From Dongia deserti (lineage in GTDB: Bacteria > Pseudomonadota > Alphaproteobacteria > Dongiales > Dongiaceae), in assembly GCF_003574735.1 (NCBI RefSeq), contig NZ_QORW01000004.1, positions 186,001-250,000 on the forward strand: a stretch of DNA of 64,000 nucleotides. Direction: 5' to 3'. A program made the translations under genes and the position numbers. This document shows, in pieces, positions 1-64,000 of the stretch (positions are counted from its first letter, which is position 1; each line of letters opens with the position of its first letter). The notes below the pieces were generated by a model that saw only the letters and a list, made by a program, of their open reading frames with translations, made no database searches and was not told the DNA's origin.

Positions 1-595
1 AACCCGCTTCCGTGAACAGCAGGTCCTGCACGAACTTGCCGACCGAATAGAGCGGCTGCGGACCGCTGATGACGTGATAGAGCCACCATGCCACCCCGAG
101 CCACACCAGGTAGAGTCCAACCAGGATTATCCCCAGGAGGACAATCGCGCCGAAGTTGCGCGAGTGAAACACGGTGACCGCGTTCGCCCAGCTGTGGTTA
201 TCCTCGTGATGGCGCTCGAAATTCAGCTCACGTCGTCGGCTCATCTCATACAGAAACACACCCACGAACGGCCCCATGATCACCGACCCGGAGGCCAACG
301 GAAACAAGAGCGGGATCAGTTCGTAATTGAAGGAGGCGGCGATGATGACGAGGGAGATGATGGGATAGATGACGATCAGGAAGAGGATGTCGGTCCGATA
401 GGCTCCAAAGTCATCAAAGCCCTTGACGAGCGCGTCCTTCAGATCGCCGACATCAATCCGATGAACGGCAAGCTGCGGAGAAACCAAGTGCTCCGAGGTG
501 CGCCGGACGGATCGGCCCGCGAGACCGAAGCCTCTGGCCAATTCTCGGAGTTCGTCCGATAGCCACTCAACGGGGTTTCGGATCGTCTGAGCCAT
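1..595 (-). CDS. DUF2189-type integral membrane protein (partial, runs off the left edge)
   Basis: This minus-strand frame stays open for 198 codons to the window edge, so its C-terminus is missing. After about 50 soluble residues comes VGDLKDALVKGFDDFGAY and a hydrophobic pair of segments (LFLIVIYPIISLVIIAASF, then a second helix ending GPFVGVFLYEMSRR), then a third helix near residue 165. The KxGxxDF-like lead followed by helices is typical of the DUF2189 family of multi-spanning inner-membrane proteins, whose function is unknown. The start chosen has a clear GGAGGT ribosome site six bases upstream. The frame is also open, without a stop, to another ATG at 718, which would add 41 residues, so the start is not certain. 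It lies 250 bases downstream of tmpB on the same strand. The rest of 596-846 shows no other gene. Confidence 0.7.
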   Translation of the reverse strand, partial: MAQTIRNPVEWLSDELRELARGFGLAGRSVRRTSEHLVSPQLAVHRIDVGDLKDALVKGFDDFGAYRTDILFLIVIYPIISLVIIAASFNYELIPLLFPLASGSVIMGPFVGVFLYEMSRRRELNFERHHEDNHSWANAVTVFHSRNFGAIVLLGIILVGLYLVWLGVAWWLYHVISGPQPLYSVGKFVQDLLFTEAG

Positions 596-846
596 TGCCG
601 TACCTCCGAACCGCCAGTCCGAGAGGTCGTCGCACGCCAGGGCCGGATCTTCGATGGTCTCGCCAGCATAGGCAACCGCGCGTGGCGAGCGCCCAAGTCC
701 GATGCCGGTCACGGCCATGCCGCGACCAGTAACAAATTGAAAATATACTCCGGTCGGTGGTGGGCGCTAGCCCCAAAAATGGTGTCTGCCGCACGGTGGT
801 GCCACAGCGGCTGGGAGAGATGGCGTCTGACGATCGCTGGAGAGCC

Positions 847-1392
847 TTATTCCGGGCGTAAGCTCCGGCTCAGGTAGCGCTCGAAATAGGCCAGGTCCGG
901 TGTCGAGGCGCCGACGATCTTGCCCTCATCGTCCCAGCGGCGAAGCTTTACCGCATCCTCAGCGAAGGGTCCGGCCGCGAAGCGGACACGCTCCTCCATC
1001 GACATAAGGCCGCCCTGCAGCTGCAGGCTTTGGACCGAAGCCGGAGACAGCAGGTCGAAATAGGTCGACTCGGTGGTGGCAAGATAGCGCTTGGCGGCGA
1101 CGTGGAGGCGCACAGGTTCCGTCACTTCCGGGCCGAAATGGCGGGACAGCCAGGCCGACCCCAGGCTCTCATGCTGGGCATCGATGCCACGATCTGCGAT
1201 GTCCTGCGGCAGGTCGTGGACCAGATGGCCGATGTCGTGCAGCAGAGTTGCCGCTATCAGGGCAGGTGCGGCCCCATCGCGCTCGGCACACTGAGCGCAT
1301 TGCAAAGCATGTTCCAGCTGCGAAACGCCTTCGCCATAGGTCTCCGTACCCCTGCGGGCAAAGGCGGCGCGGATTTCCTCCAGCGCGCTCAT
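847..1392 (-). CDS. tmpB: HD-domain mixed-valent di-iron oxygenase for alpha-hydroxyphosphonates (TmpB/PhnZ family)
   Basis: The protein has 181 residues, the usual length for the PhnZ/TmpB family. These enzymes use a two-iron HD fold and O2 to cleave the C-P bond of a 1-hydroxyphosphonate. PhnZ makes glycine and phosphate from hydroxylated 2-aminoethylphosphonate; TmpB makes glycine betaine and phosphate from hydroxylated 2-trimethylaminoethylphosphonate. All expected metal ligands are visible: His28 (QLEHALQCA), His52-Asp53 (LLHDIGH), His74, His97 and Asp154, plus Lys101 in VAAKRY and Tyr19. I place the start at 1392 because the ATG overlaps the tmpA stop as ATGA, which implies translational coupling; a longer reading of the frame to 1635 is a shadow of tmpA. 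Choosing TmpB over PhnZ rests on its partner being a butyrobetaine-hydroxylase-like TmpA rather than a PhyH-type PhnY*. Last gene of the phnW operon. Confidence 0.85.
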   Translation of the reverse strand: MSALEEIRAAFARRGTETYGEGVSQLEHALQCAQCAERDGAAPALIAATLLHDIGHLVHDLPQDIADRGIDAQHESLGSAWLSRHFGPEVTEPVRLHVAAKRYLATTESTYFDLLSPASVQSLQLQGGLMSMEERVRFAAGPFAEDAVKLRRWDDEGKIVGASTPDLAYFERYLSRSLRPE

Positions 1393-2519
1393 TCGGCGGC
1401 CTGCTGCGATTCCGCGATCTGGCGGCGCAGAATGCGCAGGCGGCTCTCCAGGCCGTCCTTGTCGACATAGCAACCTTGCAGATGCCGCCGCCCCAGATTG
1501 GCATCGAAGGCGGTGCGGCCATGCAAGGCGCGCTCGTTCTGCATCACCAGCAAATCGCCCGGCGCCAGGCGGAAGACCAGCTGCCGCGCCGGCTCCTTCA
1601 GCATGCGGGCGAAGGTGCGATAGGCGGCATACCACGGCTCCACCAGCTCGACCGGCCCGTCGATCCCAGCGAAAGAGCGGTTGTTGAAGTGGATCGCCGT
1701 TATCTCTCCCTCGATGTCAATGGAGATCAGCGGCCTGCGCGCTTGCAAGTCGGCGTTCTTGTCGGCGAAGCGGAAACTGGCCGGCACGCGCGCCAGCAGC
1801 TCGAACTGCTCTGGTGCCTCAGCGCGCAGCTGCTCCGCCGCTGCGAGTCCGTCCACCAGGATCGAGTCGCCGCCCGGCGCTTCGCACACCAGGCAATGCA
1901 GCAGCTGCACGCCCGGAGTCGGATCGCGATACGGATTGTCGCTGTGGACCCCGAGGCCGAGCGCGGTGTAGGCGAGGTTGTTGGGATCCGGTTCCGAGAT
2001 GACGTCGAACAGCCGGCCGTAATTCGTGGTGCGCACGAAGCCGATGCGGTCGCCCACTTCCGCCACCATGCCCGGCCGGACCGGCACGTTGCGGAGCAGC
2101 GCAAAGCCATGGAGGTGATAGGCCTCGAGCCATGCCAGCTCCGCTGCCGGATTGCGCGCGACCCAGAGCCAATCTGCTTCCGGCAATTCAGCCAGGTCGG
2201 CACCCCATAGCTTGATCGACGCAGGGCGCCTCGGTTTCAAGTTGTTCTCGTAAAGGAACAAGGCGGAATAGGTGGAGACGTGCCCCTCCTCCTTCCACAC
2301 CACGCGCACCGTGCTGTCGGCCTGCGTGGTCACACGGTCGATCTCGGGATGCTCCGGCAAATCGCCGATCTCGAACAGGCGTTGGCCATTGGGGTGCCGG
2401 CATTGTGGGCAAGCGCACTGGTCACGCAGCCAGATCGCGGGCCAGAAGCTGGTCGTGCCGTCGCTCCAGGTGGCGGCCAGACCGCCCTTCTCCGGCTCCG
2501 CAAGCACGATGCGACGCAT
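1389..2519 (-). CDS. tmpA: TmpA-like Fe(II)/2-oxoglutarate dioxygenase (gamma-butyrobetaine hydroxylase family)
   Basis: This 376-residue protein has the two-domain build of gamma-butyrobetaine hydroxylases. An N-terminal zinc-binding domain holds Cys35, Cys37, Cys40 (DQCACPQCRHP) and His80 (EEGHVS). The C-terminal TauD-type double-stranded beta helix holds the iron ligands His192 and Asp194 (HSDNPY) and His333 (ALHGR), with Arg344/345 as the likely 2-oxoglutarate anchor. Members of this family hydroxylate the carbon next to a charged group in trimethylammonium compounds. The homologue TmpA hydroxylates 2-trimethylaminoethylphosphonate at C1, feeding TmpB. Being four bases downstream of phnY and overlapping tmpB makes the phosphonate role much more likely than carnitine synthesis, but substrate choice between methylated and plain aminoethylphosphonate cannot be read from the sequence. 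Confidence 0.85.
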   Translation of the reverse strand: MRRIVLAEPEKGGLAATWSDGTTSFWPAIWLRDQCACPQCRHPNGQRLFEIGDLPEHPEIDRVTTQADSTVRVVWKEEGHVSTYSALFLYENNLKPRRPASIKLWGADLAELPEADWLWVARNPAAELAWLEAYHLHGFALLRNVPVRPGMVAEVGDRIGFVRTTNYGRLFDVISEPDPNNLAYTALGLGVHSDNPYRDPTPGVQLLHCLVCEAPGGDSILVDGLAAAEQLRAEAPEQFELLARVPASFRFADKNADLQARRPLISIDIEGEITAIHFNNRSFAGIDGPVELVEPWYAAYRTFARMLKEPARQLVFRLAPGDLLVMQNERALHGRTAFDANLGRRHLQGCYVDKDGLESRLRILRRQIAESQQAAE

Positions 2520-2523
2520 GGAC

Positions 2524-3957
2524 TCAACCCCAGGGCAGCGAGAACGTCTTGACGTTGGTGAAGGCCTTCATCGCTTCGATCACGCCTTCCTTGTAGCCGA
2601 GGCCCGAATCCTTGATGCCGCCGAAGGGCGACATCTCGATGCGATAGCCCGGCACCTCCCGCACATTGACCGTGCCGACCACCAGCTCATTAATGAAGCG
2701 CTGGATATAGTCGAAGCGGTTGGTGCAGATGCCCGAGGATAGCCCATAGCTGGTCGAGTTGGAAATACGGATCGCGTCGGCGATGTCCTTGCACCGGATA
2801 ATGGGCGAGACCGGGCCGAACGTCTCCCATTTCACCAATTTGCAATCATAGGGCACGTGATCCACCACTGTTGGTGCATAGAGCGCACCCTCGCGCTGGT
2901 TGCCGTGGAGAAGCCTGGCACCGGCGCGCACTGCGTCATTGACCATGTCTTCGCAATAGCGCGCGGCCTCCTCGTCGATCACGGTTCCCATATCGACAGT
3001 CGGATCCATCGGGTCGCCGAACCTGACCTTCCTGGTCTTCTCCACCAGCAGCGCGGCGAAGCGATCGGCCACCGCCTCGTGCACGATCATGCGCTTGACC
3101 GCGGTGCAACGTTGGCCGCTGTTCTTGTAGGAGCCGTAGACCGCGAGGTTGGTCGCCTCCTCCAGGTTTGCGTCCTCCATTACGATCAGCGGATCGTTGC
3201 CGCCCAGCTCCAGGACCGCGCGGCGATAGCCCATGTGCTCGGCAATGTACTTGCCGACCTTCACCCCGCCGGTGAAGGTGATGAGGTCGACATCGGGATC
3301 GGTCAGCAAGGTGTCGGCGATCTCGCGCGGATCGCCGGTGACGACCTGAAACATCTCCTTGGGCAGGCCGGCCTCGTAGAGAATATCGGCCAGCAGCAGC
3401 GCGGTCAGCGGCGTCTTCTCCGACGGCTTCAGCACCATGCGGTTGTTGGTGGCGATGGACGGCGCGACTTTGTGCGCCACCTGGTTCAGCGGGTGATTGA
3501 ACGGCGTGATGGCCGTGATGACACCCTGCAACGGCTCGCGCTGGGTGAAGATCTTGCGCTTCTTGCCGTGCGGAGTGATGTCGCAGGAGAAGATCTCGCC
3601 ATCGTCCTTGATGACAGCGGTCGAGGACAGGAAGAAGACGTCATAGGCGCGACCCACCTCATAGATCGTGTCCTTGAGGCACAGGCCGGATTCCGCGGTG
3701 ATCAGCTCGGCGATCTCCTGCTTGCGGGAGACCAGGAGGTCCGCGGTCTTGCGCAGGATCTCGGAGCGTTGGGACCGCGACAGCTCCGCCCTGAACGCCT
3801 TGGCGACCCGCAGGGCCTTCTCGACATCGGCAATGCCGGCCTTTGGAACCGTTCCGCAGATCTCGTTGGTATAGGGATTGAAGATGTCGATGTGGCGGTC
3901 GCTGGTGCCGGGACCGGTTGCGACGCGCATGTGCTCCTTGCGGATGGGAACGCCCAT
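2524..3957 (-). CDS. phnY: Phosphonoacetaldehyde dehydrogenase
   Basis: This is a 477-residue cytoplasmic aldehyde dehydrogenase that would oxidise phosphonoacetaldehyde to phosphonoacetate with NAD+. The catalytic Cys284 lies in NSGQRCTAVKR, the general base Glu250 in LELGGND, the cofactor-loop motif FTGGVKVGK around residue 228, and the oxyanion Asn154 in TPFNHPLN. Length and motifs match the PhnY group. It sits between phnA (8-base gap) and tmpA (4-base gap), so the aldehyde formed by PhnW is passed on to PhnA. The name phnY here means the dehydrogenase, not the unrelated oxygenase PhnY*. The ATG at 3957 lies just past the phnA stop. A generic aldehyde dehydrogenase of other specificity is unlikely in this setting. 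Confidence 0.93.
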   Translation of the reverse strand: MGVPIRKEHMRVATGPGTSDRHIDIFNPYTNEICGTVPKAGIADVEKALRVAKAFRAELSRSQRSEILRKTADLLVSRKQEIAELITAESGLCLKDTIYEVGRAYDVFFLSSTAVIKDDGEIFSCDITPHGKKRKIFTQREPLQGVITAITPFNHPLNQVAHKVAPSIATNNRMVLKPSEKTPLTALLLADILYEAGLPKEMFQVVTGDPREIADTLLTDPDVDLITFTGGVKVGKYIAEHMGYRRAVLELGGNDPLIVMEDANLEEATNLAVYGSYKNSGQRCTAVKRMIVHEAVADRFAALLVEKTRKVRFGDPMDPTVDMGTVIDEEAARYCEDMVNDAVRAGARLLHGNQREGALYAPTVVDHVPYDCKLVKWETFGPVSPIIRCKDIADAIRISNSTSYGLSSGICTNRFDYIQRFINELVVGTVNVREVPGYRIEMSPFGGIKDSGLGYKEGVIEAMKAFTNVKTFSLPWG

Positions 3958-3965
3958 GATGGCCC

Positions 3966-5219
<1,254 letters not shown>

Positions 5220-6356
5220 CTACTCCGCGTTCGCCGCCTGCCTGAGCGGGCTGCCGCTGGCGACGCCCATTTCCGCCATCACGGCGCGGATCGCGGCGAG
5301 CGCGCCCCTCATATGGCTCTCGTCCAGTCGCCCGATGCAGCCGATGCGGAAGGAATCCGCCACCGTCAGCTTGCCCGGATAGATCACGTAGCCCCGATCC
5401 TTCAGCTTGTCATAGAAGGCCTGGAAATCGAAGCGTGGGTCAGCCGGCATGTGGAAGGTGACGATGATGGGCGCCTGCACATGATCGGGCAACAGGGGCT
5501 GGAACCCCATTGCCCGCATGCCGTCGACCAGGACCTTGCAGTTGTTGCGATAGCGCGCGCCGCGTCCTGCCACGCCGCCTTCCTGCTCGTGCTCCGTCAG
5601 CGCCTGATCGAACGCGACGATGCAGTGAATCGGCGGCGTGAAGCGGTATTGGCCGGTCTTCTCCAGCGCCTGCCACTGATCATAAAGATCCAGCGACAGC
5701 GACGGTGCATTGCCCTGGCATTGCTTGAGAGCATCCACGCGCGCCAGGATAAAGCCAAGACCAGGCACGCCCTCGATGCATTTGTTGGAGGACGCGGCGA
5801 CCGCATCGAAGGATACGTCCTTCGCATCCAAGGCGATCGCGCCGAACGCGCTCATCGCATCGATCAACAGCCTGCGACCCGCCGCCGCGACGACGCGCGC
5901 AACCTCCGCGATGGGATTGAGCACGCCGGATGTCGTCTCACAATGGACCACCGCGACGTGAGTGATCGCCGTATCCGCCGCCAGCGCCTTTGCCACCCAT
6001 GCGGGATCGACCAGTTGGTCTTCCGGCCATTCGAGAATTGCCGTGGCGCGTTTGTAGTAGTCACAGATCCTGGCGATGCGCTTGCCATAGGCGCCGTTGA
6101 TCAGCACCAGCAGCTTGCCCGCCGGCGGCACGAAGGCGCCGATCATGGCCTCGACCGCGAACGTGCCGGAGCCCTGCATCGGGACGCAGGCGAAAGCATC
6201 TTCGCCCCCGATCATGGCGACCAGGCGTTGCCGCATCCGCGCGTTGATCGCGATGAAATTGGCATCGCGGGAGCCCCAGTCGTGGAGCATCGCCTGCTTG
6301 ACGCTCATCGAGGTGGTGAGCGGTCCGGGGGTCAAGAGCCAAGGATCTTGAGACAT
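5220..6356 (-). CDS. phnW: 2-aminoethylphosphonate:pyruvate transaminase
   Basis: This 378-residue pyridoxal-phosphate enzyme moves the amino group of 2-aminoethylphosphonate to pyruvate, giving phosphonoacetaldehyde and alanine. The N-terminal LLTPGPLTTS motif, QGSGTFAVEA, the cofactor Asp in LIDAMSAFG (about 166) and Lys192 in SSNKCIEG are those of class V aminotransferases of the PhnW group. It is the first gene of the five-gene minus-strand operon phnW-phnA-phnY-tmpA-tmpB. Its start faces the LysR gene across 108 bases that hold the probable operator at 6432-6475. The C-terminus (after about residue 360) is a poorly conserved tail. PhnX, the alternative partner enzyme, is absent, so the aldehyde must go through PhnY and PhnA. 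Confidence 0.95.
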   Translation of the reverse strand: MSQDPWLLTPGPLTTSMSVKQAMLHDWGSRDANFIAINARMRQRLVAMIGGEDAFACVPMQGSGTFAVEAMIGAFVPPAGKLLVLINGAYGKRIARICDYYKRATAILEWPEDQLVDPAWVAKALAADTAITHVAVVHCETTSGVLNPIAEVARVVAAAGRRLLIDAMSAFGAIALDAKDVSFDAVAASSNKCIEGVPGLGFILARVDALKQCQGNAPSLSLDLYDQWQALEKTGQYRFTPPIHCIVAFDQALTEHEQEGGVAGRGARYRNNCKVLVDGMRAMGFQPLLPDHVQAPIIVTFHMPADPRFDFQAFYDKLKDRGYVIYPGKLTVADSFRIGCIGRLDESHMRGALAAIRAVMAEMGVASGSPLRQAANAE

Positions 6357-6431
6357 TTAGCGCCCTCAATGCAGGACGGGGCATAACTCCGGCCCCGGCT
6401 CATTGCCTTAAGATGCGCGGCAGCATACTAT

Positions 6432-6475
6432 AAGGCAAATCGCACTTAATTATACGTCGCATAGATGACGTCTAT
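6432..6475. promoter_or_regulatory. Probable LysR-type operator, copy 1 (phnW/lysR divergent promoter)
   Basis: The element begins with AAGGCAAATCGCA (6432-6444), holds an AT-rich TATA core (6451-6454) and ends with the dyad ATAG-N7-CTAT (6461-6475), which satisfies the LysR T-N11-A rule. A second copy with the same spacing is at 14200-14243 before phnS. On the minus strand, a transcription start near 6403 would place the dyad near -65 and the conserved left block over -35, where TTGCCT is present. No convincing -10 is visible. The layout is that of a LysR-activated promoter; the exact start is inferred. Confidence 0.7.
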
Positions 6476-7355
6476 AAGTCACAGCCAGCTCCGCGCCTTC
6501 CACGCGGTCGCCACCGAGGGCAGCTTCACCAAGGCAGCCCAGCTCCTGAACGTGACCCAGCCGACCTTGTCCGGCCAGGTGCGGGCGTTGGAGGAGCGGT
6601 TCGGCGTACGCCTGTTCGATCGCCGCCGGCGCCGCATCGAGGTCACGGACATCGGTCGCAACCTGCTCGATATCACCTTCCGCATGTTCAGCCTGGAGCT
6701 CGAGGCGGTGCAGGTCCTGAGCGCGGCACACGCGCTGAAACGCGGGCACCTCCGGATCGGCGCCGATGCGCCTTACCATTCGGTGCCGTTCCTCTCGGCG
6801 TTTCACCGGCGCTATCCCGACCTGCGCCTCAGCATGACCATGGGCAACACCAAGTCGCTGCTTGATGATTTGTTGGACCAGCGCTGCGACGTTGCGATCG
6901 CCGCCAATGTGAAGACCGACAGCCGGATCTTCGCCCTGCCCTTCCGCCAGGATCACTTCATCGCGTTCGTGGATCGCGCCCATCCGTGGGCGCGGCGGCA
7001 CAGCGTGAAACTGGCGGAGCTGGCAACCCAACGCCTGCTGCTGCGCGAGCCGACCTCCAACACCCGCCAGACCTTCGATGCGGCGATGGCGAAGTCGAAC
7101 ATCGTGCTGGGGGAGATTCTGGAGATCGGCAGCCGCGAGGCGATCAAGGAGGCGGTGGCGGCCGGCCTTGGGGTCGGCGTAATCGCGGAGTCGGAGCTAG
7201 GGGACGATCTACGGCTCAAGGCCCTGCCGTTCGACGGCCAACAGATCACCTCGACGGAATTCGTGGCCTGCTTGCAGGAACGCAAGTCGTCGCCGCTGGT
7301 CAAGGCCTTCCTCGCCGTGGTCAAGGAAACCGCCGACGCAAAGGGGGTGCGATGA
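6465..7355 (+). CDS. LysR-family regulator of aminoethylphosphonate catabolism
   Basis: This 296-residue LysR-type regulator has an N-terminal winged helix-turn-helix (SQLRAFHAVATEGSFTKAAQ through VTQPTLSGQVRALEERFGV, residues 7-50) and a C-terminal substrate-binding-like effector domain (residues 90-290). It belongs by pattern to the LysR group found beside phnW genes, and it is divergent from phnW. The inducer is probably an aminoethylphosphonate or a breakdown product, but this cannot be read from the sequence. The ATG at 6465 has no Shine-Dalgarno sequence before it and lies inside the operator dyad, so the message may be leaderless or the start may be occluded when the protein binds, giving self-repression. 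Its stop overlaps the next gene as ATGA. Confidence 0.9.
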   Translation: MTSISHSQLRAFHAVATEGSFTKAAQLLNVTQPTLSGQVRALEERFGVRLFDRRRRRIEVTDIGRNLLDITFRMFSLELEAVQVLSAAHALKRGHLRIGADAPYHSVPFLSAFHRRYPDLRLSMTMGNTKSLLDDLLDQRCDVAIAANVKTDSRIFALPFRQDHFIAFVDRAHPWARRHSVKLAELATQRLLLREPTSNTRQTFDAAMAKSNIVLGEILEIGSREAIKEAVAAGLGVGVIAESELGDDLRLKALPFDGQQITSTEFVACLQERKSSPLVKAFLAVVKETADAKGVR

Positions 7356-7819
7356 GGCGCATCATGCTTGCCGTCCTGTCCTTGCTGTGCGCCGCGGATG
7401 CGCTGGCGCAACAACCGATCTGGGAACGCGGCCGCGACCGCCGCTATGAGATCGCGATCGCCGCCCTGGCGCCGGGCTCGACCCTCGGCTTCTTCTGCTC
7501 GGCCTATCAGGTGCCCAATACCGCGATCATCAGCCTGCACAACGTTGTCCTCAGCCCGCTCCTGCCGGACGGCAAGAACTTCGACCTGCGATTCGTGATT
7601 GACGGCGTGAAATACGATCTGCCCGGCATTGCCAAGGATGGCGAGCTGCTGGTCTCGCCGGCCGACGCCAACATGGAGCTGCGGGTGCAGGAGGTGTTGG
7701 AGGCCTTGCGTGCCGGCAAGAACGCCCAGATCGCCGTGCCGGCCAAGGCGTGGAAATCCAAGCTCCCCCTCGACGGCGCCGATTGGGCGCTCGACGGCGT
7801 GTTCGAGAAGTGCTGGTAG
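7352..7819 (+). CDS. Small secreted protein of unknown function
   Basis: This 155-residue protein begins with a clear signal peptide (MRRIMLAVLSLLCAADALA, likely cut before QQPIWERG) and is predicted to be periplasmic. The mature part has a mixed alpha/beta pattern with one Cys near residue 50 and a Cys-Trp at the very C-terminus, which could pair. I do not recognise the family. The start ATG overlaps the LysR stop as ATGA, so it is probably co-transcribed and translationally coupled with the regulator. A longer upstream reading of the same frame is a shadow of the LysR gene. A link to phosphonate sensing or uptake is only a guess from position. Confidence 0.7.
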   Translation: MRRIMLAVLSLLCAADALAQQPIWERGRDRRYEIAIAALAPGSTLGFFCSAYQVPNTAIISLHNVVLSPLLPDGKNFDLRFVIDGVKYDLPGIAKDGELLVSPADANMELRVQEVLEALRAGKNAQIAVPAKAWKSKLPLDGADWALDGVFEKCW

Positions 7820-7820
7820 C

Positions 7821-8120
7821 TTAGGCCACGAACCAGAAAGCAGACCAGGCGAGCACGGCCAACCTTGCGAACAGCGGGAAATTGCCGTGATGCCCATAGC
7901 GGTCGGCGCTGCGCCAGACGCCGACGGCTGTCAGGATCAGATAGGGCACCGGCAGCAGATGCACGATGGCCGCATAGGCGATCGGAACATCGAGCACGAC
8001 CAGGAACAGGGCGGCGACGGTCGTAACGATGTTGAGAAGCAGCCCATACAGGATGGCGTACTGCCAGAACGTGGTTTCAAGCGGCAGGTAGCCCTGCCAG
8101 AGAAGCTTCAGCTTTTGCAT
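7821..8120 (-). CDS. Small three-helix membrane protein of unknown function
   Basis: The 99-residue product has three hydrophobic stretches (about residues 18-43, 50-68 and 80-99), with an aromatic, basic N-terminus (LKLLWQGYLPLETTFW). It is very likely an inner-membrane protein. Two starts are possible, 8120 and 8132; I prefer the inner one because the sequence beginning MQKLKLLWQG resembles other small membrane proteins of this kind, but neither has a strong ribosome site. It ends one base after the convergent secreted-protein gene and lies downstream of the Na/Pi transporter on the same strand, separated by about 50 bases. Function unknown. Confidence 0.6.
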   Translation of the reverse strand: MQKLKLLWQGYLPLETTFWQYAILYGLLLNIVTTVAALFLVVLDVPIAYAAIVHLLPVPYLILTAVGVWRSADRYGHHGNFPLFARLAVLAWSAFWFVA

Positions 8121-8172
8121 GCCTGGGATCATAAGGCAGAGTGCCGGCCGGCCTTCAATCTCGATCTATGGA

Positions 8173-9822
8173 TCAGGCGTGCGCCTCTTCCTTGAGGCGC
8201 GAGGGATGCAGTTCGCCGGCTGCTTCGAGCCGCGGCTGGGCGACCAGCGCCAGGTGCGAGTTGATGCGCTTCAGGTCGCGCAGGATATCGAGGTGCAGGC
8301 CGGAGGTGGAGATGCTCTCGATCCGCCCCTCGCGCAGGCGCAGCAGGTGATTCTCCGACGCGGTCTTTTCCAGCACCCGGAAGACCTGCTTTTCCGCGAA
8401 CAGCTGGCGCGCGAGGGTGAGGTCCCCGGTCATGAAGACGTTCATGGCGAGCTGGACGTTGGCGTTGAGCCGGCGGTGGATATCCTCGATCTCCTTGGCA
8501 CCCTCGGCCGAGAATTTGAGGCCGTATTTGGTCTTCTTCGCCGCCAAGTCCATCAGGCTCTTGTCGACGATGTCCGCTGCATGCTCCAGGTTGGTGGTGA
8601 AGGTGATGAGGTCGATGATCTTCTTATGGTCGCCGGAATCCATCACGTCGCGGCTGACTCGCGTCAGATACAGCTTGATCGCCTCGTTCAGGCGGTCGAT
8701 CTGGCTGTCGACGTCAGAGCAGACATCGACCAGCCGCCGATCGTCCTGCTTGAAGACCTGTAGCGAGAGATCGAGCATCTGGCCCAGCAGATCGCCCATG
8801 CGCAGCGCCTCGCGGCTGGCATTGGCGAGGCCGATGGACGGGTTCTCGACCGCGCCCTCGGTGAGATAGCGTGCCTTCCCGGGATCGTCCGGCCTCTCCT
8901 GCTCCGGCAGCAGCTTGGCCGTCAGGCGCGAGACCGGCCCGATCAGCCAGATGAACAGGATGGCAAGTCCCAAGTTGAAAGCGACGTGGAAGTTCAGCAC
9001 CTGGCGCCAGGCTTCCGGCTGCAGGCTTGCGATCTCCGGCATGATGAAAGGCAGCAGCGGCAAGGCAATGACGACGCCGGCAACGCGGAAAATGAGATTG
9101 CCGACGGGCACACGGCGCGCTTCCGGCACGTTCGACATCGTCGCGATGATCGGCATGACCGCGCTGCCCAAGTTGGCACCCAGCACCAGCGAATAGCAGA
9201 CCTCGACCGGAATGAGATCATGGGTCGCGAAGGAGACGATAAGCAGGACGATCGCGAGGCTGGAGGTTGAGGCAATGGTGAGCACTGCCCCGACGATCAC
9301 GCCAGAGACAGGCGTGTTTTCCATCAGGCGGAGAATCAGCGGCACCACTGGCGCCTCGCGGATCGGCTCAGCCGCCAGGGTGATCATGCCGAGTCCGAGC
9401 AGCGTGATGCCGAGGCCGACGATGGCGCGCCCCAGGTCGCGCGTGCGCGTATCGGCCATGTGGTTGAACATGATGTAGCCGATAAGGATCAGCACGGGCG
9501 AGATCCAGGTCACCCGGAACGCGTAGGCCTGGGCGACAAGCGAGGTCCCGATATCCGCCCCTAGCATGATGGCGAGCGCGGCGCCCGCCCCCACCACCTT
9601 GCGCGAGGCAAAGGACGACGTGATAAGGGCTGTGGCGCTGGAGGATTGCAGCAGGATGGTGGCGCCAAGCCCGCCGAAGAGGGCGCTGAAGCGATTGCCC
9701 ATCACGCTGCCAAGGAAAGCGCGGAGGTGGCTGCCAAAGGCACGCATCACGCCGGTCCGGACCATGCGCAGCCCCCACAGGAGAAGCGCAGCAGCTCCGA
9801 AGAGATTGATAAGAAAGACCAT
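8173..9822 (-). CDS. Na+/phosphate cotransporter family protein with PhoU-like C-terminal domain
   Basis: This 549-residue inner-membrane protein has two inverted Na/Pi-cotransporter repeats. The first carries ILLQSSSATALITSS (about 57-70) and GADIGTS; the second carries STSSLAIVLLIV and GANLGSAV near 230. After roughly residue 320 a cytoplasmic, helical PhoU-like domain follows. Bacterial relatives such as YjbB act mainly in exporting excess phosphate or in Na-driven phosphate movement. Its place between the phosphonate catabolic operon and the phosphonate importer suggests it balances the phosphate released by PhnA and TmpB; that is inference. It has no copy of the shared 44-base operator upstream, so it may not belong to the same regulon. 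Confidence 0.85.
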   Translation of the reverse strand: MVFLINLFGAAALLLWGLRMVRTGVMRAFGSHLRAFLGSVMGNRFSALFGGLGATILLQSSSATALITSSFASRKVVGAGAALAIMLGADIGTSLVAQAYAFRVTWISPVLILIGYIMFNHMADTRTRDLGRAIVGLGITLLGLGMITLAAEPIREAPVVPLILRLMENTPVSGVIVGAVLTIASTSSLAIVLLIVSFATHDLIPVEVCYSLVLGANLGSAVMPIIATMSNVPEARRVPVGNLIFRVAGVVIALPLLPFIMPEIASLQPEAWRQVLNFHVAFNLGLAILFIWLIGPVSRLTAKLLPEQERPDDPGKARYLTEGAVENPSIGLANASREALRMGDLLGQMLDLSLQVFKQDDRRLVDVCSDVDSQIDRLNEAIKLYLTRVSRDVMDSGDHKKIIDLITFTTNLEHAADIVDKSLMDLAAKKTKYGLKFSAEGAKEIEDIHRRLNANVQLAMNVFMTGDLTLARQLFAEKQVFRVLEKTASENHLLRLREGRIESISTSGLHLDILRDLKRINSHLALVAQPRLEAAGELHPSRLKEEAHA

Positions 9823-9956
9823 CTAGACCCGCGACAGCTGAATGAAACTGCGCGCCTTACGCAAGAAGTGTGTCATCAAACCGCAACATAGCACGTCCAA
9901 ATGAGATTCGCGCTGCCACTGATTCAACGCTCTGCACCTCGCGAAAGTTCAGCCGG

Positions 9957-11672
9957 TTAGCGATTCCGCCAGGCCTGGGTCCGGGCATGCAGCTTGCGCG
10001 ATGCGATCAGCTGCACGACCCGGGCGGTCGCGCTCACCATCACGATGATGGTGCCCATGGCGCAAGCGATGGCCGTATTGCCGGCATCGTCGGTGTTGAT
10101 CGCAGCGATCGACAGCAGCTTGGTGTCGCTGGAATAAAGGAAGATCACGGCCGAGACCGTCGTCATCGCATTGATGAAGTAATAGGCCGCGATATCCAGG
10201 ATCGCCGGCAGACAGACCGGCACCGTCACCCGCCAGAAGGTCTTGTAGAACGGCACCTTCAAGGAGGCGGAGACCGCCTCGAACTCGTTGTCCACTTGCT
10301 TGAGGGCGGTGACCGCGGTCAGATGGCACACCGTGTAGAAGTGCCCGACCGTGTTGACCACCAGGATGGCCATGGTGCCGTAGATGACGTTGAGCGGGTT
10401 CCCGGGCGCGTTAAAGAAGAAGATGTAGGCGAGGCCTAGGACCAGACCAGGCACGGCCAGCGGGATCATGGCGCCGAAATGTACCGCCGACCGGGCCCAC
10501 GGCCAGGTCTTGGTCTTCTCCACCAGATAGGCGCCGCAGAACACGATGATGGTGCCGACGAGCGCCACCAGGGACGCCATGATCAGGCTGTTCCACAGCG
10601 CGCCCCAGCCGACCGTGCCCAAGGCACCGAGATTGTATTTGCTGAGCGTGAGCGAAAGGTTGTACGGCCAGAACTTGATCAGGCTGCCGAACACCGCCAT
10701 GCCGAGGATGGACAGCACGAAGATCGAGACCAGCACACACAGAATAAGGCAGGCCGCATCGATGCGGGGGCGACGCGTGACCTGATAGGGCACCGCACGC
10801 GCCGAGAGCAGCGCCACCTGCTTGCGCTGCACCAACCGGTCCACAGCGAAGGAAAGAATGGCCGGCGCGAGCAGCAACAGGCCGACAACCGCGCCCATCT
10901 GGAAATTGAACTGGCCGATGACTTGGCGATAGACGTCGGTCGCCAGCACGTTGTACTGGCCGCCAATCACCTTGGGTACGCCGAAATCCGTGAAGACCAA
11001 AGTGAAGACGACGAAGGTCGCGCTCACCAACCCGTAGCGGCAGCCCGGCAGCGTCACGGTCCAGAAGATGCGAGACGGCTTGGCGCGCAGGGACTCCGCC
11101 GCCTCGTACAGTCTCTGATCGGCCGCCGACAAGGCCGTCACGATGATCATGACGGCGTGCGGCAGGGCGAAGAACACCTCGCCCATCACGATGCCGATCG
11201 GACCATAGACGCTGTGACCAAACAGCCAGCTCTTTAGGATGCCCTGGTTGCCGAAGAGATAGACCAAGGCCAGCCCTGGCAGCAGCGATGGTGCCAGCAA
11301 CGGCACCAGCGCGATCGACCGGAAGAAGGACCGGAATGGAATGGCACTGCGCGTGATCGCGTAAGCGAAGCCGAAAGCGAGCAGGATGGTGATGAAGGTG
11401 CTGATCAGCGCAACGGTCAGCGTGTTGTAGATCGACTGGACCAGCGCCGGATCCCTGAAATAAGCCGCGAAGTTCGCCAGCCCGATGAACTGGCCTTGCG
11501 CATTCTCAGCCGCCTTTCGGAACAGCACGGAGAGCGGGACGAGGACGGTGACCAACAGCCACGTGCCAAGGAGCAGGATCAGCAGGCGCTGCGCCCACTC
11601 CTCCGCGCCGGCAACCGGACGCACCAGACGCTGTGCCTGCAATGACGGTGATTGGACTGTGGCGTCAGCCAT
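9957..11672 (-). CDS. phnU: Phosphonate (2-aminoethylphosphonate-type) ABC transporter, fused double permease
   Basis: This 571-residue protein joins two inner-membrane permease domains, as in Fe3+/thiamine-type and 2-aminoethylphosphonate importers. Each half has about six helices and an EAA coupling loop: EAAESLRAKPSRIFW near residue 190 and EFEAVSASLKVPFYK near 465. It would form the membrane pore for PhnS-bound substrate with PhnT as the motor. Its start overlaps the phnT stop by eight bases. Because one polypeptide contains both halves, no second permease gene is needed. The fused form is the kind usually found beside phnW clusters; an iron or spermidine importer is the alternative, less likely here given the shared operator with phnW. 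Confidence 0.85.
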   Translation of the reverse strand: MADATVQSPSLQAQRLVRPVAGAEEWAQRLLILLLGTWLLVTVLVPLSVLFRKAAENAQGQFIGLANFAAYFRDPALVQSIYNTLTVALISTFITILLAFGFAYAITRSAIPFRSFFRSIALVPLLAPSLLPGLALVYLFGNQGILKSWLFGHSVYGPIGIVMGEVFFALPHAVMIIVTALSAADQRLYEAAESLRAKPSRIFWTVTLPGCRYGLVSATFVVFTLVFTDFGVPKVIGGQYNVLATDVYRQVIGQFNFQMGAVVGLLLLAPAILSFAVDRLVQRKQVALLSARAVPYQVTRRPRIDAACLILCVLVSIFVLSILGMAVFGSLIKFWPYNLSLTLSKYNLGALGTVGWGALWNSLIMASLVALVGTIIVFCGAYLVEKTKTWPWARSAVHFGAMIPLAVPGLVLGLAYIFFFNAPGNPLNVIYGTMAILVVNTVGHFYTVCHLTAVTALKQVDNEFEAVSASLKVPFYKTFWRVTVPVCLPAILDIAAYYFINAMTTVSAVIFLYSSDTKLLSIAAINTDDAGNTAIACAMGTIIVMVSATARVVQLIASRKLHARTQAWRNR

Positions 11673-12774
11673 GCGCTTGCGTTCCCGCGTCGAACACGCG
11701 CAAGCGATCGGGCGGCAGGGCCACGGAGATCGACATGCCGATCGCGAGGTTCAGATCGCGCATGGCGTTGATCGAGAAGTCCGCCGCCAACTCCAAGTTG
11801 TCGGCTACATCGAGGCGCAGCTCGGCGCGGCAGAAGGATCCCAGGAACTCCAGCTCCGTGATCTCCGCCTGCAACACGTTGGACTGGCGCGGCTGCAGCC
11901 CACGCACCTGCACGTCCTCGGGGCGCAGGCACACCATCACCTGGTCGCCGCTCGCGGCCTTCGTACCGGCGAGATCGGCCTGCAGCGCGATCGCGCCGAC
12001 GCGCACCTGCCCTTCCTCGCCGATGCGCCCGGGCAGGAAATTCATGTGTCCGACGAAGTCCGCCACGAAGGCCGTGGCCGGCGCGCGGTAGATCTCCTGG
12101 GGCGTTCCGACCTGCTCGATCACGCCGTGATTCATCACGACGATCCGATCCGCGACCGCGAGAGCCTCCTCCTGATCGTGCGTCACCATGATGGTGGTGA
12201 CGCCAATCCGGCGCTGCAGTTGTTTCAGCTCCGCGCGCAGATGTAGGCGCACGCGGGCATCGAGTGCGGACAACGGCTCGTCGAGGAGCAATAGGCCCGG
12301 CGACATGGCGAGCGCGCGCGCCAAGGCAACGCGCTGCTGCTGTCCGCCGGAGAGTTGGGCGGGATACTTTCGCTCCTGCCCTTTCAGGCTGACGAGGGCG
12401 ACCAGCTCTGCCACGCGCGCTGCGATCGCGGCCTTGTCCTTGCCGACGTTGACCAAGCCATAGGCGATGTTCTCGGCCGTCGTCAGATTCGGAAACAAGG
12501 CATAGGACTGGAACACGATGCCGAAATCGCGCTTCGCCGGCGGCAAGGCGGAGATGTCCTTTCCGCCCTGCTCGATCATGCCGCTATCCTGGAAGTCGAG
12601 GCCGGCGATGGCCCTGAGCAGCGTCGTCTTCCCGCAGCCCGACGGGCCGAGGAAGCAGACGAACTCGCCCGGATAGACATCCAGGGAAACATCCTTCAAC
12701 GCCTGGAAGCCGCCGAAAAATTTGTCGACGTTGCGAATGCGCAGATAAGGCTGTGCGCCGCTTCCGTTCGCCAT
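11665..12774 (-). CDS. phnT: Phosphonate ABC transporter ATP-binding protein
   Basis: This 369-residue ATPase energises the importer. Visible motifs are Walker A GPSGCGKTT (43-51), signature LSGGQQQR, Walker B LLLLDEPLSALD and a switch His in TIMVTHDQEEA. About 130 residues after the ATPase domain form a TOBE-type regulatory domain, as in the PotA/FbpC/PhnT group. It lies between phnS and phnU on the minus strand. An inverted repeat in the 82-base gap after phnS may lower its expression relative to the binding protein. Substrate assignment comes from the operon, not from this protein. Confidence 0.9.
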   Translation of the reverse strand: MANGSGAQPYLRIRNVDKFFGGFQALKDVSLDVYPGEFVCFLGPSGCGKTTLLRAIAGLDFQDSGMIEQGGKDISALPPAKRDFGIVFQSYALFPNLTTAENIAYGLVNVGKDKAAIAARVAELVALVSLKGQERKYPAQLSGGQQQRVALARALAMSPGLLLLDEPLSALDARVRLHLRAELKQLQRRIGVTTIMVTHDQEEALAVADRIVVMNHGVIEQVGTPQEIYRAPATAFVADFVGHMNFLPGRIGEEGQVRVGAIALQADLAGTKAASGDQVMVCLRPEDVQVRGLQPRQSNVLQAEITELEFLGSFCRAELRLDVADNLELAADFSINAMRDLNLAIGMSISVALPPDRLRVFDAGTQAHG

Positions 12775-12801
12775 CGCGCCCCCTCGGTCGGCCAGATAGA
12801 A

Positions 12802-12832
12802 GGCCGGTCCGCTTCCTATTCGCGGACCGGCC
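12802..12832 (-). terminator. Stem-loop between phnS and phnT (partial terminator or mRNA stabiliser)
   Basis: Perfect 11-base inverted repeat GGCCGGTCCGC (12802-12812) and GCGGACCGGCC (12822-12832) around a nine-base loop. It stands 25 bases past the phnS stop. No U-run follows on the minus strand, so full termination is unlikely; a 3' stabiliser that raises binding-protein levels over permease and ATPase is the usual role at this position in ABC operons. Confidence 0.65.
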
Positions 12833-12856
12833 GCATTTCATCAGCGCAGGAGTATA

Positions 12857-13912
12857 TCAGCTCTTCGGTGCGTCCTTGGAGCCGTACCGCTTCTGCCACT
12901 CCTGCAGGATGGCCTCGCGGTTCTCCGCCGCCCAATAGAAATCGTTGTTGATCAATAGCTCGCCTTCGTTGGCCGGGTAGTTCTCCGGCACCTTGGCGTT
13001 CACGTCCTTCCGGGCCAGGACCTGATAGGAGTTGTTATAGAGTGCGTTCGCCTCGGCGCTCGCCGAGAAGTCGGCAACCGCCTTGGCTGCTTCGAAGTGC
13101 GGCGTGCCCTTCATGATGGCGGTCGCCTCCATGTCCCAGCCGATGCCTTCGCTCGGCAGGATAACCTGGACGGGCGCGCCCTGGTTCATGAGGTTCACAC
13201 CCGGATAAGCGAAGGAGATCCCGACCAGATATTCGCCTGCCGCCGCGGACTTGCAGGGCTTGGAACCGGAATGCAGGTAGCTGTTGATGTTCTCGTGCAG
13301 CTTGTCCATGTAGGCCCAGCCGCCCTCCTTGCCCATGCTCTGTAGCCAGGACGAGACGGTCAGGAAGCCGGTTCCCGATGAGCCAGGATTCGGCATGACG
13401 ATGTGGCCCTTGTATTCGGGTTTCAGCAGGTCGGCCCAGGTCTTCGGCGCGGCAATGCCGAGCTTCTCGCCTTCCGCCGTGTTGAAGCAGACGGCGGCCG
13501 CCCAGGCGTCCATGCCCACCCAGGTCGGCTTGTCGCTGCGCGTATCCTTGAACTGATCCTTGATCTGGTCATAGCCCTTGGGCTTGTAGCCATCGAGCAT
13601 GCCGTTCTTGTCGAGCAGCATCAGGCTGGTGGCCGCCAATCCCCAGATGACGTCTGCCTGGCGATTGTCCTTCTCCGCCAGCAGGCGCGCAGTGATAACG
13701 CCGGTCGAATCACGCTGCCAGTTGATCTCAATGTCCGGATAGGCCTTCTCGAACGCTTCCTTGTAGATCGGCAGCTGCTCCTCTTCGAGCGCGGTATAGA
13801 CCTTCAGCGCCGTTTTCGCATCCGCGTCAGCGACGAACCCAACGCCCAGCGCGAACGCGCCGGCCGTTACGGTCGCCCATGCACGCAGTACCCTCTCTGT
13901 CGTTCTCGTCAT
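12857..13912 (-). CDS. phnS: Phosphonate ABC transporter periplasmic substrate-binding protein
   Basis: This 351-residue protein has an N-terminal signal (MTRTTERVLRAWATVTAGAF onward, cut near ADADA-KTALKVY) and a bacterial extracellular solute-binding fold of the Fe3+/phosphonate type (residues 30-340): LKVYTALEEEQLPIYKEAF, the STGVITARL segment and ADVIWGLAATS. The start at 13912 has a strong AGGAGG site five bases upstream; a longer frame to 13999 has none. It is the first gene of the importer operon phnS-phnT-phnU. The operator copy at 14200-14243 lies nearly 290 bases upstream, so a long leader is expected. Likely ligands are 2-aminoethylphosphonate and perhaps its trimethylated form. 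Confidence 0.87.
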   Translation of the reverse strand: MTRTTERVLRAWATVTAGAFALGVGFVADADAKTALKVYTALEEEQLPIYKEAFEKAYPDIEINWQRDSTGVITARLLAEKDNRQADVIWGLAATSLMLLDKNGMLDGYKPKGYDQIKDQFKDTRSDKPTWVGMDAWAAAVCFNTAEGEKLGIAAPKTWADLLKPEYKGHIVMPNPGSSGTGFLTVSSWLQSMGKEGGWAYMDKLHENINSYLHSGSKPCKSAAAGEYLVGISFAYPGVNLMNQGAPVQVILPSEGIGWDMEATAIMKGTPHFEAAKAVADFSASAEANALYNNSYQVLARKDVNAKVPENYPANEGELLINNDFYWAAENREAILQEWQKRYGSKDAPKS

Positions 13913-14306
13913 TCGTGCCTCCTCTGCTCCCATGTCACCCATACGGCCAGTCGCGCCGTGCCACCCTATTGGGTGCTCAATGTGACGAACGAGTTGCAAG
14001 GACGAGAAGATTCGGTGTCAGGCGCGCCGCCGACTTGGCACAAGAGCATCTGCCCGGGCCGCGCTATGGCAGGACAGGTCTTGCTCAATCGTTCAGCCTT
14101 CGATCCGAAACCAAAATCAGCCCGTCTCTTCTCCCTGTGCGTCCCCATTCTCGACGTGGCGGGCGATCGCGGCGCCAGAGTGGGGCCTCACATTGATACA
14201 AGGCAAATCGCAGTTTCGTATATGCTGTATAGAATCCGCCTATGGCGCCAGCGGTCCTATCAATGGCTGATCATCGCGGCGGGATTTCGTTCCTGATCGC
14301 CTGCGC
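13913..14306. other. Long intergenic region before phnS
   Basis: This 394-base stretch lies between phnS and the convergent-facing end of pepA. It holds the second operator copy (14200-14243) and otherwise no gene I can support. The only minus-strand frame of note (13966-14148, 60 codons) has no ribosome site and no recognisable features. The part between 13920 and 14170 would be the 5' leader of the phnS transcript if the promoter geometry is the same as at phnW. Confidence 0.55.
14200..14243. promoter_or_regulatory. Probable LysR-type operator, copy 2 (phnS promoter)
   Basis: It carries the same AAGGCAAATCGCA block (14200-14212), TATA at 14219-14222 and the dyad ATAG-N7-CTAT (14229-14243) as copy 1, with identical overall length and orientation relative to the minus-strand genes. 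The reverse strand again offers TTGCCT as a -35. No clear -10 is seen. The shared sequence between two otherwise unrelated upstream regions is direct evidence of a common regulator; the LysR protein at 6465 is the obvious candidate. Confidence 0.7.
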
Positions 14307-15794
14307 CTATTCCCGCTGCCGCAGGAATGCATCGAACAGCGCCACGCCGTAGCCGGTCGCACCTTCGGGGCAGAGCGGCGTGTCCTTGGTTGCAAATTCC
14401 TTGTTCGCGATGTCGAGATGCGCCCAGGGCCTGCCGTCGACGAACTCCGACAACAGGGCCGCGGCGTGCGCGGCGTCGGCGCTGAGATCGTCGGGCGCGA
14501 CTTGTCGGTAATCCGCGACCTTGGATTTGAGGTTCTTCACGTAGTCCGGATCGAGCGGCAGGCGCCAGAGCTCCTCGCCGGCCGCTTGGCCCGCCGCCTG
14601 CACTTCACGCGCCAGGGCTTCCTGGTTGGCGAACAGGCCCGCATAGACCGGGCCCAGCGCCGCGGACACCGAATAGGTCAAGGTTGCCGCATCGAGGATG
14701 CAGGAGGGATTGAACTTCGAGGCCGCGTAGTAGAGCGAATCCACCAGGGTGACGCGCCCCTCCGCGTCGGTATCGATGATCTCCATGGTCTTGCCGGCCA
14801 AGGTCTTCACGATATCGCCCGGCCGATAGGACGAGCCCGACGGCATGTTCTCCACCAGCGCCATCACGCCGACGACGTCGACCTTCGCCTTGCGCAAGGC
14901 GGCCGTCAGGATCGCGCCGGCCACGGCGGCTGCGCCGCCCATGTCGCCCTTCATGGTCAGCATCTGGGATGTGCGCTTGAGGGAAAGGCCGCCGCTGTCG
15001 AAGCAGACGCCCTTGCCGACTAGGGTAACCGGTCCTTCTTTCGACTTGCCGCCCCCCGATTTCCCGCGCCCGTTCCAGCGCAGCACCACCAGCCGCGGCG
15101 GATGCTGCGAGCCTTGCGCCACAGCCAGGATGCCGCCCGCGCCCATCTTGCGCAGCGCGCCCTCGTCATAGATCTCGACAGCGATGCCGTGCTTCTTGAA
15201 TTCCAGCAGACGCTTGGCGAAGGCGTCTGGCCACAGCGTAGACGGCGGCTCGTTCACCTGGTCCCGCGCGAAACAGATGCCGGTGGCCAACGCTTCGGCA
15301 TCCGCCGCGATCTTCTGCGTCGCCGCGCGCTGCGCGGTCACCAGGGAGAGGGCGGCGATCTCCGCCGGTGCATTGCCCGGCTTCGCCTGCGTCACGTATT
15401 TGCCGAAGCGATAGCCGCGCAGCCGAGCCCCTAGCGCGACGTTGCCCAGGAACACAGCGTCATCGAGCCTGCCGACCCCGCCGCCCAAAATCTGCGCCTT
15501 GGGCTCGTGCACCTGCAGCAGATGTGCGGCGATCTTGCCGCCGATCTTGCGCGCGCGGATCGCGGACAGTTCCTTGGGATTGCCGACGCCGGCGATGATC
15601 ACCCGACGCGTGTCGGCCGCACCCAGCACATCGAGGATCTCGCCGCGCTTGGCCGAGAAGGACGGCGCCGCCATCGCCTTCTGCAGCGCTTTGCCGAGGG
15701 GTGCACCAAGCCCCAATAGCTTTTTGCCCTCGGCCGCGAACACGACAGTGACATCGGCGGACATCGCCGGCTTGGCGATCACTTCGATTTGCAT
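14307..15794 (-). CDS. pepA: Leucyl aminopeptidase (M17 family)
   Basis: This 495-residue cytosolic peptidase has an N-terminal macro-like domain and a C-terminal M17 catalytic domain. The metal and catalytic motifs are present: GKGVCFDSGGLSLK (about 250-263), MKGDMGGAAAV, and the signature DTDAEGRVTLVD near residue 340, with the Arg of EGR as the catalytic helper. It removes N-terminal residues from peptides using two metal ions. I use the ATG at 15794 because it has an AGGAAGGG ribosome site and gives MQIEVIAKP, the usual beginning; the frame runs open further to 15860. It appears monocistronic. A dispersed palindromic repeat lies upstream at 15862-15967. Confidence 0.93.
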   Translation of the reverse strand: MQIEVIAKPAMSADVTVVFAAEGKKLLGLGAPLGKALQKAMAAPSFSAKRGEILDVLGAADTRRVIIAGVGNPKELSAIRARKIGGKIAAHLLQVHEPKAQILGGGVGRLDDAVFLGNVALGARLRGYRFGKYVTQAKPGNAPAEIAALSLVTAQRAATQKIAADAEALATGICFARDQVNEPPSTLWPDAFAKRLLEFKKHGIAVEIYDEGALRKMGAGGILAVAQGSQHPPRLVVLRWNGRGKSGGGKSKEGPVTLVGKGVCFDSGGLSLKRTSQMLTMKGDMGGAAAVAGAILTAALRKAKVDVVGVMALVENMPSGSSYRPGDIVKTLAGKTMEIIDTDAEGRVTLVDSLYYAASKFNPSCILDAATLTYSVSAALGPVYAGLFANQEALAREVQAAGQAAGEELWRLPLDPDYVKNLKSKVADYRQVAPDDLSADAAHAAALLSEFVDGRPWAHLDIANKEFATKDTPLCPEGATGYGVALFDAFLRQRE

Positions 15795-15861
15795 GGAATA
15801 ATGCCCTTCCTGTATTCGGCGCGATCTGAGCATAGCAACAGGAAAATGTAAAATCCGCACC

Positions 15862-15967
15862 CTCCTTCGTCATGGTCGTGCTTGGCACGACCATTCACGA
15901 GTTTGTCAGCAAACTGCGAGTGCGGCCCATCGAAACTCGTGTTAGTCGGGCCAAGTCCGACCATGAC
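15862..15967. repeat. Dispersed palindromic repeat, family B, copy 1
   Basis: Begins CTTCGTCATGGTCGTGCTTG and includes the perfect hairpin ATGGTCGTGC-TTG-GCACGACCAT. The right end (TTAGTCGGGCCAAGTCCGAC then CATGACG) is a diverged inverse of the left end. A second copy with the same left arm lies at 61752-61866. It stands in the 244-base gap between the divergent genes pepA and the oxidoreductase. Confidence 0.75.
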
Positions 15968-16038
15968 GTAGAATAACGTGGCGGCTATGAAAGCGGCCTG
16001 GGTTCTCCTATCATCGCAACCGCTCTGGGAGGGCGCTC

Positions 16039-18057
16039 ATGTCCGACAAGACCATCATCCGCACCACCTGCCCGCGCGATTGCTATGACGCGTGCGGGAT
16101 CGCAGTGGTGAAGCGCGCAGACGGATTGGTGAAGGTGCTGGGCGATCCCGATCATTCCGTTTCGCGTGGCGCGCTCTGCGGCAAATGCGCGATCGCCTAC
16201 AACGGCGCCTGGCTCGATCCGACCGCGCGTGTGACGCGCCCATTGAAACGTGTCGGGCCCAAGGGCAACGGGCAATTCGAAGCGATCTCCTGGAATCAAG
16301 CGACCCCAGAGATAGCCGCGCGGTTCAAACAGATTGTCTCGACACATGGCGCGGACACCATCTGGCATGCGCACTACACCGGCACCTGCTCGCTCCTCGC
16401 CGGTGGCTTCCCGCAGCGGTTCCTGAACCGGCTCGGCGCCAGCGAGGTCGATCCGGATTCGATCTGCAACGCGGCCGGCCACGCCGCGCTCAAATATATG
16501 TATGGCGCAAGCGACATCGGCTTCGATCCGCGCACGGCCAGGGATGCGAACTGCATTCTCGTGTGGGGCGCAAACCCATCGGCCTCCGCGCCGCATCAGC
16601 ACAAGCACTGGCTCAAGGAGACGAAGGCGAAGACAATCGTCGTCGATCCGGTGCGCCATCCGACGGCTACCGCGGCCGATCTGCATCTGCAGATCTTCCC
16701 CGGCAGCGATGCCGTGCTCGCCTTTGCCATGCTGCACGTGCTGAGACGCGAGGACCTGATCGACGGCGCGTTCCTGGCCGCGCATACCGTCGGCTGGGAT
16801 GAACTTCAGCCGGTGCTCGACCGCTGCACGCCGGACTGGGCGGCGCCGATCACCGGCCTTTCCGTCACGCAGATCGCAGAGGCCGCGCGGCTCTACGGCA
16901 ACGGCCCGTCGCTGCTATGGCTCGGCCAGGGCCTGCAGCGCCAGCCCACCGGCGGCAACGTGTTCCGCGCGGTTGGGTTGCTGCCCGCCGCGACCGGCAA
17001 CTTCGCAAAGCCGGGCGCCGGATTCCTCTATCTCAACGGCGGGTCGCGGCGCGGCATCGACGGCGACTATCTCGAAGCGCCGCGTCTGCGCCGCGGCGGG
17101 AAGCACACGATTAGCCACATGGACCTGGTCGCGACGCTCAGTGACCCCACCAAGGCGCAGTCACTCATCACCTGGAACATCAATATTGCGGCATCCAATC
17201 CGGATCAGGCGCGCCTGCAGCGTGTGCTCAGCGACGAGCGGCTGTTCCATATCGCGATCGATCCCTTTCCGACGGACACCACCGACTTCGCCGACTATGT
17301 GCTGCCGGCCGCGAGTTTCCTGGAGTTCGACGACCTCGTCTCGCCCTACTTCCATCTCTCCATGTCGGCGCAGGTGAAAGCGCTGGAGCCGATGGGCGAT
17401 GCGTTGCCCAATCAAGAGATCTTCCGCCGGCTCGCGAAGGCGATGGAATACAGTGAGCCGGAGTTATTCGAGGACGATCGCACCGCACTCGACACTTTGT
17501 GCCGGCAAGTTGGTCTCGAAGGTTTCGCGGGCCTCGCCGCGAAGGGCACCGTGGATATTTGGCAGGAACCGGTGCCGCAATTCGCCAACCTTCGGTTTCC
17601 GACGCCCAGCGGCAAGATCGAGATCGCGAGCGCTGTTGCGGAAGCGGACGGCCATCCGCGCCTGCCGCAACCACTCGCCGACCCGCGGCCGCAAGACGGA
17701 CGGCTCCGCTTGCTATCGCCCGCTTCGGCCTGGCTGATGAACAGCACCTACAATTGCGATCCGAAGATCGCCGACAAGCTCGGACCGGAAAGCATCGCGC
17801 TCAATCCTACCGACGCTGCGCGCCTTGGCCTATTGGATGGCGATGCCATCACTGCGACGAACGAAACCGGCCGCCTGGAGTTGCGCGCCGGCATTGCCGA
17901 CATCGTCCCTGCTGGCGTCGCCCTCTCGCACAAGAGCCGTTGGCCCAAGCTCTCCGCGCAGCGCGCCAACGTCAACGCGCTTAATCCCGGCCGCAAGACC
18001 GACATGGCGGAGAGTTCGGCGGTGCATAGCGTTGAAGTGACGATCAGGAAGGCATAG
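16039..18057 (+). CDS. Molybdopterin-dependent oxidoreductase with one [4Fe-4S] cluster (DMSO reductase superfamily)
   Basis: The 672-residue protein starts with a cluster motif Cys11-Cys15-Cys19 (TCPRDCYDAC) and Cys47 (GALCGK), followed by the molybdopterin-binding core and a C-terminal dinucleotide-binding domain (about 555-670, with MNSTYNCD and AGVALSHKSRW). Cys143 in SICNAAGH is at the place expected for the molybdenum ligand. No twin-arginine signal is seen, so it is probably cytoplasmic. It resembles stand-alone anaerobic-dehydrogenase-type oxidoreductases without electron-transfer partner genes beside it; the substrate cannot be told. The start follows a GGGAGGG site. Cofactor genes moaC and moeA are elsewhere in the window. 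Confidence 0.8.
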   Translation: MSDKTIIRTTCPRDCYDACGIAVVKRADGLVKVLGDPDHSVSRGALCGKCAIAYNGAWLDPTARVTRPLKRVGPKGNGQFEAISWNQATPEIAARFKQIVSTHGADTIWHAHYTGTCSLLAGGFPQRFLNRLGASEVDPDSICNAAGHAALKYMYGASDIGFDPRTARDANCILVWGANPSASAPHQHKHWLKETKAKTIVVDPVRHPTATAADLHLQIFPGSDAVLAFAMLHVLRREDLIDGAFLAAHTVGWDELQPVLDRCTPDWAAPITGLSVTQIAEAARLYGNGPSLLWLGQGLQRQPTGGNVFRAVGLLPAATGNFAKPGAGFLYLNGGSRRGIDGDYLEAPRLRRGGKHTISHMDLVATLSDPTKAQSLITWNINIAASNPDQARLQRVLSDERLFHIAIDPFPTDTTDFADYVLPAASFLEFDDLVSPYFHLSMSAQVKALEPMGDALPNQEIFRRLAKAMEYSEPELFEDDRTALDTLCRQVGLEGFAGLAAKGTVDIWQEPVPQFANLRFPTPSGKIEIASAVAEADGHPRLPQPLADPRPQDGRLRLLSPASAWLMNSTYNCDPKIADKLGPESIALNPTDAARLGLLDGDAITATNETGRLELRAGIADIVPAGVALSHKSRWPKLSAQRANVNALNPGRKTDMAESSAVHSVEVTIRKA

Positions 18058-18075
18058 GCGGGGGGCCCCTCACAC

Positions 18076-18161
18076 CTATCACCCCTGCCTTGAGCCGGGG
18101 TCCATGATTCAGCTGCACGTGCGACTGCGGAGTAGATCCCGGCTCAAGGCCGGGATGACAG
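18076..18161. repeat. Dispersed palindromic repeat, family A, copy 1
   Basis: Left arm CTTGAGCCGGGGTCCATG and right arm GATCCCGGCTCAAGGCCGGG form an inverted repeat around a short variable middle. It fills the gap between the convergent oxidoreductase and ppc genes and may also end transcription from both sides. Other copies are at 40469-40552 (inside hpnG) and 63873-63982. Confidence 0.75.
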
Positions 18162-18178
18162 TTTAAGGAGCGTCGGGC

Positions 18179-21100
18179 CTATCCAATCGCCCCGATGATG
18201 TGGATGATGCCGGAGCCCAGCCGCCGCACGAGCGCGTAGAGGCCGGCGATCGGCTGGAAGATCAGCTGGTGCTCGCGTTCGTAGGTCTGGTGCCAGTCGC
18301 CGACATAGGTCGCGATCTCGCCGAAATCGCCTTCGTATTTCTCCTGCTCCACTTTGGGAAAGATGGTCGCAAGCTTGCGGATCGCGTCCTCGATCTCGAG
18401 ATGCACGATCTTGGAGATGAGCTGCTCGCGCGAGATGTTGTGCTGCACGGAGAAATCGGGGACGTGAGTCGCAAGCGCGAAGAGTCGCATCAGCAAGCCG
18501 ATGCGGACGCCATGCAGCAGCCGCAGATTGAGACGTGCCCGCGGCGGCAGCTTGGGCTTCGGCCCCTCGATCACCGCCAATCCGTCGCGCAGATCCAGCA
18601 TGTCACGCTGGAACACACGGTAGATCTTCGCAAGCTTCTCATGGACGCCTTCGCCTTCCAGATGCTCGGCTACGCGCCGCAGCTCCCAGGCGCGTTGCGG
18701 ATCGCTCGCCTGATAGGCGCGGCTCAGCCACTGGCCGGGATCGAACAGGTCGACATAGGACTTGAGCGCGTCGAGCTCCGAGCATTCCAGCGCCCACTCC
18801 ACCATGCCCAGCAGGCGGCGCATGCGCGGCGAGGCCTTGTAGACCTTCTGGAAACGCTCTGGGTCCTTGACGATCGCCTGCCCCACGCCGCCGATCGTGT
18901 TGGCAAGGAATCCGAGCTGCTGCAGGATGCCGTTGTGCGGAATGGCGCGCAGTTGTGTCGGATGCGTGAGGTTGATGCGCAGCGTGAGGTCGTCGTGCTG
19001 CCGCTTCAGCGCACGCGAGCCGCTGGGATAGAGAAAGTTCGCGCCGAACGCATCGAGCAAGGCAGCATAGTTGGGGTCGTTCATCACCTGCTCGTTGAAC
19101 CGGCGAATGGTGACGAAGAACTCCTTGATATAGTCCTCGTCGACCGAATAGATCGGATCGGCCAGTACCTCCTCAAGCGGCGGGGTCAGCACATACTCGA
19201 CGATGCGCGTGACCGACGCGAAAGCGATCTGCGGCGTGATGAAGAGCGCGTAGCCGTCGCCGCCCTGGAAGCTGACCTCCTCCTTGGCGCGAATGCCGAG
19301 ATTCTGGAACTTGCGCCGGCTGGCGGGTGACGCCACGTATTCCAACCGCGCCTGGAAGCCTTCCGGATGCCCGCCGCGGCCGATGGATTCGCCGTGGGTG
19401 TCGAACACCACCAGCTCCACATCCGCGAAGCCGCGGTCGCGCAGCACGTCGGCCAGCTTCAGCCGCAGCCACTCCACCGAGATCGCAGCGACGGTCTGGC
19501 CGAGATGCCGTCCGGCGTCCGAGAATCCGGTCTGGATGCAGAGGCGGCCCCGCTGCCGCACATAGGCGGCGAAGTCCGGGTTCTGCAGGCACTCATCTAT
19601 GACCCTGAGACCGCGTTCGAATGCCTTGGTGGTCTCGAACAGGGGCGAAATGTCGACCGTGGCCTGGACACCGAACAGCTTCGCGAAATAGAGCGCTGCC
19701 AGCAAAGTCAGCGGCGATTCCGTCTCGGCGATCAGGAACCGCACCGGTGTGGTCGCGTCGATGTATTTCAGCATCTGCGCGACGATCATGAACAGGCGCT
19801 TGGCCGACGTGCGCTCCGCGAGGATCGAGGCGAAATTGATGCGGATCGGTTTCACCTCGCGCAGCAGCTTGGCGATCGCTGCGAGATAGGAGCGCTTGCG
19901 GGCCGGATCGTCCGGCTCGGTCTCCATGTCGATCAGCTTGCGCACGGCATTGTGGATCTGCACGGCGTTCAGCCGCACATGCGTGTGCGCCATTCCAAGC
20001 CCGTGGTTGGTGAGCTCCGCGCGCAGGATCAGCAGCTTGCGCCGCTCGGCCGGACGGGTAGACAGCTCCAGCGCCCGCTCGATCAGCTCCAGCAGCTGGC
20101 CGGATTCGATCAGGCGCAGATGCCGGCTCTCATGCATGCGCTTGGCGAGGCGCCGCACCTGCTCGGTCCAGGTTTTGGGATCGGCATCGCTTTGCTGGAA
20201 GACCTCGATCTCGTCATCCGCTTCCTTGATGGCGAGTGCCAGACGGCTCTCCAGCAGCTCCATCAAGTGCGCCAGGTCAACACCGTTCTCACCGCGCGGC
20301 TTCTGCGCGCGCAGTTCTTCGACCACATCGAGATATTGCTGGAGCTGCGCGGTCTGCACCCGCAAGCGCTTGAACAGGGTATCGCTCCACGTGATATCGG
20401 AGCGGCCGTCAAGGTCATAGCCGACCCAGCTGGCGATGGTCAGCAGCTTCGGGCGCAGCTGCTCCCATTCCTTGGGATAGAACTCCGCCGCGACGTCGAA
20501 CACGATCTCATAGACCCGGCGCAAGGAGCGCTGGATATTGGTGATCGCCTCGATCGACAGGCGATGCTCGTACGACAGGGTCGGCTCGGCCGGTGGGCGA
20601 TGCTCCACCATGCGCGCGGCCGTCAGGCGCCGCGCGCGCTCCTTGGCATTCAGCTTGTTGCCGGCGCTGTCGCGCTCCATCGCCAGCTCGGCGAGGTTGC
20701 GCAGCATCTCGGTCGACTGGCTGAACGTCGGATGTCCGGTGATGACGATGCCGAACAGCTCGCGCTCCAGCACGGCCTGGAACTCGGAGAACGGGCGCGG
20801 CGTCGGCTTCTTGCCCTTCGTTTCCTCAGGCACTGCAACGCGGCGAACGGCGGCGCGGATCAGGGCCTCGTTCTTGGCCTCATCGCGTTCTCCGAGATAG
20901 GCGGCAAGACGCTCTGCGCGATGCGCATAGGCTTCAGCGGTGAGCTGCTGGATCAGCCGTTCGAGATCGCCATAGCTGAGCTTGCCCGCATCGAGCCTCT
21001 TGCCGAGCTCCAGTGCCAGCAGCTTGACCGAGTTGCCGAAGGGGTTGCGCTCGCGCAGGTCGCCAAGCGTGCCGAACAGGTGGCCGAGGTCGCGCTCCAG

Positions 21101-21271
21101 AGCTGCCGGATCAAGCAGGGCGGAGTCCGGGAACGCTTGCATCTCTGCCGGCAGGTCGTTGCGCAAGGTCTTCCGACCGCTGCGCGGCAGCGCCGCCTGT
21201 TCGGTCGCGCGCAAGGCGATCCGCCCTGCGGCCTTCGTGCCGCTCGGCCGCTTCCCAGACCCCTTGGCCAT
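18179..21271 (-). CDS. ppc: Phosphoenolpyruvate carboxylase (divergent, long form)
   Basis: The product has about 1030 residues, longer than the usual 880-930. It fixes bicarbonate onto phosphoenolpyruvate to give oxaloacetate. The catalytic-His motif appears as TGHPTFSQSTEM (His180), the substrate-site motif as GYDLDGRSD, the mobile-loop region as CIQTGFSDAG, and the glycine loop as THGESIGRGGHPEGF. All are altered from enteric PEPC but keep the key residues. I start at the ATG at 21271, which has AAGGGGAGAGA before it; the longer frame begins with TTG on the sucD stop. It is the third gene of a sucC-sucD-ppc operon, a linkage known from serine-cycle malate thiokinase clusters. No malyl-CoA lyase gene follows here. 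Confidence 0.88.
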   Translation of the reverse strand: MAKGSGKRPSGTKAAGRIALRATEQAALPRSGRKTLRNDLPAEMQAFPDSALLDPAALERDLGHLFGTLGDLRERNPFGNSVKLLALELGKRLDAGKLSYGDLERLIQQLTAEAYAHRAERLAAYLGERDEAKNEALIRAAVRRVAVPEETKGKKPTPRPFSEFQAVLERELFGIVITGHPTFSQSTEMLRNLAELAMERDSAGNKLNAKERARRLTAARMVEHRPPAEPTLSYEHRLSIEAITNIQRSLRRVYEIVFDVAAEFYPKEWEQLRPKLLTIASWVGYDLDGRSDITWSDTLFKRLRVQTAQLQQYLDVVEELRAQKPRGENGVDLAHLMELLESRLALAIKEADDEIEVFQQSDADPKTWTEQVRRLAKRMHESRHLRLIESGQLLELIERALELSTRPAERRKLLILRAELTNHGLGMAHTHVRLNAVQIHNAVRKLIDMETEPDDPARKRSYLAAIAKLLREVKPIRINFASILAERTSAKRLFMIVAQMLKYIDATTPVRFLIAETESPLTLLAALYFAKLFGVQATVDISPLFETTKAFERGLRVIDECLQNPDFAAYVRQRGRLCIQTGFSDAGRHLGQTVAAISVEWLRLKLADVLRDRGFADVELVVFDTHGESIGRGGHPEGFQARLEYVASPASRRKFQNLGIRAKEEVSFQGGDGYALFITPQIAFASVTRIVEYVLTPPLEEVLADPIYSVDEDYIKEFFVTIRRFNEQVMNDPNYAALLDAFGANFLYPSGSRALKRQHDDLTLRINLTHPTQLRAIPHNGILQQLGFLANTIGGVGQAIVKDPERFQKVYKASPRMRRLLGMVEWALECSELDALKSYVDLFDPGQWLSRAYQASDPQRAWELRRVAEHLEGEGVHEKLAKIYRVFQRDMLDLRDGLAVIEGPKPKLPPRARLNLRLLHGVRIGLLMRLFALATHVPDFSVQHNISREQLISKIVHLEIEDAIRKLATIFPKVEQEKYEGDFGEIATYVGDWHQTYEREHQLIFQPIAGLYALVRRLGSGIIHIIGAIG

Positions 21272-21291
21272 TCTCTCCCCTTTCCGTCGGC

Positions 21292-22176
21292 TCAAGCCGC
21301 CGCCTTTCCCAAGGCTTGCAGCATGGTGGAGCCCAGCTCCGCCGGCGATGGCGTAATGATGATACCGGCCGAGCGCAAGGCTTCGATCTTTTCCGCAGCA
21401 CTTTCGCCGCCGCCGGAGACGATGGCGCCCGCGTGGCCCATGCGCCGGCCCGGAGGCGCCGCACGTCCCGCGATGAAGCCGACGACCGGCTTCTTGCGCT
21501 TGGAGCGCTTCAGGAACTCCGCTGCGTCGATTTCCGGTGTCCCGCCGATCTCACCGATCATGATGATCGCATCGGTATCGTCGTCGGCCAGGAACAGTTC
21601 CAGGATATCGACGAAGTTCGACCCGTTGACAGCATCGCCGCCGATTCCGACCACCGTCGATTGCCCGAGGCCCGCCGCCGTCGTTTGGGTCGCCGCCTCG
21701 TAACTGAGCGTGCCGGAGCGGGACACAATGCCGATGCGGCCGGGCTTGTGCACGTAGCCGGGCATGATGCCCATCTTGCATTCGGCCGGCGTGATGATGC
21801 CCGGGCAGTTGGGGCCGATCACCCGCGACTTGGAATATCTCAGCTCCTTCTTGATCCGCGCCATGTCCTGGACCGGCACGCCGTCAGTGATGGCGACGAT
21901 CACCTCGATCTCGGCATCGATCGCCTCCAGGATGGAATCCATTGCGTAGGTCGGCGGCACGTAGATGACGCTGGCGTTGCAGCCGGTCGCCGCCTTGGCA
22001 TCGAGCACGGTGTTGAAGACCGGCAGGCCGAGATGCGTGGAGCCGCCTTTGCCCGGCGTCACGCCGCCCACCATGTTGGTGCCGTATTCGATCGCCTGCT
22101 GGCAGTGGAAGGTGCCCTGCGTGCCGGTGAAGCCCTGGCAGATGACCTTGGTCGCCTTGTTGACGAGGATGCTCAT
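21292..22176 (-). CDS. sucD: Succinate/malate-CoA ligase alpha subunit
   Basis: This 294-residue protein has an N-terminal CoA-binding Rossmann domain ([18 protein letters not shown]) and a C-terminal ligase domain with the phosphohistidine motif [10 protein letters not shown] near residue 246. [10 protein letters not shown] and [10 protein letters not shown] are family signatures. It pairs with the beta subunit that ends two bases upstream. The start has GGGAGGG before it. Motifs such as [16 protein letters not shown] look more like succinyl-CoA synthetase, but the downstream ppc gene fits a malate thiokinase (mtkB). Substrate is therefore left open. Confidence 0.85.
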
Positions 22177-22178
22177 GG

Positions 22179-23348
22179 CTACGCCCTCCCCTGCACGGCA
22201 TTGACAATTTTGCCGGCTGCATCTGACAGAGTGGTCGCGGTGACAATGGGCAAACCGGATTCCTGCAGGATCCTGCGGCCCAGCTCCACGTTGGTGCCCT
22301 CCAGGCGCACCACCAGCGGCCGGTCGAGCCCGACCTCGCGCGCGGCGCCGACGATCCCTTCGGCGATGGAGTTGCAGCGCATCATGCCGCCGAATACGTT
22401 CACCAGGATGCCCTTCACGCCCGGATCGTTGAAGATCAGCTTGAAGGCGCAAGCGACGCGCTCCTTGGTGGCAGCGCCGGCGATGTCCATGAAGTTGGCA
22501 GGCTGGCCGCCATAGTGCTGGATGATGTCCATGGTCGCCATGGCAAGGCCCGCGCCGTTCACCATGCAGCCGATATCGCCTTCCAGCTTCACGTAGTTGA
22601 GGTCGTGGCGCGAGGCTTCTAGCTCGAGCGGATCCATTTCGTGCTCGTCGCGCATGTCCTGGATATCGTGGTGCCGGAACAGCGCATTCTCGTCGAACGT
22701 CATCTTGCAATCGAGCGCGATCAGACGGTTCGACTTGGTGACGACCAAGGGATTGATCTCGACCAGCGTGGCGTCGAGCTCGCGGAACGCCTTGTTCATC
22801 GACATCAGCAGGCGCACGAACTTGTGGACCTCGCGTTCCTTGAGGTCGAGTTGGAAGGCGATGTTGCGGGCCTGGAATGCGCGCATCGGCGTTGCCGGCG
22901 ACAGCGACAGGTGGATGATCTTGTCTGGGTGCTTGGCGGCGACTTCCTCGATATCCATGCCGCCTTCGGTCGAGGCGATGACCGCGACGCCGCCGGTTTT
23001 GCGGTCGATCAGCTGAGCGACATAGAGCTCGCGCGCGATGTCGCTGCCCTGCTCGATATAGACCTTCTTGACCTCTTTGCCCTGTGGTCCGGTCTGATGG
23101 GTGACGAGCCGGCTGCCCAGCAGTTTGTCGGCACTCGCAACGACTTCCTTGACGGAGCGGCAGATCTTCACGCCGCCAGCCTTACCGCGGCCGCCGGCGT
23201 GGATCTGAGCCTTCACCACCCAGACCGGGCCGTCCAGCTCTTCCGCGATTGTCTCCGCTTCGGCCGGGTTGTGGGCCACTTCTCCGCGCGGCACCGGCAC
23301 GCCATAGCGCCGGAGCAGCTGCTTCGCCTGATATTCGTGGATATTCAT
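22179..23348 (-). CDS. sucC: Succinate/malate-CoA ligase beta subunit
   Basis: This 389-residue protein is an ATP-grasp subunit followed by a CoA-ligase domain. It begins [20 protein letters not shown] and has [29 protein letters not shown] and [10 protein letters not shown], all standard. With the alpha subunit it joins CoA to succinate or malate at the cost of ATP or GTP. One notable change is DIAGAATKE where nearly all relatives have a Gly-Gly-Gly turn, and MRCN for MRCD. The start at 23348 has GGAGGAAACCC upstream; the frame is open to 23459. First gene of the operon with sucD and ppc, whose order matches mtkA-mtkB-ppc of serine-cycle methylotrophs. Confidence 0.85.
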
Positions 23349-23766
23349 GGGTTTCCTCCGCCAGGTTTCTGTCGTTGCATAACCTGGGCACAGCGCAATT
23401 TTGCGCTGCACCATCCTCCCATCCGATAAGAAATGCCTGGACCAGGACCGATTGTCCATCGGCCAATGTCAATTCACTCGGATGAACTGTAGATAAAGCA
23501 CAGCGCCAATGGCGCCGGCTTTAGCTCCTGCTCTTTCACCCGGCGCGCGAGCACTCTGGTCGCGCGATGAATGACGCTGATGAGACAGTCGAAACGGACC
23601 ACTCCAATCTGATCCGGATGTCTCCCGCTGGTTTTCATCGTATTTCTCGGAACCTTTTTGACTATCCAAAATTCGACTAGGATCGCTGAGATTACGTCCT
23701 ACGGAGTCGCGGGGGAGACCAGGGCCGCCTGTCGGACGTGCTGGATCGGACAGGAATTCCAAGTCG
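23349..23766. other. Intergenic region between divergent sucC and the CHAP lipoprotein gene
   Basis: About 420 bases that must hold the promoters of both genes. I see the short palindrome GCGCAATTTTGCGC at 23391-23404, just upstream of sucC, which could be a regulator site, and AT-richer DNA around 23640-23700. No gene or RNA is supported here. Confidence 0.4.
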
Positions 23767-24375
23767 ATGAAGGCGGATCCCGCGATCGCGCGACATGGAT
23801 GGAAGCGGCGGGTGGGTCATTTGGCCGCACTGCTGCTGCTTGCCGGCTGCGCCATACCAAAGCCTCCGTCGGCCACCGTCACCGTGCCGGTTCAAGAGCA
23901 GCCGCAGCAGGCTGCGTTGCAGACCATCGAGCCTGGGATGGGTGCGCAATGCGTGCCTTATGCCCGCGCTCGCTCCGGCATCGGGATTTTCGGCGATGCC
24001 TACACGTGGTGGGAAACGGCCGCCGGGCGTTACGAGCGCGGCAGCCAGCCGCTGGTCGGCTCAGTCCTGGTGCTGCGCAAGACGAGCCGGCTTCGCCATG
24101 GCCATCTGGGCGTCGTTTCGGCGGTGGTCGGGCCGCGCGAAATCCGCGTCGATCACGCCAACTGGCAACCGGGCGCCGTCATCACCAACATGGCGGTGAC
24201 CGATATTTCGCCGGCCAATGACTGGACGCAATTGCGCTTCTGGAACCAGGAGGCGCAGGTGTGGGGCAGCGTCTATCCGGCGGCCGGCTTCATCTACAAT
24301 CTGCCGGATGGCGTGAGCCCACCCAAGGGCACCAGCACGACCATCATTTCACGCAACCGCAACGTCACGCACTGA
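23767..24375 (+). CDS. CHAP-domain lipoprotein (putative peptidoglycan amidase)
   Basis: The 202-residue product has a basic start, a hydrophobic stretch and a lipobox LLLLAGCAIP, so it should be lipid-anchored in the periplasm. From about residue 58 it carries a CHAP domain: the catalytic Cys in AQCVPYARARSG, His in HGHLGVVS and a following Asp/Asn pair in VDHANW. CHAP enzymes cut peptide or amide bonds in peptidoglycan. The ribosome site is weak (GGAATTCC). The 3' end overlaps hpnA by 27 bases in convergent orientation. It could be a cell-division or cell-wall remodelling hydrolase; no partner gene nearby. Confidence 0.8.
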   Translation: MKADPAIARHGWKRRVGHLAALLLLAGCAIPKPPSATVTVPVQEQPQQAALQTIEPGMGAQCVPYARARSGIGIFGDAYTWWETAAGRYERGSQPLVGSVLVLRKTSRLRHGHLGVVSAVVGPREIRVDHANWQPGAVITNMAVTDISPANDWTQLRFWNQEAQVWGSVYPAAGFIYNLPDGVSPPKGTSTTIISRNRNVTH

Positions 24376-25368
24376 GCGCCGGAGCAGGCCGCGCCCTGAC
24401 ATCCACGCGACGGCATCGCGCAGCGATTGCTCGAGCGTGCGGCAGGACCAGCCGAGCTCGTTGCGTGCCTTGCTGCAATCGAACGCCATGGACGTGCGCG
24501 CGAGCCGCACGCCGGTGAGGGGAGCGATCGGCGGCTTCTTGGTCATATTCGAAATGCCTTCGCTCACGAGCGCAGAAACCAGCGCGAGGGCATAGGGAAT
24601 ACGTGTGCGCGGCACGGAGAGCCCGGTCAGGCGGTGCAGCTCCGCCAGCAAATCGCCCAAGCTGAGATTGACGTTGCCAAGGATGTAGCGCTCCCCTACC
24701 CGCCCTTTGTCGGCCGCCAGGACCTGGCCCGCGGCAACGTCGCGCGCATCGACCAGGTTGAACTCGCAATCGAGATAGGCCGGTGTCTCGCCATTGAGAA
24801 AGCCGAGGATCATCTTGCTCGGCGGCGTCAGCAGATCATCGCCCGGCCCGATCGGCATGGTCGGATTGACGATCACGACCGGCAGGCCGCCGCGCGCCGC
24901 TTCGCGCGCCGCCTCCTCAGCGAGGAACTTTGAGCGGCAATAGGGGCCCGGCATGTCGTCGAGCTTCAGCACCACGGTCTCATCGATCAGCGCGCGTGCC
25001 GACTGCTTGGGCGCGCGATAGCTTTTCAGGATGGATTCCGTGGAGGTGTAGACAAAGCGCTCCACGCCCGCTTTGTGCGCAGCCTCGAGCACGCGGCGGG
25101 TGCCCTGGTGATTGACGGCGTCGAAGCTCTTCGGATCGGGGGCCCAGAGATTGGGATTGGCGGCGAGATGGAACACGCGCTCGCAGCCTTCCACGGCACG
25201 CGCCACAGCCGATGAATCGGTGATGGAACCGACGACCTGCTCGACGCCCAGTGAAGGGTTGAACGACCGGAGATCGAGAACCCTGACGCGCTCGCCGCGC
25301 GCCACAAGCGCATCCACCAGATGGCGGCCAATGAAACCACATCCGCCCGTCACGAGATTGAGCCGCAC
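24349..25368 (-). CDS. hpnA: NAD-dependent sugar epimerase, hopanoid-associated (HpnA type)
   Basis: This 339-residue short-chain dehydrogenase/reductase begins with the NAD-binding motif VTGGCGFIGRHLVDAL and has the catalytic Ser/Tyr/Lys set in YTSTESI and PYCRSKF. HpnA proteins are found with hopanoid genes and are thought to act on the sugar head group or side chain, though the reaction is not settled. I use the GTG at 25368 because it follows AGGGGG with good spacing and gives the normal N-terminus; the frame runs open to 25419. It is divergent from the MlaC-like gene with about 50 bases between starts. A general dihydroflavonol-reductase-like enzyme is the alternative. Confidence 0.8.
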   Translation of the reverse strand: MRLNLVTGGCGFIGRHLVDALVARGERVRVLDLRSFNPSLGVEQVVGSITDSSAVARAVEGCERVFHLAANPNLWAPDPKSFDAVNHQGTRRVLEAAHKAGVERFVYTSTESILKSYRAPKQSARALIDETVVLKLDDMPGPYCRSKFLAEEAAREAARGGLPVVIVNPTMPIGPGDDLLTPPSKMILGFLNGETPAYLDCEFNLVDARDVAAGQVLAADKGRVGERYILGNVNLSLGDLLAELHRLTGLSVPRTRIPYALALVSALVSEGISNMTKKPPIAPLTGVRLARTSMAFDCSKARNELGWSCRTLEQSLRDAVAWMSGRGLLRRSVRDVAVA

Positions 25369-25417
25369 CAAGCCCCCTTTTTCCGGCCGAGAAGCTGCGG
25401 CACGATGTGCCGGAACC

Positions 25418-26024
25418 ATGCGCGCAAGTCAAATTCGCCCGTTGTTTCTCGCCGTGATGGCCGCCCTGCTCTGCTGCGGCCCCAGCCGCCGCGCGCGAGC
25501 GACCGGTCACCACTCCGGCAGCGCGGTTCCTGCAGGATACCATCGACCGCGCGTTCGAGCTGGCCCGCCCGCCAGTTTCCGCGGAGGCGGGCGCCGAGAT
25601 GGACGCCCTCATTGAAGCCGCGATGGACTGGCGTGGCCTGACCCACTTTGCCATCGGCCATTATGGCGCGGACCTCAACGCGGATGGCATGAGCAGCGTC
25701 ACAGACAAGCTGGAGGACCAACTGGGAGCTCTCGCCCGCCGCGCCGGAACCGATCTGCCGACCATGACGGTGGCGCTCCGCGATATGCGAATCGACTCCG
25801 ACGGCAACCGCCGAATCCTCAGCACCGCCACGGTGCCGCGGTTCGGCGAGGTCGAGGTGGAGTGGACCCTGACCCCCACCCAGACCGGCTATCGCATTGC
25901 CGACATCAAGGCCCTTGGGATGACGCTGCGGCAGTTTCTCCGCAGCTGGGTCACCAGCCTGGTCGCCGCCAAGGGTGGCGACGCCGCAGCCGCCTTCGAC
26001 GGTGTGGCCGCATCGCCGCGATGA
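25418..26024 (+). pseudogene. MlaC/Ttg2D-like periplasmic protein with a one-base frameshift
   Basis: A signal peptide is encoded from the ATG at 25418 (MRASQIRPLFLAVMAALL), but the mature protein continues in the next frame (AAAPAAARERPVTTPAARFL and on to the stop at 26024). Removing one base near 25472 would restore a perfect signal cleavage site and an open frame of about 200 codons. No ATG, GTG or TTG start exists in the second frame before 25599, inside the domain. The body has the MlaC pattern: FLQDTIDRAFEL, GLTHFAIGHYGA, VEVEWTL and YRIADIKALGMTLRQFLR. Such proteins carry phospholipids across the periplasm. The gene is either inactive, rescued by slippage, or hit by a sequencing error. 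Confidence 0.65.
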
Positions 26025-26079
26025 CAATCCGCATCAGCTCTGGTAGAACCCCTGCCGTCCATTTGTGGGGAAGCACAAG

Positions 26080-26445
26080 GTGCGGAAATATCTGCGGAAT
26101 TTGGCTGCCGCCGCGGTCGTGCTGATGATTACCGGTGCCCTTCCGGCCTGGGCGCACGCGGTCATCCTCTCAGCCAATCCGACCGCCGACCAACAGGTGG
26201 CGCCAGGCGAGCTCGCCATTCGCATCGAGTTCAATGCCCGCATCGACAAGGAGCGTTCACGCCTGCAGGTCACGGCCCCCACCGGCGAAAAGGCCAACGT
26301 CTCGATCGAACCCGCCGGCGAGCCCAACGTCATCGCGGGCACAACAGCCGTTCTTACCCCGGGGGCGTACATGCTGCGCTGGCAGGTGCTGGCGATCGAT
26401 GGCCACATCACCCGCGGCGACATCCCGTTCACGGTCGGCAATTGA
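26080..26445 (+). CDS. copC: CopC-domain periplasmic copper-binding protein
   Basis: The 121-residue product has a signal peptide that ends ALPAWA, followed directly by HAVILSANPT, where the N-terminal His of the mature protein is the expected Cu(II) ligand of CopC. The beta-sandwich motif ends with MLRWQVLAIDGHITRGDIPF, whose Asp and His complete the copper site. I choose the GTG at 26080, which has GGGGAAG before it, over an in-frame GTG at 26065. It is followed after 12 bases by a CopD-like membrane protein, the usual copC-copD pair for copper uptake or tolerance. Confidence 0.88.
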   Translation: MRKYLRNLAAAAVVLMITGALPAWAHAVILSANPTADQQVAPGELAIRIEFNARIDKERSRLQVTAPTGEKANVSIEPAGEPNVIAGTTAVLTPGAYMLRWQVLAIDGHITRGDIPFTVGN

Positions 26446-26457
26446 ATCCGCGATGCC

Positions 26458-28104
26458 ATGGATCTGCTGCTCGACATTTTCGGTTTTGCCAGCGTGCTGC
26501 TCTCGGGTCTTGTGCGGACCGCGCAATGCCTGACCTTGGGGGGCATCGCCTTTCTTGCTTTCATCGCCGTGCCGCTCGGTCACGGCGCGTCGGACAGCGT
26601 GCGATTGGCGCCGCGCACCATTCAGCTGACGCGCGTCTTCGTCTGGGCGCTCCTGGTCTCGGTTTCCATCCTGCTCGCGATGCACGTGACGATCCTGGCC
26701 GGCACCGCGGAGATCACGATCGCCGACGCCCTGGGCGGCGACTTTGCGCGGGCGCAGATGGTGCGCATCGTTGGCGCGGTGCTGATGCTGGCCCTGCTCT
26801 ATGGCAAGAGCCCGAGCGTGCCGCTGTTGCTGGCGCTTGGTCTGGTCGATCTGGGTGCCGGAGTCGCCATCAGCCACGCCGCCGCGCGCGTGGAGGATCG
26901 CGGGCTACTGATCGGCATTACCGCACTCCACCATATCGGCGCGGCCATCTGGATCGGCGGTCTGCCATGCTTGCTCTCGGCGATGCGGCGCTTACCGGCG
27001 GGCGAGATGCGCAGCCGCGTCGGCTCGCGCTACTCCACGCTGTCGATGATATCGGTCGCGGCCATCGCTTTCTCCGGTATCGGCATGCTGGTGCACTATG
27101 TCGGCAGCTTCCCCGCGCTGTACGGCACCGCCTACGGCATGATGCTCGCCACCAAGACCATCTTGTTCTTCGGACTGCTCGCACTGGGCTACGGCAACTT
27201 CCGTGTGGTGCGAGCCCTTGCGGGCAATCCCGCCGGATCGAACCTGCGCCTGCGCCGCTTCGCGGAGGTGGAGCTGGGCGTCGGCATCACGATCTTTTTC
27301 GTGGCCGCCTCCATGACGTCGCTGCCGCCCGCCATCGATCTGCCGCGCGACCGTGTCACCTTGACCGAGATCGCCGAGCGGCTGGTGCCGAAATGGCCGG
27401 CGCTCAGCAGCCCCAGCCGCGAAAGCCTCGCCTTTTACGAAGAGCAGAAGCTGCTGGCCGAGGAGAAGGCCGAGCACAAGCCGGCGACGCTGCAGGCCTA
27501 CGTGCCCGGCTCCGGCGCGCCGCTGCCGCGCAATGCGCACGATATCGCCTGGTCAGAGTACAATCATCATTGGGCGGGTATGATCGTGCTCATCATGAGT
27601 ATTCTGGTGTTCCTGGAGAAAACGGGGAAGGCGCCATGGGCGCGCCACTGGCCTTTGCTGCTCGTCGTGCTCGCAGCCTTTCTGTTCATGCGTTCGGAGG
27701 CGGAAGCCTGGCCGATCGGCACGCTGACACTGGCCGAGTCGCTGCGCGATCCGGAGTTCATCCAACACAAGGCTTTCATGATCCTGATCACCAGCTTCGC
27801 CGTATTCGAGTGGAGCGTGCGCAACCAGGTGATGCGGAGCGGCTGGGCGAAGTATGTGTTTCCACTGCTCTGCGCCTTGGGCGGCATGATGCTGCTGACG
27901 CATTCCCACTCCATCGCCAACGTCAAAGAGCTGTTGCTGATCGAGATGACCCACATGCCGCTGGCCGTCTTCGCCATCTGGTCAGGCTGGACCCGCTGGC
28001 TGGAGCTGCGCCTGGACGGTCGTGCGCAAGTAATCGCCGGTTGGCTGTGGCCGACCTTCTTCTGCCTGACGGCCGTCACCCTGTTGCTGTATCGGGAAAT
28101 TTGA
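26458..28104 (+). CDS. copD: CopD-family copper transport membrane protein
   Basis: This 548-residue protein has about twelve to fourteen membrane segments. The first half (residues 1-300) matches CopD: HIGAAIWIGGLP near 160 and a series of conserved His residues (AISHAAAR, HHIG). The second half (from about 375) has a further group of helices with SEYNHHWAG and LTHSHSIAN, again His-rich and plausible for metal coordination. CopD works with CopC in moving copper through the inner membrane. The extra C-terminal membrane part makes it longer than a bare CopD (about 300). It is located between a MlaC-like gene and hpnN. Confidence 0.83.
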   Translation: MDLLLDIFGFASVLLSGLVRTAQCLTLGGIAFLAFIAVPLGHGASDSVRLAPRTIQLTRVFVWALLVSVSILLAMHVTILAGTAEITIADALGGDFARAQMVRIVGAVLMLALLYGKSPSVPLLLALGLVDLGAGVAISHAAARVEDRGLLIGITALHHIGAAIWIGGLPCLLSAMRRLPAGEMRSRVGSRYSTLSMISVAAIAFSGIGMLVHYVGSFPALYGTAYGMMLATKTILFFGLLALGYGNFRVVRALAGNPAGSNLRLRRFAEVELGVGITIFFVAASMTSLPPAIDLPRDRVTLTEIAERLVPKWPALSSPSRESLAFYEEQKLLAEEKAEHKPATLQAYVPGSGAPLPRNAHDIAWSEYNHHWAGMIVLIMSILVFLEKTGKAPWARHWPLLLVVLAAFLFMRSEAEAWPIGTLTLAESLRDPEFIQHKAFMILITSFAVFEWSVRNQVMRSGWAKYVFPLLCALGGMMLLTHSHSIANVKELLLIEMTHMPLAVFAIWSGWTRWLELRLDGRAQVIAGWLWPTFFCLTAVTLLLYREI

Positions 28105-28111
28105 GACCGGC

Positions 28112-30697
28112 ATGATTGAGCGCATTGTCGAACGTTCGGTGGCCTGGGCCATCGCTCACGCCAAGCTGGTCATCCTGCTTTGCCTCGCCTTGACTGTCGC
28201 GGCCGGGCTCTACGCCGCGCGCAACCTGACCATGGACACCGACACGGCGCGCATGATCTCGCCGGATCTGCCCTGGAAGCAGGAGATGGCGAAGATCAAC
28301 GCCGCCTTCCCGCAGAATGTCGGGCTGCTGGTGGCGATGGTTGATGGGCGCACGCCGGACGCGGCCGAGGATGCCGCCGCGACCTTGTTCGCGAAGATGA
28401 AGGAGCGGACGGACCTGTTCGAGACGGTGCGCCGCGCCGACGGCGGCCCGTTCTACGACCGCTACGGCCTGATGCTGCTGGACACGAAGGACCTGGACCG
28501 GATCGCGCGCTCGGTCATCCGTGCCCAACCCTTCATTGCCAGCCTCGCCGCCGATCCCAGCTTGCGCGGCCTGTTCAACGTGCTGTCGCTTGCCATGGAA
28601 GGCGTCGCGCGCAAGGCCACCGATTTCGCGTCCCTGGAGCGGCCGCTCGCCGCGATTTCCGGCGCGATGAGCGCGGCGCTGACCGGCAACGAGACGCCGC
28701 TCTCCTGGCGCAGCCTGATGATCGACCGGCCGGTCGACCCGCGCGAGCTGCGCAAGCTGATCCTGGCGCAGCCGAAGCGAGACTTTCGGGCGCTGCAGCC
28801 CGGCGCGAAGGCGACTGCCGCCGTGCGGCAGATGGTAAGCGATCTCAGCCTAACACCCGATCGCGGTGTCACGGTGCGTCTGACGGGGCAAGTGCCGCTA
28901 AACGACGAAGAATTCGGCACGGTCGCCGAAGGCATGAGCCTGGCCTTGTTCCTGTCGATCGCGCTGGTGCTGACGTGTCTGTTCGCCGCGCTGCGTTCGA
29001 TCAAGCTGATCGTCGCGTGCTTCGTCACGCTGATCATGGGCCTCATCCTGACCTTCGGATTTGCGGCGCTCGCCGTGGGCTCGCTCAACCTGGTGTCGAT
29101 CGCCTTTGCCGTGATGTTCATCGGCCTCTCCATCGATTTCGGCATCCAGTTCGGCGTGCGCTACGGGCAGGAGCGTTTCATCGCCGACGACGGCACTGCC
29201 CTGCCCCGTACCGGGCGCTTCATGGCGCGGCCTTTGACGCTGGCCGCCATTGCCATCGCCGCCGGCTTCCTCTCCTTCACGCCGACGGATTACAAGGGTG
29301 TGTCGGAGCTCGGCCTGATCGCCGGCGCCGGCATGGCGATCACGCTGGTGCTCAATCTCAGTTTGCTACCGGCGCTGCTGAAGGTGTTCCCGCCGGCCAG
29401 CCAGCCCATCGACATGGGCTTTGCCTGGGCGAGGCCGATCGACGACTTCCTGCTGCGGCGGCGCTGGCCGGTGCTTGCAGCCTGGGTGCTGGTCGGCCTC
29501 GTCGGCGTGATCGCGGCGATGAACCTGCGCTTCGATTTCAATCCGCTGCATCTCAAGGATCCGAAGGCCGAGTCCGTGTCCAGCATCCTCGACCTGATGA
29601 AGGACCCGCTGCGCACGCCCTATACGATCGAGATCCTCACACCGGATATCGCCGCCGCGCAGGCCCTGGCCGACAAGATCGGCCAGCTCCCCGAAGTCAA
29701 CATGGTGCTAACGGCCAACAGCTTCGTGCCGAAGGACCAGGAGGCGAAGCTCGCCATCATCCAGGACCTCAACGACCTGATGGGCTTGAGCCTCGATCCG
29801 ATCGACGTCGCCGCGCCGCCGACGCCGGACCAAGTGCGCGCGTCGCTTCGGCGCTGCGCGGCCATGCTGCGCGAGGCAGTTCCCTCCTCCGACGTCGCGC
29901 AGCAATTGGCGCGGCTGCTCGACCAGGCGGCGGATTCCGACGATGCCTTCCTGAAGCGGCTCGACCACGTGCTGCTCTCGAGCCTGATGCCGCGCCTGGA
30001 CGCGCTGAAGGCCGCCCTCACCGCCAAGCCGGTGACGGTCGACACGCTGCCACCGGAAATTCGCAACGACTGGATCGCCGCCGATGGCCGTGCACGCGTG
30101 CTGGTGATCCCGGCGGGTGACAGCAATAACAACGCGGTGCTGGAGCGCTTCATCACGGCCGTGCGCACAGTGGCGCCGCAGGCCAGCGGCGCGGCGGTGC
30201 AGATCTATGAAGCCGGGCGCGCCGTGTCCCATGCGTTCGAGATCGCAACCCTGTTCGCGATGGCGAGCATGGCCGTCCTGCTCGGTGTCATCCTGCGACG
30301 TGCGGTCGATGTGGTGATGGTTCTGGTGCCGCTGGCAGCTGCCGCACTCGCGACTGCGATCATCTGCTGGCTGATCGGGTTGCAGCTCAACTTCGCCAAC
30401 ATCATTGCGCTGCCGCTGCTGCTCGGCATCGGTGTCGCCTTCAACATCTATTTCGTGGTCAATTGGCGCAACGGCATCAGCGGCCCGCTGCAGACGAGCA
30501 CCGCCCGCGGCGTGCTGTTCAGCGGCCTCACCACCGGATCGTCCTTCGCCAGCCTGGCGGTCTCCGGCCATCTCGGCACCGCCAGCATGGGCATCGTGCT
30601 GCTGACCGGCATGGCGATGACCCTGGTCAGCATCTTCACCTTGATGCCGGCCCTGTTGGGGCCGGTGCCCAAGGACGCCGGCCCTCAGGTCACTTGA
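28112..30697 (+). CDS. hpnN: Hopanoid transporter HpnN (RND/MMPL family)
   Basis: The 861-residue protein has the RND layout: a membrane helix at 15-35, a large periplasmic loop, helices 275-430 with AFAVMFIGLSIDFGIQFGVR, a second loop, and a last helix group from about 710 (ANIIALPLLLGIGVAFN). HpnN moves hopanoids from the inner to the outer membrane in alphaproteobacteria. The gap to copD is only seven bases, so it is probably in one transcript with copC and copD. The C-terminus overlaps a tiny minus-strand frame by eight bases. Other hopanoid genes (hpnA, hpnM, hpnH, hpnG, shc) lie nearby. Confidence 0.92.
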   Translation: MIERIVERSVAWAIAHAKLVILLCLALTVAAGLYAARNLTMDTDTARMISPDLPWKQEMAKINAAFPQNVGLLVAMVDGRTPDAAEDAAATLFAKMKERTDLFETVRRADGGPFYDRYGLMLLDTKDLDRIARSVIRAQPFIASLAADPSLRGLFNVLSLAMEGVARKATDFASLERPLAAISGAMSAALTGNETPLSWRSLMIDRPVDPRELRKLILAQPKRDFRALQPGAKATAAVRQMVSDLSLTPDRGVTVRLTGQVPLNDEEFGTVAEGMSLALFLSIALVLTCLFAALRSIKLIVACFVTLIMGLILTFGFAALAVGSLNLVSIAFAVMFIGLSIDFGIQFGVRYGQERFIADDGTALPRTGRFMARPLTLAAIAIAAGFLSFTPTDYKGVSELGLIAGAGMAITLVLNLSLLPALLKVFPPASQPIDMGFAWARPIDDFLLRRRWPVLAAWVLVGLVGVIAAMNLRFDFNPLHLKDPKAESVSSILDLMKDPLRTPYTIEILTPDIAAAQALADKIGQLPEVNMVLTANSFVPKDQEAKLAIIQDLNDLMGLSLDPIDVAAPPTPDQVRASLRRCAAMLREAVPSSDVAQQLARLLDQAADSDDAFLKRLDHVLLSSLMPRLDALKAALTAKPVTVDTLPPEIRNDWIAADGRARVLVIPAGDSNNNAVLERFITAVRTVAPQASGAAVQIYEAGRAVSHAFEIATLFAMASMAVLLGVILRRAVDVVMVLVPLAAAALATAIICWLIGLQLNFANIIALPLLLGIGVAFNIYFVVNWRNGISGPLQTSTARGVLFSGLTTGSSFASLAVSGHLGTASMGIVLLTGMAMTLVSIFTLMPALLGPVPKDAGPQVT

Positions 30698-30788
30698 AGC
30701 TCTCTTCCACCCACGCGGCGAACTTCTCGAGGTCATCCATCATCTTTCGTGCATCCTGGACGCGGCCTCGCGTCGTGCCGTATTGCAT
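30690..30788 (-). CDS. Possible 32-residue small protein
   Basis: A short frame with an excellent AGGAGG site five bases before the ATG encodes MQYGTTRGRVQDARKMMDDL and a further acidic, amphipathic helix ending WVEESFK. I do not recognise it. It follows the acyltransferase remnant at 30856-30978 and overlaps the end of hpnN tail to tail. The strong ribosome site is the only positive evidence; it could also be a leftover of a degraded operon. Confidence 0.35.
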   Translation of the reverse strand: MQYGTTRGRVQDARKMMDDLEKFAAWVEESFK

Positions 30789-30855
30789 CCGAACCTCCTG
30801 CGGCCGTGCTGGTTGCCTCCCACGCTGTAACCGCCGCACTTTCCTGCCGGTGTGT

Positions 30856-30978
30856 AGCGACCAGCGTGAGCGAGGCGGCGGAAGCGAGCCGGCTCTCCAC
30901 CGGATCGGCACGGCTGGTGAGCGCGATGGGGCAGCGCGCGCCCATCACGATGCCGGCGCTGGCGGCGCGAAACGTCGC
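30856..30978 (-). pseudogene. Remnant of a phosphate acetyl/butyryltransferase C-terminus
   Basis: About 41 codons in one frame read RAASAGIVMGARCPIALTSR followed by ADPVESRLASAASLTLVA, which strongly resembles the last part of phosphate acetyl/butyryl-transferases (normally GIVLGARVPIILTSRADS and then a RLASCAVA helix). There is no start or upstream domain; the fragment begins right at the TonB receptor stop, and the frame then runs into unrelated sequence. It is therefore a broken gene end, probably left when neighbouring DNA was inserted or deleted. Confidence 0.6.
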
Positions 30979-30980
30979 CT

Positions 30981-33350
30981 CTACCACCTCACTGCGTAGG
31001 AGACGAAGACCCGCGTGCCCTCCTCCGGAATCCACAGGAAGCCGAAATTGTCAGACTCCGACGGGATGGAGGTGTAGGTCTCGTTGAGCAGGTTCTCCGC
31101 ACCGATCCTGAGCTCGCCAGGGCCGACGTCGAAAGCCATCGAGGCATTGAGCAGGAACAGATCTTCCACGCGGCCTTCGCCGTATTCGACGCTGTCGCCG
31201 AACGGATCGCGCTCAGCCCGATAGTTGAGCTGCAGCCTGTTCCGCCACCAGTCGAACGGGCTGAACTCGACATAGGCGGTGACCAGGATGGGCGGCACGT
31301 CGCGGCTGGGAATGCGCCGCTCCTCGCCATCCTCCAACTCGCGGATGCCGTCCTGCCAGGTGAAAATGCCGCCAACACCCCATTGCTCGTCGATCTGCCA
31401 ATCCGCGTTGGCCTCGACGCCCCAGAACTCCCGCGGCTCCCGCAGTGGCGTGCAGGGGTCAATGCCATTGCACTCCAGCGCGCTCAACAGCTTGGACTCC
31501 GTGTAGAAGCCGGCCAACCCGAGTTCCAGATCGTGCCAGCGTCCGCGCATGCCGAGCTCGTACTGATTGGACTTCGCCGGCCTGGGATCGATCTGATCGG
31601 GATCGGAAGCATCGCGCGCGGCGCGGCCGAGCTGGGTTATTTCCGCGCCTTGCGAGAACGTGGCATAGAGGTCGATCTGCTCGATCGGCGAATAGACCAG
31701 GCCGGCATTGAACAGAGTGAGATCGAAGTCATCGATGTCGCCGCTCTCTTGTGGTCCGAGGCCATCATCGCCCTCCTCGACGTGGCCGCTGTAGCGCTCG
31801 TGGCGCACGCCGCCGCTCAGCACGAAATCACTGAACGGTATCTCGAGCTGCGCATAGGGCGCCCATTGGTCGAGCGTCACATCGGGCGCGAAATAGGTGA
31901 CCAGCTGCCCTGTATCGTGATTGTAATAGGGATTGATCAGCTCGTTCCGCAGTGCGTCGATCCCATAGGTGATCGACACGCCCTCCAGAATGAGATCGAG
32001 CGGGGTTGTGACGCTCGACCGCACGCCATAGTACGTGTTGTTCCATTCCTGGCGGAAATCGTCGGCCCCGAACGATTCGAAGACGTGATACTTCACGTCG
32101 CTGGTGAAGAGCTCCAGCTTCACTGCACTGCCCAGCACGTCCTCGTTCTCATACGCAAGGTCGACAGTGTAAGAGCGCCGGAAGCTCTTGCCCCCAAGCG
32201 GTTCCTCGGTCAGAAACCCGTATTCCTCGCGGTAGATGCCGGGATTGAGGGCATAACGTTCGGTGAAATCGACATAGCCAAACGTGCCGGTCAGCCGCAG
32301 GCTACCGGCGTCGCCCAGGTCCAAGCCAAGCGATGTGTCGAGATTGTATAGCCATTCCTTGCCGTTGGTGAGCAGGGCGGAATTGTCGAAGCCAAGCGCG
32401 AGGTCGCCGTCCGGATCGTACTCCGCGCCGTCATAGGCGACCGCGCCGCCGATCTGGAAATCGAAGTCCCCGATGATCTGCGAGGCACTCTGATAGAGGC
32501 TCGCTTGGCTGCTGCCGTTGACGTGGCCCGGATTGAAGCTCTCGCGCAAGACCGTGCGCATGGTCAGTTCTTCCGATTTCGCCCGCGGCGTCTGCAAGGC
32601 GATGATGCCGCCCGGCGAGCCGAACCCGTACGCGGAGTTGGCACCGCGGCTGACTTCGATGTCGGACACCTGATCCGCCAGCAGCAGGTTGAGGTCGGAG
32701 CCCGTGCCGGCCCGCATCTGCTCATTGGTCGGAACGCCGTTGATGAACACCTGAGCGGTGCGGCCCCGAATCTGGCGCACGCCGTTGTTGGTCGGATTGA
32801 AGCCGGGCACCTTGCGGGCGATCACCTCGTCGATGCGGTTAGTGGTGGCCAGCTCCTCCTGGATCTCCTCGTTCTCCACGAAGGTGATGGAGGACGGCAC
32901 GTTGGAGAGCGGCGCGTCCGGCTGGCGGGAGCCAAGCACCGTCACCGGTGCGAGCAGAACGCTGCCGCTGTCGTCGATCGCCACGCGCTCGATGATGATG
33001 AGGTCGCTTTCAGCGAAACGTCCGGCAAGGCCAGTCCCGTCGAGCAGCCGGCGCAACGCCTCTTCCGGCGACATCGCGCCGGTCACGGCCGGCGCCGAAA
33101 GACCGCGCACCAGCGCCCCATCGGCCGTGACGCGCAGGCCCGATTGCCTGCCGAACTCGGCCAGGGCATCTGCAAGCGGCTGCGCGCGAATATCGAACTG
33201 GCGCCCTTGCAGGGCTTGCACCATCTGTGCCGGTTGGGCTGCACCATCGGCCCAGGCCGGCATGCCCGCCATCAAGGCCGCAATACATACGCCGCCCCAC
33301 GCCGCCCGCCGAACTGCTCCGGCGGCAATCCGCGATATCCCCTCTGCCAC
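30981..33350 (-). CDS. TonB-dependent outer-membrane receptor with N-terminal STN signalling domain
   Basis: The 789-residue protein has a signal peptide (cut near PAWA-DGAAQ), an STN domain (residues 50-105, FDIRAQPLADALAEFGRQSG), a plug domain (about 140-260, with IRGRTAQVFINGVPTNEQ) and a beta barrel ending in the aromatic Trp (VSYAVRW). STN domains talk to a FecR-type anti-sigma factor, and fecR and fecI lie directly upstream on the same strand, so this is a transducing receptor for an iron chelate or similar ligand. The start GTG at 33350 has GGGGGA upstream. The ligand cannot be determined. The downstream end abuts a gene remnant. Confidence 0.9.
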   Translation of the reverse strand: MAEGISRIAAGAVRRAAWGGVCIAALMAGMPAWADGAAQPAQMVQALQGRQFDIRAQPLADALAEFGRQSGLRVTADGALVRGLSAPAVTGAMSPEEALRRLLDGTGLAGRFAESDLIIIERVAIDDSGSVLLAPVTVLGSRQPDAPLSNVPSSITFVENEEIQEELATTNRIDEVIARKVPGFNPTNNGVRQIRGRTAQVFINGVPTNEQMRAGTGSDLNLLLADQVSDIEVSRGANSAYGFGSPGGIIALQTPRAKSEELTMRTVLRESFNPGHVNGSSQASLYQSASQIIGDFDFQIGGAVAYDGAEYDPDGDLALGFDNSALLTNGKEWLYNLDTSLGLDLGDAGSLRLTGTFGYVDFTERYALNPGIYREEYGFLTEEPLGGKSFRRSYTVDLAYENEDVLGSAVKLELFTSDVKYHVFESFGADDFRQEWNNTYYGVRSSVTTPLDLILEGVSITYGIDALRNELINPYYNHDTGQLVTYFAPDVTLDQWAPYAQLEIPFSDFVLSGGVRHERYSGHVEEGDDGLGPQESGDIDDFDLTLFNAGLVYSPIEQIDLYATFSQGAEITQLGRAARDASDPDQIDPRPAKSNQYELGMRGRWHDLELGLAGFYTESKLLSALECNGIDPCTPLREPREFWGVEANADWQIDEQWGVGGIFTWQDGIRELEDGEERRIPSRDVPPILVTAYVEFSPFDWWRNRLQLNYRAERDPFGDSVEYGEGRVEDLFLLNASMAFDVGPGELRIGAENLLNETYTSIPSESDNFGFLWIPEEGTRVFVSYAVRW

Positions 33351-33477
33351 GTCCGATCCCCCAATTCTGTCCCATAAGGGAGGCGATTCAGCCTGTGCGA
33401 ATGCCTCGCATTCTCGCTTTCCACTCGTGCAACGTTCCCGTGGCGGGATTTTTCAGAAAAAAGGAAGCGAGAGACCG

Positions 33478-34413
33478 TCAGTCTTTGGAAAGGACCAGCA
33501 CCCAAGGCGAGATCTGGTGGAGCGTGGCGCCGTGAGTCAGGGCGACAGCCCGCAATGTCTGGACGGGATCGTCGAGCGCGTAGAGCCCTGTGACGGGCTG
33601 GGCCGCCAGCCGGTCGTCCATGATGAAGATCGCGCCGGGAAAATAGCGCCGCAGCTCCGCCACGACCTCCGCGACCGATTGGTCACGCGCGACGAGTTCG
33701 CCACGCAGCCAAGCGCCTGCTTGATCGGGTGGCCCTGCGCCCCGCTCAGCCCCGCCTGACGCACGCGCCCGAACCCAATCTCCCGGCCCAAGCTGCGCGC
33801 GCAATCCGGCAGCGCTCTCGACCCGGACTGAGCCATGTCGGACCGCGACCGCAACGCCCTCGTCATCCAGCCTCACATCGAATGCCGTCCCCAGGACTGT
33901 CGTCTCGACCACACCCGTCGCAACGGTGAAAGGCCGAACCGCATCCGGCTGCACTTCGAAGAACGCGCCACCGGCGATCAACCGGATGTGCCGCCGGCCA
34001 GGCGCGTAGTCGACGTCGATGGCGCTGTCGGGCGCCAAGTGCACCACGCTGCCGTCGGGTAATGGGACGGCATGCACGTCCGCCGTGCCGGTGACGTAGT
34101 CTGCGGTGAAGCGGAGCAGAACATTCGGCGTCAGCGCGATCACAATCGCCGCGGCGATGGCGAGAGCCGCGGCGGCAGTCGCGACCTTCCGGCGCCACGG
34201 AGCCTTCGGTTGGGACCACCGGTTGCGGTATCGGGGCGCGCTCTGCGCCATGAGCGCGCCGACGTGGCTGGTCTCAGCCCAAGCCTCAGCATTGGCGGGG
34301 CTTGCCACCAGCCAGGCCTCGAACGCCGTCTTGAGGGTATGATCGTCCGGCTGTTCTTGGAGCAGGATGAGCCATCGCGTGGCTTCCGTCCTGGCTGTGT
34401 CGCTTGTCTCCAT
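33478..34413 (-). CDS. fecR: FecR-type anti-sigma factor / signal transducer
   Basis: The 311-residue product has a cytoplasmic N-terminal domain with EATRWLILLQEQPDD and WLVASPANAEAWAET (the DUF4880 part), a single membrane helix (about 92-112), and the periplasmic FecR domain (DGSVVHLAPDSAIDVDYAPG, GGAFFEVQPD, TVLGTAFDVR). Near its C-terminus is a secretin/STN-like piece (ELVARDQSVAEVVAELRRYF). FecR passes the signal from a loaded receptor to the sigma factor. The ATG at 34413 was chosen because it gives the usual beginning; the frame is open to 34521. It lies between the sigma factor and the receptor. Confidence 0.88.
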   Translation of the reverse strand: METSDTARTEATRWLILLQEQPDDHTLKTAFEAWLVASPANAEAWAETSHVGALMAQSAPRYRNRWSQPKAPWRRKVATAAAALAIAAAIVIALTPNVLLRFTADYVTGTADVHAVPLPDGSVVHLAPDSAIDVDYAPGRRHIRLIAGGAFFEVQPDAVRPFTVATGVVETTVLGTAFDVRLDDEGVAVAVRHGSVRVESAAGLRAQLGPGDWVRARASGGAERGAGPPDQAGAWLRGELVARDQSVAEVVAELRRYFPGAIFIMDDRLAAQPVTGLYALDDPVQTLRAVALTHGATLHQISPWVLVLSKD

Positions 34414-34480
34414 GCCGCACCGTTCAGAAGCCCGTCCTATCGGGTAGACGCGCCGCGTCCGCTGTTTTTCAGGTGAAACG

Positions 34481-34990
34481 CTAGGGGCGACGGAGGCGGC
34501 GTCGGCAATGCTCGATCCCATCGGCGACGAGGCTGTGCGCCAGCGTCACGGAGATGCCGAGATGGTCGGCTATCTCCCGCAACTTGCACCCGCCGAAGCG
34601 GTGCATCTCCACGGCGATCTGTGTGCGCTCCGGCAATTCGGCTATTGCGGCCATCACGATGCGCAGTTCGTCCTTGTGCAGGGCCTCACGCTCAGGCGTG
34701 GCACGATCCGGCGAGTCCGCTTCGGCAGCCAGCATGGCGTAGCTCTCCCGCCCGCGAACCTCGCGCGCCAGCCGGCGGCGGCCGTCCAGGGCCAAATTCC
34801 GCACGATCCGATAGAGGTATCCGAGGGGTTCCTCGAGCAGTCGCAGCCGGCTGGCGTCGTCGAACCGCAGCCAAGCCTCCTGCACCACGTCTTCGGCCTG
34901 GGCGCGGCTGCCGATGATGCCGCTCGCATAGCTGACGAGGTTGGGCCGATGCGCCATGAAAAAAGTGAGAGTCTCGTCGTGACGACGCAA
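34481..34990 (-). CDS. fecI: ECF RNA polymerase sigma factor, FecI type
   Basis: This protein contains sigma region 2 (AHRPNLVSYASGIIGSRAQA then EDVVQEAWLRF) and region 4 (LPERTQIAVEMHRFGGCKLR and EIADHLGISVTLAHSLV). With FecR and the TonB receptor downstream it forms a cell-surface signalling unit for iron uptake. The start is unclear. The first ATG (34957) would leave almost nothing before region 2; the TTG at 34990, with GGAG eight bases before it, gives 169 residues, the normal length, and is used here. The frame extends to a TTG at 35074. No Fur box was recognised. Confidence 0.85.
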   Translation of the reverse strand: MRRHDETLTFFMAHRPNLVSYASGIIGSRAQAEDVVQEAWLRFDDASRLRLLEEPLGYLYRIVRNLALDGRRRLAREVRGRESYAMLAAEADSPDRATPEREALHKDELRIVMAAIAELPERTQIAVEMHRFGGCKLREIADHLGISVTLAHSLVADGIEHCRRRLRRP

Positions 34991-35107
34991 GAACGTCGCT
35001 CCATCCCACGGGCCCGAGCAAAATGCGAACCGTTCGCAACTGCCATTGATAGGCAGTCGCCGCGGGAATCGCAAGCCGTCCGATGATGGAAATGGATTGC
35101 GGCGGGC

Positions 35108-35746
35108 TTACTGGCCCGGTTCTCTTTTGATGTCGACGATCTTCCTCTCCAGCGCGGCGATCAGCGCATTGGCGCCGCCGCCGGTGACCGTTGAGGAGAA
35201 GTCGGAGCGCATGCGCGCCATTTCGGAGATCGCGCCGCTGAAATACACGTCGATGATCTTCCAGCCGCCGCCCGCGCTCGGGCGGAACAGGTAGTTCAGC
35301 GCAACCGGATCGCCGTTGGAACGGATGATCTTGGTCTCCACCAGGGAGCGGTCCTCCGCCGGCTGCTTGACATCGCCGACCTGGAACTTCTGCCCCTTGT
35401 AGCTCTTGAAGCGCGCCGCATAGGTGGTGACCATGTAGCGGTTGAACGCATCCAGCATGCGTTCCTTTTCATCGGCGGTGAAGCTGGTCCATTCGCTGCC
35501 GATGGCGATCTTCGCCATCACCGGCACGTCGAAGGTCTGCTCGATCACCGGCGCCAGCTTCTCGTAGCGGCCCTCGAAGCCAAGCTCGTTGCCGTGCTTC
35601 ATGGTGTCCTCAAGCGTGTCGTAGAACGCCTGCACCGTCGCCTTGGGGTCGCCGGTATCCTGCGCCGCCGCGAAGCTCGGAGAAATGGAGCTGCCGATCA
35701 ACAGCATCGCTGCGGCGACTATGAAGCCACGCCAATTGAATGTCAC
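35108..35746 (-). CDS. hpnM: Hopanoid-associated MlaC/Ttg2-like periplasmic protein HpnM
   Basis: This 212-residue protein has a signal peptide (cut near SFAAA-QDTG) and an MlaC-type lipid-carrier fold: [53 protein letters not shown] and [14 protein letters not shown]. The GF-GRY-KLAP pattern is typical of HpnM, found with hopanoid genes and thought to work with HpnN in moving hopanoids or lipids. Its start overlaps the dxs stop by four bases (ATGA), so the two are translationally coupled. It is the second MlaC-like gene in the window; the other, at 25418, is frameshifted and more diverged. Confidence 0.88.
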
Positions 35747-37677
35747 AGTCGAACGACCTTCTGCGCAATGCCCAGTGCTTGCAGCGCGTGCTCCACGATG
35801 TGGGGCGCGTTCAGGCGGGCAACGTCATATTGCTTCTGCGGCGAGTCCTGGTCGATGAAAATGTCGGGCAGCACCATCGGCCGCACCTTCAACCCGCCGT
35901 CCAGCAAGCCAGCATGCGCCAGATAATGTAGGACGTGCGAGCCGAAGCCGCCAACGGCGCCTTCCTCGATCGTGATCAACACCTCGTGTTCGCGGGCAAG
36001 GCGTGCAACCAGGTCCTCATCCAGCGGCTTGCAGAAGCGTGCATCTGCGACCGTTGTGGAGAGCCCCTTGGCGCCCAGATCCTCCGCTGCCTTCAAGCAT
36101 TCCTGCAGGCGCGTACCGAAATTGAGGATTGCGATCTTGGTGCCTTCCTTGAGGATGCGCCCCTTGCCGATCGGAACCGGTGTGCCGCGCTCCGGCAGCT
36201 GCATGCCGATGCCCTCGCCGCGCGGATAGCGGAAGGCCGAGGGCCGATCGTCGATTTCGGCGGCGGTTGCGACAATATGCATCAGCTCAAGCTCGTCTGA
36301 CGGCGCCATGACCACGAAGTTTGGCAGGCATCCCAAATAAGCGATGTCAAAGCTGCCCGCATGTGTCTGTCCATCCGCACCAACCAGACCCGCGCGGTCC
36401 ATCGCGAAGCGGACGGCGAGGCTTTGAATCGCCACGTCATGAACAACCTGGTCATAGGCCCGTTGCAGGAACGTCGAGTAGATAACGGCGAACGGCTTCA
36501 TTCCCTCCGTCGCCATGCCGGCGCAAAATGTCACAGCATGCTGCTCGGCAATGCCCACATCGAAGCAGCGATGCGGAAACGCCTTGCCAAACACGTCGCA
36601 TCCGGTGCCGCCCGGCATCGCGGCATTGACGGCGACGATGCGGTCGTCGGCCTTGGCCTCCGCGATCAGCGCCTTGGCGAACACGCTCGTGTAGCTCGGC
36701 GCCTTGGGGGCCGACTTCTGCTGCGCGCCGGTGGCGACGTCGAACTTGACGACGCCGTGGTACTTGTCGGCCGAGGCCTCCGCCGGGCCATAGCCCTTGC
36801 CCTTCTGCGTGACGCAATGGACCAGCACCGGGCCGGGCTCGTCGGAGTTGGCGAGGTTCTGCAGGATCGGCAGCAGATGCTCGAGGTTGTGACCATCGAT
36901 CGGGCCTACATAGTAGAAGCCCAGTTCCTCAAACAGCGTGCCGCCTCCGGAGATGATGCCGCGGGCGAATTCCTCCGCCTGCTGGGCCGCGCGCTGGAAC
37001 GGGCGCGGCAGGATCTTTGAGATGTCCTTCGCCACGTGGCGCAGCGAGCGGAACGAGGTGGATGACAGCGAGCGCGAGAGATACGAGCTCAGCGCACCGA
37101 CCGGCGGCGCGATCGACATGTCGTTGTCATTGAGAATAACGATCAAGCGGGTATCGCGCGAGCCCGCGTTGTTCATCGCCTCATAGGCCATGCCGGCGCT
37201 CATGGCACCGTCGCCGATCACGGCGATCACGTTGCGCTTGCGGCCCTGCAGCTCGCTCGCCACCGCCATGCCGAGGCCAGAGGAAATGGAGGTCGAGCTA
37301 TGCGCCGCTCCGAACGGGTCGTATTCGGATTCGGACCGCTTGGTGAAACCACTCAATCCCCCACCCTGGCGGATGGTGCGGATACGGTCGCGCCGGCCGG
37401 TGATGATCTTATGCGGATAGGCCTGATGGCCGACGTCCCAGATCAGCCGGTCATACGGCGTGTCGAACACGTAATGAATCGCGACAGTCAGCTCGACCAC
37501 GCCGAGACCCGCGCCCAGATGTCCGCCGGTGACGGAAACGGCGTCGATGGTCTCCTGACGCAATTCGTCGGCAACTTGGCGGAGCTGGCTTGCGTCAAGC
37601 TGGCGCAGGTGGGCGGGCGTCTTGATACGGTCGAGGAGCGGCGTCTTGCTGGCGGCGGTCACGATAATGCGTCTCAC
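35743..37677 (-). CDS. dxs: 1-deoxy-D-xylulose-5-phosphate synthase
   Basis: The 644-residue enzyme joins pyruvate and glyceraldehyde-3-phosphate, the first step of the MEP isoprenoid pathway. The thiamine-diphosphate site is visible as [18 protein letters not shown] (about 155-172), with the early His in GGHLGAGLG, and [12 protein letters not shown] near 375 supplies the catalytic Glu. The C-terminal transketolase domain follows ([11 protein letters not shown]). The start is a GTG at 37677 with only a weak ribosome site; another GTG five codons later is possible. It is coupled to hpnM and faces ispH, so precursor supply and hopanoid export genes are physically linked. Confidence 0.95.
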
Positions 37678-37979
37678 TTCTTTACGTGGCAGTCCCCAAC
37701 GGCCTAGGAAATGACCTGGCCGCGAATCGGCTGCTTATAGGGAAATCAGCAGACAAAAGCTAGCATAGCGCATATGGGCGAATAGCCGAGCAACATTAGT
37801 GGTCTTTATGGCAAATACTTAATCTGATGTGTGCAGCGCCGCAACGCGGGTAGGCAAAACAGGCATTCTATGTTACACGGGGGCAATCCAATCGGTCAGC
37901 GCCGCTGCCAGTTTCGGTATGGTATGGCCGAGTCCAGCACTAGGGGATGCCATCGGTATTCAGGTGCTGGTCTGAACAG
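37678..37979. promoter_or_regulatory. Divergent promoter region of dxs and ispH
   Basis: About 300 bases with lower GC than the flanking genes, especially 37720-37880. It must drive both MEP-pathway genes. I see no riboswitch-like fold or clear operator; AT-rich hexamers such as TATGGCAAATACTTAATC near 37808-37825 may be part of a promoter, but I cannot fix a start point. Confidence 0.4.
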
Positions 37980-38933
37980 ATGGTGATCATGAAGGTAGTT
38001 TTGGCACAGCCACGCGGCTTCTGCGCCGGTGTGGAGCGGGCAATTGACATCGTTGAGAAGGCGCTGGAGACCTATGGGCCTCCGGTTTATGTCCGGCACG
38101 AGATCGTGCACAACCGGCATGTCGTGGATTCGCTCCGCGCAAAAGGCGCGGTTTTTGTTGAGGAACTCGACGAAGTGCCCGAGGGCAAGATCGCGATCTT
38201 CAGTGCGCATGGCGTCAGCAAGACGGTCGAGACTGATGCAGAATCGCGACACCTCCAGGTAATCGACGCGACCTGCCCGCTCGTCTCCAAGGTCCATGTC
38301 GAGGGCCGCCGCTATGCCGCCCAGGGACGCGAGGTGATCCTGATCGGCCATGCCGGCCATCCCGAGGTCGAGGGCACGATGGGCCAAGTGCCAGGGGGCA
38401 TTCATCTCATCTCCACCGCGGGGGACGTCGACAGGCTGCAGGTGAAGGACCCGAACAAGCTGGCCTATGTGACCCAAACGACACTGTCGGTGGACGATAC
38501 GCGCGACGTGATCGAGGCGCTGAAGCGGCGCTTCCCTGCCATTGTCGGCCCCGACACCAAGGACATCTGCTACGCGACGCAGAATCGCCAGCGCGCCGTG
38601 CGCCAGTTGTCCGAGCAGGTGGATATGATCCTGGTCATCGGGGCTCCGAATTCCTCCAATTCCAATCGGTTGCGGGAGATTGCCGAGGAACTCGGCGTGC
38701 GCAGCCACCTGATCGAAAATGCCGGCCAGCTCGATCCCCAATGGCTGAAAGGCGTGAAGTCCGTGGGCATCACCGCAGGCGCTTCCGCACCCGATGTTCT
38801 GGTGCAGGAAGTAGTTTCTAAGCTGCGGGATTTACAGCAAATCAGCCTGAGCGTCATGGAAGGCATTGCAGAGAATGTGAAGTTCCGCCTGCCGCCGCAA
38901 CTCGAAGCCAACGGCCGGGTCGCCGCGAAATAG
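37980..38933 (+). CDS. ispH: 4-hydroxy-3-methylbut-2-enyl diphosphate reductase
   Basis: This is the last enzyme of the MEP pathway, a [4Fe-4S] protein that makes IPP and DMAPP. The three cluster cysteines are present in [25 protein letters not shown] and [17 protein letters not shown], with the catalytic Glu, and the SSNSNRL phosphate site also fit. Length (317 residues) is normal. Starts at 37980 and 37989 are both possible; a frame to 37947 also exists. It lies divergent from dxs and 39 bases upstream of hpnH, so it probably feeds hopanoid synthesis as well as other isoprenoids. Confidence 0.95.
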
Positions 38934-38972
38934 CGGCGCCCCACAAGAAGAGCCCGACAGAAGGAGCATATT

Positions 38973-40130
38973 GTGCCTATTCCATTAAGACAGATGATCG
39001 GCGTCGGCGCCTATGTGGTGAAGCAGCATCTGCTCGGTCGGAAGCGCTATCCCCTGGTTCTGATGCTGGAGCCTCTGTTCCGCTGCAACTTGGCATGCGC
39101 CGGCTGCGGCAAGATCGATTATCCGGCTGAGATCCTGAACCAGCGCATCTCGGTGAAGGACGCGCTCGCAGCGGCCGAGGAGTGCGGCGCGCCGGTGGTC
39201 TCCATCGCCGGCGGCGAGCCGCTGCTGCACAAGGAGTTGCCCGAGATCGTCGAGGGCCTGATCAAGCAGGGCCGCTTCGTGTACCTCTGCACGAACGCAC
39301 TGCTGATGGAAAAGAAGATGGGCGACTACAAGCCGTCGCCCTATTTCACCTGGTCCGTCCATCTCGACGGCAGCAAGGAAGAGCACGACAAGTCCGTCTG
39401 CCAGCAAGGCGTTTACGAAAAGGCCGTCGAGGCAATTAAGAAGGCCAAGGACGCCGGCTTCCGCTGCAACATCAACTGCACCTTCTTCGACGGCACCGAT
39501 CCGGAGCGCGCCGCGAAGTTCTTCGATGACGTGATGGCGATGGGTGTCGACGGCATCACTGTCTCTCCCGGCTATGCCTATGAGCGCGCGCCGGACCAAC
39601 AGCACTTCCTCAATCGCAAGCGCACCAAGCAGCTGTTCCGCGACATCTTCCGCCGCGGCATGAACGGCAAGAAGTGGGAGTTCAGCCAGTCGTCGCTGTT
39701 CCTCGATTTCCTGGCGGGCAACCAGACCTACGCCTGCACGCCGTGGGCAAACCCGACGCGCAACGTGTTCGGCTGGCAACGCCCCTGCTACCTGCTCGGC
39801 GAAGGCTATGCCAAGACCTTCAAGGAGCTGATGGAAGACACCGCGTGGGACAATTACGGCGTCGGCAACTACGAGAAGTGCGCCGACTGCATGGTGCATA
39901 GCGGCTTCGAAGGCACCGCCGTGCGCGATGCCATCCAGAATCCGCTGAAGGCGTTGAAGGTCTCGCTCAAGGGCGTCCGGGTCGAAGGCGAGATGGCGCC
40001 GGAGATCTCGCTCGAGAAGCAGCGCAAGGCCGAATACGTGTTCTCACGCCACGTCGAGCAGGCGATGGACCAGATCAAGCACGAGAAGGAGCTAGCGAAG
40101 TCCGGCAAGCGCCCCGCGGCAGCGGAGTAA
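38973..40130 (+). CDS. hpnH: Adenosyl-hopene transferase HpnH (radical SAM)
   Basis: This 385-residue radical SAM enzyme adds an adenosyl group to diploptene, the first step in extended (C35) hopanoids. The iron-sulfur motif is Cys38-x3-Cys42-x2-Cys45 (RCNLACAGCGKID), followed by IAGGEPLLHKELP. A C-terminal Cys-rich part (NYEKCADCMVHSG) is like other HpnH proteins. The start is GTG at 38973 with an ideal AAGGAG site. The C-terminus overlaps hpnG in convergent orientation by 39 bases. The hpnG product would act on its product, so the two steps are side by side. Confidence 0.95.
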   Translation: MPIPLRQMIGVGAYVVKQHLLGRKRYPLVLMLEPLFRCNLACAGCGKIDYPAEILNQRISVKDALAAAEECGAPVVSIAGGEPLLHKELPEIVEGLIKQGRFVYLCTNALLMEKKMGDYKPSPYFTWSVHLDGSKEEHDKSVCQQGVYEKAVEAIKKAKDAGFRCNINCTFFDGTDPERAAKFFDDVMAMGVDGITVSPGYAYERAPDQQHFLNRKRTKQLFRDIFRRGMNGKKWEFSQSSLFLDFLAGNQTYACTPWANPTRNVFGWQRPCYLLGEGYAKTFKELMEDTAWDNYGVGNYEKCADCMVHSGFEGTAVRDAIQNPLKALKVSLKGVRVEGEMAPEISLEKQRKAEYVFSRHVEQAMDQIKHEKELAKSGKRPAAAE

Positions 40131-40967
40131 GGCCTGATGGGCGCGCTTCGAGGCGCGGCCCGCCTGCAATAGCTCACCGATCGAAACGCGACCCAGAATG
40201 AGCGCCGCCAAAACGGCGCTCATTTTCGTTCGGCCTTCCGTGTCCACGAAGCTCGCCATGATCGCCGGCAGTGCCTCGTTTACATCATCCGATATCGCGC
40301 GGATCGCGATGAACGGCAACCCGTGCTCGGCAGCAGCACGGGCAACATGGTGGCTCTCCATGTCGGCAGCGAGCGCGCCGGTGCGGGCGAAGGCGTCAGC
40401 CTTTTCTTGTGGTGACGATAGCAATCGATCCATGCCTAGGATCGTACCGACCCTCACGCCTCCCCTTCGGTCATCCCGGCCTTGAGCCGGGATCCATGGC
40501 GCCGCTGGCGTTTGCCTTTCCGATGGACCCCGGCCCAAGGCCGGGGTGACGGGTGGAGTGTGCGGCGGCATGGACGCATCTTCCCGATCGGCGGACCATG
40601 TCGGCATCGAACCGGCATGGCCCTCCGACCGTCGCGCGGCAGCATGATGGGGCACATCATCGCGATGGCCATTGCTGCGCGGCTGTGCGACCGACCAGAG
40701 GAGCGCATCGATCCACGGCTGATGCGCGGTCCACATTTCGCCGCCCTCGCTGATCGACTTGCCCGCAATGACGATATCGCCAGCCCTGAGTTCCGGCGAC
40801 AGGGCGCCGGCAATACCGAAGCTGACCAAGCCCGTGATGCCGCGCTCGGCCAGTCGTTCGATCTTGGCGCGCGCGATGTGGCCGCGGCCGCCCGTGCTGA
40901 TGCAGATGAGGTCGAGGCCGCGGAGGAGCTGTGCTTCGGACTTGAGGCCGGTGACGATGCCCAGCAC
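40092..40967 (-). CDS. hpnG: Hopanoid-associated nucleosidase/phosphorylase HpnG with an in-frame insertion
   Basis: HpnG removes adenine from adenosylhopane to give ribosylhopane. The N-terminal half (GIVTGLKSEAQLL, VSFGIAGALSPELRAGDIVI, residues 1-92) and the C-terminal half (GTILGMDRLLSSPQEKADAF, ALAADMESHHVARAAAE, residues 174-291) are typical of the purine/MTA-nucleosidase fold. Between them, about residues 98-170 have no family counterpart. Residues 139-167 are the translation of a dispersed palindromic repeat (40469-40552). The frame is kept, so a 291-residue protein is made on paper, against 210-240 in relatives. Start GTG six bases after the shc stop. Activity of the enlarged protein is uncertain. 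Confidence 0.8.
   Translation of the reverse strand: MLGIVTGLKSEAQLLRGLDLICISTGGRGHIARAKIERLAERGITGLVSFGIAGALSPELRAGDIVIAGKSISEGGEMWTAHQPWIDALLWSVAQPRSNGHRDDVPHHAAARRSEGHAGSMPTWSADREDASMPPHTPPVTPALGRGPSERQTPAAPWIPAQGRDDRRGGVRVGTILGMDRLLSSPQEKADAFARTGALAADMESHHVARAAAEHGLPFIAIRAISDDVNEALPAIMASFVDTEGRTKMSAVLAALILGRVSIGELLQAGRASKRAHQALLRCRGALAGLR
40469..40552. repeat. Dispersed palindromic repeat, family A, copy 2, inside hpnG
   Basis: It runs from GTCATCCCGGCCTTGAGCCG at the left to GGCCCAAGGCCGGGGTGAC at the right, the same arms as the intergenic copies at 18076 and 63873. Its length keeps the hpnG frame open on the minus strand, encoding VTPALGRGP and WIPAQGRDD. A mobile or expanding repeat that enters a gene without breaking it. 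Confidence 0.8.
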
Positions 40968-40973
40968 GGGCTG

Positions 40974-42944
40974 TCACATCCCGTGGATGATGCTGGTAGC
41001 GTTGCCGCGCTTCAGGTTGCGATAGCGCGCCATTGCCCACAGCGGAAAGAAGGCGCGGTAGCCATGATAGCGTAGATAGAACACGCGCGGGAATCCGACC
41101 GCGGTGAAATACTCCTCCTGCCAGAGGCCGTCTTCGGTCTGGGTGGAGGTCAGATACTGCATGCCCTGCTCCACGGCCGGATCATCCACTCCACCCGCCG
41201 CCATCAGTCCGAGTACAGCCCAGGCAGTCTGCGAGGGTGTCGATTCCTTGCCCTCACCGCGCGGCTGGTCGGCCCAATAGGAGGCGCCATCCTCGCCCCA
41301 GCCACCATCCGCGCGCTGTTTGGACTTGAGCCACGCAACGGCCTTGCGCACCGACGGATGATCGGCGGGCACGCCGACCGCGTTCAAGGCGCATAGCACC
41401 GACCAGGTGCCGTAGACGTAGTTGGTGCCCCAGCGGCCGAACCAGGAGCCATCCGCTTCCTGCTCCCTGAACAGATAATCGACCGCGGCTTTCACCTTCG
41501 GATGATCCTGCTTGTAGCCGAGTTGGGCCAGCATGGACAGGCAGCGGGCGGAGACGTCCGCGGTGGGTGGATCGAGCAGCGCGCCGTGATCGGCAAACGG
41601 GATGTGGTTCAGGTAGTAGTACTCGTTGTCCTTGTCGAACGCGCCCCAGCCGCCATTCTTGCTCTGCAGGCCGAAGATCCATTCGGTCGCGCGATCGATA
41701 CTCTCGCGGTAGCGTTCACGGTCGGTGCGATCCATCGCGAGCGCGACGACAGCCGTATCGTCAACGTCCGGATAATAGGCGTTGTTGTATTGGAAGGCCC
41801 AGCCGCCGGGCCGCACGCCCGGGCAATTCACCGCCCAATCGCCATAGACGTCGAGGATCTGCCGGTCCTTCAACCAATCCAGCGCGGGCTTCACGCGCTC
41901 GGCGGCATCGTCGCCCGCTTCGAGCATGGCATGCGCCGCGAGTGCGGTATCCCACACCGGCGAGAGACACGGCTGGCAATAGGCCAGACCGTCCTTGAAC
42001 ACCATCAGCTTCTCGAGCGAGGCGCGGGCGATCGCGCGTTCCGGATGCGTCTCGGCATAGCCGAGCGCGTCATACATCATCACGGAATTGGCCATCGCGG
42101 GATAGATCGCGCCAAGGCCGTCCTCGCCGTTCAAGCGTTCGCTCACCCACTTCACTGCATCCCGGATGCAGCGCTCGCGCAGCTTCGTCGGGAACAGCAC
42201 CTGAGCGCGCTGCAGCACGCGATCGATGCCGCGGAAGAATGCAGCCCAGGCACCCTTGCGCTTGTAGTTGTACCAGTCCTTGACCTGTTCGGGCGGCGTC
42301 ACGAACAGCTCGCGCACATCGACCTTGCGCGGATTGCGCGCCAATGGGCGCCTGGCCATGAGCACCAGCAGCGGCACGATCACCGTGCGCGACCAGTAGC
42401 TGACCTTGTCCAGGTGGAAGGGGAACCAGCGCGGCAGCGCCATGATCTCCACCGGCATCACCGGCACGGCCCGCCACGGCACCTGGCCGTAGAGCGCGAG
42501 CTGGATCAGCGTGAAGACGTTCGATTCCTTCGCACCGCCATTAGCCAGGATCGCGTCGCGCGCGCGCTTCATGACCGGCGCGTTCACGTGCTCGCCGCAG
42601 ATCTTGAGCGCGTAATAGGCCTTCACGCTGGCCGACATGTTGAAGTCGCCGCCATGGAACAACGGCCAGCCGCCGTGCTCGCCCTGGATGGACCAGAGAT
42701 AGCGCACGACCTTGGCTTCGAGGACCGGATCACCTGGCTCGCCCAGGAAATGGCGCAGCAGGATGTATTCCGCCGGAATGGTGGCGTCGGCCTCCAGCTC
42801 GAAGGCCCAATGGCCCTCCGGACGCTGCAGGCGGCCGAGGGCATCGGCCGCGCTGGCTACGCCCGCCTCGACACGCCCCAACAGATCCGCGAATCCCTGC
42901 TCACGGGCTGCCATCAGTCCGCGACTGCTCATAGTTAGAACCAT
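40974..42944 (-). CDS. shc: Squalene-hopene cyclase
   Basis: The 656-residue monotopic membrane enzyme cyclises squalene to hopene or hopanol. The catalytic acid motif is DVDDTAV near residue 395, and several QW repeats are visible (GRLQRPEGHWAFELE, SIQGEHGGWPLF, QSKNGGWGAFDKDNEYYYLN, QEADGSWFGRWGTNYVYGTW, KSKQRADGGWGE). Length and repeats fit the bacterial SHC group. The start is either 42944 or the ATG four codons on; neither has a strong ribosome site. hpnG follows after six bases. The upstream squalene-forming genes (hpnC, hpnD, hpnE) are not in this window. Confidence 0.95.
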   Translation of the reverse strand: MVLTMSSRGLMAAREQGFADLLGRVEAGVASAADALGRLQRPEGHWAFELEADATIPAEYILLRHFLGEPGDPVLEAKVVRYLWSIQGEHGGWPLFHGGDFNMSASVKAYYALKICGEHVNAPVMKRARDAILANGGAKESNVFTLIQLALYGQVPWRAVPVMPVEIMALPRWFPFHLDKVSYWSRTVIVPLLVLMARRPLARNPRKVDVRELFVTPPEQVKDWYNYKRKGAWAAFFRGIDRVLQRAQVLFPTKLRERCIRDAVKWVSERLNGEDGLGAIYPAMANSVMMYDALGYAETHPERAIARASLEKLMVFKDGLAYCQPCLSPVWDTALAAHAMLEAGDDAAERVKPALDWLKDRQILDVYGDWAVNCPGVRPGGWAFQYNNAYYPDVDDTAVVALAMDRTDRERYRESIDRATEWIFGLQSKNGGWGAFDKDNEYYYLNHIPFADHGALLDPPTADVSARCLSMLAQLGYKQDHPKVKAAVDYLFREQEADGSWFGRWGTNYVYGTWSVLCALNAVGVPADHPSVRKAVAWLKSKQRADGGWGEDGASYWADQPRGEGKESTPSQTAWAVLGLMAAGGVDDPAVEQGMQYLTSTQTEDGLWQEEYFTAVGFPRVFYLRYHGYRAFFPLWAMARYRNLKRGNATSIIHGM

Positions 42945-43130
42945 TCCAAATTAGAGATCTTGAGGCGCAGAATGCTTGAAGTGCTGCCGCATTTCAACCG
43001 CTCTGCAACAAATCGTTAACTCAGCGAAATTCCACAAACTCTCGAATCGGATCAAAGGACTGCTTGCAGCTTGCCGGAAGGCCGGGGTTACACTGGCGTG
43101 GAAGGGCACCCCCAGCAACAGCAGCCATCC

Positions 43131-45191
43131 ATGCCGCGCTTGCCGCTTGCGAGATCCCGGTCGCCGACTCTGTCGCAGCGCATGCTGGCGATTCTTACAG
43201 CCAGCGTCGTTGCGGTCAGCGCCCCCGCGGCCCTGGTGTTCTACTTCTTCACGCGGGACGCCTCCATCGCCGAAGCAGAGCAATTCGCGGCGACGGCGAC
43301 CGACCGGCGAATTCTCGGGCTCAACTACACGCTGCACTTGGCGCACACGAGCCTCTCCCGCTTCGACCTCATGTTGCGCGACAACTTGGCTGCGCCTGCG
43401 ACGGACCAGGAGGTTGAACGCTTCACCGCCGGATTGGAGCCCAATGCCGCCAACGTCCTGGTCTCGCGCCGCAGCGGGTTCGATGGACGCACCCAGGCAG
43501 GCGTTCTCCTTCATCCCAACGCGCCCAAGGGAGACGCGCTCTACCGTCTTCATGCGCGCACCCAGCGCCTGATGACCCTCTATGCCGGCACGGTCGTGCC
43601 GCCGCTCGATTCGATGTGGCTGCTGACGCGCGATCGGACAGGCGTCATCTATGCGCCGCGTGATCCCGAGTTCATCTACCGCGCCACCGCGGACGAGCCA
43701 TACACCGAATCGGAATGGCTGACGCTGGGCGACCCTGCCAACAATCCCGACCGCAGGCTGCGCTGGACCAATGTCGCTTTCGATCCGATCTTGCGCACTT
43801 GGATGATCAGTGCGGTCCGGCCGTTCGATCTCAACAACGTGTGGCTGGGCACGATCGGCCACGATCTCTTCCTCGATGAGCTGGTGCGGCGTCTGGTCGG
43901 CACCGATGAGTTGCCGGGGACGCAGCACTTCCTGCTCGATGCCGATGGCGATCCGATCATCGCCGGCAGGTGGCAAGAGGCGCTGGAAGCAAGTCAGCTG
44001 ACCGGCGACGCGCGCAGCGCGTTCAATGATACGGTCCATGCGCTGCAGGCGGCCTTCAACGGACGCACGGGGGATCGCGGGGCCGTTCACGCCGAGCTGG
44101 ACGGCGAGACGGTTTCGGTCTTGATGCGCACACTGCCGGAAACCGGGTGGCACTATTATATCGTGACACCGCTTTCCAGCATCACCGGCAGCGCATCGAA
44201 AGCACTGTTGCTGTTCGGCCTGACGGCGGCGGTGGCGATCGTGCTGGTGGTTGCGGTGACGCATCTGCTGGTCCAGCGCCAGATTGTCCGACCGATCCGC
44301 CGCCTGGCCGATGCCGTGCGCGGCTTCGCCGCCGGCGACACCGAGATACGCGCGAAGGTCGATCGCGCGGACGATATCGGGGATCTCGGCCAGGCGTTCA
44401 ACGCGATGGCGGATTACATCGCGACCTCGCATCGCGAGCTGACCCAGACGCAGCAGGAGCTGCAGCAGCGCAACGCGGCGCTGGTCGAGGCGAACCGGAC
44501 CAAGTCCAACTTCCTCGCCAACATGAGCCACGAGTTGCGCACGCCGCTCAACGCCATCATCGGTTTCGCGGAGATCCTGCGCCATCAGATGTTCGGTCCC
44601 CTCGGCAACGAGCGATACACGAACTATGTCGACGACATCCAGCGCAGCGGCCAGCACCTGCTCTCGCTGATCAACGACATTCTCGACATGTCGAAGATCG
44701 AGGCCGGCCGAGCGGCGCTGAAGCTGGAGCGCCAGATACTCTCACCTCTGATCGAGCGCAGCATCCGCATGGCCCAGCCGATCGCCGAGCGCCGCGGCGT
44801 CAATCTGCAGTTCCGTGCGAACGGCGTAGATCTCAGCGCCAGCTGCGACAGCCGCGCCATCACGCAGATGGTGATCAACCTGGTTTCCAACGCGGTCAAG
44901 TTCTCGCCGCCCGGCGGCACGGTGGAAGTCCGCCTGGAGCCATCGAGCCTCGGCGGCGCCAAGATCAGCGTGACAGATGGCGGGCCGGGTATCGAGGAAG
45001 AGGTGCTTCCGCATCTGTTCGAGGCCTATGCCCATCGCGCCGCCATGACCACGCAGCGGCAGGACGGTGTCGGCCTCGGCCTAGCCATCACGAAGGCCCT
45101 GATCGAGCTCCACAACGGCCAGATCCGCGTCGTTACCCAGCCTGGCCACGGCACGACCATGACGCTGGAACTGCCGCCCATCGTTCAGTGA
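43131..45191 (+). CDS. Membrane sensor histidine kinase
   Basis: This 686-residue kinase has a first membrane helix at about 18-38, a periplasmic sensing region of roughly 320 residues (Cache-like, with PRDPEFIYRATADEPYTESE), a second helix near 370-392, a HAMP linker (RQIVRPIRRLADAVRGFAAG), a short coiled coil, the HisKA domain (FLANMSHELRTPLNAI, phospho-His about 478) and a complete ATPase domain (NLVSNAVKFSPPGG, TDGGPGI, GVGLGLAI). No receiver or response-regulator gene is adjacent. The ATG at 43131 is chosen over an upstream TTG at 43071, though no good ribosome site precedes it. It may share a transcript with the degenerate kinase 59 bases downstream. Confidence 0.88.
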   Translation: MPRLPLARSRSPTLSQRMLAILTASVVAVSAPAALVFYFFTRDASIAEAEQFAATATDRRILGLNYTLHLAHTSLSRFDLMLRDNLAAPATDQEVERFTAGLEPNAANVLVSRRSGFDGRTQAGVLLHPNAPKGDALYRLHARTQRLMTLYAGTVVPPLDSMWLLTRDRTGVIYAPRDPEFIYRATADEPYTESEWLTLGDPANNPDRRLRWTNVAFDPILRTWMISAVRPFDLNNVWLGTIGHDLFLDELVRRLVGTDELPGTQHFLLDADGDPIIAGRWQEALEASQLTGDARSAFNDTVHALQAAFNGRTGDRGAVHAELDGETVSVLMRTLPETGWHYYIVTPLSSITGSASKALLLFGLTAAVAIVLVVAVTHLLVQRQIVRPIRRLADAVRGFAAGDTEIRAKVDRADDIGDLGQAFNAMADYIATSHRELTQTQQELQQRNAALVEANRTKSNFLANMSHELRTPLNAIIGFAEILRHQMFGPLGNERYTNYVDDIQRSGQHLLSLINDILDMSKIEAGRAALKLERQILSPLIERSIRMAQPIAERRGVNLQFRANGVDLSASCDSRAITQMVINLVSNAVKFSPPGGTVEVRLEPSSLGGAKISVTDGGPGIEEEVLPHLFEAYAHRAAMTTQRQDGVGLGLAITKALIELHNGQIRVVTQPGHGTTMTLELPPIVQ

Positions 45192-45250
45192 GACGCGCGC
45201 GGTCTTCCGCTCTCATTGTCTCACCGCCTCTTCCCGTATAGCCTGACGCC

Positions 45251-46396
45251 ATGTTGCCGGAACCGCTGCCGCCACCACTTGAGCGTGCACCAACGACGGC
45301 CCCCAAGGAGGGCCTGGCGGGCCACCGCGCGTTGGCCGTGACTCAGGCGATCGGGCTCGCGGCGGCAGGCGTCCTGGGAACAGTGCTGGTGATCGGCATC
45401 CCGCTCCTGCTGCGCCAGCAGAACAAGGTCGCGGCCGCCCTGTCGGATCCGGCCACGGGCGCGGTCGCGCAGGACATCGCCAGGCTCAACATGCTGCACT
45501 GGATCGTGCTGGCGCTGGCCGCCGCCACCTCGATCTGCCTGGTCGTGACGGTGCTGCGTCTGCTGCGCCATGCACAGTCGCAGGATGCCGTGCGCAAGGA
45601 AGCGCAGGCCCTGTTGGTGCGGGCGGAGCGCGCGCGCATGGATGCCGACCAGGCGAACGCCGACAAGTCGCGCTTCCTGGCCGAGGCGGGCCATGATCTG
45701 CGTACGCCGCTCACCACCATTCTGGGTTATGGCGAGATGATCGAGCGGGAGATGTTCGGCGCCGTCGGCCGTCCCGCCTATCGCGAAGCGGCGCAGCAGA
45801 TCATCGGCGCCGGCCGACAATTGCTGGCGCGCATCACCGACATCATCGAGCTGTCGCGGGTAGAGGGCTCGATCGCCAAGCCGGCGGAGCACGCGACCTC
45901 GATCGCCACCGTGCTGCGCGAGGCGCACACCTGGGCGGTCGCGACCTTTGCGCCGAAACGCCTGACCTTCGGCATCCGCATGCCGGAGCTCGATGTCGGG
46001 ATCCGAGTCCAGCCGCTGCTGATGCGCCAGATCGTCCGCGAGCTGATCAAGGACGCCGCCATGCGCACGCCCGATGGCGGTGCGATCATTCTGTCCGTCG
46101 GATTCGGCGGCGACGGCAGGCTCGATCTGTCGATCCGGGATACGGGTCCAAATCCGACGCTAGGTCTGGGCGGGCTGCCACGCCGCACCCACGGTCAGCG
46201 CACGCTCTTCATCTCGCGTGCCGACGAGGCCGCCGGCATGAGCCTGATGATCGTGCGCGCCTTGATGGATTCGATCAGCGGTCGCTTGGCCGTGGTCAAC
46301 ACCAGCGGCCGCGGCTCGGAGATTCACCTGCAGTTCCCGATGCATCTCGTCATGCGCGAAGAGCGCCGCTTGCGCCGCCGCGCGGTGGCGGCCTAA
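45251..46396 (+). CDS. Histidine-kinase-like membrane protein with a degraded ATP site
   Basis: This 381-residue protein has two membrane helices (about 30-54 and 82-104) around a short periplasmic loop, then a HisKA domain with the phospho-His (AEAGHDLRTPL, His148). The following ATPase-like domain lacks key residues: the N-box reads RELIKDAAMRTP, with Asp268 where Asn is needed, G1 reads DTGPN (297-301), and the later glycine box reads AAGMSLMIVR. It therefore probably cannot bind ATP normally. It may serve as a phosphoacceptor or phosphatase partner, perhaps for the full kinase upstream. The C-terminus overlaps the convergent deacetylase gene by four bases. Confidence 0.8.
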   Translation: MLPEPLPPPLERAPTTAPKEGLAGHRALAVTQAIGLAAAGVLGTVLVIGIPLLLRQQNKVAAALSDPATGAVAQDIARLNMLHWIVLALAAATSICLVVTVLRLLRHAQSQDAVRKEAQALLVRAERARMDADQANADKSRFLAEAGHDLRTPLTTILGYGEMIEREMFGAVGRPAYREAAQQIIGAGRQLLARITDIIELSRVEGSIAKPAEHATSIATVLREAHTWAVATFAPKRLTFGIRMPELDVGIRVQPLLMRQIVRELIKDAAMRTPDGGAIILSVGFGGDGRLDLSIRDTGPNPTLGLGGLPRRTHGQRTLFISRADEAAGMSLMIVRALMDSISGRLAVVNTSGRGSEIHLQFPMHLVMREERRLRRRAVAA

Positions 46397-47613
46397 CCCG
46401 ACGCACCCAGGCGCAGCTTCGCGACCGTGGAAAGGGGCACGAGGACGAAGCCTCGCGCCTCCGCCTGTGGCATCCAGGCGCGGATGGCGGCCAAGGTCGC
46501 CGGATGCGGATGGCCGATCGCGATCGCGTGGCCCTTGCTCGCCGCGACCCTCTCGGCATAGGCGAGTTGCTTCATGACCGCGGCCTGGTCCATCTCGTCA
46601 TCCAGGAACACATCGCGCACGACGTGCGCAACGCCCATGCTGGCGGCGAGGCGGTCGCCGATCGATGTGCCGATGGTGCGCGAGTCCAGGAACAGCAAGC
46701 CGCGATCCTTCAGCTCGGAAAGCACGATGCGCATGCCGCGCTCATCCTGGGTGAAGCGGCTGCCCATGTGGTTGTTGATTCCGATGTAACCGGGAAAGCG
46801 GCCGAGACCCCAGGCCAAGCGCTTCTTGAGTTCGCTCTCCGACAGATGCACCTTCAAGGCCTGCGGGCCCGCATCAACGTCGCTATCCAGCGGCTCCATC
46901 GGCACATGCAGCATCAGCTCATGCCCCTTGGCGCGGGCACGCGCCGCCATATTGGCGACACCATCCGCGTAGGTCATGAAGGAGAGCGTGATGACGGCGG
47001 GCATATCGATCGCCATCTCCGCGTGGCTGCGCGCAACGCCGACATCATCCAGCACCACGGCGATCATCGGCCGTCCTCGTGGAACGGCGAAGGCGACCGC
47101 GTTCTTGACCCAAGTCGCATCGTTGCCGGTATAGATCGGCGCCACTGGAGCAATGGTGGCGACTTGCGGTTCGGGCGTTGGCGTCAGCGCGGTCCTGGCG
47201 GCTGCAGCAGGTTTGGCAGATGTGACGAGCGCGGCAGGCGCGACAGCCGGCGTGGCCTTCGCCTCTTCGCCCAAGGTGCTCGCGCGCGACGCCACCGGTG
47301 CCGGCTCTATGACCTGCGGCGCCGGCTTCGGTGCCGCAGGTGTCGCCGCCGCCTGCTGCTGCGCTGGCTTCTCGACCGGCGAGGCATTGAGCGTCGTGAC
47401 CTTGGCGGCGCTCTTCTCGAATAGCGGCAGACCGAAATCGCCGAGATAGAACGCGGCGCCTACTCCCAACGCGAGGCCGATCAGGATGCCGGCAGCGAAT
47501 CGCCCCAAGCCGCTAGGCGTCAACCAGCCAAGTGCGACGAGGCCGGCTGCAACATGCGTGCGGCTTGTCCTGCGCGTGCGGCGGCGGGATCGCGACCTGA
47601 TCTTGCGTGTCAT
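46393..47613 (-). CDS. Divergent polysaccharide deacetylase family protein
   Basis: The 406-residue protein has a basic N-terminus (TRKIRSRSRRRTRRTSR), one membrane helix (about 36-58), a long Ala/Pro-rich linker (70-150) and a C-terminal divergent polysaccharide deacetylase domain (160-400). Domain marks are IAVVLDDVGVARSHAEMAI, LHVPMEPLDSD, NHMGSRFTQDERGM, FLDSRTI and AIGHPHPAT. Relatives of this YibQ-like group sit in the periplasm and are linked to envelope work; a true substrate is not known. It starts eight bases after the stop of the P-type-ATPase-like gene, so the two form an operon. The ATG at 47613 was chosen; the frame is open to 47712. Confidence 0.82.
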   Translation of the reverse strand: MTRKIRSRSRRRTRRTSRTHVAAGLVALGWLTPSGLGRFAAGILIGLALGVGAAFYLGDFGLPLFEKSAAKVTTLNASPVEKPAQQQAAATPAAPKPAPQVIEPAPVASRASTLGEEAKATPAVAPAALVTSAKPAAAARTALTPTPEPQVATIAPVAPIYTGNDATWVKNAVAFAVPRGRPMIAVVLDDVGVARSHAEMAIDMPAVITLSFMTYADGVANMAARARAKGHELMLHVPMEPLDSDVDAGPQALKVHLSESELKKRLAWGLGRFPGYIGINNHMGSRFTQDERGMRIVLSELKDRGLLFLDSRTIGTSIGDRLAASMGVAHVVRDVFLDDEMDQAAVMKQLAYAERVAASKGHAIAIGHPHPATLAAIRAWMPQAEARGFVLVPLSTVAKLRLGASG

Positions 47614-47620
47614 GGGTCCC

Positions 47621-49198
47621 CTATTCCTCGTCGACCTCATTAGCCATGGTCGGGGACAGGCGCAAGGCTTGTGGCAGGGCGACCGCCAGCGCGATGCCGG
47701 CCAAAGCGGCAATCGTGACGATCAGCGGCGAAGCGGGTACATAGCCGAGCCCGGCCGCCAGCAAGGCGACGCCCGGCAGGTTCGCCGCAACGATGGCCAT
47801 CCGTGCGCGGATCCGGAAATCGCGTGCGAACTGCAGCAGATCGACCAGGGTGCGCGGGTCATCCCGCGCTATCACGACCCCGCTGCCCTGCTCGGTATCA
47901 GTCCGCGCACGGCCGCCAAAGTGAACGGTGGCTGCGCACGATTCGAGCGGCGGCTGGCCCGGTCGCGCGAGTCCGATGGCCGATGAAGGCCAATCGGCCG
48001 CGCGCTCCACCGCAAGACCGGTCAATGCCTCCTGGTCTTTCGGGTCGATCTCGACGTTGGCCAGAACGATTGTGAAGTCCGCCTTTCTCAACGTCCGCAC
48101 GGCTTCCGTCGCGCCGGGGCGCGCGGCCCTCGCCAGCACGATGAGTCCCAAGAGGCGCGGCGACGGCGCGGTTTCGCGCAGCGCCAGAACGGCGCGGTGC
48201 AGCTCCGCCGCACGCCCGAGCTGATCCGCAAACGGCGCACGCTCCTCCTCGGCGATCGCACTGGCCGCGATGGTGCCGATTTCGACAATGCGCTGGTCCG
48301 GCAGCTGGCCGCGATGGAGCGCGGGCGTTCCCGCGTCGAGCAACTTGATGTTCGGCACGCGCAGACGGTGCGACACGCCGAAATCCTGCAATCCTCGCGC
48401 CATGTCGCTGTCATCGTCCGCCAGCAGTGCGGCCGCGGTCCCGACGATCTCCCCCGGCTTGGCCTCGCCGACGGGCATGATGCTGATCACTTTCGGTCGG
48501 CTTGCGACCAGCATGCCGGGATCGCTCAGGACGATGTCCCTTCTACCGACGATCGTCGGCAGCGCGGAAAAATCGGCGACGTAGACGCGCCGACGCGCGA
48601 GCACCGCGCGCGCCGTGTCGCACAACCCACCCCAGACCAGCACCGCGCCCGGCGATACTGCTGCCAGCGCAGCGAGCAGAAATCCCTGCGGCGTCTCCTG
48701 AATGGTCGCGATCGCCAGCGCGATGCCGAGCAGCCAATAGCCGATCCGTTCATGCGCGGGCAGCAGCATGCTGACCTGCGGAACGGCACCACCCTGCATC
48801 GTGGCAAAGGCGCGCTGCCCGTCGAGCAGAACGGCCCCTGCAAACAGGAATACCGCCGCAACCCAGCAGATCGCGAGCGCGCTGAGATCCGCCGTGGGCG
48901 CATCGTTGTTCATGCTGGCCATGATCAGCACGATGGTTGCAAACCCGATGGCGAACAGCGGTAGATTGAAACCGGTGACGCGTCCCCGGTAGCGCGCCAC
49001 CCAGCCGCCGATCAGGATCAATTCCCCCACCGCCGCCGCGACCTGTCCGCGCAGCGGCGCGGCACCGACATCCGGTACCTCGGCGAAGAACGACCGCCAG
49101 ACTGGCCAGGCTGCCAGCAGGGCCCCCACAACCGGCCAGAGCCAGACCGAGCGGCCAAACCGCAGCGCAGCGCGAGTCTGGTCCACCGCTTCCGTCAT
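47621..49198 (-). CDS. Catalytically degenerate P-type-ATPase-like membrane protein
   Basis: The 525-residue protein has paired helices at the N-terminus, middle and C-terminus, laid out like a heavy-metal P-type ATPase. The region [15 protein letters not shown] (about 179-193) aligns with the metal-site CPC helix, and [18 protein letters not shown] then [10 protein letters not shown] (204-230) with the segment that normally ends in the phosphorylated DKTGTL. A later [20 protein letters not shown] matches the actuator-hinge region, and the last part ends in two helices and ALPQALRL. The DKTG Asp, CPC cysteines, TGD and GDGxND motifs are all gone. A pump function is therefore unlikely. It leads an operon with the deacetylase family gene. 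Confidence 0.65.
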
Positions 49199-49207
49199 TC
49201 GCACAAT

Positions 49208-49319
49208 TCCCCTCCCCCGATACGGGGGAGGGTTAGGGAGGGGAAAGTCGTGTCTCGTTGGGAGAAAGTCCTCGCTCGCTTCCCCCTCCCCAGCCCTCCC
49301 CCAGTTTGGAGGAGGGGGT
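49208..49319. repeat. G/C-rich inverted repeat pair upstream of trpG
   Basis: Two arms, CCCCTCCCCCGATACGGGGG through 49242 and CCCCCTCCCCAGCCCTCCCC through 49319, are each palindromic and roughly inverse to each other. They fill the gap between the divergent P-type-ATPase-like gene and trpG. Similar C-rich repeats are common between genes in high-GC proteobacteria. Confidence 0.55.
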
Positions 49320-49420
49320 CCCGTTGCGCGCTGTTGGCTATCCTTGCTCCCCCCGTCCCGGGGCGGCTACACTCGGTGCTGAGCTTGGATTGGCCTTCTG
49401 GGGACCGGTGTTGCGCGACC

Positions 49421-50023
49421 ATGTTCATCCTGATCGATAACTACGACTCCTTCACGTACAATCTTTACCATTATTTGGGGGAGTTGGGGGCTGAGATCGA
49501 AGTCCACCGCAACGACAAGATCACGGTGGATGAGGTGCTGGCCAAGCATCCGCAGGGCATCATCCTGTCGCCCGGCCCGTGCGATCCGGACAAGGCCGGC
49601 ATCTGCCTCGACCTCGTCAAAGCCGCCGCCAGGCACAAGATCCCCCTGCTCGGTGTCTGCCTCGGCCATCAGGCAATCGGCCAGGCGTTCGGCGGCGAGG
49701 TGGTGCGCGCGCCGAAGCCGATGCACGGCAAGATCAGCCACATCAAGCACGCCAACAAGAGCGTGTTCCACGGCCTGCCGAATGAGTTCCAGGCGACGCG
49801 CTATCACTCGCTGACGGTGGCGCGCGACACCTTCCCCGCAGATCTCGACATCACCGCCGAGACCGAGGACGGCATCGTCATGGGCCTGCAGCACAAGTCG
49901 CTGCCGCTCGCCGGCGTGCAGTTCCATCCGGAAAGCATCGCGACCGAGCACGGCCACAAGCTGCTTGCAAATTTCCTGCGTGGGGCTGGCTGCAATCTCT
50001 CCGGCTCGCACGTGCTGCAATGA
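49421..50023 (+). CDS. trpG: Anthranilate synthase component II (glutamine amidotransferase)
   Basis: This 200-residue class I glutamine amidotransferase supplies ammonia to TrpE for anthranilate. The catalytic triad is seen as [11 protein letters not shown] (Cys about 79) and FHPESI (His, Glu about 170). It begins [20 protein letters not shown], the standard start; the frame upstream to 49250 is not coding. The stop overlaps trpD as ATGA. trpE is not in the window, and this protein can also serve 4-amino-4-deoxychorismate synthase in some species. Confidence 0.95.
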
Positions 50024-51075
50024 GTGCACCGTTGGCAGCGCCCGTCACCGACCTGAAAGGCTTCATCGGCATCGTCGCGCAAGGCCGGCCGTTGACCCGC
50101 GCCCAGGCCGAGATGGCGTTCAACACCATGATGTCCGGCGAAGCGACGCCAGCGCAGATGGGCGCTCTCTTGATGGCGATGCGCGTGCGCGGGGAGACGA
50201 TCGATGAGATCACCGGCGCCGTCACCGCCATGCGCGAGAAGATGCTGCGCATCCCCGCCTTGCCCGACGCGATCGACGTTTGCGGCACCGGCGGCGATCA
50301 GGCAGGCACGCTCAATATCTCCACCGCGGTCGCGTTCGTGTGCGCCGCCTGCAACGTGCCGGTCGCCAAGCACGGCAATCGCGCCGCCTCGTCCAAGAGC
50401 GGTGCGGCCGACGTACTGACCGCCCTCGGCGTCAATATCGATGCCGATCTCGAAACGGTGCAGCGCGCCCTGATCGAGGTCGGGACCACCTTCATGTGGG
50501 CGCAGAAGCATCACAGCGCGATGCGCCATGTCGCGCCGACCCGGGTGGAGCTTGGCACGCGCACCATCTTCAATATCATGGGGCCGCTCTCCAACCCTGC
50601 CGGCGTGAAACGCCAGCTCTTGGGCGTCTTCGCCGAGCAATGGATGGAGCCGGTCGCGCATGTCCTTAGGAACCTCGGCACCGAGCATGCCTGGGTGGTC
50701 CATGGCGGCGACGGGCTGGATGAGATCACCACCACGACCGTCACCCATGTCTGCGAGCTGAAGAACGGCAACATCCGGCGCTTCGAGATTTCGCCCAGCG
50801 ACTACGGTATCCGAACCGCGACCGCGGCCGAGTTGCAGGGCGGCGATCCCGCGGATAATGCGCAGGCGATCCGCGAATTGCTGGATGGCAAGACTGGCCC
50901 CTATCGCGACATCGTCCTCCTGAATTCCGCCGCTGCCCTCGTCGTGGCGGACGCCGCGAAGGATCTGCGCCAGAGCATCGCCATGGCGGCGGAGGCGATC
51001 GACTTCGCCAAGGCGCGCAAGGTGCTCGAGGATCTGATCCGCGTGACCAATGAAGTGAAGACGCCGGAGAACTGA
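50020..51075 (+). CDS. trpD: Anthranilate phosphoribosyltransferase
   Basis: The 351-residue enzyme joins anthranilate to phosphoribosyl diphosphate. Motifs are [15 protein letters not shown] (about 88-102), [35 protein letters not shown] and GPLSNPAG. It overlaps trpG by four bases and is followed by trpC after one base, so translation is coupled along the operon. Normal length and a full set of motifs. Confidence 0.96.
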
Positions 51076-51076
51076 C

Positions 51077-51901
51077 ATGACCGACGTCCTCGCCAAGATC
51101 TGCGCCGACAAGCGCCAGCATATCGCCGACCGCAAATCAGCACGCCCATTGTCGGAAATCCGCGCCGCCGCCGAAGCGCGCAATCGCAGCGATCCGCCGC
51201 GCGGCTTCCGCAACCGGCTGGAGCGCGTCATCCGCTCTGGCCGCTTCGGCCTCATCGCGGAGATCAAGCGCGCCTCGCCTTCCAAAGGGCTGATCCGCGG
51301 CGACTTCGATCCGCCTTCTCTCGCCCGCGCCTATGAGGCCGGTGGCGCGACCTGCCTCTCGGTCTTGACGGACGTACCCTATTTTCAGGGGGAGGATGCG
51401 TTCCTGGACCAGGCGCGCAATGCGGTGAACCTGCCGGCCTTGCGCAAGGAATTCATGCTCGATCCCTATCAGGTGTTCGAGGCGCGGGCGATCGGCGCCG
51501 ATTGCATCCTGCTCATCATGGCGGCGCTCGAAGATGCGGAAGCGGCGGAACTGGAATCCCTCGCCTTCGACCTCGGGATGGATGTGCTGGTGGAAGTGCA
51601 TGACGCGGCGGAGATGGAGCGGGCACTGCGCCTCGGCTCCAAGCTCGTCGGCGTGAATAACCGCAATCTCAAGACCTTGCAGATCGATCTTGCGGTGACG
51701 GAAGCGCTCGCGCCCATGGTGCCCAAGGACCGCTTGCTGGTGGCCGAGAGCGGCCTTTATGCGACCGCCGACCTCGAGCGCATGCACCGGGTCGGCGCCT
51801 CGATCTTTCTGGTCGGCGAATCCCTGATGCGCCAGGCCGACGTGACGGAAGCGACCCGCGCCTTGCTGGGCCCGCACGCGCCGGCGGTGGCAGCCGAGTA
51901 A
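51077..51901 (+). CDS. trpC: Indole-3-glycerol phosphate synthase
   Basis: The 274-residue TIM-barrel protein closes the indole ring. The start of the barrel reads [20 protein letters not shown], with the catalytic Lys residues in [10 protein letters not shown] and [11 protein letters not shown], and [14 protein letters not shown] and VAESGL near the phosphate site. It is not fused to TrpF, which is absent here. It continues the trp operon with a single base after trpD and is followed by moaC. Confidence 0.95.
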
Positions 51902-51907
51902 CGAACA

Positions 51908-52384
51908 ATGCCCGAGTTCACACACTTCGACAAAGAGGGCAAGGCCCGCATGGTGGACGTCTCCGACAAGGCGGAGACGGAACGCATCGCGACCGCCAAG
52001 GGTTCGGTTATCATGCAACCCGCGACCCTCGCCCTCATCAAGGAAGGCTGTGTCAAGAAGGGCGACGTGCTCTCGATCGCGCGCCTCGCCGGCATCATGG
52101 GCGCCAAGCGCACGCCGGATCTGATTCCGCTCTGCCACCCGCTTGCCCTCACCTCGGTGCAGGTCGATCTGACGCTAGACGAAGCGCGCAACGCCGTCGA
52201 CATCACCGCGACCTGCAAGCTGACCGGCAAGACCGGCGTTGAGATGGAAGCGCTGACGGCGGTGTCGGTCGCCGCCCTCACCGTCTATGACATGTGCAAG
52301 GCAGTGGACAAAGGCATGCAGATCACCGACATCCGCCTGACCCACAAGAGCGGCGGCAAGTCCGACACTTTCGAGCGTCCCTGA
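51908..52384 (+). CDS. moaC: Cyclic pyranopterin monophosphate synthase
   Basis: MoaC works after MoaA in the first stage of molybdenum cofactor synthesis. The 158-residue protein has [26 protein letters not shown] and the strongly conserved [20 protein letters not shown] segment followed by [10 protein letters not shown]. The stop and the moeA start share one base (TGATG). The trpC-moaC-moeA linkage is common in alphaproteobacteria. Confidence 0.96.
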
Positions 52385-53601
52385 TGATTTCCGTTGAAGA
52401 AGCCATCGAGCGCATCGAGCGCGCTTTCGCTCCATTGGGTGCGGAACTGGTTTCGCTCGACCGGGCGCTCGGCCGCGTTCTGGCTGAACCGCTCGAAGCG
52501 CGCCTCACGCAACCGCCCGCCGACGTCTCCGCGATGGATGGCTATGCCGTGCGCGCCGCCGACGTGAAAACGCTGCCCGTGCGCCTCAAGATCACACAGC
52601 GTATCGCCGCCGGCCAGCCGCCTTCGGGCGCGATTGGTGACGGCGAAGCGGCTCGCATCTTTACCGGCGCGCAGGTGCCGCCCGGCGCCGACACGATTGT
52701 GATCCAGGAGAACTGCGACGAAGCTGACGATCATTTGACGGTGCGCGAAGGCAGACGCGCGCTCGGCCAGCACATCCGCAAAGCCGGCCTCGACTTCGCC
52801 ACCGGCGATATCGCCCTGCATTCGGGCCGTCGTCTCACCGCGCGCGACATCAGCCTTGCCGCCGCCATGAATCGGCCGTGGCTCACGGTCCGGCGCCGGC
52901 CGCGGATTGCCCTGCTCTCCACGGGTGATGAGTTGGTCAATCCCGGCGATCCAGTCGGGCCGGCGCAGATCATTGGTAGCAACGGCATCGGCTTGGCGGC
53001 CATGGTGCACGCCTTCGGCGGCGAGCCGGTCAACCTCGGTATCGCACGCGACAATCTCGAGGATCTCGACCGCGCGATCGAAACGGCCCTGGGGTTCGAT
53101 GCGCTGGTGACGTCCGGCGGCGCCTCGGTCGGTGAGCATGACCTGGTGCAGACGGCGCTTACCGAGCGCGGCATGCAGCTGGACTTCTGGAAGATCGCGA
53201 TGCGGCCGGGCAAGCCGCTGATGTTCGGGGCGCTCGGCGCGCTGAAGGTGCTCGGACTGCCCGGCAATCCGGTCTCCAGCATTGTGACCGCGCTGCTGTT
53301 CCTCAAGCCCGCGATCGAACGCATGCTCGGCCTTGCTGGTCTGGAGCCGGCGCGCGAGGTTGCGCTCTTGGGCAAGGACATGCCGGCCAACGACACACGC
53401 CAGGACTATGTGCGCGCGCGCCTTGTCACCAACGCCGAAGGCCAGAAGGTGGCGACTCCCTTCTCGCCGCAGGATAGCGCGATGCTCTCCTTGATCGCGC
53501 GCGCCGATTGCCTGATCGTCCGCAAACCCCACGCTCCGGCCGCCAAGGCCGGCGATACGATCGACATCATCCCGCTCAGCGGCGGCTGTCTGTCGATCTG
53601 A
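52384..53601 (+). CDS. moeA: Molybdopterin molybdenumtransferase
   Basis: The 405-residue protein inserts molybdate into adenylated molybdopterin. Domain marks are SAMDGYAVRAAD (about 50-61), RIFTGAQVPPGADT, LLSTGDELVNPGD, TSGGASVGEHD and MRPGKPLMFG. The start at 52384 overlaps the moaC stop; the frame open from 52294 is a moaC shadow. It provides a cofactor for the oxidoreductase at 16039. In related genomes lexA often follows; here it does not. Confidence 0.95.
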   Translation: MISVEEAIERIERAFAPLGAELVSLDRALGRVLAEPLEARLTQPPADVSAMDGYAVRAADVKTLPVRLKITQRIAAGQPPSGAIGDGEAARIFTGAQVPPGADTIVIQENCDEADDHLTVREGRRALGQHIRKAGLDFATGDIALHSGRRLTARDISLAAAMNRPWLTVRRRPRIALLSTGDELVNPGDPVGPAQIIGSNGIGLAAMVHAFGGEPVNLGIARDNLEDLDRAIETALGFDALVTSGGASVGEHDLVQTALTERGMQLDFWKIAMRPGKPLMFGALGALKVLGLPGNPVSSIVTALLFLKPAIERMLGLAGLEPAREVALLGKDMPANDTRQDYVRARLVTNAEGQKVATPFSPQDSAMLSLIARADCLIVRKPHAPAAKAGDTIDIIPLSGGCLSI

Positions 53602-53610
53602 GCGGACCAT

Positions 53611-54090
53611 ATGCACCACACACCCCAACTCGCCCTTCTCGTGTGCATTGCCTGCCTCGCAGGAGCTGCTGATAGCACGGCTGCCGGAACTTGGACCCTG
53701 CGCAGCCAGGATGGACAGAACGGCAAGATTTGCTCCCTCTCGACCACCGATCAGGGCCGCCCGTTCTCCATCTCCGTGTCACGCATTTCTCGGTCGACGG
53801 ACCAGGGCGTGGTCGGGGTCTTGTTCGAAGATCCGAAGGTCGTCCAGGCCGGCACGAAGACTCTTGCCAGGCTCGAATTCGACAATGGCACGAGCGGGAG
53901 CCATCGACTTGAAGCGAAGCCGGGTGGCGCTTCGCTGGTCCCGATCGTCGCCTCGAGCGTACAAGACTCGCTCCGGGCCTTTTCAGAGTCGCGGCGATTG
54001 ACAATCGTGACCCGCATCGGATCGACATCATTCAGCCTCGATGGGATCGCCGATCACGTCCCCGAACTGTTCCAGTGCGCCAGTCGCTAA
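53611..54090 (+). CDS. Small secreted protein of unknown function
   Basis: The 159-residue product has a signal peptide (MHHTPQLALLVCIACLAGAA, cut near STAAG) and a mature part of mainly beta character with one Cys near residue 41 (GKICSLSTT) and one near the end (FQCASR), which may form a disulfide. The segment SLRAFSESRRLTIVTRIGST then FSLDGI is reminiscent of invasion-associated-locus-B-like secreted proteins, but I cannot assign it. It follows moeA after nine bases with no clear ribosome site. Confidence 0.6.
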   Translation: MHHTPQLALLVCIACLAGAADSTAAGTWTLRSQDGQNGKICSLSTTDQGRPFSISVSRISRSTDQGVVGVLFEDPKVVQAGTKTLARLEFDNGTSGSHRLEAKPGGASLVPIVASSVQDSLRAFSESRRLTIVTRIGSTSFSLDGIADHVPELFQCASR

Positions 54091-54190
54091 GGCGCTCCAG
54101 ACGACAATTTGGGAGAGCCATCCGCGCTGGCCGGCCATTGCAAAGAGTTAGCGGTGCAGGCACGCTTCGGCAGCGGATTGGAGGAGGCTT

Positions 54191-55366
54191 GTGGCGACAG
54201 TCGTCGCAATTCTGGACCGGGATACGTGGTCGGCGCGCACCGACGTGATCGTCATTGCCGATCCGCTCGCGCGAAGCCTCACCTGGGTCCCGCGCGACTT
54301 GTGGTCCCCGTCGCTGTACGATCGGGTCAATGGGGCTTTTGCGTTGGGCGGAACAGCACGGCTGATCTCGGCCCTGCGCGAGCTTGGCTTTCAATGTGAC
54401 CATGCGATCGTGGTGCGCAGGCGCGCGACCGAAGCAGCTGCAGCGCATCTATCGGTCGATGTTCCTGTCTCCGAGCCGCTCGACTTCCTGTATCCGCTCG
54501 AGCCGACGAAACGGATTCAGGAAGGAAGCAAGACAGTATCCTTCCGTCCGCCCTGTGAACGGCTCGAGGGCGAGCGCATCCATCAATGGGTGGGAGCCCG
54601 CAGAGGACTGAGCCGGCTGGACTCGGACTTCGGCCGGATTCTCCGGCAACAGGTCTTTCTGCGTGCGTTGCTGAACCAAGGCTTCGATTTCGGCAGGGTC
54701 ATCCAGGACGACAGCCTCGTTCAGTTGTCGAGCGGCAATGCCATCGAGGAGCTCCGCCAGGTTCGTCCAGGTTGGGACATGACGTGCTTCGACCATGTGC
54801 GCCATGAGACGATCGACGGGATGATGGTGCTGATCAAGCAGGAGGGCGAGCAGCCGGAACGGCCGCGGCGCAACCACCCCGAACTCGCCGCCGTGGTGCT
54901 GGCGCGCGGTGCGCCGCGGAGAACCGTGGCCGCGGTCAGGTCGCTGCTCGCGCAGAATCCGGCGGTGGAGATCATGGTGGTGAATTCGGGCGGCGGCGAC
55001 ATGGGCAGGCTGTTGGCACGGCATGGTATCGACATTGCGGTCATCGACTGCGACGAGCGCCTGTCTGTGAGTGCGGCGCGGACTATCGGCGTCAGGGCGA
55101 CGCGCGCACCCTATGTTGCCTTTCTTCCGGCCGATTTCCTTGCGGCGCCCGGCTGGGCCAAGAAGCGGCTGAAGGCGCACCGCGCCGGCAAGGCCGCTGT
55201 GGGCCGGGACGTGCTTCGGTCTGCTCTTGGTAATCCGCCCGTGTTGGCGAAGCGTATCGCGATCTGGCTAAGGCGTCTGATGGGAATGCCTCACAAGCGC
55301 GCTTGGGGCGCATCGTATGAGCGGACCCTGCTTGAGAAGCATGGTGCATCTTGGGAAAGCGCTTGA
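54191..55366 (+). CDS. LytR-CpsA-Psr-like domain fused to a short glycosyltransferase-2-like domain
   Basis: The GTG start follows GGAGGAGG. Residues 15-160 show the LCP pattern: RTDVIVIADPLARSLTWVPR with PRD at 34-36, RVNGAFALGG, LEGERIHQWVGARRG and a late SDFGRILRQQVFL (145-157), which hold the conserved Asp and Arg residues. Residues 231-320 look like the start of a GT2 fold: LAAVVLARGAPRRTVAAVRS, VEIMVVNSGGGD and RATRAPYVAFLPADFLAAPG, though the usual DxD is PAD and the rest of the domain is missing. No signal peptide or membrane helix is seen, unlike normal LCP enzymes. LCP enzymes link glycopolymers to peptidoglycan or lipids; the role here is unknown. The 282 bases to the next gene hold nothing I can support. 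Confidence 0.65.
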   Translation: MATVVAILDRDTWSARTDVIVIADPLARSLTWVPRDLWSPSLYDRVNGAFALGGTARLISALRELGFQCDHAIVVRRRATEAAAAHLSVDVPVSEPLDFLYPLEPTKRIQEGSKTVSFRPPCERLEGERIHQWVGARRGLSRLDSDFGRILRQQVFLRALLNQGFDFGRVIQDDSLVQLSSGNAIEELRQVRPGWDMTCFDHVRHETIDGMMVLIKQEGEQPERPRRNHPELAAVVLARGAPRRTVAAVRSLLAQNPAVEIMVVNSGGGDMGRLLARHGIDIAVIDCDERLSVSAARTIGVRATRAPYVAFLPADFLAAPGWAKKRLKAHRAGKAAVGRDVLRSALGNPPVLAKRIAIWLRRLMGMPHKRAWGASYERTLLEKHGASWESA

Positions 55367-55648
55367 ATTGGCGCGGAACGTACTGAACGCCGCCGAGGAG
55401 ATATGCAGCCACTCCGAAACCGGCGCACGGGAAGGTCAATCCGGCCACGAGACGAATGCGTAGACGGCGCTCGCCGGGCTCTGACGTCTCGCACCTTCTG
55501 CCTGAAAAGGTGGCGGCAAATGCCTTGAGCGGCTGAAAAAAGCGGCGGCGCTGGCGCAATGGTTCGGCCTTGCCTGGACCGGCGTCGGTGCGGCAGACTG
55601 CGCGCCGCTGCGCGGGACAAGAACGCAGGCTGGAGCGGGGCGGGTCAG

Positions 55649-56497
55649 ATGAGCGTATGGCGCGGGTTGTTGCGCCGACCGTTGGCGATGGCGGGGCTGG
55701 TGATTGCCGTCGCCTTGGTAGCGGTCGCTATCGCGGCTCCTCTGATAGCCCCCTATTCTCCGTACGAGCAGTTCTTCGACGGGCTGACGCTGGAAGGCGC
55801 GCCGCTGCCTCCGAACGAGCGCTTCCTCTTCGGCACAGATCTGCTGGGCCGCGATTTGCTCTCGCGCATGATCTACGGCGCGCGCACATCGCTGATCGTC
55901 GGCCTGCTCGCCAATGGCATCGCGGTGCTGGTCGGAACGGCGGTTGGAATCACAGCGGGCTTCCTCCGCGGCGTTGTGGGCGCTGTCCTCATGCGCTTCA
56001 CCGACTTGGTCATGGCCTTCCCCGCCCTCATCCTTGCCATCACCATCGCCACCTTGCGCGGACCAAGTCTGGGATTGGTTGTTCTCGTGATCGCGCTGGT
56101 GAACTGGGGACCGATTGCCCGCGTGGTTTATGCGGAGACCACTTCGTTGGCGGAGCGCGAGTTCATAGCGGCCGAGCGCGCGATCGGCGCGAATACCAGC
56201 CGCATCCTGTTCCGCCACATCCTGCCGCATCTGCTTCCCATCATCATCGTGTGGGGCACGCTCGGCATCTCCACAACGGTGCTGTTCGAGGCATTGCTCT
56301 CCTATCTCGGCGTCGGCGTGCAACCGCCGAACCCGAGCTGGGGCAACATCGTCTATGATGGCCAGTCCTACTTCCAGTCTGCCCCGTGGCTGGTGTTCTT
56401 CCCCGGCTTCGCCGTGGCGGCGCTGGCCCTCTCCATCAACCTGATCGGCGATGCGCTGCGCGACCTGCTCGATCCGACCTTGCGGGGCAGGCACTGA
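55649..56497 (+). CDS. Peptide-type ABC transporter permease (OppC/DppC family)
   Basis: The 282-residue permease has an N-terminal helix (residues 14-34), an OppC-type lead (FLFGTDLLGRDLLSRMIYGA) and five further helices with the EAA loop SLAEREFIAAERAIGANTSR near 175. It pairs with the next gene as the membrane part of a peptide or nickel-type importer. The ATG at 55649 was chosen; the open frame from 55559 has no support. The stop overlaps the next start (TGATG). Confidence 0.88.
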   Translation: MSVWRGLLRRPLAMAGLVIAVALVAVAIAAPLIAPYSPYEQFFDGLTLEGAPLPPNERFLFGTDLLGRDLLSRMIYGARTSLIVGLLANGIAVLVGTAVGITAGFLRGVVGAVLMRFTDLVMAFPALILAITIATLRGPSLGLVVLVIALVNWGPIARVVYAETTSLAEREFIAAERAIGANTSRILFRHILPHLLPIIIVWGTLGISTTVLFEALLSYLGVGVQPPNPSWGNIVYDGQSYFQSAPWLVFFPGFAVAALALSINLIGDALRDLLDPTLRGRH

Positions 56498-57417
56498 TGC
56501 CAACCTATATCGCCCGCCGCCTAGTGCAGGCGCTGCTGATCCTGCTCGGCGTCTCCATCATCACGTTTGTGCTGCTCTATTTCCTGCCGGCCGATCCGGC
56601 GCGCATGGTGGCGGGCCGCACGGCGAGCAAGGCACAGGTCGAGCTGGTGCGCATGCAGCTCGGCCTGGATCTGCCAGTCTGGGAGCAATATGGCCGCTAT
56701 CTCTGGAACCTGCTGCAGGGCGATCTCGGCCGGTCATACCTGCAGCGCACGGAAGTCACCACGCTGATCGGGGCGCGGCTGCCGGCCTCGCTCCTGCTCA
56801 TGCTCGGCGCGATCACGTGCGAGCTGCTGATCGGTGTCACGCTCGGGGCGATGGCCGGCCTGCGTCGCGGTAGCGCCGCCGACCAGACGCTCATGGTTGC
56901 CGCTTTGGTCTTCGTCTCGACGCCGCAATTCGTCACTGCTCTCACCCTGCTCTATATCTTCGCCTATTGGCTCGGCTGGTTCCCGATCGGCGGCTACGGG
57001 CAGTTCACGCATCTGGTGCTGCCATCGATCACGCTCGGCCTGCTGGGCGGAGGCTGGTACGCGCGCGTCACGCGCTCCAGCGTCATCGAAGTTCTTCGAC
57101 AGGATTTTATCCGGACGGCACGCGCCAAGGGCCTGGATCGTTGGCGAATTGTCTCGGTACACATCCTGCCCAATGCCGCCCTGCCGGTCATCGCCATGAT
57201 CGGCATCGATGTCGGCTATTTCATGAGCAGCATCGTGATCGTGGAATCCGTCTTCGGCTGGCCGGGCATCGGGCAGCTGACCTGGCAGGCCATCCAGCAA
57301 ATCGACATTCCGATCATCATGGGAGTAACCTTGGTCTCAGCATGCGCGTACGTTCTGGGGAACCTGCTGGCTGACCTCGTGTCGCCCCTGATCGATCCGC
57401 GCATCAAGCTGCGATAA
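56497..57417 (+). CDS. Peptide-type ABC transporter permease (OppB/DppB family)
   Basis: The 306-residue permease begins MPTYIARRLVQALLILLGVS, the typical OppB start with a first helix, then a periplasmic loop with the QLGLDLPVWEQYGRYLWNLL and GDLGRSY motifs and five more helices. The EAA loop is VLRQDFIRTARAKGLDRW. It shares one base with the preceding gene, so expression of the two permeases is coupled. It is followed after 34 bases by the first substrate-binding protein. Confidence 0.9.
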   Translation: MPTYIARRLVQALLILLGVSIITFVLLYFLPADPARMVAGRTASKAQVELVRMQLGLDLPVWEQYGRYLWNLLQGDLGRSYLQRTEVTTLIGARLPASLLLMLGAITCELLIGVTLGAMAGLRRGSAADQTLMVAALVFVSTPQFVTALTLLYIFAYWLGWFPIGGYGQFTHLVLPSITLGLLGGGWYARVTRSSVIEVLRQDFIRTARAKGLDRWRIVSVHILPNAALPVIAMIGIDVGYFMSSIVIVESVFGWPGIGQLTWQAIQQIDIPIIMGVTLVSACAYVLGNLLADLVSPLIDPRIKLR

Positions 57418-57451
57418 CGCTGCATAAACCACGCTATGGGGAGGTCTACCT

Positions 57452-59080
57452 ATGAAACGTCTGCTCGCATCCGTTTCGATCGCCGCAATGGTGATCGCGG
57501 CGGCTCCAGTTTCGACACCCGCCTTCGCGGAAGCCAAGCAGGGCGGCGAGATGATCGTCACTTTCAAGGATGATCTCGCGACGCTCGATCCCGCCATCGG
57601 CTATGACTGGACCAACTGGTCGATCATCAAGAGCATTTTCGACGGCTTGATGGACTACAAGCCGGGCACCACCGAGCTGGTGCCCGACCTCGCCGAAAGC
57701 TACGACGTTTCCCCTGACGGGTTGACCTACACATTCAAGCTGCGCCAGGGCGTCAAGTTCCACAATGGCCGCGAGATGACGGCCGCGGACGTCAAGTATT
57801 CGCTGGAGCGCACCTGCAATCCGGCGACACAGTCACCAGGCGCCGGCTACTATGCAGCACTCAAAGGGTTTGATGAGTTCCAGGGCGGCAGCGCAAAAGA
57901 GCTGAGCGGCGTGCAAGTGGTCGATGACCATACGGTGAAGATCGAGCTGAGCCGGCCGGATTCCACGCTTCTGCATTTGATGGCGCTCAACTTTGCTTTC
58001 ATCGTGCCGAAAGAGGCCATCGAAGAATCCGGCGCGGACTTCGGCCGCAGCCCCGTAGGCACCGGCGCGTTCAAGCTCACGAACTGGACCGTTGGTCAGT
58101 CGATCACGCTGGAGCGCAACGCGGACTACTTCAAGGCCGGCATTCCGAAGCTCGACAAGATCACCTTCCAGATCGGACAGGATCCCGTCGTCAACCTGCT
58201 GCGCCTGCAGAAGGGCGAGATCGACATACCGGGCAACGGCATTCCGCCGGCGAAATTCACCGAAGTAATGAACGATCCGACCTGGAAAGAGCAGGTCATC
58301 GTCGCTGACCAGCTGCACACCGGTTACGTCACCATGAATGTCAACATCCCACCGTTCGACAAGGTGGCGGTGCGCCAAGCGGTGAATATGGCGATCAACA
58401 AGGATCGCATCGTCCAGGTCATCAACAACCGCGCGGTGCCGGCCAACCAGCCGCTGCCGCCCGCCATGCCGGGCTATGACAAGAGCTTCAAGGGCTACGC
58501 GTATGACGTCGCGGGCGCCAAGGCCAAGCTGAAGGAAGCCGGCCTCGAAGGCGGATTCGAGACCGACCTCTATGTGTCCAACACCGATCCGCAGCCGCGT
58601 ATCGCCCAGGCGATCCAGCAGGACCTCGCAGCGATCGGCATCAAGGCCAACATCAAGAGCCTTGACCAGACCAACGTGATCGCAGCGGGCGGCCGGAAGG
58701 ACGGCACGCCGATGCTGTGGTCCGGCGGCATGGCCTGGATCGCGGACTTCCCGGATCCAAGCAACTTCTACACCGCGATCCTGGGCTGCGGCGGCGCGGT
58801 CGATGGCGGATGGAACTGGGCCTGGTACTGCAACGAAGAACTCGACAAGCGCGCCGAGGAAGCCAACGCGATGACCGATCCGGCCAAGGAGGAAGAGCGC
58901 GCCGTCGCCTGGGGCAAGATCTTCACCGACCTGATGGAAGATGCGCCGTGGGTCCCGATCTTCAACGAGAAGCACTATCTGATCCACTCGAAGCGCATCG
59001 ATGGACCGGCCGGCGTGTTCGCCGACCCGATTCACATTCCGGTCAATTACGACGAAGTCTACGCAACCGACGCGCAGTGA
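57452..59080 (+). CDS. ABC transporter substrate-binding protein, family 5 (first of two)
   Basis: The 542-residue periplasmic protein has a signal peptide cut near AFA-EAKQG and the SBP family-5 fold: GYDWTNWSIIKSIFDGLMDY, PDLAESYDVSPDGLTYTFKL and RQGVKFHNGREMTAADV. It ends NYDEVYATDAQ. It is a close paralogue of the next gene; both share AEWYxDFPDPSNFY-like and GCGGAVDGGWNW-like stretches. A GC-rich stem-loop follows. The ligand is probably a peptide or other amide, given the amidase in the operon, but this is inference. Confidence 0.88.
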   Translation: MKRLLASVSIAAMVIAAAPVSTPAFAEAKQGGEMIVTFKDDLATLDPAIGYDWTNWSIIKSIFDGLMDYKPGTTELVPDLAESYDVSPDGLTYTFKLRQGVKFHNGREMTAADVKYSLERTCNPATQSPGAGYYAALKGFDEFQGGSAKELSGVQVVDDHTVKIELSRPDSTLLHLMALNFAFIVPKEAIEESGADFGRSPVGTGAFKLTNWTVGQSITLERNADYFKAGIPKLDKITFQIGQDPVVNLLRLQKGEIDIPGNGIPPAKFTEVMNDPTWKEQVIVADQLHTGYVTMNVNIPPFDKVAVRQAVNMAINKDRIVQVINNRAVPANQPLPPAMPGYDKSFKGYAYDVAGAKAKLKEAGLEGGFETDLYVSNTDPQPRIAQAIQQDLAAIGIKANIKSLDQTNVIAAGGRKDGTPMLWSGGMAWIADFPDPSNFYTAILGCGGAVDGGWNWAWYCNEELDKRAEEANAMTDPAKEEERAVAWGKIFTDLMEDAPWVPIFNEKHYLIHSKRIDGPAGVFADPIHIPVNYDEVYATDAQ

Positions 59081-59086
59081 CGGAGT

Positions 59087-59125
59087 GCGGGCGGGGTGTC
59101 GGCCTTGATCAGATGCCCCGCCCGC
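59087..59125 (+). terminator. Stem-loop between the two substrate-binding protein genes
   Basis: Perfect ten-base inverted repeat GCGGGCGGGG (59087-59096) and CCCCGCCCGC (59116-59125), loop 19 bases, no U-run after it. Six bases after the first gene's stop. It probably stabilises the 3' end of the upstream message rather than stopping transcription. Confidence 0.6.
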
Positions 59126-59151
59126 CGATCACCAAGAACAAGGAGAACTGA

Positions 59152-60753
59152 ATGTCGCGTTACCTGATGCCGCTGTTGGCAGGCCTGATACTGGCCTCGC
59201 CTCTCGCGCTTGCCGACGAACCGAAGCGCGGCGGAGAGATCACGATCATCTATCGCGACGATTTCGATTCGATGGATCCCGCCATCGGCTATTCGTTCCA
59301 GAGCTGGACGCCGATCAAGGCCGTGTTCGACGGCCTGGTGGACTACAAGCCAGGCACCACGGAGATCGAGCCGGACCTGGCCGAGAGCTACGAGATCTCC
59401 CCCGACGGCAAGACCTACACCTTCAAGCTGCGCCAGGGCGTCAAGTTCCACAATGGCCGTGAGCTGAAGGCGGCGGACATCAAGTATTCCATCGAGCGCA
59501 CCTGCAACCCGAAAACCCAATCGCCCGGTGCGAGCTATTACACCGGCATCATCGGCTGCCAGGACATCATCGACGGCAAGGCGACCGAAGCGAGCGGCAT
59601 CACCACGCCGGACGACTACACCGTGGTGTTCCAGCTGACCGAGCCGAACGCCACCATGCTCCACCTCTTCGCGCTGAACTTCGCATTCGCCGTGCCGAAA
59701 GAAGTGGCGGAGGAGTACGGCGAGGACTTCACCCATCACGGCGTCGGCACCGGCGCCTACAAGATGGTCGAATACACGCCCGGCCAGCGCGTCGTCCTGG
59801 AGCGCAATCCCCACACCGACAAGGATGGGCGGCCCTACATCGACAAGATCACGCTGCAGTTCGGTGTCGAGCCGGTGACCGGCGTGCTGCGCATCGAGAA
59901 GGGCGAGGCCGACACGTTGGGCGAGATATTCCCGCCGGCAAAATATCTGGAGGTCTCGCAGAACCCGGCCGTCAAGGGCCGTTTCCTGACCGTCGGCCAG
60001 CTTAACACCAACTACATGAGCATGAATTTCAACATCAAGCCGTTCGACGACCTGCGGGTGCGGCGCGCCGTCAACATGGCGGTCAACAAGCAGCGCCTGG
60101 TGCAGGTGCTGAACAACCGCGGCACAGTCACGGGCCAGATCCTGCCGCCCGCCATGGCTGGCTTCAATCCTAAGTTCCAGGGCTATCCCTATGATCCCGA
60201 GAAGGCGAAGGGGCTGCTGAAGGAAGCGGGCCTGGGCGACGGCTTCACGACCGAGCTGTACTTCCAGAACGTCGATCCCTGGCCGCGTATGGCGCAGGTC
60301 ATCCAGCAGGACCTCGCCGCCATCGGCATCAAGGTCGAATTGCGCGGCCTCGAGATGGCGAGCCTGTTCGGCACCGCGGGCAAGCCCGACGGCGCGCCGA
60401 TGGCCCTGACCGAGTGGTATGCCGACTTCCCCGACCCCAGCAACTTCTACACCGCGATCCTGGGCTGCGGCGCCGCGGTTGAAGGCGGCTTCAATTGGTC
60501 GTTCTATTGCAACGAGGACATCGATGCGCGGGCCAAGGCGGCCGACGCCCTCGCCGATCCGGCGCGGGCGCAGGAGCGGATCGATGATTGGTCGAAGATC
60601 ATGATCGACATCATCGAGCAGGACGCCGCCTGGGTACCTTTGTTCAACTCCAACCGCTTCAGCCTGCGCTCGGCGAAGCTGAAGGGTGATGAGACCATTT
60701 TCACCGACATCATTAGCCAGCCCTTCAACTTCGAAGCGGCGTGGGTCGAGTGA
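59152..60753 (+). CDS. ABC transporter substrate-binding protein, family 5 (second of two)
   Basis: The 533-residue product has a short signal peptide (cut near LALA-DEPKR) and the same fold as its neighbour: GYSFQSWTPIKAVFDGLVDY, PDLAESYEISPDGKTYTFKL and TEWYADFPDPSNFYTAILGC. The two copies are clearly a tandem duplication that has diverged, so they probably bind related but different ligands for one permease pair. An AAGGAGAACTGA site precedes the ATG. It ends 21 bases before the amidase gene. Confidence 0.88.
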   Translation: MSRYLMPLLAGLILASPLALADEPKRGGEITIIYRDDFDSMDPAIGYSFQSWTPIKAVFDGLVDYKPGTTEIEPDLAESYEISPDGKTYTFKLRQGVKFHNGRELKAADIKYSIERTCNPKTQSPGASYYTGIIGCQDIIDGKATEASGITTPDDYTVVFQLTEPNATMLHLFALNFAFAVPKEVAEEYGEDFTHHGVGTGAYKMVEYTPGQRVVLERNPHTDKDGRPYIDKITLQFGVEPVTGVLRIEKGEADTLGEIFPPAKYLEVSQNPAVKGRFLTVGQLNTNYMSMNFNIKPFDDLRVRRAVNMAVNKQRLVQVLNNRGTVTGQILPPAMAGFNPKFQGYPYDPEKAKGLLKEAGLGDGFTTELYFQNVDPWPRMAQVIQQDLAAIGIKVELRGLEMASLFGTAGKPDGAPMALTEWYADFPDPSNFYTAILGCGAAVEGGFNWSFYCNEDIDARAKAADALADPARAQERIDDWSKIMIDIIEQDAAWVPLFNSNRFSLRSAKLKGDETIFTDIISQPFNFEAAWVE

Positions 60754-60774
60754 TCATCAAGACGAGGTGACGTG

Positions 60775-61731
60775 ATGCGCCATAATCATCCGCACGGGCC
60801 GGTCAACACCATCCACAGCCACCAGCACCATATCGGCTGGAACAACGCCTTCCCGCCGACCGCCAAGGCGGCCCCTGGCGATGTGCTGGAGTTTGAGTGC
60901 CTCGATCCGTCCTGCGGACAGATCACGCCGGACTGGAAGGCGGCCGATCTCGCGCGGCTGGATTTCGGGCGCATCAATCCGACCCTCGGCCCCATCGAGG
61001 TGGATGGGGCCGAGCCGGGCGATGCGCTGCGCATCACGTTCCTCGGTTTCGAGAACAACGGCTGGGGCTGGACCGCCAACATTCCCGGCTTCGGCCTGCT
61101 GGCGGACCAGTTCAAGGAGCCCGGACTTCACATCTGGAAATACGATGCCAGCTTCTCCACGCCCGCGATGTTCGGCGGACTGGCGGCGGTGCCGATGAAG
61201 CCGTTCTGCGGCACCATCGGCGTCGCACCGGCCGAACCAGGGCTGCATTCGGTCGTTCCGCCGCGCCAGGTCGGCGGCAACATGGACATCCGCGATCTCT
61301 CGATCGGCACGGAACTGTTCCTGCCGATCGAGGTCAAGGGCGCGCTGTTCTCGATCGGCGACCCGCACGCCGCGCAAGGCGATGGCGAGGTGTGCGGCAC
61401 CGCGATCGAGACGCAGCACAAGGTCACGCTGAAGCTCGACCTGGTCAAAGGCGCGAACTTGAAGATGCCGCGCTTCCGCACGCCGGGACCGGTGGCGCGC
61501 CATCTCGACGAAAAGGGCTACGACGTGACCACCGGCATCGGCCCCGATCTCATGACCGGTGCGCGTGCTGCGGTAAGCGGCATGATCGACCTCCTCACCG
61601 CACGCCACAACATCTCCGCGCTCGAGGCCTACATGCTGTGCTCCGTCTGCGCCGACCTCCGAATCAGCGAGATCGTCGACATGCCCAACTGGGTGGTGAG
61701 CCTGTACTTCCCGCGGGTGGTGTTGGATTGA
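60775..61731 (+). CDS. Acetamidase/formamidase family amidohydrolase
   Basis: This 318-residue protein belongs to the FmdA/AmdA family, which hydrolyses short amides to ammonia and an acid. Motifs include the GDVLEFECLDPSCGQI start, LGPIEVDGAEPGDALRITF, PPRQVGGNMDIRDL and GDPHAAQGDGEVCGTAIET, with metal-binding Asp and His residues. I begin at the ATG at 60775, which has GAGGTGACG before it; a GTG one codon upstream is possible. Its place between ABC transporter parts suggests that the imported compound is an amide cut in the cytoplasm. Confidence 0.9.
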   Translation: MRHNHPHGPVNTIHSHQHHIGWNNAFPPTAKAAPGDVLEFECLDPSCGQITPDWKAADLARLDFGRINPTLGPIEVDGAEPGDALRITFLGFENNGWGWTANIPGFGLLADQFKEPGLHIWKYDASFSTPAMFGGLAAVPMKPFCGTIGVAPAEPGLHSVVPPRQVGGNMDIRDLSIGTELFLPIEVKGALFSIGDPHAAQGDGEVCGTAIETQHKVTLKLDLVKGANLKMPRFRTPGPVARHLDEKGYDVTTGIGPDLMTGARAAVSGMIDLLTARHNISALEAYMLCSVCADLRISEIVDMPNWVVSLYFPRVVLD

Positions 61732-61751
61732 GTCCGAATCCGATGCCACTC

Positions 61752-61866
61752 TCACCTTCGTCATGGTCGTGCTTGGCACGACCATCCACGAGTTTCGAAG
61801 GGCCAAACGGAGCCATCGCGGGCAAACTCGTGGATCCTCGTGCCAAGCACGAGGATGACTGGAAGG
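61752..61866. repeat. Dispersed palindromic repeat, family B, copy 2
   Basis: Left arm TCACCTTCGTCATGGTCGTG through ACGAGTTT and a right arm that is its inverse (AAACTCGTGGATCCTCGTGC through GGTGA). Same family as 15862-15967. It sits inside the ABC operon, directly before the 61-residue gene. Confidence 0.75.
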
Positions 61867-61879
61867 GTGAGCCTATAAA

Positions 61880-62065
61880 ATGACTACAGACGAGTCACAG
61901 GTCTATGAGGTGGCCGGCGGTGAGATTGCCGTGTGGGCGGAGCCGAGCGGCGCGATCATCTTGCAGGTGCGTAACAATTACAAGGATCCAGTCGACATGG
62001 GCGAAGAAGAGGCCCTAGAACTGGCCGAACTTTTGATCCGCCTCGTCAAGGAACAGCGCGAGTAG
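61880..62065 (+). CDS. Conserved-looking 61-residue protein of unknown function
   Basis: It encodes a small acidic protein: a beta-rich N-terminal part (QVYEVAGGEIAVWAEPSGA then IILQVRNNYKDPV) and a C-terminal helix (MGEEEALELAELLIRLVKEQ). Periodic hydrophobic residues suggest a folded, possibly dimeric protein. A GGAAGGG site precedes it, partly made of the repeat's end. Its position between the amidase and the ATPase gene suggests a role in the same system. I do not recognise it. Confidence 0.65.
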   Translation: MTTDESQVYEVAGGEIAVWAEPSGAIILQVRNNYKDPVDMGEEEALELAELLIRLVKEQRE

Positions 62066-62085
62066 TTACAACGATCCCAGGCAGT

Positions 62086-63849
<1,764 letters not shown>

Positions 63850-63872
63850 CGCTTGCAACAACCACTCTACAT

Positions 63873-63982
63873 GTCATCCCGGCCGAGCGCAGCGAGAGCC
63901 GGGACCCATGTGCTCCATCAGAGTGGTGGTGATGGCCCATCGGTCCCGGCTCGCGCCACTGCGCGGCTTGGCCGGGATGACA
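63873..63982. repeat. Dispersed palindromic repeat, family A, copy 3
   Basis: From GTCATCCCGGCCGAGCGCAG to GGCTTGGCCGGGATGAC, a long inverted repeat in the 3' region after the ABC operon, running close to the window's right end. It shares the arms of the copies at 18076 and 40469 but has a longer middle, and it may help end transcription. Confidence 0.7.
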
Positions 63983-64000
63983 GCGGGGGAGTGCGGGTGG

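Follow-up and report, generated by a model that had tools for sequence, protein, structure and literature searches.

The pseudo-copA locus and the fold of its product

The stretch analyzed here (the window, 64,000 nucleotides of Dongia deserti contig NZ_QORW01000004.1) carries on its minus strand a frame of 525 codons plus stop, open from an ATG at 49198 to a TAG at 47621, as the first-pass annotation had reported. This gene (47621-49198, stop included) encodes a catalytically dead P1B-type ATPase homologue of 525 aa and is here referred to as pseudo-copA. On the same strand, sddA2 (46393-47613) begins with an ATG 7 nt past the pseudo-copA stop, with an alternative in-frame ATG at 47640 inside pseudo-copA. 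Its product is a membrane-anchored (by inspection of the sequence) divergent polysaccharide deacetylase that matches PF04748 at E 1e-75, and the zinc-site DD, H, H are intact in all 16 SddA2 rows. The operon with an envelope deacetylase-like gene that had been proposed is thus borne out by both domain match and spacing. On the plus strand, trpG (49421-50023) diverges from pseudo-copA and is the first gene of trpG-trpD-trpC-moaC-moeA, a syntenic anchor whose gene names are presumed from the sequences. Two tandem histidine-kinase-like frames (43071-46396, plus strand) run convergently into sddA2; the second also lies beside sddA2 in G002 (84.6% identity) and was not found there in Dongia loci.

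The pseudo-copA product matched the NCBIfam model TIGR01525 (heavy-metal P-type ATPase) at E 4.3e-6 over residues 202-381 of a 527-residue reading, and no Pfam family at E ≤ 1. Among its orthologues, 11 of 12 matched TIGR01525 (best E 5.1e-36), six of 12 matched Pfam E1-E2_ATPase, and a profile of ten orthologues retrieved canonical P-ATPases from the same genomes with E down to 3.8e-47. An AlphaFold2 model of the window protein, built from eight aligned sequences, had a mean pLDDT of 70.8; the P/N part mostly reached 80-93, the membrane part was weaker, and residues 130-183 fell below 50. The best Foldseek match in the PDB was ZntA (4umw, E 3.7e-16), among 250 matches at E ≤ 0.001. With VIA-align the best solved match was ZntA 4umv (Z 17.7, 323 residues, rmsd 3.8), and the ATP-binding domain of A. 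fulgidus CopB (Z 17.6) and the N domain of HMA8 (Z 16.5) were also matched. A Dongia orthologue of 637 residues matched CopA 4bbj at 1.2e-20. The earlier description as a heavy-metal P-type ATPase homologue therefore stands, and the concern that structure prediction would reveal no P-type fold is removed by the ZntA and CopA matches. By its P/N fold, M4-M6 arrangement and detectable homology, pseudo-CopA is a P-type ATPase in fold and descent.

From the N-terminus, the protein begins at its first helix, and no Pfam or NCBIfam match to an N-terminal metal-binding domain was found. The N-terminal membrane region (residues 16-126, 48821-49153), assigned from hydropathy and AlphaFold2, holds counterparts of MA, MB, M1 and M2, the predicted helices at 16-37, 48-69, 78-96 and 100-135 being of low to middling confidence. 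A short linker (residues 127-145, 48764-48820) replaces the deleted A domain with its TGES, and is followed by the M3-M4 region (residues 146-202, 48593-48763; AlphaFold2 and hydropathy), in which M3 lies in a low-pLDDT stretch. By motif alignment, SPG (residues 182-184, 48647-48655) stands in place of the CPC metal site of M4, and SDPG (residues 225-228, 48515-48526) in place of DKTG, with no phospho-acceptor aspartate at the position. The N-domain fold (residues 233-357, 48128-48502) has a pLDDT of about 84-93 in ten-residue blocks and lacks SEHP. The remainder of the P domain (residues 358-446, 47861-48127), placed by motifs, AlphaFold2 and structure match, lacks TGD and GDGxND. The M5-M6 region (residues 447-513, 47660-47860; alignment and AlphaFold2) opens with an RxDPRxxxDL segment and leads to a C-terminal tail, ...TMANEVDEE (47624-47659), which is conserved in amino acids and codons and probably includes the ribosome binding site of sddA2.

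An alignment of the 12 family members with 33 canonical P-ATPases was used to assess the catalytic motifs. DKTGT, CPC, SEHP, TGD and GDGxND were absent from all 12 orthologues, and none had an aspartate at the phosphorylation position; DKTGT was present in 33 of 33 canonical rows; those rows were chosen by DKTGT, although no locus was without it. The SDPG of the window protein is replaced elsewhere by GEPG, GDPG, LSPA, GRAG, GHRG, GHSG, AHRG or GRGG. The losses reported from the first reading (SDPG for DKTG, SPG for CPC, TGD and GDGxND missing) all recur in the alignment, which adds SEHP, with DDSD at its position in the window protein. The loss of the whole A domain goes beyond the first reading. 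The A domain was judged by eye, the script having missed the TGES pattern in its own reference row; the window genus is scored as lacking it because at most 57 residues separate M2 and M4. Dongia orthologues keep an A-domain-like segment without TGES, and G009 has ‘TGSV’. That the protein still pumps by means of unusual catalytic residues is scarcely credible: homology speaks for it and nothing further, whereas the phosphorylation aspartate, CPC, GDGxND and SEHP are gone in 12 of 12 and the window genus has no A domain.

Distribution and purifying selection

A single-sequence scan of the genome contigs found no orthologue loci, and the same contigs scanned with a multi-sequence alignment yielded seven; a search among 61 relatives gave nine matches. 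With a profile search, an orthologue was recovered in 12 of the 17 genomes of the Dongia family (529-709 bits), these 17 being the full sample of the order examined. The carriers include Dongia mobilis, other Dongia and MAGs labelled Rhodospirillum sp., Rhodospirillaceae and Proteobacteria, and the remaining five genomes had canonical P-ATPases only. Beyond the family, neither 385 class genomes nor 398 phylum genomes gave a match of orthologue scale, and the phylum matches outside the family still retain DKTGT. All 12 orthologues share the catalytic losses, are open, and lie upstream of a PF04748 gene.

Three architectures were observed. Dongia-type proteins have four N-terminal helices, an A-domain-like segment and M3-M6; those of the window genus have the four N-terminal helices with the A domain gone; and the 502-residue protein of G009 keeps the A-domain segment and has lost the N-terminal helices (M1-M2). 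Since these lineages retain different parts, no single interface is common to all except M3-M6 plus P/N.

Pairwise dN/dS (Nei-Gojobori) for pseudo-copA was 0.27 (G000-G002), 0.31 (G000-G003), 0.31 (G002-G003), 0.17 (G008-G012) and 0.16 (G015-G013) in the five closest pairs. Values were 0.26 for G015-G008 and higher for G011-G016 (0.38) and G000-G001 (0.62, with dS near 1 and therefore the least reliable). The downstream deacetylase domain gave 0.13-0.21 in the four pairs computed, a comparison that omits the rows of G001, G012, G013 and G015, which the pattern missed. Neutral simulation of the window gene over 200 lineages gave a mean dN/dS of 0.91 (sd 0.10, minimum 0.62), and every one of the 200 acquired in-frame stops, 5.5 on average. 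The 0.16-0.31 of the five closest pairs thus indicates purifying selection, in agreement with the earlier view that the gene is kept intact. Antisense ORFs overlap pseudo-copA, but the synonymous pattern fits the pseudo-copA frame, and a spurious ORF in GC-rich DNA is ruled out by 12 orthologues under protein-level selection.

The gene might instead be a pseudogene caught before its frame broke, and the first-pass annotation had allowed that its relatives could all be decayed. Pseudo-copA is the fastest-evolving gene of its block (22-28% identity between genera, vs about 67-80% for trpG and trpD), and five family genomes are without it, both of which would suit decay. Against this stand 12 open frames and dN/dS far under neutral, where neutral lineages average 5.5 stops; decay is rejected on these grounds for the well-sampled genera and is very improbable overall.

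By region, dN/dS in the window genus was 0.27-0.29 in five of six regions and 0.52 around the former DKTG, the least constrained; in Dongia it ranged from 0.09 to 0.29. The Dongia minimum fell on the former DKTGT site, which reads GHRGVLVP in Dongia-type orthologues (e.g., L015 and L020), a hint that the former catalytic centre has been put to another purpose there. This constraint, together with the persistence of the N-domain fold in the model, would be expected if pseudo-CopA were a ligand sensor or passive channel, its N domain or membrane part binding a nucleotide or ion and signaling or leaking with no phosphorylation. However, no Cys, His or non-start Met column reaches eight of 12 rows, which makes a metal site unlikely, SEHP is gone in 12 of 12, and in the window genus constraint is weakest in just this region. 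We consider a sensor or channel unlikely, though still a serious candidate.

Descent from a copper locus

To place the gene, the region around the match was read in the 17 non-family genomes of the class that gave a match at E ≤ 1e-50. An intact P-ATPase with DKTGT lay beside trp genes and upstream of a same-strand SddA gene in 10 of them, trpD being present in all 10 loci and trpG detected in six. The other seven had neither trp genes nor SddA, the stretches being short in two (G086 and G162). A MerR-type gene separated ATPase and SddA in nine of the 10 syntenic loci (G379 was without it); the two MerR-type genes tested both matched TIGR02044 (CueR), and three of three syntenic ATPases tested matched TIGR01511 (copper), all above cut-off. 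When P-ATPases were ranked by the profile of the dead family, the trp-linked CopA came first in 10 of 10 genomes (e.g., 204 vs 154 bits); in genomes where a second P-ATPase was detected, its lead was 46 bits or more. In sequence trees the branch of the dead family is too long for it to be placed among canonical ATPases or trp-linked CopAs, so that the case for orthology is made by synteny and best scores. Taken together, the syntenic intact CopA and the best profile match in 10 of 10 identify the window gene as the dead CopA of a copA-cueR-sddA2 operon. Pseudo-copA, though catalytically dead, is thus almost certainly orthologous to the copper-exporter gene copA of this trp-adjacent locus and represents a degenerate counterpart of an intact copA, which the first-pass annotation had not recognized.

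In 28 further class SddA loci (two of them repeats of earlier ones), the end of an intact CopA lay upstream in six and CueR alone in one, and small CopZ-like (CopA-N-terminus-like) frames followed SddA in four. SddA2 thus occurs in a copper locus (copA-cueR-sddA2, sometimes then a CopZ-like frame) in many Alphaproteobacteria (L058-L138; L122, L129, L134, L138). We are aware of no description that connects copper handling with the deacetylation of peptidoglycan. A cueR-copA pair elsewhere was found in 12 Dongia-family genomes, as judged by coordinates, the best CueR matches lying beside another P-ATPase. On the simplest reading, copper export would have moved to, or been kept by, this second pair. 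In the Dongia family the trp-linked copA has lost its metal-binding domain, CPC site and whole phosphorylation machinery, and cueR has been lost from the trp locus, with the ATPase position retained. In some genera the trp-linked copA is absent altogether.

Pseudo-CopA and the downstream deacetylase

Across the 12 genomes with pseudo-copA, sddA2 is immediately downstream in every locus read, and wherever long flanks were available the gene is divergent to trpG-trpD-trpC-moaC-moeA. The distance from its stop to the sddA2 start, judged by eye, is a few nt or an overlap in 11 of 12 genomes and is longer in G009. Between genera, the last eight codons use the same codon at 72% of same-amino-acid positions, vs 43% in the body, and the DNA of the final codons, GCT AAT GAG GTC GAC GAG GAR, is conserved between genera whose proteins are otherwise 21% identical. 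A GAGGA-like sequence lies in these codons just 5' of the sddA2 start. Part of the 3'-end conservation therefore resides in DNA and not only in protein, a point beyond the first reading, and the tail as a pure protein motif is weakened. An ATG in frame with sddA2 was seen by hand within the last pseudo-copA codons in five of 12 genomes (window 47618-47644), and translation of sddA2 may thus begin within pseudo-copA.

The close or overlapping starts, the codon conservation and the GAGGA-like sequence are all compatible with a frame kept mainly for translational coupling to sddA2, the protein itself being of little weight. Such a leader predicts a dN/dS near 1 in the body, in contrast to the regional values found (0.27-0.29 in five of six window-genus regions, 0.09-0.29 in Dongia), and the P/N fold is confidently predicted. 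We regard a mere leader as improbable.

The reading we prefer, plausible but held tentatively, is that pseudo-CopA is an inner-membrane, non-pumping partner of SddA2; its membrane location, the contact and any cell-wall effect are what we infer. The two proteins would be co-translated from one message, pseudo-CopA would hold, place or control SddA2, and SddA2, like E. coli SddA, is probably an enzyme that trims denuded strands of peptidoglycan. The “scaffold or sensor” role suggested at first likewise stays at the level of a proposal. The wider proposition, in which a copper pump has become, throughout a bacterial lineage, a membrane subunit that does not pump but controls the cell's only intact SddA-type peptidoglycan deacetylase, is conceivable, with the balance somewhat against it. 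Against a partner role, SddA2 occurs with no dead ATPase in four of 17 family genomes (G004, G005, G006 and G010) and with no CopA upstream in many class genomes, and therefore does not need pseudo-CopA in general. The differing architectures, which have at most M3-M6 plus P/N as a common interface, and the higher dN/dS of G011-G016 and G000-G001 also speak against it. Among the family genomes without pseudo-copA, trpG and sddA2 are immediate neighbours in G005, G006 and G010, and G007 lacks this copy; in G004 an acyltransferase-like frame (L086, 3579-4808) lies between trpG and sddA2, at the place of the dead ATPase.

A second SddA, linked to envC-ctpA (SddA1; L104:5769-6788 in G000), lacks the pair of zinc-site aspartates in 16 of 16 window-family rows, and the aspartates are also lost in 12 of 12 chosen rows of envC-linked copies from other class genomes, both counts covering only rows that span the zinc site. 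In the second copy, which in many cases lies in the copper locus, the pair is intact in 16 of 16 rows and, in a set that partly overlaps these, in 14 of 14. Judged from these residues, copies linked to envC may be pseudo-deacetylases across the whole class. PF04748 scores of SddA1 were at most 148 bits in genera with the dead ATPase vs at least 201 in those without. The idea that the dead ATPase appeared where SddA1 lost catalysis was dropped, as the zinc residues are lost with and without the dead ATPase and there is no clean link between the two losses.

If the partner reading is true, pseudo-CopA would be a P-type ATPase pseudoenzyme acting in the cell envelope, and its locus connects genes of copper homeostasis with a deacetylase of peptidoglycan strands. 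These are conserved dead members of a well-studied superfamily whose intact counterpart is still found at this position in sister families; their graded architectures (full, A domain lost, M1-M2 lost) let one ask what the P-type fold does without catalysis. In line with the first-pass remark that no function is described for such a protein, a literature search of limited coverage, including a word search of the review PMC10654040, found no P-type ATPase pseudoenzyme described, and earlier surveys could hold cases.

Pseudo-CopA shares with CopA (the P1B-1 copper exporter, TIGR01511; trp-linked) its gene position, the M3-M4-P-N-P-M5-M6 order and the fold, but is without the metal-binding domain, CPC, TGES, DKTGT, SEHP, TGD and GDGxND; compared with the trp-linked CopA, the A domain is deleted (window genus) and the locus has no cueR. 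Kinases, phosphatases and proteases all include familiar pseudoenzymes. Pseudokinases and iRhoms, like pseudo-CopA, have lost catalytic residues and kept fold and selection; their non-catalytic role is demonstrated, whereas that of pseudo-CopA is our proposal from the genomic evidence. KdpB, the P-type subunit of KdpFABC, works in complex with a channel subunit and so offers a P-type fold serving a partner protein, comparable to the role proposed for pseudo-CopA, although KdpB keeps its catalytic cycle. For the downstream gene, the nearest characterized relative is E. coli SddA (YibQ), described as a denuded-strand deacetylase (PMC12440217), which is of the same family (PF04748) and has the same DD, H, H; it adjoins envC, whereas the window copy, with a membrane anchor by inspection, adjoins trpG and a dead CopA.

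Follow-up and report, generated by a model that had tools for sequence, protein, structure and literature searches.

An apparently cytoplasmic LytR-CpsA-Psr domain fused to a truncated GT2 domain in Dongia deserti, and its GT2-linked relatives

The window, a stretch of 64,000 nucleotides from Dongia deserti, encodes on its forward strand (54191-55366, GTG start, 391 aa) a protein in which an apparently cytoplasmic LytR-CpsA-Psr (LCP) domain is joined to the N-terminal half of a GT2 domain; the chances are about even that it is a cytoplasmic LCP-superfamily enzyme working with a small GT2 pathway. A functional link between the LCP domain and two groups of GT2 proteins, GT2-1 and GT2-2, is well supported by recurrent fusion, operon-like or adjacent gene arrangement and co-occurrence. 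The LCP domain (residues 1-217; 54191..54841) is followed by a charged linker of ~12 residues (54842..54877), seen in the sequence and matched by low model confidence at ~222-232, and by a GT2-1 subfamily N-terminal half of GT-A fold (54878..55363), which is assigned from PF00535, AF2, Foldseek and the alignment of relatives and ends before the ED motif. Both domain calls had been proposed in an earlier note, and profile searches place each above its Pfam cut-off; residues 30-163 match PF03816 (LytR_cpsA_psr; 30.8 bits, E 3.9e-7, cut-off 24.6) and residues 246-338 match the N-terminal part only of PF00535 (41.5 bits, E 1.7e-10, cut-off 23.3). A spurious domain call is ruled out by profile, fold and conservation.

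LCP domains belong to a cell-wall-attachment class of enzymes, known as outward-facing attachers of glycopolymers and usual on the outer side of the membrane in Gram-positive bacteria. LCP enzymes are typically anchored, with the domain predicted to be extracellular (PMC7831098). The window protein has no apparent transmembrane or signal segment, its hydropathy maximum being 1.31 (19 residues, over all 391 aa), as the earlier note had read it. A strong Shine-Dalgarno sequence, GGAGGAGG (54180-54187, +; direct reading), lies 3 nt 5' of the GTG, and the relatives in the family alignment start at the same residue; the start is therefore placed at 54191 and an N-terminal anchor is absent, which excludes one having been missed. 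No anchor precedes the LCP domain in the relatives inspected, the uncertain case being a MAG labelled Deltaproteobacteria (L058:1199-2317), where a region resembling a response-regulator receiver comes after the LCP domain and the protein would gain a possible lipoprotein signal from a longer start, leaving the location uncertain. From the missing anchor, the fixed start and the fusions to nucleotide-sugar enzymes in several lineages, the LCP domain is apparently cytoplasmic. The earlier note was right to find this layout odd for a Gram-negative genome. A 2008 survey placed LCP proteins in eight phyla and described them as absent from Proteobacteria save for a fragment in Plesiocystis (PMC2632651); a 2021 review lists the same phyla (PMC7831098).

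The LCP half is modelled by AF2 from 24 family rows with pLDDT ~95 over most of its length; the two halves were modelled separately, as a combined whole-protein alignment put GT rows onto the LCP half. In Foldseek, the best 13 PDB matches, which are every PDB match with E <0.001, are all LCP (E 2e-10 to 2e-6) and include TagT bound to octaprenyl pyrophosphate (4de9) and to wall teichoic acid precursors; profile matches are to MsrR, TagV, TagU and TagT. PF03816 is matched by 15 of 16 family members (E up to 1), and the NCBIfam TIGR00350 cut-off of 62.3 bits is missed by the window protein (31.0 bits) and by the Mesorhizobium and Devosia members (18 bits). The PRD and SDFGR-RQQ marks named in the earlier note are present at residues 34-36 and 145-154 (SDFGRILRQQ). 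Three arginines, Arg35 of the PRD (codon 54293..54295), Arg137 (54599..54601) and Arg149 of the DFGR (54635..54637), are invariant in 24/24 rows and correspond to TagT R118, R219 and R227; this pairing comes from a family-profile alignment, with the TagT residues numbered by a count along its motif and without structural superposition. The three TagT residues are discussed as catalytic, and Actinomyces oris LcpA R149 and R266 (equivalent to TagT R118 and R227) are needed, as judged by mutation (PMC6381275, PMC7831098). The Mesorhizobium LCP genes are under purifying selection (median dN/dS 0.21, 45 pairs).

The canonical YxRxR motif is altered in this family: the position of TagT R217 is glycine in all members. 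The loss of one of the two arginines of this motif would suit a non-catalytic binding or scaffold domain, which would carry out no phosphotransfer but hold pyrophosphate-lipid-linked intermediates or simply dock the GT2 proteins to the membrane, and the basic, tryptophan-containing C-terminal tail of the stand-alone Mesorhizobium proteins (PWWRRQLRRLRDRLKGK) could be a membrane-binding helix serving the same role. Such a domain is considered a doubtful but real possibility; the invariance of the three arginines that are tied to catalysis in TagT and A. oris LcpA exceeds what a docking surface needs and counts against it.

The GT2 half is modelled with its own relatives at pLDDT 80.8, its Foldseek matches are GT2 structures (e.g. 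ArnC, GtrB and TarP), and it is 43-49% identical to the GT2-1 rows. Together with full-length relatives it matches MftF/EpsD-like GT2 families (PF00535) and the GT-A fold, scoring far below the NCBIfam equivalog cut-offs; unlike those enzymes the subfamily has A-x-D in place of DxD, and both the ED base and the C-terminal half are missing from the window copy. The DxD metal-binding motif is replaced by PAD at residues 313-315 (55127..55135, from the alignment to relatives), which the earlier note took for a reduced DxD; a reduction peculiar to this gene is not upheld, because each full-length relative inspected also lacks the first D (AAD, ASD, AQD, ADD or EGD), so that a PAD-like motif is the norm of the GT2-1 subfamily. 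Full-length relatives run on into GED(T) and a C-terminal part, while the window copy ends before the GED and is therefore missing both the ED catalytic base and the acceptor-binding C-terminal half; the tblastn match extends only to 55447, no gene was seen between this ORF and the next, downstream transporter gene, and no GED-like continuation was found in the other forward frames after 55340, which rules out a frameshift or sequencing error behind the short GT2. In the retained part 32/38 conserved columns are kept, against 38 of 39-42 in the other distant rows tested. Since it ends before the GED and keeps fewer conserved columns, the GT2 half is most likely inactive as a glycosyltransferase, and with the ED base and C-terminus being lost it is probably a vestigial or docking part.

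The same features raise the question of whether the whole gene is in decay, as what is left of an LCP-GT2-1 fusion that once worked, has since lost the C-terminus of its GT2 part and now serves no function. The missing ED region and the lower column count both agree with this, as do a third-position GC below that of most neighbouring genes (0.74-0.76 vs 0.81-0.87) and the degraded LCP copies in several Mesorhizobium genomes described below. This is held to be rather unlikely, as the LCP half is intact with all family-invariant residues, the ribosome-binding site is good, the frame is open for 391 codons and the genome still has full-length GT2-1 and GT2-2 partners.

These partners lie on another contig of the window genome (C3 of G000), where GT2-2, full-length GT2-1 and a PhyH-type dioxygenase gene stand side by side; the C-terminal part of this GT2-1 contains a hydrophobic stretch (hydropathy 2.13). 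Within its own lineage, PF03816 is found in the window genome alone among 143 relatives, a strong GT2-1 match in it alone among 96 relatives, and GT2-2 in it and G003 only among the 96. Apparent LCP matches in G349 and G382 appear antisense to clear genes and were discarded. A second GT2-2 homologue is carried in another cluster of the window genome (L170:7187-7936, contig C8), beside ORFs that by eye are HPr-kinase-like and PqqD-like. Within the window, an ORF of 159 aa lies just 5' of the LCP gene (53611-54090, +); its N-terminus may be a signal sequence, and it has no Pfam or NCBIfam match; 3' of the gene, also by eye, tandem related solute-binding-protein-like ORFs (57452-59080 and 59152-60753, +) sit in a peptide-type ABC transporter cluster, and the ORF at 60772-61731 resembles an acetamidase/formamidase.

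A GTDB genome scan found 26 loci with cytoplasmic LCP relatives, mostly in Mesorhizobium and also in Devosia, Bauldia and MAGs of other labels, and the survey for LCP-GT2 fusions called for in the earlier note showed the pairing recurring in these genera and others, either fused in other orders or adjacent. The LCP-GT2-1 order is that of the window; the reverse order, GT2-1-LCP in one frame, occurs in Devosia (L039 and L041) and in two Mesorhizobium genomes including M. mediterraneum (L046 and L047), and in L037 the LCP domain is fused to GT2-2. In Bauldia (L055) GT2-1 (7500-8357), another GT2 (8389-9270), GT2-2 (from 9261) and LCP (9986-10681) form one operon-like run, and in L057 the LCP, GT2-2 and GT2-1 genes are adjacent. 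In the LCP tree the window protein clusters with L037 and L057 (95/99) and the GT2-1-LCP fusions fall elsewhere, in keeping with fusions that arose separately. The contig labelled Burkholderiales (L059) shares its fusion protein region with the Devosia contig L039 and is thus probably mis-binned; equal caution is due with L037, labelled Aminicenantes, and L057, labelled Thermoleophilaceae. No relatives were found in viral contigs or phage records, which rules out a viral or phage origin of the window gene, and a plasmid search gave weak partial matches only. The loci examined show no flippase, polymerase or initiating transferase next to the LCP/GT2 module.

Directly 5' of the GT2-1-LCP fusion in L039 (6024-9146), and likewise in L046 and L047, is a gene for a protein of ~1,040-1,067 aa. 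In the L039 copy the protein has TPR repeats and ends in a GT-D-like domain (PF22882), and its N-terminal part matched nothing. GT2-2 proteins (L018:1992-2732, -; L055:9261-9962, +; L163:10100-10840, +) are ~235-250 aa with a conserved IDPDER-like motif; they have no Pfam match, and one tested had no NCBIfam match, while the L037 relative matches PF13704.

In Mesorhizobium the LCP gene is usually found on its own, a short way downstream of a tRNA-Pro gene, and is not linked to the GT operon. GT2-1 and GT2-2 genes are found together, usually with a third GT2, and in most loci examined they are flanked by a DUF2126/ATP-grasp cluster on one side and a topoisomerase IB gene on the other. A substantial LCP is present in 20/146 genomes, one of which (G830) has an LCP covering only residues 3-118 and a GT2-1 that is also partial. 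GT2-1 accompanies it in 20/20 of these genomes against 24/126 others (Fisher p 9e-13, kinship ignored), or in 18/18 when the two genomes with GT2-1 as the fusion itself are left out (p 7e-12, kinship ignored); GT2-2 is present in 17/20. Fragmentary or internally deleted LCP copies are seen in L060, L061, G800, G441, G843, G855 and G877, and the gene appears to be decaying in the genomes that carry such copies; G851 keeps both GT2s with an LCP fragment only. A full GT2-1 is found in 19/19 genomes with an intact LCP versus 2/7 with a degraded one (p 3e-4, kinship ignored), in a split drawn after seeing the data that counts G830 as degraded and leaves out G871 for its incomplete assembly. The dependence runs one way: 24 Mesorhizobium genomes have GT2-1 but no substantial LCP, so LCP is not essential to the GT2-1 pathway, and this persistence of GT2-1 in genomes without LCP is also what a binding or scaffold role would allow.

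The earlier note had suggested a new way of making glycans, and the link to glycan synthesis holds through independent fusions, operon-like runs and co-occurrence; resting it on the window GT2 half does not, given the C-terminal truncation and lost base. As the catalytic base is gone from that half, the glycan-making reading rests on the LCP domain and full-length GT2 partners elsewhere. In the pathway chemistry that we infer for the LCP enzyme and its GT2 partners, the GT2 proteins would assemble a short glycan on the inner side of the inner membrane, with undecaprenyl-PP or a comparable pyrophosphate-linked molecule as carrier; the LCP domain would grip the carrier pyrophosphate through Arg35, Arg137 and Arg149. 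It may then transfer glycan-phosphate to an acceptor at the cytoplasmic face, whether protein, lipid or a second glycan; alternatively it may hydrolyse or hold the carrier-linked intermediate. The fused GT2-1 half of the window protein is probably vestigial or without catalytic activity, and the pair at work in this genome would be the GT2-1 and GT2-2 of contig C3. The more specific reading, a class of cytoplasmic Gram-negative LCP phosphotransferases that move glycan-phosphate from a GT2-made pyrophosphate-linked donor onto protein, lipid or glycan inside the cell, is tentative and falls somewhat short of probable. It is very improbable that the domain is instead an LCP-type hydrolase, recycling or proofreading cytoplasmic pyrophosphate compounds such as nucleotide sugars and prenyl-PP and supplying the GT2s instead of passing on what they make; nucleotide-sugar hydrolases are usually of other folds, which counts against it, while nucleotide sugars are within reach of a cytoplasmic protein and characterised LCP enzymes show pyrophosphatase activity (PMC6381275). 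For the transfer reading, A. oris LcpA is a close comparison: it glycosylates the protein GspA and shares the essential Arg149 and Arg266 (LcpA numbering) with the window family, but unlike this anchorless family it is membrane-anchored, extracellular and disulfide-stabilised (PMC6381275). Because LcpA moves glycan-phosphate to protein, LCP chemistry need not target peptidoglycan, and transfer of this type would make sense for a cytoplasmic LCP.

With TagT, TagU, TagV, MsrR of S. aureus and Cps2A the window family has in common the LCP fold (PF03816), the equivalents of TagT R118, R219 and R227, and the D..R..RQ helix. Unlike them it is without an N-terminal transmembrane helix or apparent extracytoplasmic domain, is found in Alphaproteobacteria linked or fused to GT2, has glycine for the motif arginine and a hairpin before the PRD that is ~4 residues shorter, and falls below the TIGR00350 cut-off. 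We class it as a variant branch within the LCP superfamily rather than as an LCP glycopolymer transferase, since it has neither the anchored, extracellular topology nor a score reaching the NCBIfam cut-off. Open-licence papers yielded no description of an LCP that is cytoplasmic, rhizobial or GT-fused, and the LCP and GT2 pairing looks like an undescribed glycan-making partnership. The module is small and testable (LCP, GT2-1, GT2-2 and often a third GT2), occurs in genetically tractable rhizobia, and gives a context for the GT2-2 family, most tested members of which have no Pfam or NCBIfam model. A conserved anchorless LCP branch with intact arginines and GT2 fusions, if true, would extend LCP chemistry or binding to the cytoplasmic face; should the phosphotransferase reading be true, LCP chemistry would have been relocated from the outside to the inside of the membrane.
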